Shown: in pieces, positions 1 to 33,440 of the stretch | Numbering within the stretch: position 1 is the first letter of the stretch | How the letters are laid out: each line of letters begins with the position of its first letter | Assembly (NCBI GenBank): GCA_019912885.1 | Contig: JAIOHV010000149.1 | Span: 1 to 33,440 of the forward strand | DNA from: a bacterium | GTDB taxonomy: Bacteria; Lernaellota; Lernaellaia; JACKCT01 | Direction of reading: 5' to 3' | DNA length: 33,440 nucleotides | Program-made: the position numbers and the translations under genes | The notes under the pieces: model-generated | Told to the model about the DNA's origin: nothing | The model's input: the letters and a program-made list of their open reading frames with translations, nothing else | Databases searched by the model: none

Positions 1-2
1 AC

Positions 3-1007
3 ACGGGACCGGTTGCGGGTATCACTGCCAACGGATACGTCGTCGCGCGCACGCGCGCGTCCGTTTCCGCCAAGATCCTCGGCCGCCTCACGGAATTGAA
101 CGTCCACGAAGGCTCCGAGGTGAATAAGGGCGACATCATCGCGCGCATCGACGCGGCCGATTTCCGCGCGCAGCTTCAGCTCGCCCGATCATCGGGCGAC
201 CGCGTCAAGGCGGAACTCGAACAGGCCCAGCGCGCGCTTGAGCGCGCCCGAAAATTGCGCGCCGATGGGTTCATCTCCGCGCAGGAGCTCGAGACAATCC
301 AGACGCGCGTCGCGACGCTTGACGCCGGAGGCCGGGAATCGACCGCGGAGGTGAGCCTCGCGCGCGCGAACCTGGAAAACACCGTCATCCGTGCGCCGTT
401 CGACGGCACCGTTTTGCGCAAGGACGCGGAAGTCGGGGAGATCGTCTCGCCCGCGGGCGCGGGCGGCGTGGGCGCTTTGACGCGAACCGCCGTCGTCACG
501 ATGGCGGACTTGACGACGCTGGAGGTCGAAGTGGACGTCAACGAGGCCTACATCGCGCGCATCCGGCAGGGACAGCCCGCGAAGATCGTTCTTGACGCCT
601 ACCCCGACGCTTCGTTCAAGGGAGAGGTGCGGCAGGTTGTGCCGACCGCGGATCGCCAGAAGGCGACCGTGCAGGTCAAGGTATCGATCCTGGAAAAAGA
701 CCCGCGCATCCTGCCCGAAATGGGCGCGAAGGTCGTTTTTCTCGAGGAGGAAGTAACGACGGGGGAGGGCGAGGCGCCGCGATCGCGTGTCATCGTGCCG
801 AATGACGCCGTTATCAAGCTCTCCGGCGGCGACGCGGTGTGGCTCGTGGAGGATGGCCGGGTGCGTCCGAAATCCATAAAAATCGGCGCGAGGCAGGGAA
901 ACGACGCAATTGTAAGCGAGGGCCTATTTGGCGGCGAGCGCGTGGTGCTAAATCCGCCGGAAAATCTGGAAGAGGGCGACCCGGTGCGCGTCGCGGAAGA
1001 CGCGTAG
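3..1007 (+). CDS. Periplasmic adaptor (HlyD/MacA-type membrane fusion protein), 5'-partial
   Basis: Adaptor subunit of an ABC exporter, expected to bridge the inner-membrane permeases to an outer-membrane channel. The frame is open from base 3, so the N-terminal membrane anchor lies outside the window; 334 residues are visible. Order seen: a first lipoyl/barrel half (NGYVVARTRASVSAKILGRL), an Ala/Arg/Glu-rich helical hairpin (RAQLQLARSSGDRVKAELEQ and following, about residues 55-115), the second lipoyl half (NTVIRAPFDGTVLRKDAEVG), then beta-barrel and membrane-proximal domains. The phrase IRAPFDGTV is a hallmark of this family. The stop is followed at once by the Shine-Dalgarno of the ATPase gene, and two FtsX permeases come next, which identifies a MacAB-like export operon. 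The substrate cannot be told from sequence. Confidence 0.9.
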   Translation, partial: TGPVAGITANGYVVARTRASVSAKILGRLTELNVHEGSEVNKGDIIARIDAADFRAQLQLARSSGDRVKAELEQAQRALERARKLRADGFISAQELETIQTRVATLDAGGRESTAEVSLARANLENTVIRAPFDGTVLRKDAEVGEIVSPAGAGGVGALTRTAVVTMADLTTLEVEVDVNEAYIARIRQGQPAKIVLDAYPDASFKGEVRQVVPTADRQKATVQVKVSILEKDPRILPEMGAKVVFLEEEVTTGEGEAPRSRVIVPNDAVIKLSGGDAVWLVEDGRVRPKSIKIGARQGNDAIVSEGLFGGERVVLNPPENLEEGDPVRVAEDA

Positions 1008-1016
1008 GGAGGCATT

Positions 1017-1715
1017 ATGGCGTCGGTCGAGGTTCGGAATCTGACGAAGATCTATCACCGCGACGCGGAAGATTTGCGCGTCCTCGACAATCTGTCCATG
1101 TCCATCAAGGACGGCGAGTTCGTCGCGCTGATGGGGCCGTCGGGTAGCGGAAAGACGACGCTGCTGAACATCATCGGCGGCATCGACGAGGCGACGAGCG
1201 GGCAGGTGAACGTCGGGGGCACGGACATTTCCGGGCTTTCCGGGCGCCGGCTCGCCAAGTGGCGATCGCGCAGCATCGGGTTCATCTTCCAGCTCTACAA
1301 CCTCATCCCCGTGCTGACCGCGCTGCAGAACGTGGAGCTGCCGCTTCTGCTTTTGCCGATGAGCAAGAAGGAACGCATCAAGCGCGCGACGACGGCCCTC
1401 GAACTCGTCGGCCTTGGCGACCGGCTCGGCCATTTGCCGCGCCAGCTCTCCGGCGGGCAGGAGCAACGCGTCGCGATCGCGCGGGCGCTCGTGGCCGATC
1501 CGCTGCTGTTTCTGGCCGACGAGCCGACCGGCGACCTGGACCGCGCCTCGGGCGAGGAAATCCTGACGCTTCTCGAACGCCTGAATCGCGAGTTCAAAAA
1601 GACCATCATCATGGTGACGCACGATCCTCACGCCGCCGAACGCGCGCAGCGGCTTCTGCATCTGGATAAAGGCGAGTTGTCGAAGGACGAGACGCGGCAG
1701 GCGGGGAACGGCTGA
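1017..1715 (+). CDS. ABC transporter ATPase, MacB/LolD type
   Basis: Cytoplasmic ATPase that powers the two following FtsX-type permeases. All motifs are present: Walker [10 protein letters not shown] near residues 40-48, Q-loop Gln92, signature LSGGQ at 144-148, Walker B LLFLADEP near 163-170 and the switch His202. At 232 residues it is a normal length for a stand-alone LolD/MacB-type ATPase. The start is set by a GGGAGG Shine-Dalgarno four bases before ATG. The stop codon shares its last base with the ATG of the next gene (TGATG), so the two are probably translationally coupled. Family membership is clear; whether it exports drugs, peptides or lipoproteins is not. Confidence 0.95.
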
Positions 1716-2905
1716 TGGGCTTTTTCCGCCTGGTCTTCGCGAACCTGTTTCGCAACAAGATCCGCACGACGCTGACGATGCTCTCCGTCGCCGTCGCCGC
1801 GTTCCTTTTCTGCGCCCTGGAGGGCGTGCTCGATACGCTCGAGGATGCGATCAAGCTCGGAAGCGAGACGCGCCTCGTGACGCGCAACGAGATCTCGCTC
1901 GTATTCCCGCTGCCGCTTTCCTACAAGGAGCGCATCGGCTCGGTGGCGGGGGTCGAGGACGTGACGACCCAGAACTGGTTCGGCGGGCAGGACCCGAAGG
2001 ACTCGCGAAACTTCTTCGCCCAGTTCGCGGTCGAGGAAAACACGTACCCCATGTACAAAAACGAGATGGAGATCATCGACGCGATCGAGCCGCAGGCCGC
2101 ACGCGGCGTGCCCGACGGCATGGACGCGAGGCTCGCGGCCTACCTGGAGGACCGAACGGCCGCGATCGTCGGCAAGTCGCTTTTTGATCGCATGGGGTGG
2201 AAGCTCGGCGATACGATCACGATCAACGGCACGATCTATCCGGGCGAGTGGCCCTTCAAGATTGCCGCCGTTTATCGCGCGAAAAAGCGATCGTTTGGCG
2301 AGGAGACGCTGTTTTTTCACTGGGATTATCTTTACGAAAAATCCGGCCGCGAGGCGCTCGCCGGCATCTACGTGTTGAAGCTCGCGGACCCCGACAAGGC
2401 GGGGGACGTATCGCGCGCGGTGGACGCGATGTTCGAGAACTCGACCGCGCAAACGAAGACCGAAACCGAAAGCGCGTTCCAGGCCGGGTTTGTCAGCATG
2501 TACGGGAACATCCCGTTCGTGCTTCGTGTCATTGGATTCGCGGTCGTGTTCGCGATTCTACTCGTCGCGGCCAATACGATGGTCATGGCCGTGCGCGAGC
2601 GCACCGGCGAGATCGGCGTTTACAAGACGCTCGGTTTCACCGACGGCGCGATCTTCCGCCTGGTGCTCGCGGAGGCCGCGCTGATCACACTGACGGCGGG
2701 GCTTTGCGGCACGATCGCGTCGAAATTGTTGATCGAAAAATCCGGATTCAACGCGGGCGGCATGCTGCCGCCGATGTCCGTGCACTGGGCGACGGTCGCG
2801 GCCGGCGTCGGCGTGACGCTGGTCGTCGGCGCGGTGTCCGGCATGGTGCCCGCCTGGCAGGCGGCGCGGCTGAAAATTGTCGACGCCATGCGGCGCGTGG
2901 GGTAG
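1715..2905 (+). CDS. FtsX/MacB-type ABC permease, first subunit
   Basis: Inner-membrane permease of 396 residues with the FtsX/MacB topology: one N-terminal membrane helix (about residues 18-40), a large periplasmic domain (about 45-265), then three helices in the C-terminal third. The FtsX core is recognisable in the run NTMVMAVRERTGEIGVYKTL and in the terminal region PAWQAARLKIVDAMR. It overlaps the ATPase gene by one base and is followed after two bases by a second permease of the same type, so the transporter is probably a heterodimer. It lacks its own ATPase domain, unlike E. coli MacB. Confidence 0.9.
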   Translation: MGFFRLVFANLFRNKIRTTLTMLSVAVAAFLFCALEGVLDTLEDAIKLGSETRLVTRNEISLVFPLPLSYKERIGSVAGVEDVTTQNWFGGQDPKDSRNFFAQFAVEENTYPMYKNEMEIIDAIEPQAARGVPDGMDARLAAYLEDRTAAIVGKSLFDRMGWKLGDTITINGTIYPGEWPFKIAAVYRAKKRSFGEETLFFHWDYLYEKSGREALAGIYVLKLADPDKAGDVSRAVDAMFENSTAQTKTETESAFQAGFVSMYGNIPFVLRVIGFAVVFAILLVAANTMVMAVRERTGEIGVYKTLGFTDGAIFRLVLAEAALITLTAGLCGTIASKLLIEKSGFNAGGMLPPMSVHWATVAAGVGVTLVVGAVSGMVPAWQAARLKIVDAMRRVG

Positions 2906-2907
2906 GT

Positions 2908-4071
2908 ATGGCGATTCCGGTTTCCTACAATCTTCGCAACGTGATCCGCCGCCCCGTTTCGACCGCCATGACCGCGATCGGCATCGGCCTCACGGTCGCG
3001 ATTTTCATCGGCGCCCTGTCGCTGGCCGCCGGATTTGAACAAGCGGTCAAAACCAGCGGTTCTCCGGACAACATTCTGGTGACGCGAAAAGGCGCGGACG
3101 CCGAACTGTCGAGCGCGGTATCGCGCGAAGCGGCGAATATCGTCCGCGCACATCCTTCCGTGGCCGCGGGCTCCGACAATCGCCCGCTCGCAAGCCCGGA
3201 GGTCGTCGTGCTGATCGTGCTTGATCGCCTGGGCCAGCCGGGATCCTCCAATGTAACGATCCGCGGCGTGGACCGCGAGGCGCTCGCGTTGCGCGACAAC
3301 CTGAAGGTCGTCGAGGGACGCATGTTCGAACCCGGCCGCTCGGAGGTTATCGCCGGCAGGCGGCTCGCCGGACGATTCCAGGGGATCGACGTCGGCGGTA
3401 CGGTCAAGTTTGGCGCGCACGAGTTCACGATCGTCGGCCTGTTTGAGGCCGGCGGATCGAATTTCGAATCCGAAATCTGGGGCGACAACAAGGTCATCAT
3501 GCCCGCGGCGCGAGGCGAGGTTTTTCAAAGCGTCACGTTTCGCCTTGCGCCCGGCGCGAATTTTCACGACGTGAAGCACGAACTGGAAGCCGATCCACGC
3601 TTGCAGGTGGACGTTGAGCGCGAGTCGGAATATTACGCCAAACAATCGGAGATGCTCGCGAACATCGTCCGGTTTCTCGGCGTGTTCATCACGGTCATCA
3701 TGGGCGTCGGCGCGGTCTTCGGCGCGATGAACACGATGTACGCCGCGGTCGGCCAGCGCACGCGCGAGATCGCGACGATGCTGGTGCTCGGCTTTTCGCC
3801 ATTCATCATCCTGGTTTCGTTTCTGATCGAGTCCGTCGTCGTCGCGCTGATCGGCGGCGCGTTCGGCGCGCTTTTGTCGCTGCCGATCAACGGCATCTCC
3901 ACGGGCACGACGAATTTTCAGTCGTTTTCCGAAACGGCGTTCGAATTTCGGGTGACGCCCGGCGCGATCGTAACCGGCCTTGTCGCCGCGGCGATCATGG
4001 GATTCGTCGGCGGCCTCCTGCCGTCGATCCGCGCCGCGCGCCACACGCCGGCGCAAGCGCTTCGCGGCTGA
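2908..4071 (+). CDS. FtsX/MacB-type ABC permease, second subunit
   Basis: Second inner-membrane permease (387 residues) of the exporter. It starts with ATG two bases after the previous stop. It has one N-terminal helix (TAIGIGLTVAIFIGALSLA), a periplasmic domain, and three C-terminal helices with the FtsX core (NTMYAAVGQRTREIATMLVL) and the ending SIRAARHTPAQALRG. The frame is open far upstream, but that part is out of frame with, and hidden behind, the first permease; the ATG at 2908 gives the normal N-terminus. Its 3' end is three bases from the convergent pirin gene, leaving no terminator. Confidence 0.9.
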   Translation: MAIPVSYNLRNVIRRPVSTAMTAIGIGLTVAIFIGALSLAAGFEQAVKTSGSPDNILVTRKGADAELSSAVSREAANIVRAHPSVAAGSDNRPLASPEVVVLIVLDRLGQPGSSNVTIRGVDREALALRDNLKVVEGRMFEPGRSEVIAGRRLAGRFQGIDVGGTVKFGAHEFTIVGLFEAGGSNFESEIWGDNKVIMPAARGEVFQSVTFRLAPGANFHDVKHELEADPRLQVDVERESEYYAKQSEMLANIVRFLGVFITVIMGVGAVFGAMNTMYAAVGQRTREIATMLVLGFSPFIILVSFLIESVVVALIGGAFGALLSLPINGISTGTTNFQSFSETAFEFRVTPGAIVTGLVAAAIMGFVGGLLPSIRAARHTPAQALRG

Positions 4072-4074
4072 GCC

Positions 4075-4773
4075 TCAGACAAGATCGAATAAAACGATCT
4101 CCGCCGGCGACGTCGCGCGGATGACGATCTCACTTGTGTCCTCGACCGCCGCCGCGTCGCCCTCGTTCAGCGCCTCGCCGTTCACCGTCGCGCCGCCCTT
4201 GGCCATTTGAATCCAGATGTGGCGATCGGGCGTTGTCTCGTACCGCACCTTGGCGCCATCCGTGAGGATCGACGCGTACACGCGCACGTCCTGGCGGATC
4301 GTCACCGCGCTGTCGGATTCGTCCGGCGAGGCGATGAGCGCAAGCTTGTCCGTCCGGGCGTCAAGCGGCAGGCGGCGCTCCTCGTAGGACGGTTTCAGGC
4401 CCCGTACGTTCGGTTCGAACCAGATTTGCAGCAGATGCGCTTTTTCGGTGTCCGACGCGTTGAATTCGCTGTGCACGATCCCGGTGCCGGCGGTCATTTT
4501 CTGGATATCGCCATGTCGGATCGTCGATTTGTGCCCCATGCTGTCCTCGTGCGCGAGCGCGCCCTCGAGCATGTAGGTCAGGATCTCCATGTCGCGGTGC
4601 GGATGCATCGGAAATCCGCCGCTCGGCTCGATCCAGTCGTCGTTGAGCACGCGCATGGCCCGGTAGTTCATGTGGTCGGGGTCGTTGTAGCTGCCGAACG
4701 AAAACGAATGGTTCGAGTGCAGCCAGCCGAACTCGGCAACGCCCCGGTCTTTCGATCGTCGAATCGTGATCAT
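4075..4773 (-). CDS. Pirin family protein (bicupin, YhhW-like)
   Basis: Cupin-fold metalloprotein of the pirin family, 232 residues, the usual length. The N-terminal cupin holds the expected metal ligands: His57 and His59 in PMHPHRDME, then His101 and Glu103 in GIVHSEFN, at almost the numbering of human pirin. Characterised bacterial members act as quercetin 2,3-dioxygenases or redox sensors; the natural substrate here is unknown. The start is supported by an AGGAGC Shine-Dalgarno. The gene is divergent from the FPD-repeat gene with only 33 bases between starts, so the promoters must overlap. Confidence 0.93.
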   Translation of the reverse strand: MITIRRSKDRGVAEFGWLHSNHSFSFGSYNDPDHMNYRAMRVLNDDWIEPSGGFPMHPHRDMEILTYMLEGALAHEDSMGHKSTIRHGDIQKMTAGTGIVHSEFNASDTEKAHLLQIWFEPNVRGLKPSYEERRLPLDARTDKLALIASPDESDSAVTIRQDVRVYASILTDGAKVRYETTPDRHIWIQMAKGGATVNGEALNEGDAAAVEDTSEIVIRATSPAEIVLFDLV

Positions 4774-4794
4774 GCGCGCTCCTGGAAAATGGTT

Positions 4795-4806
4795 TAGACT
4801 TTCCCC
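4795..4806 (+). promoter_or_regulatory. Candidate -10 box for a leaderless transcript
   Basis: TAGACT (4795-4800) lies six bases before the ATG at 4807, and no Shine-Dalgarno precedes that ATG. This spacing would put the transcript start at or next to the ATG. A convincing -35 box is not visible. The same arrangement occurs before the genes at 16601 (minus) and 17380. Confidence 0.4.
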
Positions 4807-5178
4807 ATGTCCAGATTACGTCGAAGTTTTTCCTCGCGGGAATTCCTGGCGGCGGCCATTGTTATCGCCGTTACCGTCGTCGCCGCCCTCGCGATCGCGT
4901 CGCGGTCGTCCGCCGCGGAAAAAGCGGTTTCGAAGGACTGCACGTTCAACGGGAAACCGCTCCACGGCAAGGTGAAATACGTCAGCAATTTTCCGGACAT
5001 CAAGGTGAAGATCGTGGATTCGTTTCCCGATCTGAAGGTCAAAATGGTGACGAACTTTCCGGACTCCTGCGGCAAGTGGCAGATCGTCGAAAACTTCCCG
5101 GATTTTACCGTGAAGTTTGTCGACTCGTTCCCGGACATCAAGATCAAATACGTGGATAGCTTTCCGGGTCTTCCGTAA
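4807..5178 (+). CDS. Small exported/membrane-anchored protein of 11-residue FPD repeats
   Basis: Protein of 123 residues, function unknown. A basic N-terminus and hydrophobic segment (about residues 13-32) form a signal peptide or anchor, with a possible cleavage after SSA-AEK. The rest is almost wholly repeats with the consensus (I/L)KVKhV(D/S/T)(S/N)FPD, h being hydrophobic. FPD occurs at residues 62, 73, 84, 97 and 108, with a last FPG at 119. Spacings are 11, 11, 13, 11 and 11; the 13 is an insert carrying Cys88, which could pair with Cys45 as a disulfide. Alternating hydrophobic residues with a fixed turn suggest a stacked beta-strand (solenoid-like) fold. I have seen similar FPD-repeat proteins called hypothetical, but cannot name a family. 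The 3' end overlaps the convergent DUF4202 gene by 35 bases. Confidence 0.85.
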   Translation: MSRLRRSFSSREFLAAAIVIAVTVVAALAIASRSSAAEKAVSKDCTFNGKPLHGKVKYVSNFPDIKVKIVDSFPDLKVKMVTNFPDSCGKWQIVENFPDFTVKFVDSFPDIKIKYVDSFPGLP

Positions 5179-5770
5179 CCTCGCCGGCGAGCGCGGCCTC
5201 GATCGTCGCGCGCGCCGCGTCGGATATCGGCAAGGCCAGCGCGGCGTCCCGGCCGCGCGGCGTCATTTTCGCCCACGTGCGGCGAATGATATTCGGCATC
5301 TTGGCGGGGTCGGTTTTCGCGGCGAACGCATCCAACTCGTAGCGGATGAACACAAGCGCGATCGCGTCCTCGAGAAGTTGCGTCAATGGGTCAGACGCAA
5401 GGTCCTCCTTGCGGACAATCGCCTGGACGCGCGCGATCGTCGCGTCGTCGTATCCCACGTCGCCAAGGATCTCGCCTGCGATGCGCGCATGCTCCAGCGC
5501 GGCGTCGCGCCGCCAACGATGGTAGCCAGCGCGCCCCTCGGGATAGCGGTCGCGCGGAAATTCCCATCGCCGGACGTGCTGCGCGCGGGCGGCCAGCAGC
5601 ACGTCGTCCGGGGCGTCCGGATCGAGCGCGAGCACCGCTTCCGTGAGACGGCGCGCATAGAGCAGCTCCTTGGGGATGCCGGCGCCGTCTACGCTCTCCG
5701 AGCGCGGATCCCGCGCATTTTCCGCGTCCAGCCGCGTAATTGCTGCCGCGAATCGTGGATCGGCTGACAT
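5144..5770 (-). CDS. DUF4202 family protein
   Basis: Soluble, mostly helical protein of 208 residues matching DUF4202 from memory of the family. Conserved-looking blocks are the N-terminal AITRLDAENARDP, PKELLYARRLTEAVL, AARAQHVRRWEFPRDRYPEG, AGYHRWR, IVRKEDLASDP and the final KMTPRGRDAALALP. The many His, Arg and Glu residues in AQHVRRWE and YHRWR suggest an active or metal site, but no activity is known to me. I chose the ATG at 5770 because it has a GGAGGG Shine-Dalgarno and matches the family start; a TTG 24 bases upstream is possible. Its 3' end overlaps the FPD-repeat gene by 35 bases. Confidence 0.85.
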   Translation of the reverse strand: MSADPRFAAAITRLDAENARDPRSESVDGAGIPKELLYARRLTEAVLALDPDAPDDVLLAARAQHVRRWEFPRDRYPEGRAGYHRWRRDAALEHARIAGEILGDVGYDDATIARVQAIVRKEDLASDPLTQLLEDAIALVFIRYELDAFAAKTDPAKMPNIIRRTWAKMTPRGRDAALALPISDAARATIEAALAGEVTEDPESYPRI

Positions 5771-5880
5771 TTCGTGCGTCCCTCCGCTTATCAACGGCGG
5801 TTTTCTCGTGTTAACTAGAGCCGCCTGTTTCGTTCCTGATATCGTTTCGATCGGTCCCCGGCAAGGCGGGGGGCCACGGG

Positions 5881-6639
5881 GTGCCCATGGTTCCGATGTC
5901 CGCGCAAGGCAGCGCGGAGTCTCGACATCGCGCGTTCGTTACCGGTGCGACCGGCTACACCGGTCACGCGGTCGTTCGGCGCCTGCGTGAACGGCGTGTG
6001 GAAACCTGGGCGCACGTCCGTCCGGATTCGCCGCAGCTCGATGATTGGCGGCGCGAATTCGAGGCCGTCAACGCGACCGTCGATACCACGGCGTGGGACG
6101 CCGACGCCCTGGCCACCACCTTCCGCCGCATCGATCCGACGATCGTCTTCATTCTCGTCGGCACGACGCGCCATCGTGCACGCGCGGCCGCGCGCCGGCG
6201 TGGTAATGCGGAAAACGAAAGCTACGAAAACGTCGACTACGGCCTGACGAAAAAGGTTCTCGACGCGCTCCTCGCCGCCGGGATACGCCCGCGCGTCGTT
6301 TATCTGTCCGCCGCGGGCGCCGCGCCCAATGCGCACTCGGCCTACGGCGCCGCGCGATGGCGCGCCGAAGAGGCGGTTCGCGGCTCCGGCTTGCCGTACA
6401 CGATCGCGCGGCCCTCGTTCATCACGGGTCTCGACCGGCCGGAACTGCGCGCCGCGGAGTTTGCGTTCGCCCGCACGCTCGACGCGGCGCTGTCGCTTGC
6501 GGCGATGCTCGGCGGGAAAAGCCTGCACGACCGCTATCGCTCGACGAGCGCCAAAACTCTCGCGCAAGCGTTGGTCGCGATCGCGCTCAATCCCGCGGCG
6601 GAAAATCAGGTGGTCGAGTCGGAGAACCTGCGGCGGTAG
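5881..6639 (+). CDS. Atypical short-chain dehydrogenase/NmrA-like NAD(P)-binding protein
   Basis: Rossmann-fold protein of 252 residues. The nucleotide-binding glycine motif TGATGYTG is at residues 21-28. Later features are NVDYGLTKKVLDALLAAG, VVYLSAAGA and GLPYTIARPSFITG, the last typical of NmrA-like and complex-I-assembly-like atypical SDRs. The catalytic YxxxK is not intact: the equivalent stretch reads YGAAR. It may therefore bind NAD(P) without classical SDR catalysis. The start is uncertain: GTG 5881, ATG 5887 and ATG 5896 are all in frame behind a G-rich run at 5868-5873. It converges on proA with a six-base gap. Confidence 0.82.
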   Translation: MPMVPMSAQGSAESRHRAFVTGATGYTGHAVVRRLRERRVETWAHVRPDSPQLDDWRREFEAVNATVDTTAWDADALATTFRRIDPTIVFILVGTTRHRARAAARRRGNAENESYENVDYGLTKKVLDALLAAGIRPRVVYLSAAGAAPNAHSAYGAARWRAEEAVRGSGLPYTIARPSFITGLDRPELRAAEFAFARTLDAALSLAAMLGGKSLHDRYRSTSAKTLAQALVAIALNPAAENQVVESENLRR

Positions 6640-6645
6640 GATTCG

Positions 6646-7896
6646 TTACGACGTTCGGATCTGCCCGTCGCCGAACACGACGAACTTGCGCGTCGTAAGG
6701 CCCTCTAGCCCCATCGGGCCGAAGGCGTGCAGGCGGCTTGTGGAGATACCGATTTCCGCGCCAAGGCCAAGCTGAAATCCGTCGGCAAATCGCGTCGACG
6801 CGTTCACCAGCACGGTCGACGAACCCACGCGCCGCAAAAACTCCATCGCGCTCGGATGATGGTCGGTCACGATCGTTTCGGTGTGATCCGATCCGTGCGC
6901 GCGGATGTGCTCGATCGCCTCGTGCATGTCGCGCACGACGCGCATGGCGACGATGAGATCGAGATACTCCGCGCCCCAGTCGTCCTCGGAGGCGGGCGCC
7001 GCCTCGGGGAACAATGTGAGGGTGCGTTCGCAACCGCGAATTTCCACGCCGGCCGCCGCGAGCGTACGGCACAGCGACGCGAGCAGATCTTTCGCGTATT
7101 CCTCGTGCACGAGAATCGTCTCCACCGCGTTGCAGACGCCCGGACGCTGCGTCTTGCCGTTCAACGCCAGCGCGACGGCCATTTCCGGGTTTGCGGTACG
7201 GTCGATGTAGAGATGGCAGACGCCCTTGTAGTGCTTCAGCACCGGAATCCGCGAATTTTCCGCGACGAAGCGGATCAGCCCTTCGCCGCCGCGCGGAATG
7301 ACAAGGTCCACCAGGTCATCGAGCGCGAGGAATTCCTTCATCACCTCGCGCGAGGGATCATCGATAACCGTGACCGCCGCGCCCGGCAGGCCCGCAGCCG
7401 CGATTGCGCCTTGCAAGACCTCGCCGATGACCTTGTTCGAGGATGCCGCATCCGACCCGCCGCGAAGGACGATCGCGTTGCCCGCCTTCAGGCACAGGGA
7501 CGCCGCGTCCGCCGCGACGCCCGGCCGCGCTTCGTAAATGAGCCCGATGACGCCGAGCGGAATGCGCATGCGCCCGACGAGCATGCCGTTCGGACGGCGC
7601 GAAAGGCTCGAGATCTCGCCGACCGGATCGGGCAGGGCCGCCACTTCCTCGACGCCGCGCGCGATGGCGTCGAGGCGCTCGGGCGAAAGGCTCAGGCGAT
7701 CCATGAGCGCGTCCGATAGACCGCCTTCCAGGGCGCGCCGCCGATCCTCGTCGTTGGCGGCGACGATCTCCGGCGTGCGTTCGCGAAGCGCGGCCGCCAT
7801 CGCGAAAAGCGCCGCATTTTTCGCGCCGGTGTCGGCGTCCGCGAGCGCCCGGCTCGCGGCGCGGGCTTCGGTGGCGAGCCATCGGATGTCGGACAT
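6646..7896 (-). CDS. proA: Gamma-glutamyl phosphate reductase
   Basis: Second enzyme of proline synthesis, reducing gamma-glutamyl phosphate to glutamate-5-semialdehyde with NADPH in the cytoplasm. At 416 residues it is full length. Family hallmarks are IPLGVIGLIYEARPGV (about 112-127), LKAGNAIVLRGGSDA (about 136-150), DLVIPRGGEGLIRFV (about 197-211) and RPGVCNAVET, which places the catalytic Cys at residue 255. The ATG at 7896 gives the standard N-terminus (SDIRWLATEARAASRAL); longer in-frame starts would run into proB. It lies 10 bases downstream of proB, in the usual proBA order. Confidence 0.97.
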   Translation of the reverse strand: MSDIRWLATEARAASRALADADTGAKNAALFAMAAALRERTPEIVAANDEDRRRALEGGLSDALMDRLSLSPERLDAIARGVEEVAALPDPVGEISSLSRRPNGMLVGRMRIPLGVIGLIYEARPGVAADAASLCLKAGNAIVLRGGSDAASSNKVIGEVLQGAIAAAGLPGAAVTVIDDPSREVMKEFLALDDLVDLVIPRGGEGLIRFVAENSRIPVLKHYKGVCHLYIDRTANPEMAVALALNGKTQRPGVCNAVETILVHEEYAKDLLASLCRTLAAAGVEIRGCERTLTLFPEAAPASEDDWGAEYLDLIVAMRVVRDMHEAIEHIRAHGSDHTETIVTDHHPSAMEFLRRVGSSTVLVNASTRFADGFQLGLGAEIGISTSRLHAFGPMGLEGLTTRKFVVFGDGQIRTS

Positions 7897-7906
7897 CGGC
7901 AAACCC

Positions 7907-9034
7907 CTAATCCAGAACGAGGAGATCGTCGCGGTGGATGACCTCATCGCCCAGTGTGAATCCCAGAATTTCCTCGATCTCGCCGGATCGCCGGCCCATG
8001 ATCAGGCGGATCTCGCGCGACGAGTAAGCCGACAATCCGCGGGCGAGGCTTCGACCTTCCTCGTCGCGGACCTCCACGGGCGCGCCCTGGCTGAATTCGC
8101 CGTCCACCTCGCGGATACCGCTTGGCAAAAGGCTGCGCCCTTTCTCGATGAGCGCCCGCGACGCGCCCGCGTCGACAAGAAGGCGTCCGAGCGGCGCGTC
8201 GTGAAAAAACAGCCAGCGCTTCTTGCCGCGTATCAGCGTGTCGCGCGTTTCGAAAATCGTCCCGACTTCCTCGCCCGCCAGCACATCGCGCAACACACCG
8301 TCGCGCTTGCCCCGTGCGATGACCGTGGTCACGCCGAACCGCGCGGCGAACCGCGCGGCGGTCACCTTTGATTGCATGCCCCCCAGACCTCGCCCGGAGC
8401 GGGGCAGGCCGGGCACGAAATCTTCGTCGCCCGTCAAGCTCACGACCGGGACGAGCTCCGCGTCCGGGTGCGCTGTCGGATCCCTGGTATAGAGGCCCTC
8501 CTGATCGGTCAGCAGGATCAACGCGTCCGCGTCGACGAGCCCGGCGACGACGGCGGAGAGTTGATCGTTGTCGCCGAGGCGAATTTCCTCCGAAGCGACG
8601 GTATCGTTTTCGTTCACGATCGGCACCACACCCCACGCGATGAGCGCCGAGAGCGTATGCCGCGCGTTGAAAAACCGGCGATGCACGTGGATGAGATCGC
8701 GCGTGACAAGCACCTGCCCGACGCGCACCTGGTGTCCGGCAAAAAGGTTCGCCCAAAATCGCATGAGTTCGGTCTGCCCCACCGCCGCGAGTGCCTGCTT
8801 GACGGTGACGTCGAGCCTGTCCGCCGCGCGCCCGCCTTTTTCCATGACGCTGCGCCCGGCTAACACCGCGCCGGACGAGACGATGACGATCTCCCGGCCG
8901 GCCGCGCGCGCCGCCGCAAGGTCGGCCACGATCGCGGCGATCGCCGGCTCGTCGAATCCGCCTCCGGCCGCGCCCAGCACATTCGTGCCGAGTTTGACGA
9001 CGACGCGGCGGGCATTTTTCAGGCGGTTACGCAT
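7907..9034 (-). CDS. proB: Glutamate 5-kinase with PUA domain
   Basis: First enzyme of proline synthesis, phosphorylating glutamate; in characterised bacteria it is the proline-inhibited step. At 375 residues it has the amino-acid-kinase domain (VVKLGTNVL at 12-20, VSSGAV at 52-57, NENDTV at 141-146, GDNDQLSA at 154-161, LLTDQEGLYTRDP at 174-186) followed by a C-terminal PUA domain (about 275-365), as in E. coli ProB. The ATG at 9034 has an AGGA Shine-Dalgarno and the family N-terminus; upstream in-frame sequence is unrelated. Same strand as the GT9 gene, 83 bases downstream of it. Confidence 0.97.
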   Translation of the reverse strand: MRNRLKNARRVVVKLGTNVLGAAGGGFDEPAIAAIVADLAAARAAGREIVIVSSGAVLAGRSVMEKGGRAADRLDVTVKQALAAVGQTELMRFWANLFAGHQVRVGQVLVTRDLIHVHRRFFNARHTLSALIAWGVVPIVNENDTVASEEIRLGDNDQLSAVVAGLVDADALILLTDQEGLYTRDPTAHPDAELVPVVSLTGDEDFVPGLPRSGRGLGGMQSKVTAARFAARFGVTTVIARGKRDGVLRDVLAGEEVGTIFETRDTLIRGKKRWLFFHDAPLGRLLVDAGASRALIEKGRSLLPSGIREVDGEFSQGAPVEVRDEEGRSLARGLSAYSSREIRLIMGRRSGEIEEILGFTLGDEVIHRDDLLVLD

Positions 9035-9117
9035 GGATCCTGCGAGGCGGCGTCCATGTGGACGCGCCCGGTCGGTTCGGGGATAACGCTTGGGTGTATG
9101 GCGAAAACGGGGTGCGT

Positions 9118-10242
9118 TTACGCCGCCGGTTTGATCGCGATGCGGCCAAGCGCCTCGACCACGTCCTCGGCACGCACGTCGTTCATGCACGTGTGATGAT
9201 CGCACGTCTGTTTGTAGCAGGGCGAGCACCACGGCTGCATCAGGAATTTCTCGCCGCGACCGTAAAGGTGAACCTCCTGGGGACACGTCGGCCCGAAGAT
9301 CGAAAGCACGGGCACGCCTTCGGCGATCGCCAGATGTTGCGCCAGGGTATCCACGCATACCATCGCGGACAGCCCGGAAACGATCGACGCGAATTTCCGG
9401 ATCGGATGCTCGCAGCCGGCGTCCTTCACGATCGCGCCGACGCGCTTGACGATCTGTTGATTGCGCTCGGCTTCGCTCGGTCCGCCGAGCAGCACGGGCG
9501 TATAGCCCAGGCGTTCGCGAATCAGGCGGCAGATGTTAGCCGTCGTGTCGATCGGCACGCGCTTGGTGGCGAAAAAATCGCCCGCGCCCGTATTGACGCC
9601 GATGAACGGATCGCGCCCCCAGCGCGCCAAAAATCGGCGGCCTTCCTCGCGCTCGTCGTCCGTGATCCCGATGCGAAGGGGCTCGCCGTTAAAGCGGAAG
9701 CCGCTCATCTCGAAGACGATTTCCTGATACGTTTTTTTGTTTTCGAGGAATTTGAACGGATCGTCGATCCCGAGGCGCAGGGCGTATAGGCCGTCGTCGT
9801 CGTGCACGTCGAGCGTGCCGTAGGGCGACAGCGTAAATCCTTTTTTCGTCCCGGCCGGCACCGTCGCCGACAACGCGATCGCGCGCGGGTCCTTGTCCAG
9901 GCAATAGACCTCGTCAAATCGCTGCGCGTTCAGAAACTGCACCGTTTCCTGGTTCATGACCATGATCTTCTCGATGCCGGGCACGCCCGTCAGAAGCGGC
10001 ACCGTCGCCTTGTCCATGACCCACGTCACGTGCGTGCGCTCGTGGCGAGCCCGGATCGGCTCGAGGATCGGCGTCGTGCGCACGACATCGCCCATCGCGG
10101 CAAGTTTGATGATGAGCACGCGCTTGCCCATCGGGTCGTAGAAAGTGCAGCCCTCGCACGAATCGCGCTTCAGGCGGCAAGGAACGACGCCGTCGAAGTG
10201 CCGGCAGTCGATATTCGCCCAGGTGGTTTTTTCGGCCGTCAT
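9118..10242 (-). CDS. Glycosyltransferase family 9 (heptosyltransferase-like) with Cys clusters at both ends
   Basis: GT-B fold transferase of 374 residues, probably cytoplasmic-face and acting on lipopolysaccharide core or another surface glycan. GT9 hallmarks are LIIKLAAMGDVVRTTPILE (about 43-61), GVNTGAGDFFATKRVP, PVLLGGPSE, and the acceptor/donor loop VCVDTLAQHLAIAEGVPVLSIFGPT. Unlike WaaC/WaaF it has an N-terminal Cys cluster (Cys13, 22, 29, 32; C-x8-C-x6-C-x2-C) and a C-terminal one (Cys339, 342, 347, 352; C-x2-C-x4-C-x4-C), suggesting bound zinc or iron-sulfur. The start could be ATG 10242 or ATG 10254; neither has a strong Shine-Dalgarno. It follows the hydrolase gene by 37 bases. Confidence 0.9.
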   Translation of the reverse strand: MTAEKTTWANIDCRHFDGVVPCRLKRDSCEGCTFYDPMGKRVLIIKLAAMGDVVRTTPILEPIRARHERTHVTWVMDKATVPLLTGVPGIEKIMVMNQETVQFLNAQRFDEVYCLDKDPRAIALSATVPAGTKKGFTLSPYGTLDVHDDDGLYALRLGIDDPFKFLENKKTYQEIVFEMSGFRFNGEPLRIGITDDEREEGRRFLARWGRDPFIGVNTGAGDFFATKRVPIDTTANICRLIRERLGYTPVLLGGPSEAERNQQIVKRVGAIVKDAGCEHPIRKFASIVSGLSAMVCVDTLAQHLAIAEGVPVLSIFGPTCPQEVHLYGRGEKFLMQPWCSPCYKQTCDHHTCMNDVRAEDVVEALGRIAIKPAA

Positions 10243-10279
10243 ACCCGAAATCATTGCAGGCCGCGCGGCGCTCGGCAAG

Positions 10280-11368
10280 TCATGGCCGGATTCGACTCGC
10301 GACAATCGTCCGCGTGAATCTCATGCGGCCATCTCCAAGGCCAGGAGACGACTCGAAATGGGGCGTGAGCGGAATCGGCTCCGATCGGATAATCCCTGGC
10401 GCGGATTTGAATGCCTCTTTTTGTCCGCCGGACGAATACCACGAAACGGTGCAGTCGGGACGATCATCGACTCCATTGATGTCCAGTGCCACGACACCGC
10501 CCGCGCTTCCGCCGATGACGCACCAATGGCCGTTGGTCCAGTACAAGCCATCTTCCGTGTTGCCGCTGCTCGCGACCTTCTCGACGAAATTGTTCGTGCG
10601 CAACAGCGCAAGACCCCAGTCAAAAAACAAGCTCCTCCCGAAATCCGGGGCACCATTACCGATGCCGGGGAAGCCGTCGATGTAGTCATTTGGGCAACCC
10701 ATGCCTTCGCCGACGCTGAACTGGTCAGGACCGAAATATGGGTTCGCCGCCAAAGCGCATTCCGGCCTGTTTCCGTCAACGCCTTCGTATGTATATGGAT
10801 CGTCAACCTCGACACAATCGTAACCTTGTCCAGGCGCGGAAAGCGCAAACACGATCGTTGGCACGTCGTCGGTTGACGTGATCTTCGCCATCATCATCGC
10901 GTCCAAAAACGAGCCGCGAAAACCGTCGCCGTGAAGCCAGATGATGCCGGGGCGGAGAGAGCTAGGATCGTAATCGCGAAATCCACCGGAATTGCCGTTA
11001 AAACCGTCGTCGGCAAAGTGATCACAATCAAGGTCCAGTGCGTCGGGAACACTCTTTCTGGTCGCATAATACATAAAAACCGGCCCAGGCTCGCTAGAGC
11101 CATCTACCTCCGCGACCGTTGCTAACCAAATAATGCCGACGCAATACGGTCCGTCCCATGGTCCGTTCGCCAGCCAGTTTACGCCGCCATTGTATTGTCC
11201 TTGCCAAACAACATTCCAGGTATCGTACGTCCCCGATCCACGAGGCTCTTCTTCGAGCGTATAAAGAGCTTCGTAATCTGACCAATCGGCGGGTTGCGCC
11301 TTCGCTTCGATTGACAACCCGAAAACAACCAACGCCGATACAATCACCGTCGCAATGCGAAAAGACAT
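10280..11368 (-). CDS. Secreted alpha/beta-hydrolase-like protein, probably C-terminally truncated
   Basis: Protein of 362 residues with a cleavable signal peptide (residues 1-24, AKA/QP). It has an oxyanion-type HGDG at 146-149 in IIWLHGDGFRGSF, and a nucleophile elbow GGSAGG with candidate Ser288 after WCVIGG, as in esterase-type alpha/beta hydrolases. Only about 74 residues follow the Ser, and no convincing catalytic Asp and His partners are seen; the tail (about 322-362) looks unstructured. The gene may have lost its 3' end. Nine Cys residues in the mature part suggest disulfides. The start has a strong AAGGGGGA Shine-Dalgarno. It lies 11 bases after the Asp-rich repeat lipoprotein gene, and its base composition is poorer in G+C than its neighbours. 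Confidence 0.7.
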   Translation of the reverse strand: MSFRIATVIVSALVVFGLSIEAKAQPADWSDYEALYTLEEEPRGSGTYDTWNVVWQGQYNGGVNWLANGPWDGPYCVGIIWLATVAEVDGSSEPGPVFMYYATRKSVPDALDLDCDHFADDGFNGNSGGFRDYDPSSLRPGIIWLHGDGFRGSFLDAMMMAKITSTDDVPTIVFALSAPGQGYDCVEVDDPYTYEGVDGNRPECALAANPYFGPDQFSVGEGMGCPNDYIDGFPGIGNGAPDFGRSLFFDWGLALLRTNNFVEKVASSGNTEDGLYWTNGHWCVIGGSAGGVVALDINGVDDRPDCTVSWYSSGGQKEAFKSAPGIIRSEPIPLTPHFESSPGLGDGRMRFTRTIVASRIRP

Positions 11369-11379
11369 GGTATTCCCCC

Positions 11380-13713
11380 TTAAGGTATTATGGACTCGTA
11401 GGCAGCTCCACTGTCACCATGAACCTCGAAAAAGTTCCCATTTTTATCGAATTTCGCACTTTGCATTGTACGCGCTCGATCGATAAAAGACCTTTCCCAA
11501 CCGATTCCGTTAAAAAAGTAGACGGCGATCTCTGCATTTTCGTAGTCTCCCACGGCCGCGCCTATGAAGCCAGTGCCTGTCAGCGTGACGCTGACGTAAC
11601 GTGCATCGGCGTCAAGATCGGTCCATTCCCAGGCACCATCTGCGTTCGTCGCATAGCGAACACCAAAATCGTTTTGATACAAAACATGCACGATCCCATC
11701 GCTATCGACGAAAATCGATTCATATCCCTTGTCGGTCACGGGAAGAGTGGCATCGATAACATCGAATCGCCATGTTCCCTCGTCGTTTGTCGCATAGAGA
11801 ACGGCATTCGATTGACTATAAGTCAAATAAATAGAGCCGTCGTCGTCATAAAAAATATCACCGACGTCCGCGCCCATCGGATCGACCCACTCAAAAAACC
11901 AGTCGCCGCCATCGTCCTGCTCCCCAACATGCACTCCGGGCGCGTCATAGCCGAAAAATGTTACCGCGCACCTACCTGTGGCATTACACGAAATCCGTGG
12001 ATGGTCCGCATCGTCGTTGATCGGTGTCGCCGTCCAGGCTCCCGACTCGTTCGTCACGTAAGTTATGCCAAAAACATCGATGACAAGATGTGCGATTCCG
12101 TTGACATCCAAGTCGAAATCTGACCAGAGCCCAACTCCATAGTCGTCGGTTATCAATTCAAACGACCAATCGAGACTGTTTTCGCCTCGTGTCGCGTAGA
12201 CATATCTATCACCGGCCTGGTCGCCGATAATCGCGTGATGCAAGTTTTCGCCGTCAATATCCATCCATGCTAAATTAAATAGTCCAGAATCCAGCGTCGC
12301 TTGCTTCCAAGCGCCCGACTCGCGCTGAACGTATATCGCCGCGAATCCGTCGTCCGAATAATATACCACGCGCGGCTCGCCGTTGGCGTCAAGCGCGATC
12401 GCAGCGTTTTCGGTCCATTCCTCTTCGTTGAGGGAGGCAAGTTCGCGATGCCATGTCCCCGAAGCGTTGGTGAAATACGTCGCTCCTACGGGCGACGGTA
12501 TGACGTCGTTGCCCGCCCAATCCGCGACGTGGGAGAACCCATTCTCGTCGATGACGAGATAGGGATCCCAGCCTTCGCCGAGAACTCCACCCATGGGAGA
12601 AAAGGTCCATCCAGACGGCGTATGGGTGCCGTATTGCAATAGAAAATTTCTTAACAGCGCCATCCTCGGTTCGCCATCGATCCCGATCGCGATCGACGGG
12701 CGAAGGATGCTTCCCGACGGAAATTCCGTTGTCCACGTCCCACCCCGGTTTGTCGCGTAACCGAGATAGCTCGCCGTGAAATATTGGATCGTCATTGCTG
12801 CGACGTGCGCAGAGCCGTCCGGCGCCACGGCGATCGACGTGTGCTTTCCCCAATCGCCCTCTGCGATGATCGTTTCGACGGACCACGTGCCGCCGGACTT
12901 CGCCGCGTAACGAATGTCGGCGTTATCGCGCTCGACGTAAGCCAGGTGTGGCTCGCCTTCAGCACTCAGGGCGATCGACGCGTGTGCCTGATCGATATGA
13001 TCGTCCGGAAATTGGTGAAAAGCGCCGATCGAATCGACCGTTTCGATGACCCACGTCCCGCTTTCGTCCGAGGCGTATTTCAGCGCGTCGTTCCAGAGGT
13101 CGGTATACACGAGATGAAAGCGACCAGCGGCGTCCATCTTCATGTCCACGCCGGAGGCCATGAAGTCGATGGTTCGCGCCTCGCACGAAAATTCGCCGCC
13201 CGCGTCTTCCGTGATCGAGTAGATGCGCACGTCGCGGCCCTTCACCGCGGCGACGTACGTCGTGTCGTCCGCGCCGATCTGGATCGCCATGCCGGTCGAC
13301 CCGGGCATCCCGCCCGCGATCATCGAGACGCACGCCCCATCCGGGTTCAGGAACCCGCGCGGGCACGGCTCGTCGTCGTGCTCCCAGACCTCTTCGCAAA
13401 TACCCGGCGGGGGTAACTCGTCGTCGTCGTCCGCATCGTCGTCCGCGTCGTCATCGCCGGACGAATCGTCGTCGTCCGCGTCGTCATCGAATCCAGAGTC
13501 GTCGTCGAAAGTGGAATCGTCGTCGCTCGCCGAGTCGTCGTCGTCGTCAATTGGCGCGGACACGCCATCGCTATTGTCGTCGTCGCCGCACGTGCAGCCG
13601 GGGAGCGCGAGGAGAAGCGGGAGGGCGAGGAGGAAGAGAGCGCAAAACGCAAGGAAGCGGCTCGCGGTTTTTTGCCGCGATTCGGCGCGCCACGATTTTT
13701 CGGCGACGCTCAT
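11380..13713 (-). CDS. Large lipoprotein: Asp-rich linker plus beta-propeller-like repeats
   Basis: Surface or periplasmic lipoprotein of 777 residues. The signal peptide ends in lipobox LPGC with lipidated Cys40, then an Asp/Ser/Ala linker (about residues 44-98). The rest is roughly a dozen repeats of 35-50 residues with the theme hxhDxxGxPHLhY...hYATNxxGTW, for example IALSAEGEPHLAYVE, IAVAPDGSAHVAAM, LVIDENGFSHVADW, IALDANGEPRVVYY and IFYDDDGSIYLTYS. This is typical of BNR/six- or seven-bladed propeller repeats, perhaps two propellers. No catalytic motif is seen; a binding or adhesive role is inference. The start is fixed by GGGAGGG before ATG 13713. The 3' half is visibly AT-richer than the 5' half. 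Confidence 0.88.
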   Translation of the reverse strand: MSVAEKSWRAESRQKTASRFLAFCALFLLALPLLLALPGCTCGDDDNSDGVSAPIDDDDDSASDDDSTFDDDSGFDDDADDDDSSGDDDADDDADDDDELPPPGICEEVWEHDDEPCPRGFLNPDGACVSMIAGGMPGSTGMAIQIGADDTTYVAAVKGRDVRIYSITEDAGGEFSCEARTIDFMASGVDMKMDAAGRFHLVYTDLWNDALKYASDESGTWVIETVDSIGAFHQFPDDHIDQAHASIALSAEGEPHLAYVERDNADIRYAAKSGGTWSVETIIAEGDWGKHTSIAVAPDGSAHVAAMTIQYFTASYLGYATNRGGTWTTEFPSGSILRPSIAIGIDGEPRMALLRNFLLQYGTHTPSGWTFSPMGGVLGEGWDPYLVIDENGFSHVADWAGNDVIPSPVGATYFTNASGTWHRELASLNEEEWTENAAIALDANGEPRVVYYSDDGFAAIYVQRESGAWKQATLDSGLFNLAWMDIDGENLHHAIIGDQAGDRYVYATRGENSLDWSFELITDDYGVGLWSDFDLDVNGIAHLVIDVFGITYVTNESGAWTATPINDDADHPRISCNATGRCAVTFFGYDAPGVHVGEQDDGGDWFFEWVDPMGADVGDIFYDDDGSIYLTYSQSNAVLYATNDEGTWRFDVIDATLPVTDKGYESIFVDSDGIVHVLYQNDFGVRYATNADGAWEWTDLDADARYVSVTLTGTGFIGAAVGDYENAEIAVYFFNGIGWERSFIDRARTMQSAKFDKNGNFFEVHGDSGAAYESIIP
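13420..13584 (-). repeat. Asp-rich low-complexity coding repeat (linker of the propeller lipoprotein)
   Basis: GAC/GAT-rich coding stretch giving DDDDDSASDDDSTFDDDSGF and similar runs, directly after the lipobox of the lipoprotein encoded at 11380-13713. It has the same style as the linkers at 22909-23172 and 33366-33440. Confidence 0.9.
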
Positions 13714-13836
13714 GAACCCTCCCTCATTGAGCAGAGCGATATTCGCACTGACAGGATCATTTTGTGTAGCAATTTTTGCTTTTCGGCGCGTCGCGCCGCG
13801 GTGTCTACACGGCGCATTCGACTTCGCAAACAACGT

Positions 13837-15591
13837 CTAACGTATCACCGGCGCTCCATCCATGATTTCGGGGATCGCAAGGCCGAAGTGCCGCAAAATC
13901 GAAGGGGCGATGTCGCGCAGACGCACGCTCGCGGCCTCCGGCGTGTTCGCGGAGGCGAAGAAGCCGGGAATCAATTCGGGATCGACGCCGCAGTGATCGG
14001 CGCGCCATCCGGAGTCATTCGGCGCGAACGCGGGGGTGCCGGTGCCGCCAAGCGAGCCCGCCCAGTCCACGCGATATCCGGATTCGAACCCCAGTACGAG
14101 ATCGCCGGACGCCGCCATCGCGGTGCCCCAGTAGATCCGCCGCGCGTCGAAAACGCGACGCAGAACGCGCGCGCCAGTTTCCGGATCGCGCAGGTCGAGC
14201 AGGCGATCGGCAATCTCGGCGCGCAAAATCTCTGCCGGGCGACCGGGCGGCACGATGCCCGCGGCCTCGCGCCCCTCGAGGTTGAGATAAACCTTCGAGA
14301 GCCCAAGCGCGTAGGCACGCGATCGCCCCCAATCGACGCCGCTCCAGAGCACACCTCCCGGCGAAAGCGAGGAGAGACTCGGGTCGGCATCGCCGCCCTC
14401 GACGACGAGATAGCCCCAGTCGCGCAGGATGCGGTTGATGTTGACGCGCCGCGTCCACGGCGCGAAGCCGTGATCGCTCGCGAGCCACAGCGTCAGTTCC
14501 GGATGCTCGCGAACGATCGACCCGACCACGCCGTCAAAGCGCACAAGAGCGCCGGCGAGCGCCGCGCGGGCTTCCTCGGGCGCATTGTCGCCGAATCCGG
14601 CATGAGCGAGGCGGTCGAACAACTCAAGGTCGGCGAACACGAGATCGAGCGACGAATCCGCGAGCGCGTCGAAAATCGTCGATTCGACGAACGCGGATGT
14701 GCGTTCGCAGAGTTCGAGAAACGCGGGGAAGGGGATGTTGTCCTCGGCAAGCAGGAGATTCGGCTCCGGCCAACCCGAGACGGGCTGCGTCCCGTGCCGC
14801 GCACAAAGTTTCGCGCCGAAATCGGCCGGGCGAAATGCCGGCAGGCGGGTGTCTTCCGGATGTTCCCACACCGGCGTGACGACGAAAACCGGCACGTCAC
14901 ACGTGCCTGTCGGGCAAACCGCAAGCACGCCGCGCCGCCCGTTTTCAAGCCCGACTTCGATCCACGGGCCAAAGCGGTTTCCCGGAAATCGCACCTCGCC
15001 CGCGCGGAAGGAGTCTCCGTCGCGAAAGAGCGCGATGGGGTCCCGCGCGAGCGGAACGTCGAGCACATACGCCTCGCCCACGCGCCGAAGCGGATGCGTC
15101 CGCGTGCCGAACAGATCGTCGGATTCCTTCGCGCCGTCGCGGAAAATCGTTCCGCGTCCCCACGAGCCTTCCGCGTCCGGGATGCCAAGGCCGCTTGCCG
15201 CGAATGTCGCGGTTTCCGGCGCCGGGAACGTGCCCGGAAGGCGGATGAACGCGTGCCTCACGCCCGCGCGCGAAAGCGGCTCGCTGATCGTCGGCACGCG
15301 CAACGTCGGGGAAAAGCCCGCGTCGGTCACGTCGTAGAGAGCAATGCGCGGAAGGTAGGTCGCCGGATCGCGGTGCAGAAAATCGAAAATGCCATGTTTG
15401 CCGGGATTCGTCCCGGTCAACGCCTCGGCAAACGCGACCGGGCTTTCCGCCGGGCAGGACGTCGCCAACGGAACGCACGCGCCACCCTTCACCAGGCGCG
15501 CGATATTCGGCAAGAGGCCTCGCCCGAGCATCTCCGACACGAACGAAAACGGCGCGCCGTCGCAAAACAGAACGGCAAGCCGGCGCTTCAC
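13837..15591 (-). CDS. Alkaline-phosphatase-superfamily phosphodiesterase/nucleotide pyrophosphatase-like protein
   Basis: Metal-dependent phosphoesterase of 584 residues with no signal peptide. Superfamily marks are the first metal Asp11 in LAVLFCDGAP, the nucleophile region ESPVAFAEALTG followed by NPGKHGIFDFL (about 62-72; Ser50 is the likely nucleophile), the second metal site in LWLASDHGFAPW, and a late His in WRADHCGVDPELIPGFF. The C-terminus VRLRDIAPSILRHFGLAIPE is typical of this family. The substrate is unknown. I chose GTG 15591 because the conserved N-terminal strand starts right after it and GGAAG lies just upstream; the frame stays open upstream only as a shadow of other genes. 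Divergent from the zinc-ribbon gene. Confidence 0.88.
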   Translation of the reverse strand: MKRRLAVLFCDGAPFSFVSEMLGRGLLPNIARLVKGGACVPLATSCPAESPVAFAEALTGTNPGKHGIFDFLHRDPATYLPRIALYDVTDAGFSPTLRVPTISEPLSRAGVRHAFIRLPGTFPAPETATFAASGLGIPDAEGSWGRGTIFRDGAKESDDLFGTRTHPLRRVGEAYVLDVPLARDPIALFRDGDSFRAGEVRFPGNRFGPWIEVGLENGRRGVLAVCPTGTCDVPVFVVTPVWEHPEDTRLPAFRPADFGAKLCARHGTQPVSGWPEPNLLLAEDNIPFPAFLELCERTSAFVESTIFDALADSSLDLVFADLELFDRLAHAGFGDNAPEEARAALAGALVRFDGVVGSIVREHPELTLWLASDHGFAPWTRRVNINRILRDWGYLVVEGGDADPSLSSLSPGGVLWSGVDWGRSRAYALGLSKVYLNLEGREAAGIVPPGRPAEILRAEIADRLLDLRDPETGARVLRRVFDARRIYWGTAMAASGDLVLGFESGYRVDWAGSLGGTGTPAFAPNDSGWRADHCGVDPELIPGFFASANTPEAASVRLRDIAPSILRHFGLAIPEIMDGAPVIR

Positions 15592-15654
15592 GCGGCTTCC
15601 GGCGCGCGTACCAACTCGACGCGCGCGTTTCGCGGCGCTAGCATGCCGCGCGAC

Positions 15655-15951
15655 ATGAACGGAGCCGAAACGAAAATCTGCGCGTCGTGCCTGACGCTTT
15701 TCACCGCGGGCGATACGTGCCCGGCGTGCGGCCGGGGCCTCGTGCCGCTGGGAATGTGGCGGCGGATGCGCGGCGAACCGATCGAAACCGAACCGGCGTC
15801 GGCGCGGGATTCCGCGGACGCCGATAACACCGCCGCGGCAACGGGCGCGATCGATGGCGCCGATCGTTCGCGATTCGTTCTCGGCATCTTTCTCGCCTCG
15901 CTCGCGTTTTTCATCGCCTTCCTCGCCGCGTACATCGTCACCGAACTCTAA
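15655..15951 (+). CDS. Small zinc-ribbon protein with C-terminal membrane helix
   Basis: Protein of 98 residues, function unknown. An N-terminal zinc ribbon CASC-x9-CPAC lies in ETKICASCLTLFTAGDTCPA, followed by a variable Ala/Asp-rich linker and one C-terminal helix (FVLGIFLASLAFFIAFLAAY) ending six residues later. The layout predicts a tail-anchored protein with the ribbon in the cytoplasm. ATG 15643 is an alternative start four codons upstream, but a TAGCAT box (15639-15644) overlaps it and favours 15655. The stop codon interlocks with the stop of the convergent UDG-like gene (four-base overlap, CTAA). Confidence 0.75.
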   Translation: MNGAETKICASCLTLFTAGDTCPACGRGLVPLGMWRRMRGEPIETEPASARDSADADNTAAATGAIDGADRSRFVLGIFLASLAFFIAFLAAYIVTEL

Positions 15952-16601
15952 CCCGCATTCGCGGATCGCCTCGCGTGCCCGCACCGCAGGATATCGCGAA
16001 CGCGCGCGCGCAATTCGGGAACCACCTCGGCCTCGAACCACGCGTGCGTCTTGAACCAATGCTGATTGCGCGGCGACGGGTGGGGCAGCGGCACGTATCG
16101 CGGCGTGTATTCCCGAAACGCGCGCACCGTTTCGGTCAGGCTCGCCTTTTGCCGATTGCCAAGATAAAGCCGGTGCGCGTACGTCCCCGCGAGAATCGTC
16201 AACTCGATATCCGGCATGCCCGCGAGAATGCGCGCAAGCCAGATATCCGAGCACTCGCGGCGCGGAGGCAAATCGCCGCTCTTGCCGCGCCCGGGGTAGC
16301 AATAGCCAGCGGGCACGATGGCGATGTGCGACACGTCGTAAAATGTCTGGCGGTCGACGTCCATCCACGCGCGCAGGCGGTCGCCGCTGGGATCGTTCCA
16401 GGGAATTCCCGTGGCGTGCACCTTCGTCCCTGGTGCCTGGCCGACGATCAGAATGCGCGCCGTGGCGCTCGCACGCAGGACCGGCCGCGGCCCGAGCGGC
16501 AACTCCGCCTCGCAGAGCCGGCATGCGCGCACCTCGGCCAGGAGAGCGTCGAGGTTCCCGGGGGCGTTTTCGATTTGTTGTCGCGGCGAGCGCCTGATCA
16601 T
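15948..16601 (-). CDS. Uracil-DNA glycosylase family protein
   Basis: UDG-superfamily protein of 217 residues. Motif 1 is ILIVGQAPG (GQAPG at 54-58) followed by HATGIPWNDPSGDRLR. The C-terminal motif HPSPRN is at 174-179, matching the HPSPLS-type loop of UDGs. Cys27 and Cys30 (ACRLCE) resemble the start of the iron-sulfur ligand set of family 4/5 enzymes, but two further Cys are not obvious. It probably excises damaged bases, but this branch is little characterised. The ATG at 16601 lacks a Shine-Dalgarno and is preceded by TAGACT seven bases away on the minus strand. Divergent from the isochorismatase-fold gene, 104 bases apart. Confidence 0.88.
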   Translation of the reverse strand: MIRRSPRQQIENAPGNLDALLAEVRACRLCEAELPLGPRPVLRASATARILIVGQAPGTKVHATGIPWNDPSGDRLRAWMDVDRQTFYDVSHIAIVPAGYCYPGRGKSGDLPPRRECSDIWLARILAGMPDIELTILAGTYAHRLYLGNRQKASLTETVRAFREYTPRYVPLPHPSPRNQHWFKTHAWFEAEVVPELRARVRDILRCGHARRSANAG

Positions 16602-16614
16602 ACGGGCGAGTCTA
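16602..16614 (-). promoter_or_regulatory. Candidate -10 box for a leaderless transcript of the UDG-like gene
   Basis: On the minus strand TAGACT (16614-16609) is followed by seven bases and then ATG at 16601, with no Shine-Dalgarno between. It is the same hexamer as at 4795-4800. Confidence 0.4.
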
Positions 16615-16648
16615 GATTCGGCGGCGCGACACGCCAAGCGAGTCCGCG

Positions 16649-16676
16649 TTGCGTCGAGGAATCGTTCTGCTAAGAT
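16649..16676 (+). promoter_or_regulatory. Candidate sigma70-type promoter for the isochorismatase-fold gene
   Basis: TTGCGT (16649-16654), a 16-base spacer, then TAAGAT (16671-16676) with a TG extended -10 (TGCTAAGAT). The predicted start leaves a short leader containing the GGAAAGGA Shine-Dalgarno. The -35 match is weak; the extended -10 is the stronger evidence, and the same nonamer precedes the GH5 operon. Confidence 0.4.
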
Positions 16677-16705
16677 CGCGCCCGCATCGTGGAAAGGAAA
16701 TCGAC

Positions 16706-17278
16706 ATGCCCGAATATGGCGAACTTGAAAACTCCCGCGCGTCCACCGCGCTGCTTATCGTCGACGTGCAGGAAAAGCTGTTCCCGTTCATCCACAACCA
16801 CCAGGAACTCGAACGAAGTATCGTCAAGGTCGTGACGTTCTGCCGCCGCCTCGGCATTCCGGTTTTCGTCACCGAACAGTATCCGAAGGGACTGGGCACG
16901 ACGATCCCCTCGGTGCGCGAGGCGATCGGCGACGCGTACAAACCGATACCCAAGACGGTATTCTCGTGCTTCGGCAGCCGCGAATTCGTCGACGCAATCG
17001 ACGACGCGAACGTGGACGTCCTGACCGTCGTCGGCATCGAGACGCATATCTGCGTTCAGCAGACGGCGCTCGCGGGAATCTGGTCCGACGAACTCGAGGT
17101 GCAGATCCTTGCCGACGGCGTCGGTTCGCGAAAGCCGCTCGATCATCAGATCGGTATCGAGCGTCTGCGCGACGAGGGCGCCACGATCGCCACGATCGAG
17201 AGCTTCATGTACGAGATCCTGCTCGAAGCGAAAACGGACGATCACAAAAAGGTCTTCGACCTGTTAACGGATCGCTAG
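16706..17278 (+). CDS. Isochorismatase-fold cysteine hydrolase
   Basis: Cytoplasmic hydrolase of 190 residues from the isochorismatase/nicotinamidase superfamily, YcaC-like branch. The catalytic triad is complete: Asp20 in LLIVDVQEKL, Lys83 in PKTVFSCF, and Cys116 in VVGIETHICVQQTA. The substrate is not predictable; many members are amidases or have no known substrate. ATG 16706 is preceded by GGAAAGGA at good spacing and gives the family N-terminus. Transcribed divergently from the UDG-like gene and followed by the M23 peptidase gene 101 bases later, which seems to have its own promoter. Confidence 0.92.
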   Translation: MPEYGELENSRASTALLIVDVQEKLFPFIHNHQELERSIVKVVTFCRRLGIPVFVTEQYPKGLGTTIPSVREAIGDAYKPIPKTVFSCFGSREFVDAIDDANVDVLTVVGIETHICVQQTALAGIWSDELEVQILADGVGSRKPLDHQIGIERLRDEGATIATIESFMYEILLEAKTDDHKKVFDLLTDR

Positions 17279-17367
17279 TGCGCCCGGGCGGATCGCGGCT
17301 TAAAGTAAAGTCGTCGCAAACATTGTCCAACTATCGATAATCCTTGCTTTTCATACGCACCGCGGGT

Positions 17368-17379
17368 TAACCTCTACCC
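17368..17379 (+). promoter_or_regulatory. Candidate -10 box for a leaderless transcript of the M23 peptidase gene
   Basis: TAACCT (17368-17373) is followed by six bases (CTACCC) and ATG 17380, and there is no Shine-Dalgarno. TTGCTT at 17344-17349 lies 18 bases before TAACCT and is a possible -35. Compare TAGACT-TTCCCC-ATG at 4795. Confidence 0.4.
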
Positions 17380-18714
17380 ATGCCACGCAAGACACCGCCC
17401 AAGACGCGGCCGGCCCGCCGGTCGACGTTCCTTTTGCGTGTCTTTCTGGTCGTTTTCGGCGCCGCGCTGATCTATGGCGAGCTGCGCGCGCTCAACTGGA
17501 TCGAGCGCCGGGAGTTGCGTTCACGCGAGGCCGAGGCGCTCTGGGTGCCGCCCCCGGCGACGCACGTCGTTCGCGGCGGCGTCCTTTCGGGCGAGGCGAT
17601 CGGCGCTTCCTTCGAACGCGCGGGCATCCCCGGCGTCACGGCCGGCGACATCATCCGCGAGCTTCGCGCCGAGGGCACCTTCGATTTTCGTCGCTGCCGC
17701 CCGGGCGATCCGTTTGCGGCGCGGATGTTCGACGACGGTTCTCTCGTCCGGTTCACGTACGTTCTCGATCCTCTGCGCCGCATCGTCATCGAGCGCGGCG
17801 ACGATGGCGATCTATTCGCGCGGGTCGACGAGTTGCCGACCGAGACGGCGACCGTGGTCATCGAGGGTTCGATAACGTCGACATTTTACGAATCGATTCT
17901 CGGGCGCGGCGAGTTACCCCGGCTCGCGGGCAACGTCGTTCAGGTTTTCGAATACGACATCGACTTCGTGCAGGACGTGCGCGAAGGCGACCGCTGGCGG
18001 ATCCTTCTCGAACGCGTCACGCACAAGGACGCGGTCGTCGACTACGGCCGGATTTTCGCGGCCGAATACGTCGGCAAACAGGCCGGCACGGTGAAGGGCT
18101 ATTGGTTCGATCACGAGAATAAGGAAATCGCCGGCTTTTATAACGAGAAGGGCGAGCGCCTGAAAAAATTCCTGTTGCGCGCGCCGCTCGACGTCCTGCG
18201 CGTGACGAGCCGTTTCGGAATGCGTTTTCACCCGACACTCAAGAGTCGGCGCATGCACACGGGCATGGACTACGGCGCCCCGACCGGCACGCGCGTCTGG
18301 GCCGTCGCCGACGGAGTCGTCACGCACGCGGGGCGCATGGGCGGATACGGCAATCTCGTCGCCGTCAACCACGGCGGGCTGACATCGCGTTACGCCCACC
18401 TGTCGAAAATCCACGTTCGCCGCGGGCAACGGGTCAGTCAGCGCCAGGTGATCGGGCGCGTCGGATCGACCGGTCGCTCGACGGGACCGCACCTGCACTT
18501 CGAGCTGCTGCAGGGCGGCCGGCACATCAATCCGGCCAAGGTGAAGGTCGGCAATCCGACCAAAATCGACGCCAAGCTCATGCCGCGCCTTCGCGAGATC
18601 ATGGCCGCCGCCGACGCGCGGATGGAATCGACGGCCGTGCTGGCGCCGGACCCCGCCGATAACGTCGCCGCCGGTGTGACGCCTGCCGCAAGCGCGGCCG
18701 AACCCGCCTCCTGA
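17380..18714 (+). CDS. M23 family metallopeptidase (MepM/Csd3-like murein endopeptidase)
   Basis: Membrane-anchored peptidoglycan hydrolase of 444 residues. A basic N-terminus and one helix (about 17-33) anchor it to the inner membrane. The middle (about 65-255) resembles the inhibitory/LysM-like OapA-Csd3 domains of MepM-type proteins. The LytM domain (about 275-390) has the zinc ligands His293 and Asp297 in HTGMDYG and His373 in the HLH at 371-373, plus His340 in YAHL. The C-terminal 55 residues are Ala/Pro-rich and unstructured. The known role of the family is cleavage of peptide cross-links during growth. No Shine-Dalgarno; a leaderless start is likely. It converges with the TMTC-like gene, one base apart. 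Confidence 0.93.
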   Translation: MPRKTPPKTRPARRSTFLLRVFLVVFGAALIYGELRALNWIERRELRSREAEALWVPPPATHVVRGGVLSGEAIGASFERAGIPGVTAGDIIRELRAEGTFDFRRCRPGDPFAARMFDDGSLVRFTYVLDPLRRIVIERGDDGDLFARVDELPTETATVVIEGSITSTFYESILGRGELPRLAGNVVQVFEYDIDFVQDVREGDRWRILLERVTHKDAVVDYGRIFAAEYVGKQAGTVKGYWFDHENKEIAGFYNEKGERLKKFLLRAPLDVLRVTSRFGMRFHPTLKSRRMHTGMDYGAPTGTRVWAVADGVVTHAGRMGGYGNLVAVNHGGLTSRYAHLSKIHVRRGQRVSQRQVIGRVGSTGRSTGPHLHFELLQGGRHINPAKVKVGNPTKIDAKLMPRLREIMAAADARMESTAVLAPDPADNVAAGVTPAASAAEPAS

Positions 18715-18715
18715 A

Positions 18716-20347
18716 TCAGAGCCTCGCGAACGCCTCGCGAATCGCCGCCTCGCCCGATTCGGCAAGGACACCGGCGCCGAGCAACGAGCGCGCGTAGTTT
18801 GCGATCGCCGGCGTCGCCGATCGTTCGATCGCGCCGGCGACTACCAAGGCGGCGTCGTGCGGCCGTCCCTGTTGCAAACGGACCTTCACAAGATTGTCGA
18901 GCGTCTTTACATCGCCGGGGCGAAGCGCCAGCGCCCCGGAAAGAACCGAGGCGGCTTCGTCGAATTTATTCTGGCGTGCGAGCGTCGTGCCGAGGTTATT
19001 CATCGCCGGGGCGTGGCGCGGCTCGATTTCGAGCGCCCGCCGATAATGAGTCTCGGCCGCGGGAAGATCGCCGTCGTGCGCGGCGACGAGGCCGAGGTTG
19101 TAATACCCCAGCGCCCGGTCCGGGCGGTCCACAATCGCCTGATTCCAGAAAATTTCGGGACGGCTCCAGATCCGTGCGCGTTCAAACGTCGTCAGGGCCA
19201 GAACGCACGCGATCAGCATGAGGGTCGGCACCGCCACGTTGCCCGCGCGGCCCCCCAGAAGCGAGCGCGACAGATCGCCGAGCGCGATCGCGAAACCACA
19301 GAGCGGCAGGAGAAAATAGCGCTCCGCGATCGGCATGCCGATGGGCACGATGTTCGACGAGGGCAGGTAAGTCAGCCACGCGATCGCAAGCCCAAGCGAG
19401 GCTACGGGATGTTTTTGCCGCAAACGCCAGGCCGCAAACGGCAACCCGACGAAGAACGCGATCCCGATAAGAATGTGCGGCGCATCAATCGGTGCTTCGG
19501 GGAAAAAAATGCGCGCGTTTATCGGGAACAGGAAGCGCGTCACGTACACGCCCGGCGCCGCCAGCACCCGCAGCAGGTGTTCGCCGAGATTCCCCCCGGC
19601 GTCGATCTGGGCGACGCGGCCGACGAGCATCGTGCGGACGATGAAGTAGATCGCCGCGAACACGAACGTCAACGCGATAACGGGCTTCGCACCTCGACGG
19701 TCGATCGACGGATCGGCGGTCGCCGCCGACACCATCAGCACGAACGGCGCGACGACGCCCGTCTCCTTGAACAGCATGGCGATCAGCGCGAACAAGGCCG
19801 CCGCGAACATGTATCCGTCCCGGCGGCGGTCGACGCAGCGCATCCCGAATTGAAAGACCAGCACCGACGAGAGCAGCCAGACCGCGCACCAAAGCGTCGC
19901 CTGCGCGCTTACCCACGCCGCCGCCTCGGCGCTCATGGGATGGATGGCGACAAGGCTCGCGGCGAGGGCGGCGGCGCGATTGTCGCCGCCGCGTAAATAC
20001 GCGACGAGGCTGTGGATGACGCCGACGACATTGAGAAACACCAGCAGCGAGAACACGTGATACCCGGACGGGTTCGCGTTGAAAATCGCGTGCTGGGCGG
20101 CATACGCGCTTGTCGCGAGCGGCCGATAGATCATCCGCGCCTGTTCGGGATGCGCGACAGCCGTCTCGGGGTTTGAGAAGAAGAAGGGAAGATTCGCGAG
20201 GCGCCGGATCGCCGGATTGTCGCGAACGTAATAGAGATCGTCGTAAATGAAATCGCCGGGGATCGCGCGCGCGTAAAGCAGCACGATCAGAAGGCCGATG
20301 AAAACGCCCGCGTAGCGGACGGTCGCGGGATCACGCGCCGGCGTCAT
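18716..20347 (-). CDS. TMTC-like polytopic membrane protein with C-terminal TPRs
   Basis: Inner-membrane protein of 543 residues with about ten membrane helices (roughly residues 10-400) followed by TPR repeats. An acidic motif in the first external loop, GDFIYDDLYYVRDNP (residues 30-44), is typical of GT-C glycosyltransferases of the TMTC/PMT group that use lipid-linked sugars. The TPR part begins near 415: ALGYYNLGLVAAHDGDLPAA, then MNNLGTTLARQNKFDEAASV, LALRPGDVKTLDNLVKVRLQ. The family relation is clear; glycosyltransferase activity is inferred. The start at 20347 is the only well placed ATG but has no clear Shine-Dalgarno. Its stop is one base from the M23 gene stop. Confidence 0.85.
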   Translation of the reverse strand: MTPARDPATVRYAGVFIGLLIVLLYARAIPGDFIYDDLYYVRDNPAIRRLANLPFFFSNPETAVAHPEQARMIYRPLATSAYAAQHAIFNANPSGYHVFSLLVFLNVVGVIHSLVAYLRGGDNRAAALAASLVAIHPMSAEAAAWVSAQATLWCAVWLLSSVLVFQFGMRCVDRRRDGYMFAAALFALIAMLFKETGVVAPFVLMVSAATADPSIDRRGAKPVIALTFVFAAIYFIVRTMLVGRVAQIDAGGNLGEHLLRVLAAPGVYVTRFLFPINARIFFPEAPIDAPHILIGIAFFVGLPFAAWRLRQKHPVASLGLAIAWLTYLPSSNIVPIGMPIAERYFLLPLCGFAIALGDLSRSLLGGRAGNVAVPTLMLIACVLALTTFERARIWSRPEIFWNQAIVDRPDRALGYYNLGLVAAHDGDLPAAETHYRRALEIEPRHAPAMNNLGTTLARQNKFDEAASVLSGALALRPGDVKTLDNLVKVRLQQGRPHDAALVVAGAIERSATPAIANYARSLLGAGVLAESGEAAIREAFARL

Positions 20348-20418
20348 GATCGGATGATGACATGAGCCGGGATTTGCCGCGACACCCGCGCGCGCTCGCT
20401 CGCGGAGCGGGCGGGGGC

Positions 20419-21438
20419 TCAGAAATCGATGTGCCCCGTGGGCTCATAGCCCAACACCCGCTGGGCTTTCGCCATATCCAGAAGGCACGTGTATTTCTGC
20501 CGTTCCTTGTCCACGTCGTAGTAGTACTGCGTCAAACCGAGCACGCGCTGGATCTTGTTGACGAACGGCAGCAGCGGCTCCGGAAGGCTGACGACGGGCG
20601 CGCCGGAAAGCTCGGCGATCGTGGAGATCGGCGCGGTGTCCGCTCCGGCGATATTGAAAATGCCGTGGGCGTTTTTCTTGAACAGCGAAAGCTGGATCGC
20701 CTGGATGACGTCCTTCATGTGCAGAAGGTTGATCATCGGATTGAAGCCCATCGTCTTCACAATCGGCTTGGAGTCGAAATACGCGTTGAGCTGCCCGTCC
20801 ACCTTGCGCCCGATGATGTTGGACATCCGCAGGATGACGATGCGCATCGACTTGTTGTCCATCATCGAGCGGCAGATCATGTCCGCGTCCACGCGATCCT
20901 TCACCCACTGATCGGCGTTCGAGCCGAAATTCAGGTCCGCATTTTCGTCCAGGTAGATGGGGTTGTTCGGGCGAAGCTTGTAAACGACATCCGAGCTTTT
21001 GAAAACGAATTTGCGGATATGGCCCGACTCGATGCACGTTTCGAGAAGCGCCTTCGTCCCGAGCACGTTCAGCGCGTGCACATCCTCGCTGTGATACACG
21101 CGCGTCTTGAACGCCAGGTGCACGACGGCGTTGATGTTCGCCTCGACGAAGAGGCGCGAATAAAACAGATTTTTCAGCTCGCGGGCTTTCAGGATGTCGC
21201 AGGTGCGGTAGATGAAGTTGCCGCGCGGCGCGATGTCGTCCACCCAATACGGGCGATCCTGCTGTCCCACGCCCATCACCACGCCGACCTTCGGATCGCG
21301 GCAAAGATGCGTCGCCAGGTGTCGGCCGATCGACGTCGTCACGCCCGTGATGAGAACGTTGACCTTGTCGTTCGAACGCGGCGGCGCGCCCTTGCGGGGT
21401 CGCGTGGCAGGTACGGGGCTGGTGCGTTTGGCGGGCAT
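20419..21438 (-). CDS. NAD-dependent epimerase/dehydratase-like SDR
   Basis: Extended-SDR Rossmann protein of 339 residues. An Arg/Lys/Pro-rich N-terminal extension precedes the glycine motif ITGVTTSIGRHL (about 30-41). NAVVHLAFKTRV, NVLGTKALLETC, FKSSDVVYK, ILRMSNIIGR and MINLLHMKDVIQAI are extended-SDR landmarks. The usual YxxxK is not intact: the Lys in DQWVKDRVDAD has Asp, not Tyr, four residues before it. This raises the question whether it is catalytic or only binds nucleotide. It begins three bases after the acyltransferase stop, with no Shine-Dalgarno of its own, which suggests coupled translation and a joint role in lipid or envelope metabolism. Confidence 0.88.
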   Translation of the reverse strand: MPAKRTSPVPATRPRKGAPPRSNDKVNVLITGVTTSIGRHLATHLCRDPKVGVVMGVGQQDRPYWVDDIAPRGNFIYRTCDILKARELKNLFYSRLFVEANINAVVHLAFKTRVYHSEDVHALNVLGTKALLETCIESGHIRKFVFKSSDVVYKLRPNNPIYLDENADLNFGSNADQWVKDRVDADMICRSMMDNKSMRIVILRMSNIIGRKVDGQLNAYFDSKPIVKTMGFNPMINLLHMKDVIQAIQLSLFKKNAHGIFNIAGADTAPISTIAELSGAPVVSLPEPLLPFVNKIQRVLGLTQYYYDVDKERQKYTCLLDMAKAQRVLGYEPTGHIDF

Positions 21439-21441
21439 TGT

Positions 21442-22317
21442 TTAAGCGAAAACCGATTGCCGCTCGTCCAGGCCGTGAACGATCATGTCCTGCACGATCA
21501 TTTGCACGCGGTCGGCGAGCATCCGGATGCGTTCCGGATTGTTGATGGTTTCCGGGCCGTATTCCTCGTAGAGATGGATCGGCTCGCCGTACGTGACGTG
21601 GTAGCGGACCGGCATGGGGATCGCGCCGAGCGGTCCGAGCCAGGGGAAAAACGGCGTGATCGGGAAATACGGGAAGCCCAGCATGCGCGCAAGCGGCTTG
21701 ATGTTGCCGATCATGGGCGCCTGCTCTTCGGGACCGATGATGCTGACGGGCACGATCGGCGCCTTGTAGCGAAGCGAAAGTTCGACGAATCCGACATTGA
21801 ACCGCAAGAGCTTGTAGCGCTCGGAAAACAGCTTGCCCGTTCCCTTGGCGCCCTCCGGGAACACCGCGAGAAGCTGATCGTGGCGAAGCAGGTCCTCGAA
21901 GTTGCGCCGCGCGCCGACGACCTGTCCGACGCGGTTGAAAAATACGTTCACGAACGGAAGGAAGCCGGCGAAATTATCGACCATCGCGCGGAGCACGCGC
22001 GGCTTTTTCATGCGGAACAGAACATCGACCGCCAGCATCGAGGCGTCGATCGGAATCACGCCCGAATGGTTCGGGGTCAGGATCGCGCGCCCGCACAGGG
22101 GAACGTTTTCGATTCCCTTCGAGAGCACGCGAAAATAATACTTGTGAAGATAGCTCGCGAACGCAAACGCGAGGATGACGGATTCCTTTTCCATCCCGAA
22201 ATGGTCGTAGCCGAAGCCGTTGTCGTCGGCCTCGATGCCAAGGAGGTGCTGGAACTCCTGGTCGGACAGGAGCTGCTTGGCGAGTTTGACGGCGGCTCGG
22301 CGCTGCGTTCGTGTCAT
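21442..22317 (-). CDS. PlsC-like lysophospholipid/glycerol-phosphate acyltransferase
   Basis: Membrane-associated acyltransferase of 291 residues. Block I is TPNHSGVIPIDASML with His84 and Asp91 (HX6D rather than the classic HX4D), and block III is VFPEGAKGTGKL (153-164). A block IV-like PIVPVSIIGPEEQAPMI follows. It probably transfers an acyl chain to a lysophospholipid or related acceptor. It lies 51 bases downstream of infA and 3 bases upstream of the SDR gene on the same strand. The ATG at 22317 has no clear Shine-Dalgarno. Confidence 0.9.
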   Translation of the reverse strand: MTRTQRRAAVKLAKQLLSDQEFQHLLGIEADDNGFGYDHFGMEKESVILAFAFASYLHKYYFRVLSKGIENVPLCGRAILTPNHSGVIPIDASMLAVDVLFRMKKPRVLRAMVDNFAGFLPFVNVFFNRVGQVVGARRNFEDLLRHDQLLAVFPEGAKGTGKLFSERYKLLRFNVGFVELSLRYKAPIVPVSIIGPEEQAPMIGNIKPLARMLGFPYFPITPFFPWLGPLGAIPMPVRYHVTYGEPIHLYEEYGPETINNPERIRMLADRVQMIVQDMIVHGLDERQSVFA

Positions 22318-22368
22318 GGTCGATTCGATCGTGTCTCGCGCCCGAAGGCCGGGGCGAAAGCCGCGGTA

Positions 22369-22587
22369 TCAGCGTTTTCGGAAAATGATGCGTCCGCGGG
22401 ACAGATCATACGGGGAAAGCTCCACCGTGACCTCGTCGCCCGGAATGATCTTGATTCGGTATTTGCGCATCTTGCCCGTCAGATGGACGAGCGCGTTGTG
22501 CCCGTTTTCGAGCTCCACCCGAAACATCGCGTTCGGCAGGGCCTCCGTGACGCGCGCCTGAACCTCAATGGCTTCTTCCTTTGGCAT
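22369..22587 (-). CDS. infA: Translation initiation factor IF-1
   Basis: OB-fold protein of 72 residues, exactly the normal IF-1 length. It binds the 30S A site and assists IF-2 and IF-3. The family signatures are all there: [59 protein letters not shown] and [13 protein letters not shown] 22587 has a GAGG Shine-Dalgarno. It stands at the head of an acyltransferase-SDR cluster rather than in a ribosomal-protein operon. It lies back to back with the Asp-rich lipoprotein gene across a 243-base intergenic region. Confidence 0.98.
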
Positions 22588-22749
22588 TCGGCCTCACAAA
22601 AAAACCGGGTCGCCCGCCGCGTCGTTTCCGGCGCGGATTGGGGACCAGCGGCAAATGATTTTGAACAAGCCGGCGAAAATCGCCGAAATGGTTGCGCATC
22701 GTTTAGCGCATTTCGCGCCTCCTGTCGAGCGAATCCGCGCCCCTATGCT

Positions 22750-22778
22750 TTGTGGAATCCGCTGGAATTTGGTAAATT
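22750..22778 (+). promoter_or_regulatory. Candidate promoter for the Asp-rich lipoprotein hydrolase gene
   Basis: TTGTGG (22750-22755), 17-base spacer, TAAATT (22773-22778), in an AT-richer patch about 50 bases before ATG 22831. The rest of the 22588-22830 intergenic region shows no other recognisable feature apart from a 7-base A run at 22598-22604. Confidence 0.35.
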
Positions 22779-22830
22779 CATGCGCCTTTAATTGGGAGCA
22801 TGTTCGCGCTTTTTGCGCGAATACAAACCG

Positions 22831-25089
22831 ATGCGCACAAATCATTCCGCGTGGATCGCGATATTCATTTTCGCGCTCGCCGCCATCGTATCCGGCTGCG
22901 GTTGTGGCGACGATGACGATGACGACGGAACGCCTTCCTACAATTCTCCGACGCCGCCCGACGATGACGCGCCGGACGACGATGGTGTTGACGACGACAC
23001 CGGCGACGATGACTTCGATGACGACAGCTCCGATGACGACGTCGATGACGATAGCGACGACGACGCCACGGATGACGACGACGCATCCGATGACGACACC
23101 GGCGACGACGATACCGCTGATGACGACACGTCCGACGACGACACCGGCGATGACGACACCGGCGACGACGATATCGAAGGCGTGACCATCGTCTTTGACC
23201 GTGCCGATCCCGACTTCTGGGCGTTGCCGTTCCCGAGCGATCTGCATCTCGATCCGGACGGCACGCTCGCCGTTCAGAACTTCCCGAATCCCCGAAACTC
23301 GCCGGTCATCGCGCGCTATCTCGATGTCGGCGATCGCGACGTATCCGGCTTCGGGACAAACGGCGCGACGTTTTTCCAGTTCACCGGTCCCATCGATCCG
23401 GCGACGCTGCCGGCCGACGAAATCGAGTCGCTGCAAACGGCCTCGCCGGTCTTCCTGGTCAGCGTCGATCCCGACGCCGCGGATTTCGGCGCACGTTATC
23501 CGCTCCAGTTCAAATTCAGCGAAAACGCGTCCGTTTATGGCCCGCCGAATTTCCTTTCGATCCTGCCGGTGCCCGGAGTCGCGCTGTTGCACGACACGAC
23601 CTACGCGGTGGTGCTGACGACCGATCTCCTTGATCCCGACGGCGAGCCGCTCGTCTCCAATCCAACCGTGAAGGCGGCTCTTGCCGGCACGGCCGCCGAT
23701 GCCGAATTGAACGCCCTTTTCGCGCCGCTGGCCGGGTGGCTGACCGACAACGGATATTTTTTCACGGAAATCGTGGGCGCGACCGTTTACACGACTTCCG
23801 ATCCGCGCCCGCGCTACGCGGCGCTGCGCGACGATGCCCTGACGCAAGACCTCGACCCCATCGATCCGGGAACGCTGTCGTTCGAGCGCGCACAAACGCG
23901 CTATTACGACGTGCGCGGCGAAGTCGAAATCCCGATCTACCAGCAGGGAGATCCGCCGTACCTTTTCGCCGGCGGCAACATCAAATACGACGCGAACGGC
24001 GATCCGGAATTATATTCTACGCTGACGACACGCTTTGCGCTTTCGATCCCCAAGGGCGACATGCCGCCAGGCGGCTGGCCGATCATGGTCTACAGCCACG
24101 GTACGGGCGGCGACTGGGACAGCTTTATGAACAGCGACCAGACTGCCGACCTCATGGCGCACGCCGGCATCGCGGTCGTGTCCATCGACGCGGTGAACCA
24201 CGGCACGCGCAATCCGTGGGGTGGCGGCGAGGACTTGTTGTTTTACAACGCGCTCAACCCCGAGTCGTTCCGCGACAACGTCGTGCAGTCGGGCGTCGAA
24301 CTCATGGTCGTGCTGCGCCAGGCGGCGGACCTCGTGGTGCCCAAGGAGCTGATCGGGATTTCGAACGACGCGATTTTCGACATGGAATACGCGTATTACG
24401 CCGGGCATTCGCAGGGGTCCACCGTCGCGCCGGTGACGGTGACACTCGATCCCGATATTCGCGCCGCGTTCCTGTCCGGCGCGGGCGCGTACATCATCTA
24501 CACGATGCTTTACAAGGACGCGCCGTTCCCGATCCGGCCGCTCGTGGGGCTTGGCCTGTTCCTGAACGCGCAGGAGATGGCGGCGGAACTTGACGAGTTC
24601 CACCCGGCGCTGTCTCTCGTGCAGCACCTCGCGGATTCCGTCGACGGCGCGGGGCTGAACCGCTACTACTACCTGGACACCATCGACGGCTCACGCCCAA
24701 AGCACATCTTCCAATCCCAGGGCATCACGGATACCTACGTCACCTGGCAAAACGAGCACGTCTTCTCGGTGACTTCCGGGCTCGACGTCGTCGGCGACGT
24801 GCTGCTCGACGACCTCGCGTGGCGAACGCTGCTGGCCGGCGGCCAGTTGCTCGAGGATGCCGGCATCAGCGGCAACGAGTTCGATCTGCACGGGAACCCG
24901 ATGACGGCCGTCACCGCGCAATACCCCGCCCCCGAAGGCGGGCAGGACGGGCATTTCGTCTACAAGTATTTCCCGTCGCTACGTCACCGCGTGGGCTGCT
25001 TTTTCAAAACCGATCTCGAGGACGGCATCCCGACCTTCGTGCCCGAGCAGGAAGCCGGGTCCGAGGACCAATACGCGCCGTGTGACTAG
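22831..25089 (+). CDS. Lipoprotein alpha/beta hydrolase with Asp-rich linker (bacterial lipase/VolA-like)
   Basis: Lipoprotein of 752 residues. The signal peptide ends in lipobox VSGC (lipidated Cys23), then an Asp/Thr/Gly linker (27-114). Residues about 117-360 (WALPFPSDLHLDPDGTLAVQ and on) resemble the N-terminal domain of bacterial virulence-factor lipases such as VolA. The catalytic domain has the oxyanion loop YSHGTGG (421-427) and nucleophile elbow GHSQG with Ser527; His in GQDGHFVYKYFPS is the likely last triad member. It probably cleaves an ester or lipid at the cell surface or in the periplasm; substrate unknown. I chose ATG 22831 because it begins directly with the signal peptide; an upstream TTG (22792) is unlikely. 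Confidence 0.87.
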   Translation: MRTNHSAWIAIFIFALAAIVSGCGCGDDDDDDGTPSYNSPTPPDDDAPDDDGVDDDTGDDDFDDDSSDDDVDDDSDDDATDDDDASDDDTGDDDTADDDTSDDDTGDDDTGDDDIEGVTIVFDRADPDFWALPFPSDLHLDPDGTLAVQNFPNPRNSPVIARYLDVGDRDVSGFGTNGATFFQFTGPIDPATLPADEIESLQTASPVFLVSVDPDAADFGARYPLQFKFSENASVYGPPNFLSILPVPGVALLHDTTYAVVLTTDLLDPDGEPLVSNPTVKAALAGTAADAELNALFAPLAGWLTDNGYFFTEIVGATVYTTSDPRPRYAALRDDALTQDLDPIDPGTLSFERAQTRYYDVRGEVEIPIYQQGDPPYLFAGGNIKYDANGDPELYSTLTTRFALSIPKGDMPPGGWPIMVYSHGTGGDWDSFMNSDQTADLMAHAGIAVVSIDAVNHGTRNPWGGGEDLLFYNALNPESFRDNVVQSGVELMVVLRQAADLVVPKELIGISNDAIFDMEYAYYAGHSQGSTVAPVTVTLDPDIRAAFLSGAGAYIIYTMLYKDAPFPIRPLVGLGLFLNAQEMAAELDEFHPALSLVQHLADSVDGAGLNRYYYLDTIDGSRPKHIFQSQGITDTYVTWQNEHVFSVTSGLDVVGDVLLDDLAWRTLLAGGQLLEDAGISGNEFDLHGNPMTAVTAQYPAPEGGQDGHFVYKYFPSLRHRVGCFFKTDLEDGIPTFVPEQEAGSEDQYAPCD
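22909..23172 (+). repeat. Asp-rich coding repeat with 15-base tandem units
   Basis: Encodes the Asp-rich linker (residues 27-114) of the lipoprotein hydrolase. From 23089 to 23163 there are five tandem 15-base units close to GATGACGACACCGGC (23089, 23104, 23119, 23134, 23149) plus a partial sixth, giving the pentapeptide DDDTG/A/S. Such in-frame units can change number by slippage without breaking the frame. Confidence 0.85.
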
Positions 25090-25122
25090 CGAGAATCGAG
25101 CGAACGAATTGCGGAAATCGCG

Positions 25123-25353
25123 ATGAGCCTACGCTTTGAATACGACCGTGACGGAGACATTCTCGCGATCTCCCGTTGTCATCCGTACGCCCAACAGGTT
25201 TCAGAAGAGTTGGGCGACGACATCGTCGTACGCTTGAATCCCGCATCGGGCGCGGTCGAGGGTATCGAATTGTTGTTTTTTTCAGCCAGGTTCCAGGCGA
25301 CGGATCGATTCGAAATCCCGATCGACGCCATCTTAACATTGAGCGCAATCTGA
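25123..25353 (+). CDS. DUF2283 family protein
   Basis: Small protein of 76 residues matching DUF2283: FEYDRDGDILAISR at the start, DDIVVRLNPASGAVEGIELL in the middle and FFSARF near the end. Function unknown; some relatives sit next to toxin-like genes, but no such partner is seen here. It lies 33 bases after the lipoprotein hydrolase gene on the same strand and could be co-transcribed. The Shine-Dalgarno (GCGGAA) is weak. Confidence 0.8.
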   Translation: MSLRFEYDRDGDILAISRCHPYAQQVSEELGDDIVVRLNPASGAVEGIELLFFSARFQATDRFEIPIDAILTLSAI

Positions 25354-25360
25354 CGGCGAT

Positions 25361-25394
25361 CTGAATCTGTGAAATCTGTGAAATCTGTGGATCC
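25361..25394. repeat. Short intergenic tandem repeat, unit TGAAATCTG
   Basis: TGAATCTG followed by two exact TGAAATCTG units and then TGGATCC. It lies in the 53-base gap between the convergent DUF2283 and permease genes, a GC-rich setting in which this AT-rich run stands out. I recall the phrase from intergenic regions of several unrelated environmental bacteria, which needs a search to confirm. Confidence 0.7.
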
Positions 25395-25406
25395 AGTTCC
25401 GATCCG

Positions 25407-26231
25407 CTATCCCTTAACACTCCCCGCCAGGACGCCGCCCGCGAACCAGCGCCCCAGTAGCACGTAGACCGCGAGCGTCGGCACGCTCGCGATCAGCGCG
25501 CCGGCCATCTGCGTGTTCCATTGGCTGATCATCGATCCCGACAGGTTCTGCAGCGCCACGGTCACGGGCTGCGTCGCGGGGCTCGATGTCAGCGTCACCG
25601 CGAATAAAAACTCGTTCCAGATATTCGTGAACTGCCAGATCGCGACGACGATGAAACTCGGCAGGCTGATGGGCAGGAAGATGTGGCGGTAGATGCCGAT
25701 GATTCCCGCGCCGTCCACGCGGCCCGCTTCCACCAACTCGTTCGGGATCGTCGCGTAGTAGTTGCGGAAAATCAGCGTCGCGATCGGCAGGCCGTAGACC
25801 ACATGCACGAGCACGAGCCCGGCGATTGAATCGTAGAGCCCGACCGCGCGCATGAACGTCACAAGCGGAATCAGGATGCTTTGATAGGGGATGAACATCC
25901 CGAACAGCAGCAGCGTGAACAGCAGGTTCGAGCCGCGAAAACGCCACTTCGAAAGCACGTAGCCGTTGAGCGATCCGGCAAACGACGATAGCAGCGTCGC
26001 GGGGATCGTCAGCAAAAGGCTGTTCACGAGTCCGCCCGCCAATCGTCCGAACGCCGTACGGAATCCATCCGCCGATATCGCCGCCGGCAGCGCCCACATG
26101 GGCGAGGCCTGCGCCTCGGCCAGCGTCTTCGCGCCCGTGGAAAGCATCACGTAGATCGGCATCAGGAAGAAAAGCGCCGCCGCGCCAAGCGTCGCGTACA
26201 CGGCGAATCGGCCGATCGCGCGCGTCGTCAT
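25407..26231 (-). CDS. Carbohydrate ABC transporter permease, MalG type
   Basis: Inner-membrane permease of 274 residues with six predicted helices. The EAA loop that docks on the ATPase is EAGRVDGAGIIGIYRHIFLP (about 167-186). The C-terminus GRWFAGGVLAGSVKG matches the MalG/UgpE/LacG ending that reaches the ATPase. It overlaps the MalF-type permease gene by four bases and is the last gene of the GH5-barrel-ABC operon. Confidence 0.95.
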   Translation of the reverse strand: MTTRAIGRFAVYATLGAAALFFLMPIYVMLSTGAKTLAEAQASPMWALPAAISADGFRTAFGRLAGGLVNSLLLTIPATLLSSFAGSLNGYVLSKWRFRGSNLLFTLLLFGMFIPYQSILIPLVTFMRAVGLYDSIAGLVLVHVVYGLPIATLIFRNYYATIPNELVEAGRVDGAGIIGIYRHIFLPISLPSFIVVAIWQFTNIWNEFLFAVTLTSSPATQPVTVALQNLSGSMISQWNTQMAGALIASVPTLAVYVLLGRWFAGGVLAGSVKG

Positions 26232-27106
26232 CGCGCGTCCATTTTTCGCGCGTACACGAGGTACGGCACGATGACCGCCGCGACCATGACGAGCATCACG
26301 ATGCCGATCGCCGCGCCGCGCGCGAACTGATCCGCGCGGAACGTCGCCTCATACATGAAGATGCCCGGCACATCCGTCGCCCGCGCCGGGCCGCCCTGGG
26401 TCATGACATAGATGAGATCGAAGATCTTCAGGCTGATATGCCCGAGGATGACGATCGCGCCGATTGTCACCGGCCAAAGCTGCGGCAAAAGGATATGCCG
26501 GAATATTTTCCACTCGCTTGCGCCGTCCAGGCGAGCGGCCTCGCGGATTTCGCCGGAAATCCCCTGCATTCCGGCGAGGAACTGCGCCATCGTGAAGCCC
26601 GCCATCTGCCAGACCGCCGCCAGCGCGACGCACGCGAGCGCCATGCGCGGATCGGTGATCCAACCCCAGCGCGCGGTGTCGAACCCGATGGCCACGAAAA
26701 GCCGGTTGATGCCGGACGTCGGGTTGAAGATCCACACCCAGATCGTCCCCGTGACGACAAACGAGATCGACATCGGAAACAGGAAGATATTTCGAAAAAT
26801 GGCGTGGCCGCGAAGGCGCGCGTCGAGCAGCGCGGCGAGCAAAAGTCCAAGAAACAGGTTGCCGGCGAGGAACAGCGCGGTGAACGCGCCGGTATTCACC
26901 AGGTCGCGCCGAAAGCGCGGATGATCGAAAAGGCGCTCGTATTGCCCGAATCCCGCGAACGACCAGTCCGGCGTCAACGTGTTCCAGCCCGTCAGGGATA
27001 TCCACGCGGACACGCCGATGAAGCCATACACGAACACGAGCGCCGCCGCGACCGACGGCGCGAAGACGCACGCGGCGACAAGGCGATCGCGACCGGCGCC
27101 TTTCAC
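26228..27106 (-). CDS. Carbohydrate ABC transporter permease, MalF/UgpA type
   Basis: Inner-membrane permease of 292 residues. It has an N-terminal helix (VAACVFAPSVAAALVFVYGF), then the typical GWNTLTPDWSFAGFGQYERL periplasmic stretch, and further helices. The EAA loop is EAARLDGASEWKIFRHILLP. It partners the MalG-type subunit, whose gene it overlaps by four bases, and it starts four bases after the binding-protein gene. Confidence 0.95.
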   Translation of the reverse strand: MKGAGRDRLVAACVFAPSVAAALVFVYGFIGVSAWISLTGWNTLTPDWSFAGFGQYERLFDHPRFRRDLVNTGAFTALFLAGNLFLGLLLAALLDARLRGHAIFRNIFLFPMSISFVVTGTIWVWIFNPTSGINRLFVAIGFDTARWGWITDPRMALACVALAAVWQMAGFTMAQFLAGMQGISGEIREAARLDGASEWKIFRHILLPQLWPVTIGAIVILGHISLKIFDLIYVMTQGGPARATDVPGIFMYEATFRADQFARGAAIGIVMLVMVAAVIVPYLVYARKMDAR

Positions 27107-27110
27107 GCGA

Positions 27111-28445
27111 TCATTCCGAAATACCCGCGTCCTTCGCCGCGGCCATAAGCGCCTTGGCCGTCGCCGCGACGTTTTTGCTTTGCAGGAACACGGAAAGCTC
27201 GTCGTTCAATGCAATGACAAACGCCTCGCGCACGGCTGATCCGTGGGCCGCGCTCGGCACAAGCGTGTCTTTCGCGAAGTCGGCCATCGTCTGCCGGGCG
27301 ATCGCGTCGAACGCATCCATCGGCGCGTCTGTCCGCGCGGGGATGGAACCTTTTTTGACGTTGAACGCGACCTGTCCGTCGATCGATCCGATGATCTCAA
27401 GCAGGTTTCTTGTCGCCTCCGGATTCGGCGCTTTTTTCGGGAGGCCGAAGGTGTCGGTCACGACGATGAATTGCCCCACGGTTCCCGGCGCCGGCACCGC
27501 GCCGTAGTCCACGCCCGCCGTCCAGCCCTGCGCGAGAAAATAGCCCTTGGCCCAATCGCCCATGACCGTCATCGCGGCCTTGCCTTCCTGCACCAGGCCG
27601 CACGCCTGATCCCACGTCAACGCGGAATGATCGGCGTTGACGAATTCCATGAGCGCCGCAAGGCGCTTCAACGCTTCTTTCACGGCGGCGGAGTCGAAAG
27701 GCGTCTTTCCCGCGAACAGATCGCGGTAGCCGTCCGGGCCTGCGGCGGCCAGCAACAGGCCCTCGAACAGGTGGAGCGTCTCCCATTTGTTGCGCGACCC
27801 GAGAGCGAGCGGCGTGATGCCCCGGGCTTTCAGGATTTTGGAAACGCCGATCATCTCCTCGAGCGTCCCCGGCGGCGAAAGCCCCGCGTCGTCGAAGACC
27901 TTTTTGTTGAACCAAAGCACGTTTCCGCGATGCACGTTCGACGGCACGGAGTAGATGGAACCCTCGTGCGTCACCATATCGAGAAGCTGCGCGGGGAACT
28001 TGTCGCGCGGGATGCGCGATTCGAACAAATCGTCGAGCGGAGCCATGTAGCCCGTCTTCACCCAACCGTCGATCAACTCCGAGCCGCCGTGCACCTGAAA
28101 CGTCCCCGGCGCGTCCCCGCCAAGCATGCGCGTTTTCAGCACCGCCTTCGCGTTCGTGCCCGCGCCGCCGGCGACCGCCGCGTTTTCGACCGCCGTGTTC
28201 GGGTACTTCGCCTCAAACAGACGGATCAGTTCCGCGAGACCGTCCGCCTCGCCGCCGGCCGTCCACCACGAAAAAATGACCAGGTTCTCCTTCGCGGATT
28301 CGGGCGATGCGGAGGAACCCGGGTCCGCGGGCGGGGATTGCGGCGCGGGCGCCTTCTCGCCAACCGCGACACGTTTTTGCTCGCACGCCACAAGCGCGAC
28401 GCAAACCGCGAGCGCGAAAACGAATCCGAAAACGATGCGTCTCAT
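27111..28445 (-). CDS. Carbohydrate-binding lipoprotein of the ABC transporter
   Basis: Extracytoplasmic solute-binding protein of 444 residues. Lipobox LVAC (Cys21) is followed by a short Pro/Ser linker (about 30-50). The mature part begins LVIFSWWTAGGEADGLAELI and continues NAAVAGGAGTNAKAVLKTRM and FQVHGGSELIDGWV, which resembles the glucose/mannose-binding (GtsA-like) branch of family 1 binding proteins; that ligand is inference. Trp residues in SWWTAGG and WTAGVDYG could stack on the sugar. The residue after the lipidated Cys is Glu. Its ATG overlaps the end of the ATPase gene by four bases. Confidence 0.93.
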   Translation of the reverse strand: MRRIVFGFVFALAVCVALVACEQKRVAVGEKAPAPQSPPADPGSSASPESAKENLVIFSWWTAGGEADGLAELIRLFEAKYPNTAVENAAVAGGAGTNAKAVLKTRMLGGDAPGTFQVHGGSELIDGWVKTGYMAPLDDLFESRIPRDKFPAQLLDMVTHEGSIYSVPSNVHRGNVLWFNKKVFDDAGLSPPGTLEEMIGVSKILKARGITPLALGSRNKWETLHLFEGLLLAAAGPDGYRDLFAGKTPFDSAAVKEALKRLAALMEFVNADHSALTWDQACGLVQEGKAAMTVMGDWAKGYFLAQGWTAGVDYGAVPAPGTVGQFIVVTDTFGLPKKAPNPEATRNLLEIIGSIDGQVAFNVKKGSIPARTDAPMDAFDAIARQTMADFAKDTLVPSAAHGSAVREAFVIALNDELSVFLQSKNVAATAKALMAAAKDAGISE

Positions 28446-29545
28446 GTTCCCTCCGGATAGCGGGGCGACGCGATCGCCGCGCCGGTTTGTTTGTCGAAAA
28501 GCCGGGTGTGTTCCGGGTTGATGAAAAACGTCGTCGTCTCGCCCGGACGCACGGGGTATCCCGCGGGCACGAGCGCTGAAATCGTCTGCCCGTCAACGCT
28601 CGCGAAAACGAGTATCGACGCGCCGAGCGGCTCGAGAATGTCCACGCGCACGCGCACCGGTCTGTAACGCTCGTCGTGATCGGCGATCGCCCGGATATTC
28701 TCGGGGCGAATGCCGAGCACGCGTTCGCCGAGGGCCGATTCGGCCGCGCCCGGCAGCGGCAAATCGAATCCCTTCGCGCGCGCAGAGATACCGCCATCGC
28801 CGCGTTCGATATTCACATCCAGAAAATTCATCGCCGGGCTTCCGATAAACGAGGCGACGAAGAGATTGTTCGGGCGATCGTAGATTTCGAGCGGCGTTGC
28901 GATCTGCTGCGCCACGCCCTGGTGCATCACCGCGATGCGTCCGGCGAGCGTCATCGCCTCCATCTGGTCGTGCGTCACGTAGATGCTCGTCGTCTTGAGG
29001 CGCTCGTGCAGGCGCTTCAATTCCAGGCGCATCTGCACGCGCAGCTTTGCGTCGAGGTTCGAAAGCGGCTCGTCGAAAAGAAACACGCGCGGATCGCGCA
29101 CCATCGCGCGCCCCATCGCCACGCGCTGCCGCTGCCCGCCGGAGAGTTGCGCGGGTTTGCGGCCAAGCAGCGGCTCGAGCTCCAGCACGCGCGCCGTCTC
29201 GCGCACGCGGCGGTCGATTTCGCCGGCCTCCGTTTTCTGCATGCGCAACGCGAACGACATGTTTTTGTAGACCGTCATGTGCGGGTAGAGCGCATAGCTC
29301 TGAAACACCATTGCCACGCCGCGATCCTTTGGCGCCGCGTCATTCACGACACTGCCGCCGATGCGAATCGTCCCGTCCGTCACCGCTTCGAGCCCCGCCA
29401 CGAGGCGAAGCACGGTCGATTTGCCGCAGCCCGACGGGCCGACGAGCACGAGCAACTCGCCATCCTCGACCGCAAGCGACATGCGATCGACGACGAGCGT
29501 CTCGCCGAATCGCTTGGTGACGTTGTCGAGTTCGACGCGAGCCAT
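28442..29545 (-). CDS. Carbohydrate ABC transporter ATPase (MalK/UgpC/MsmK type)
   Basis: Cytoplasmic ATPase of 367 residues. Walker A is GPSGCGKST (37-45), Q-loop QSYALYPHM, signature LSGGQRQRVAMGRA, Walker B VFLFDEPLSNLD, and switch VTHDQMEAMTL. The C-terminal MalK-type regulatory domain is present (LGIRPENIRAI, then the OB-fold half). In most relatives this gene sits last or apart; here it comes directly before the binding-protein gene. The start follows a GC-rich hairpin (29553-29571) and has only a weak GGGA Shine-Dalgarno. Confidence 0.95.
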   Translation of the reverse strand: MARVELDNVTKRFGETLVVDRMSLAVEDGELLVLVGPSGCGKSTVLRLVAGLEAVTDGTIRIGGSVVNDAAPKDRGVAMVFQSYALYPHMTVYKNMSFALRMQKTEAGEIDRRVRETARVLELEPLLGRKPAQLSGGQRQRVAMGRAMVRDPRVFLFDEPLSNLDAKLRVQMRLELKRLHERLKTTSIYVTHDQMEAMTLAGRIAVMHQGVAQQIATPLEIYDRPNNLFVASFIGSPAMNFLDVNIERGDGGISARAKGFDLPLPGAAESALGERVLGIRPENIRAIADHDERYRPVRVRVDILEPLGASILVFASVDGQTISALVPAGYPVRPGETTTFFINPEHTRLFDKQTGAAIASPRYPEGT

Positions 29546-29552
29546 AATGTCC

Positions 29553-29571
29553 CGGCGCGGCGGGCGCGCCG
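29553..29571 (-). other. Intercistronic GC hairpin between the barrel and ATPase genes
   Basis: A perfect 7-base stem CGGCGCG/CGCGCCG with a 5-base loop fills most of the 29-base gap between the barrel-protein stop and the ATPase start. There is no T run, so it is not an intrinsic terminator. It could protect the upstream message from 3' exonucleases or mask the ATPase ribosome site. Confidence 0.55.
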
Positions 29572-29574
29572 CGG

Positions 29575-30960
29575 CTAGAAGCGGATGATCATCGAACCCT
29601 GAGCCTGGCCGAGCGGCTCGGTTTCGCCCTGGTCGATTTCGTTGACGAGCATCGCGCCCGCGCGTCCAGGCAGCATGCCGCCGCCGATCAGATGAAAGAG
29701 CACGTGCTCTTCGTACGGCGCGAATTCGAGACCGATCTGCCCCTCGACGCCGAGATAAAGTTCATCGTCCGTCGCCGCGCCGTCGAGCAGCCAGCCCGCG
29801 CCGCCGACAAGTAGCAGCCGAAATGCGTGTCCGAGATCCAGCTTGACGGACTGATCCGCGACGACAAGCCCCGCGCCCTGCGCCGCCGCCCGTTCGTCGA
29901 TATTGTCGTAGTGATCGGAAAGCCAGTTGAGCGTCAGGATCATCGTGCGGCTTTTCGACCACCCGGAATACGACGAAAATGCGGTGTCGTATTGATCCTG
30001 CCGATCGCCGTCGTCCGACGTGAACGCCAGCGCGCGCTCCTCGAGCGTCACCGCACCGAATGTCAGCGTCAGACCGAGCTGCGACGCGGCCGCGAGGATG
30101 CTGACGTCGCGATTATCGAGCCCCGCGCGCTCGTGCACGCCCCACTGGCCGACGAGATCCCACTCCAGGCGCACGGTGTCCGACGGCGTCCAGACCGTGT
30201 TCAGAAGCGGGTTCGCGACAAAACGCGGGCGGTCGATCTCCGTCTTGTCCCAGCGCGTCCACACCGCGGGTTCGATCGTGAAGCTTCCGTGCTCGTGAAA
30301 CCGCGCGCCCGCACCGAGAACGAACGCGTCATGCTCGAAGTTGTTACGCGCCAGGCGGTCGCCGTCGCGCGCGAATGCCAGGCCTTCGTAGGTCGTGTCC
30401 GGTACCTGCCCGGCCACCGCGTAAATGGTTGTCGCGCGGCTGGGGTTGTACGAAAGCAGCCCCGCGCCCATGTAGCGGTCGAGCACGAGATGCGTCGGAT
30501 CGTGCAGGTACATATACCCCGTACGTAGTCCAACCCCGCCGCCCGGCGTCGTCACCTCGCCCCAGACCTCCTTGTGACGCATCACCGGTCCGTTGGCCGC
30601 GTTCGGATCGCGAACGTCAAGGTCGTTCGCGCTCCACACGTTTTCACCGACCTCGAACTCGTAGCGGATCGCGACGGGCGCCGCCGGCCGCCACGTGATT
30701 CCCGGGCGGAAGGTCGTCAGCACATATCCGCTCGTCTGCCCGTTGTCGTCGTACAGCGGCGGGGTGCGGTCGAAATCGCGATCGTTCGCGACGAACACGT
30801 ACGTCTGGAAAAACAGGTCGAAGCTCGGCGCGAGGGGGTTGACCTCGACGACATCCGCCGGGCGCACGCGATCGGCCATCGGGTGATCGGAGTCCTGCGC
30901 GAAAGCGGTGCACGCGAGAACGCAAACGAGAAGCGCGGCAAGCGCGATACGCATGGTCAT
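29575..30960 (-). CDS. Outer-membrane beta-barrel protein of the sugar-uptake operon
   Basis: Exported protein of 461 residues with signal peptide 1-21 (AFA/QD). The mature sequence is full of alternating amphipathic strands and ends GSMIIRF, a C-terminal aromatic residue of the kind recognised by the BAM complex. I recognise no named porin family; the layout resembles AlgE/alginate-export-like or porin-type barrels. It may let oligosaccharides across the outer membrane or hold the GH5 enzyme. The ATG 30960 overlaps the GH5 stop by four bases and has a GAGGGG Shine-Dalgarno inside the GH5 gene. VLAC within the signal could mimic a lipobox, but AFA/QD is the better site. Confidence 0.82.
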   Translation of the reverse strand: MTMRIALAALLVCVLACTAFAQDSDHPMADRVRPADVVEVNPLAPSFDLFFQTYVFVANDRDFDRTPPLYDDNGQTSGYVLTTFRPGITWRPAAPVAIRYEFEVGENVWSANDLDVRDPNAANGPVMRHKEVWGEVTTPGGGVGLRTGYMYLHDPTHLVLDRYMGAGLLSYNPSRATTIYAVAGQVPDTTYEGLAFARDGDRLARNNFEHDAFVLGAGARFHEHGSFTIEPAVWTRWDKTEIDRPRFVANPLLNTVWTPSDTVRLEWDLVGQWGVHERAGLDNRDVSILAAASQLGLTLTFGAVTLEERALAFTSDDGDRQDQYDTAFSSYSGWSKSRTMILTLNWLSDHYDNIDERAAAQGAGLVVADQSVKLDLGHAFRLLLVGGAGWLLDGAATDDELYLGVEGQIGLEFAPYEEHVLFHLIGGGMLPGRAGAMLVNEIDQGETEPLGQAQGSMIIRF

Positions 30961-33086
30961 CGTCCCGGCCCCTCGCGAACGGTGTCGCCGTCGAAGAAAT
31001 AATCCCACGCCGGGTTCTGCCAATTCGAATACGTCGGATGAACGCGCAGCGCGTGCGTCGTGTCGGGATCGTCCGCGGCCGGGTACCAGTACACGACGAA
31101 GCGCTCGGGATCGTAATCGGCGCGGCCATCGGAAATCTCCAGGTAGAAACCGTCCGGATATTGCAGCGGCGGCACGAAGATCTCGGTCGGCGCATCGGTC
31201 TCCTTGCTCTCCATCTCCATGGCGAACTCGAGGTACGGCGTCTGTTCGCCGTCACGCGGCTCGAAATAGTGCATCGGCGAGTGGAAATGCATCGAAAGCA
31301 GTCGCCCGCTCGTGAAGCGCGGCGCCGTGCGCGAATACGCAATCCATGCGCGCGGTTTGCGATCCGGCCCGAGGATCGAGAAATCTTCCTTGTTCCATCC
31401 GTCGCCGTTCACCGGATCGTTTTCTGGCGAGTAGCACCACAGCATGCGGTGCAAAAGCAGTTCCTCGTACGCTTCGTAATACGGATTCAGCACGGCCGAC
31501 GAGACGATGTATTTGTTTTTCATCGACTCCTCGATGCCGCCGAAGTTGTAATACGTGCCGAATTCTCCGAGCACCACGGGCGGCTTGCCGAGCGAAAAGT
31601 CGACCGAGCTGACCGCGTCCTCGATGCCCGGCAGGTAATCGCGGAAGCGCTTTTCGTCGACCGTGAACTCGCGCGGCGGCACGTTGAAGCCGAGCTCCGG
31701 GTAGATGTCCGTGTAGAAATGCGGCGCGTACGCGACCGAGTTCAATCCCGCCGGACGCAACATCGGCTCCGCCCAGAAACCCGCGATGCCGCGATCCGGC
31801 AGCCCAAGCACCTGCTCGATGAAGATCGTCGCATCCGGGTCCGCCTCCTGGATCGCCTTCCCGACGCGCTCATGGAACGGCTGCATGTAATGGCGGTTGA
31901 AGTTCGTGTTCAGCGCGAGCACGGCGTTGACATCAGGCCGATAGGGCGCCGCGGATTTCTCGTCCGGCGCGAATCCCCGCGCGCGCATGTCGGCCAGGCG
32001 CTTGGGAAGCAGATCGTAATCGACCCACGTGGCGCGCAGCAGCTCCGCCTGATCGAGCGACATGCCCCGGTCCATCAGCGTTTCGATGAATCCGTCGAGA
32101 ACCGAAAGCGCAAGCGCCTCGTCAAGGTCACCCGCGGGCGCGGACTTTCCGGCCTCGTAGAGCAGGGCGTAGAGCGTCAGCGCGATGAACACGCCGCCCG
32201 GCTCGTTCATCACATCGTAGCCGATGACATTGCGATATCCGCCGACGCGCGCCGCGACCTGCCGCCAACTTTCGGCGTACGCCTCCTGCAGGTAGTCCTT
32301 AACGTTCTGCTCGCCGATATAATAGCCCGGCCACACGGCGTCGCCCGCGAACAGCGCCGCGAAGCAGCGGTTGATATCCACGCTCGTGCCCATGTTGATG
32401 AACCAGCTCGTGAACGGCAGCACGTCGCTCGTGGCGGTCGCGCTCGACACCTCCGTCCACGGCAGGCCCCACTCCGGCCCGTCCACGTTCTTCTCCGGCA
32501 GGCACGTCTGCACAACCCAGCGCGGGGCGCCGTCGCCGCCGACGCGGTTGTTGAATCCGTATGGCTCCGCGCGCTCGATCTCGTCCGGATCGACAAGCCC
32601 CATCTGATCCGTGCCGTCGTCGAACATGCGGAATAAAAAGCGCGAGAACATGTCCTGGTGCATGTCCATCAGCACGTAGATGCCGTGCTCTTCCGCCTTG
32701 GCGACGACCTTTTCGATGTAGTCCAGGTACTCCAGGTCGTATTCGCCCTTTTCGTACGGCTCGATCGCCTCCCACATCAAGAGCAGGCGGATCGAATTGA
32801 ATCCGAGCTTTCGCAGCATCTTGAAATTCGCGTCTGCTTCTTTAAGCGGAAACGGCTTGCCGACATAGCTCACCGGGTCCGTCACCGCCGGCACCTTCGT
32901 GGAGCCCGAGAGGTTCACGCCGTTGATGTAGAGGTAACGTCCGAAATCGTCGCGGAAAAACGTCTGATCCACGTGGATCGGCGACATCGAGGCGTCCGCC
33001 TGGTCCTCGAAATCGTAATGGTCGTCGCACCCCGCCGCGAAAATCGCGCAACACACGGCCAGAGCCGCGAAAAAGCCCCGCTTCAT
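30957..33086 (-). CDS. GH5 lipoprotein glycosidase, endoglycoceramidase-like
   Basis: Lipoprotein of 709 residues. Lipobox FAAGC lipidates Cys20, followed by Asp-Asp. The (beta/alpha)8 domain carries GH5 marks: FNSIRLLLMWEAIEP (96-110), MDMHQDMFSR (140-149), the acid/base Glu295 in YDVMNEPGG, His456-Tyr458 in APHFYTD, and the nucleophile Glu508 in LGEFGTYY. INGVNLSGSTKVP and the C-terminal beta domain match endoglycoceramidase/glucosylceramidase-type GH5 enzymes. It probably cleaves a beta-glycosidic bond in a glycolipid or glycan at the cell surface. ATG 33086 is favoured over ATG 33119 because the candidate -10 (33121-33126) leaves no room for the latter. First gene of the operon. Confidence 0.9.
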   Translation of the reverse strand: MKRGFFAALAVCCAIFAAGCDDHYDFEDQADASMSPIHVDQTFFRDDFGRYLYINGVNLSGSTKVPAVTDPVSYVGKPFPLKEADANFKMLRKLGFNSIRLLLMWEAIEPYEKGEYDLEYLDYIEKVVAKAEEHGIYVLMDMHQDMFSRFLFRMFDDGTDQMGLVDPDEIERAEPYGFNNRVGGDGAPRWVVQTCLPEKNVDGPEWGLPWTEVSSATATSDVLPFTSWFINMGTSVDINRCFAALFAGDAVWPGYYIGEQNVKDYLQEAYAESWRQVAARVGGYRNVIGYDVMNEPGGVFIALTLYALLYEAGKSAPAGDLDEALALSVLDGFIETLMDRGMSLDQAELLRATWVDYDLLPKRLADMRARGFAPDEKSAAPYRPDVNAVLALNTNFNRHYMQPFHERVGKAIQEADPDATIFIEQVLGLPDRGIAGFWAEPMLRPAGLNSVAYAPHFYTDIYPELGFNVPPREFTVDEKRFRDYLPGIEDAVSSVDFSLGKPPVVLGEFGTYYNFGGIEESMKNKYIVSSAVLNPYYEAYEELLLHRMLWCYSPENDPVNGDGWNKEDFSILGPDRKPRAWIAYSRTAPRFTSGRLLSMHFHSPMHYFEPRDGEQTPYLEFAMEMESKETDAPTEIFVPPLQYPDGFYLEISDGRADYDPERFVVYWYPAADDPDTTHALRVHPTYSNWQNPAWDYFFDGDTVREGPGR

Positions 33087-33120
33087 GGCACGCACCCCGA
33101 AATGGAAAAAGAGCGCGCGC

Positions 33121-33129
33121 ATCTTAGCA
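33121..33129 (-). promoter_or_regulatory. Candidate extended -10 promoter of the GH5 operon
   Basis: Read on the minus strand, TGCTAAGAT ends 34 bases before ATG 33086. It is identical to the nonamer before the isochorismatase-fold gene (16668-16676). No good -35 is seen, as expected for an extended -10 promoter. The leader would be about 28 bases. Confidence 0.4.
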
Positions 33130-33242
33130 CAGCGCGCGGGGGAGGGAACGGCCAGTCGGCGACACGATCGATGCTGTACTCGGTGGACGCTGGACGCGTG
33201 CGCGGGTACTCTTGTCCAAGGTATTCGTGGTTGGGTGGCACA

Positions 33243-33440
33243 ATGGCGGTTCATCCTTATTCGTTTGGGATCGATCACCTGTCCCGGCACGAAGGATATT
33301 TGCGCGCTGTTCAATTTCTGTGGCTTTCCTTCGGCGTGTTGATCGTGGCGTTCCCGATCTCCGGTTGCGTCGACGCATCAACAACCGACGACGCAATAAC
33401 CGACGATGACGATGACGTCTTTGACGCAAACGACGGCGCA
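33243..33440 (+). CDS. Asp-rich lipoprotein, 3'-partial
   Basis: The reading frame is open from ATG 33243 to the window end (66 codons). It has a hydrophobic signal segment (VQFLWLSFGVLIVAFPISGC) with lipobox ISGC, then an Asp-rich stretch (VDASTTDDAITDDDDDVFDA) continuing off the edge. The layout matches the two other Asp-rich lipoproteins in the window. A GGGTGG run lies just before the ATG. The functional domain is not in the window. Divergent from the GH5 operon, 156 bases between starts. Confidence 0.75.
   Translation, partial: MAVHPYSFGIDHLSRHEGYLRAVQFLWLSFGVLIVAFPISGCVDASTTDDAITDDDDDVFDANDGA

Follow-up and report, generated by a model that had tools for sequence, protein, structure and literature searches.

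What fold does a small, apparently exported protein adopt when its mature part carries six copies of an eleven-residue unit, and what might such a protein do? The question is raised by a gene at positions 4807–5178 (plus strand) of the window, the whole 33,440-nucleotide stretch of bacterial DNA analyzed here. The gene, taken from the open reading frame (ORF) list, starts with ATG and encodes 123 amino acids, the stop codon being included in the coordinates. A sequence-only reading had described its product as an exported repeat protein with an unusual stacked-strand fold, from a family without known function. Taken as a whole, our results are best explained if the protein comes from an exported branch of the Q9PR55 (UU089.1) knotted beta-repeat family, an explanation that we consider somewhat likely to hold in all its parts.

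Repeat Architecture of the Window Protein

The N-terminal 37 residues (4807–4917; this and the other features of the gene lie on the plus strand) resemble a signal peptide, with an 11-residue hydropathy of 3.12. The cleavage site was read by eye, not by a program, after SSAA, and a cut there is likely. The mature domain would then run from E38 to P123 (86 amino acids, 4918–5175), and it is for this part that six strands are modeled by AlphaFold2 and a profile match to Q9PR55 is found. A signal-like hydrophobic segment precedes 79 of the 82 scored domains (the window protein included). Together with the strong segment ending in SSAA ahead of the mature part of the window protein, this agrees with the earlier view that the product is exported.

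The six repeats of the window protein follow the pattern x-K-V-K-h-V-x-[SN]-F-P-[DG]. Repeats 1 to 3 read KVKYVSNFPD (4969–4998), KVKIVDSFPD (5002–5031) and KVKMVTNFPD (5035–5064), and repeats 4 to 6 read KWQIVENFPD (5074–5103), TVKFVDSFPD (5107–5136) and KIKYVDSFPG (5140–5169). The Trp of repeat 4 is present in 30 of 31 thinned homologues. Two cysteines accompany the repeats and are present together: Cys45 (codon 4939–4941) precedes repeat 1, and Cys88 (codon 5068–5070) lies within a two-residue insert that separates repeats 3 and 4 and is kept in homologues. FP[DG] occurs at residues 62, 73, 84, 97, 108 and 119, a spacing of 11-11-13-11-11. The six copies and their spacing are thus as first described, but the consensus proposed at that time needs corrections in repeats 1, 4, 5 and 6; for example, the unit is preceded by G in repeats 1 and 4 but by F in repeat 5.

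When the mature part was shuffled 200,000 times, FP[DG] reached a maximum of three occurrences (in 22 shuffles), compared with the six observed. At the DNA level the repeats have a mean pairwise nucleotide identity of 0.63 (15 pairs) and use both Ser codon boxes. Since the six units differ at silent sites, a recent DNA duplication is ruled out. The repeat register, with the two-residue insert after repeat 3, is kept in 38 aligned sequences (the window protein included), although some turns are altered, e.g., to GED. The loss of register in close homologues that would have spoken against the repeat description was therefore not seen.

Family Assignment

A phmmer search of the PDB with the window protein returned the Ureaplasma urealyticum protein UU089.1, represented by 8iwa and four further entries, with an E of 1.5e-9. 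UU089.1 is Q9PR55, and a 38-row profile matched it over five repeats with an E of 2.9e-15, the next match having an E of 0.67; Q9PR55 is the sole significant PDB match of this profile. Identity between the two proteins is ∼37%. Q9PR55 (PDB 8iwa, 8iwb, 8iwc, 8jrm and 8w68) has eleven-residue KVxhVxSFPD-like repeats, as does the window protein, and in both the spacing widens between repeats 3 and 4; in the alignments, repeat 3 of Q9PR55 is longer by two residues. The aligned residues 24–85 of Q9PR55 hold five repeats, whereas the window protein has six, along with a signal segment and a Cys pair.

The AlphaFold2 model of the mature 86 residues (38 rows) has six strands, with a pLDDT of 95.1 and a pTM of 0.82. 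When it was compared with the PDB by Foldseek, the best four rows were Q9PR55 chains (E 2.9e-6 to 4.3e-5, probability 1.00); the fifth row had an E of 1.8, and only Q9PR55 entries lay below E 1. The TM score was 0.56 in the best row and ∼0.3 in the next three, and the rmsd was 3.4 in one Q9PR55 row and about 10 in the other three. VIA gave a Z of 7.2 (rmsd 2.8 over 68 residues) for the model against Q9PR55, which is middling if taken alone, given that a Z below 8 by itself may reflect merely a common arrangement. Four of 71 compared chains reached Z 2, and the entries shown were all Q9PR55. The fold assignment is drawn from the convergence of sequence and fold searches on one family, rather than from Z alone. 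As modeled, the window protein and Q9PR55 appear to have the same fold, similar but not superposable throughout, and we are highly confident that the window protein belongs to the Q9PR55 (UU089.1) family and shares its fold. The proposal of an unusual stacked-strand fold is thus upheld in that six strands are predicted and the fold is unusual, but it matches a solved family, that of the 7_1-knotted Q9PR55. Such a match to a characterized fold had been named beforehand as a finding that would speak against the proposal, and the fold is hence odd, but of a kind already known.

No match in Pfam or NCBIfam exceeded the curated cut-offs (best bits 15.1 vs. 28.4 and 14.7 vs. 34.2), and the BFVD library gave none below E 0.2. 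Sub-threshold Pfam and NCBIfam matches (SnoaL, SelT/W/H and others) were put down to chance. In PHROGs, the window protein matched phrog_6462 (103 positions, function unknown) with an E of 2.4e-33, residues 1–86 of the mature protein spanning profile positions 18–103. The match had an E of 2.7e-34 in the scan of the window's own genome, and a Leptospira weilii copy matched with an E of 1e-48. This unannotated profile is uninformative on fold or job. No function emerged from any search, in keeping with the original description of a family without known function.

Predicted Knot

Q9PR55 has a 7_1 knot and its homologue P73136 a 5_1 knot in AlphaFold models (Brems et al., 2022, PMC9278004), and the 7_1 knot is reported to have been confirmed later by crystal structure (PMC11223836; PMC13352647). 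A known caution is that AlphaFold can let one chain cross through another; the authors of this warning allow that knots of this sort might in some instances be genuine, citing 5_1 and 7_1 (PMC10672856).

It is very likely that the window protein is knotted. After export, the signal segment would be removed, leaving an 86-residue chain that would form six short strands joined by FPD turns. By homology, these strands would wind twice round one axis to give a torus knot, 5_1 or 7_1. In the VIA alignment, residues 2–85 of the model are paired with residues 13–84 of the Q9PR55 chain, from which the window protein appears to have one repeat more than Q9PR55; such an extra repeat would fit another knot type. 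The loose superposition likewise suggests that the winding of the window protein may differ from that of Q9PR55.

The same two observations, a best superposition that is loose (three of four Foldseek rows at ∼10 angstroms) and aligned ranges that suggest an extra repeat, could also be accommodated if the exported branch, while of the same family, were an unknotted plain beta-solenoid or other stack, the knot being confined to the signal-less Q9PR55-like branch. Nevertheless, sequence and fold searches of the PDB gave good matches to the knotted entries alone, and the two homologues described by Brems et al. (PMC9278004) differ in knot type, yet both are knotted. An unknotted exported branch is accordingly improbable in our judgment, and a knotted window protein is the reading retained below.

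Three other knotted systems were compared. P73136, considered here through its published description rather than its sequence, has 112 amino acids, a length that would fit 86 amino acids plus a signal peptide. In the knotted solenoid proteins the repeat fold makes the knot, as here, but according to the abstract the knot is 3_1 and the solenoid is of another build (PMC13123833). These solenoids were absent from the PDB profile, Foldseek and VIA rows, although they may still be kin. In designed knotted tandem repeats, a repeat chain winding twice gives a (2,q) torus knot; the designs are helical, whereas the window protein is predicted to consist of beta strands (PMC10598012). The 5_1 design misfolded, and according to its authors identical repeats may have promoted misfolding (PMC10598012).

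Cysteine Pair

Cys45 and Cys88 are located as the sequence-only reading had stated, one before the repeats and the other in the insert, and it had suggested that they pair. Among 83 domains, 47 have both cysteines, 36 have neither and none has a single one at these sites. The fragments or partial domains L046, L048, L049, L050, L054, L089 and L091, a mis-anchored L023 piece, rows of <80 residues, and L052 and L090 (start off pattern) were left out of these counts. L036, L042 and L070 (Cys elsewhere before the domain) and L067 were counted as neither; the phage copy L067 has one partnerless Cys next to the second site. Three Cys changes were placed on a tree in which 41 of the 80 inner branches are unresolved, and one independent pair lies on well-supported branches. 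With so few independent changes, the joint presence of the cysteines is support, not proof.

Disulfide oxidase genes are commoner in Cys-bearing hosts. DsbB or VKOR was detected in 14 of 17 Cys-bearing hosts vs. 1 of 10 Cys-less hosts in which the protein itself was inspected for Cys (Fisher p 7.5e-4, kinship ignored), all hosts being picked by hand. The Cys-less host in question carries VKOR. Five Selenomonadaceae-type hosts (G078, G087, G097, G101 and G108) are excluded from this count, and with them the Cys-less figure is 1 of 15. A DSBA-like domain over the cut-off was found in 16 of 17 Cys-bearing and 3 of 10 Cys-less hosts. Neither DsbB nor VKOR was found in the window's own genome, which has one DSBA-like domain.

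The joint presence or absence of the two residues and the oxidase contrast both favor the suggested pairing, and Cys45 and Cys88 probably form a disulfide. As the insert splits repeats 1–3 from repeats 4–6, such a bond would clamp the start of the wind to its middle.

Turn and Core Residues

The repeats were compared in 31 homologues thinned to <75% identity, with the expectation derived from repeats dealt among proteins. The residue before F is alike within a protein at 0.64 vs. 0.33 expected (z 19.4, like all z values here uncorrected for the tree), and F itself gives a z of 15.6. Outward strand positions 0 and 2 have a weak within-protein likeness (z 5.3 and 3.8), and at core positions 1 and 3 it is about zero or slightly negative. 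Residues at core positions 1 and 3 depend on the repeat number rather than on the protein, and those at positions 5, 6 and 7 do the reverse. Turns of the Burkholderia copy are IAP throughout, and those of a second Leptospira-type copy are mostly YGED or YSED; the window protein's own turns mix N and S.

Within-protein likeness of turns could in principle stem from gene conversion or base composition rather than from structure or binding. Ala turns are seen in GC-rich loci, and third bases at matching positions are slightly more alike for D (0.612 and 0.556), K (0.603 and 0.572) and F (0.600 and 0.567). Against base composition, the signal for the residue before F persists within GC bins (z 15.3). 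As for gene conversion, V (0.390 and 0.379), S (0.361 and 0.367), N (0.586 and 0.586) and E (0.542 and 0.606) have no third-base excess, both Ser codon boxes are used in 34 of 59 Ser-rich genes, and the core positions are not homogenized. With an excess at silent third bases that is slight at most (largest for D), gene conversion is unlikely to be the cause, and we give this pair of explanations little chance overall.

These data represent a new finding: (i) turns are alike across the six repeats of a protein; (ii) the core is repeat-specific; and (iii) silent sites hardly follow. Repeat-specific core residues could distinguish the strands and fix their threading, and a core acting as a threading guide fits the suggestion that identical repeats may have promoted the misfolding of the 5_1 design (PMC10598012). 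Turn residues alike in all six repeats could present a single repeated surface, although their likeness may reflect packing rather than binding.

Distribution and Variants

A scan of species genomes with six peptide patterns located homologues at 54 loci, a sample and not a census. By record, the loci belong to Bacteroidota, Leptospira relatives, Deltaproteobacteria (in the old sense), Bdellovibrio relatives, Pseudomonadota, Selenomonas relatives and one Clostridiales. The locus has a GC content of 68% in L025, a record titled Oceanobacillus that is probably misnamed. The window's own genome has a single copy. Of 7 genomes from the window's phylum, 5 had a match, one of them being the genome of the window itself. 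The corresponding counts were 5 of 41 for genomes of mixed kinship, 12 of 30 for one Leptospira-type order and 42 of 101 for one Selenomonas-type family, where a few matches were fragments. The 14 control genomes had no match, and a search of E. coli genomes with one prophage gene as the query gave none.

The exported branch is patchy across phyla, present in prophages and often has two cysteines. Judging by their names, the carriers of the exported form would be two-membraned. The phage copy L066 and the Clostridiales copy L052 are without an export segment, and by eye L052 is the closest to Q9PR55. With L052 as the query, no relative was found in the viral contigs scanned, and a match was found in 1 of 297 genomes of its order, namely the source genome itself.

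An ORF of ∼200 residues in genome G004 (L081:4253–4852, minus strand) encodes two complete six-repeat domains in tandem, with a Cys pair in each and mostly YGED turns in the second. An AlphaFold model of the whole chain (12 sequences) had a pLDDT of 36.4, too low to support anything. By homology, the G004 protein would consist of two domains in one chain, and if both fold, the chain would carry two knots. The gene downstream of this ORF encodes an outer membrane beta-barrel protein.

Other arrangements were noted. In L096 (genome G072), the domain is preceded by a signal, a segment that is Tudor-like by eye and a Ser/Gly linker. One Bacteroidales contig (L045) has two Cys-less copies ∼1 kb apart (3222–3692 and 4824–5255). 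The Selenomonas-type gene copies at L048, L049 and L050 are truncated or frame-broken, hinting at gene turnover.

Gene Neighborhood

In the window, the gene is flanked by a divergent pirin family gene (4075–4773, minus strand; Pfam PF02678, E 1.4e-34) and by a convergent gene for a DUF4202 protein (5144–5794, minus strand; Pfam PF13875, E 8e-65), the end of which overlaps the last 35 bases of the gene. Farther away, the two large ORFs at 11380–13833 (minus strand) and 22792–25089 (plus strand) are exported-looking, with a Gly-Cys start and long Asp-rich (DDDD) stretches, and resemble lipoproteins with an acidic tether.

Neighbors differ from locus to locus (by eye, partly scanned), and an all-against-all BLAST of the ORFs in the loci revealed no conserved gene partner. 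The family and its other frames aside, the largest neighbor cluster was a macro-domain gene at eight Selenomonas-type loci. Given the varied neighbors and the occurrence in phage and non-phage contexts, we read the family gene as a self-sufficient accessory gene.

At the clearly phage loci L065, L067, L068 and L069 the gene is beside terminase or tail genes, and the protein might have been a phage product first, a tail or baseplate part later kept by bacteria. A part of this kind is expected to have no export signal and to be encoded in a late operon, in the same direction as the operon. The phage copy L066 is without an export segment, phrog_6462 covers the window protein, and the Leptospira weilii gene (NZ_CP092209) follows the direction of a tail operon, flanked by a 363-base gene and baseplate J. 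In viral contig L067 the gene is found among baseplate hub genes, but it is opposite in direction to both immediate neighbors, and both the L067 and the Leptospira versions carry hydrophobic export segments, which would be unexpected for a tail part. The L065, L068 and L069 genes run against the terminase genes (in L069 also against a minor tail gene), as is often the case for cargo genes. Three queries found no match in 50,697 phage records, and most of the neighborhoods inspected appear non-phage by eye. We judge a phage tail or baseplate origin very unlikely.

The prophage position of gene copies would also suit a cell-envelope defense or superinfection-exclusion protein carried by prophages and defense islands. 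BLAST clustering placed GmrSD-like genes nearby at four Selenomonas-type loci (L023, L048, L050 and L063); two were borne out by Pfam or PADLOC, and L063 also has a type I methylase. The window protein, however, matched none of the PADLOC families, and its neighbors are pirin and DUF4202. The PADLOC scan of neighbors covered six proteins of three loci, chosen by eye. A defense role is unlikely, and the self-sufficient accessory gene is the reading with which we continue.

Discussion

What is known of this protein is the kind of fold, that of the Q9PR55 knot, and the profile phrog_6462; what is new is the exported, often two-Cys branch. No published description of the exported, phage or tandem form was found among open-license PMC papers, nor a solved structure of the exported branch in PDB searches.

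Export, lone and patchy genes, the stability expected of a clamped knot and matched turns lead us to guess, tentatively, at a stand-alone module of the cell surface or periplasm that would be rigid, resist proteases and act in binding or inhibition. The six turns of such a module would meet a repetitive ligand, and its gene would be an accessory one, found on chromosomes and in temperate phages. Neighborhoods and profile searches yielded no link of the gene to a ligand or pathway.

It is possible, though we put it forward with reserve, that the most complex protein knot occurs in nature mainly as the exported branch. It would be a torus knot clamped by a disulfide and of a type unlike the solved one, built from repeats with a two-part code (a repeat-specific core that fixes threading, and shared turns that form one surface), moved by phages and, in one lineage, doubled in a single chain. 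If this were true, the knot of the doubled chain would be composite, with ten crossings or more.

In the papers cited here, the 7_1 protein knot is discussed via a single small protein from Ureaplasma and, alongside it, P73136. The relative described here, which is exported and often bears two Cys, occurs in several phyla and in prophages and supplies many natural variants, among them Cys-less forms, forms with FPD replaced by IAPD or YGED, a two-domain ORF and a fusion behind another segment. These variants would allow the use of the knot outside the cytosol to be tested. The turn and core pattern, in turn, offers a concrete idea of how similar repeats may be kept from threading out of order, a fault that may have undone the designed 5_1 knot (PMC10598012).
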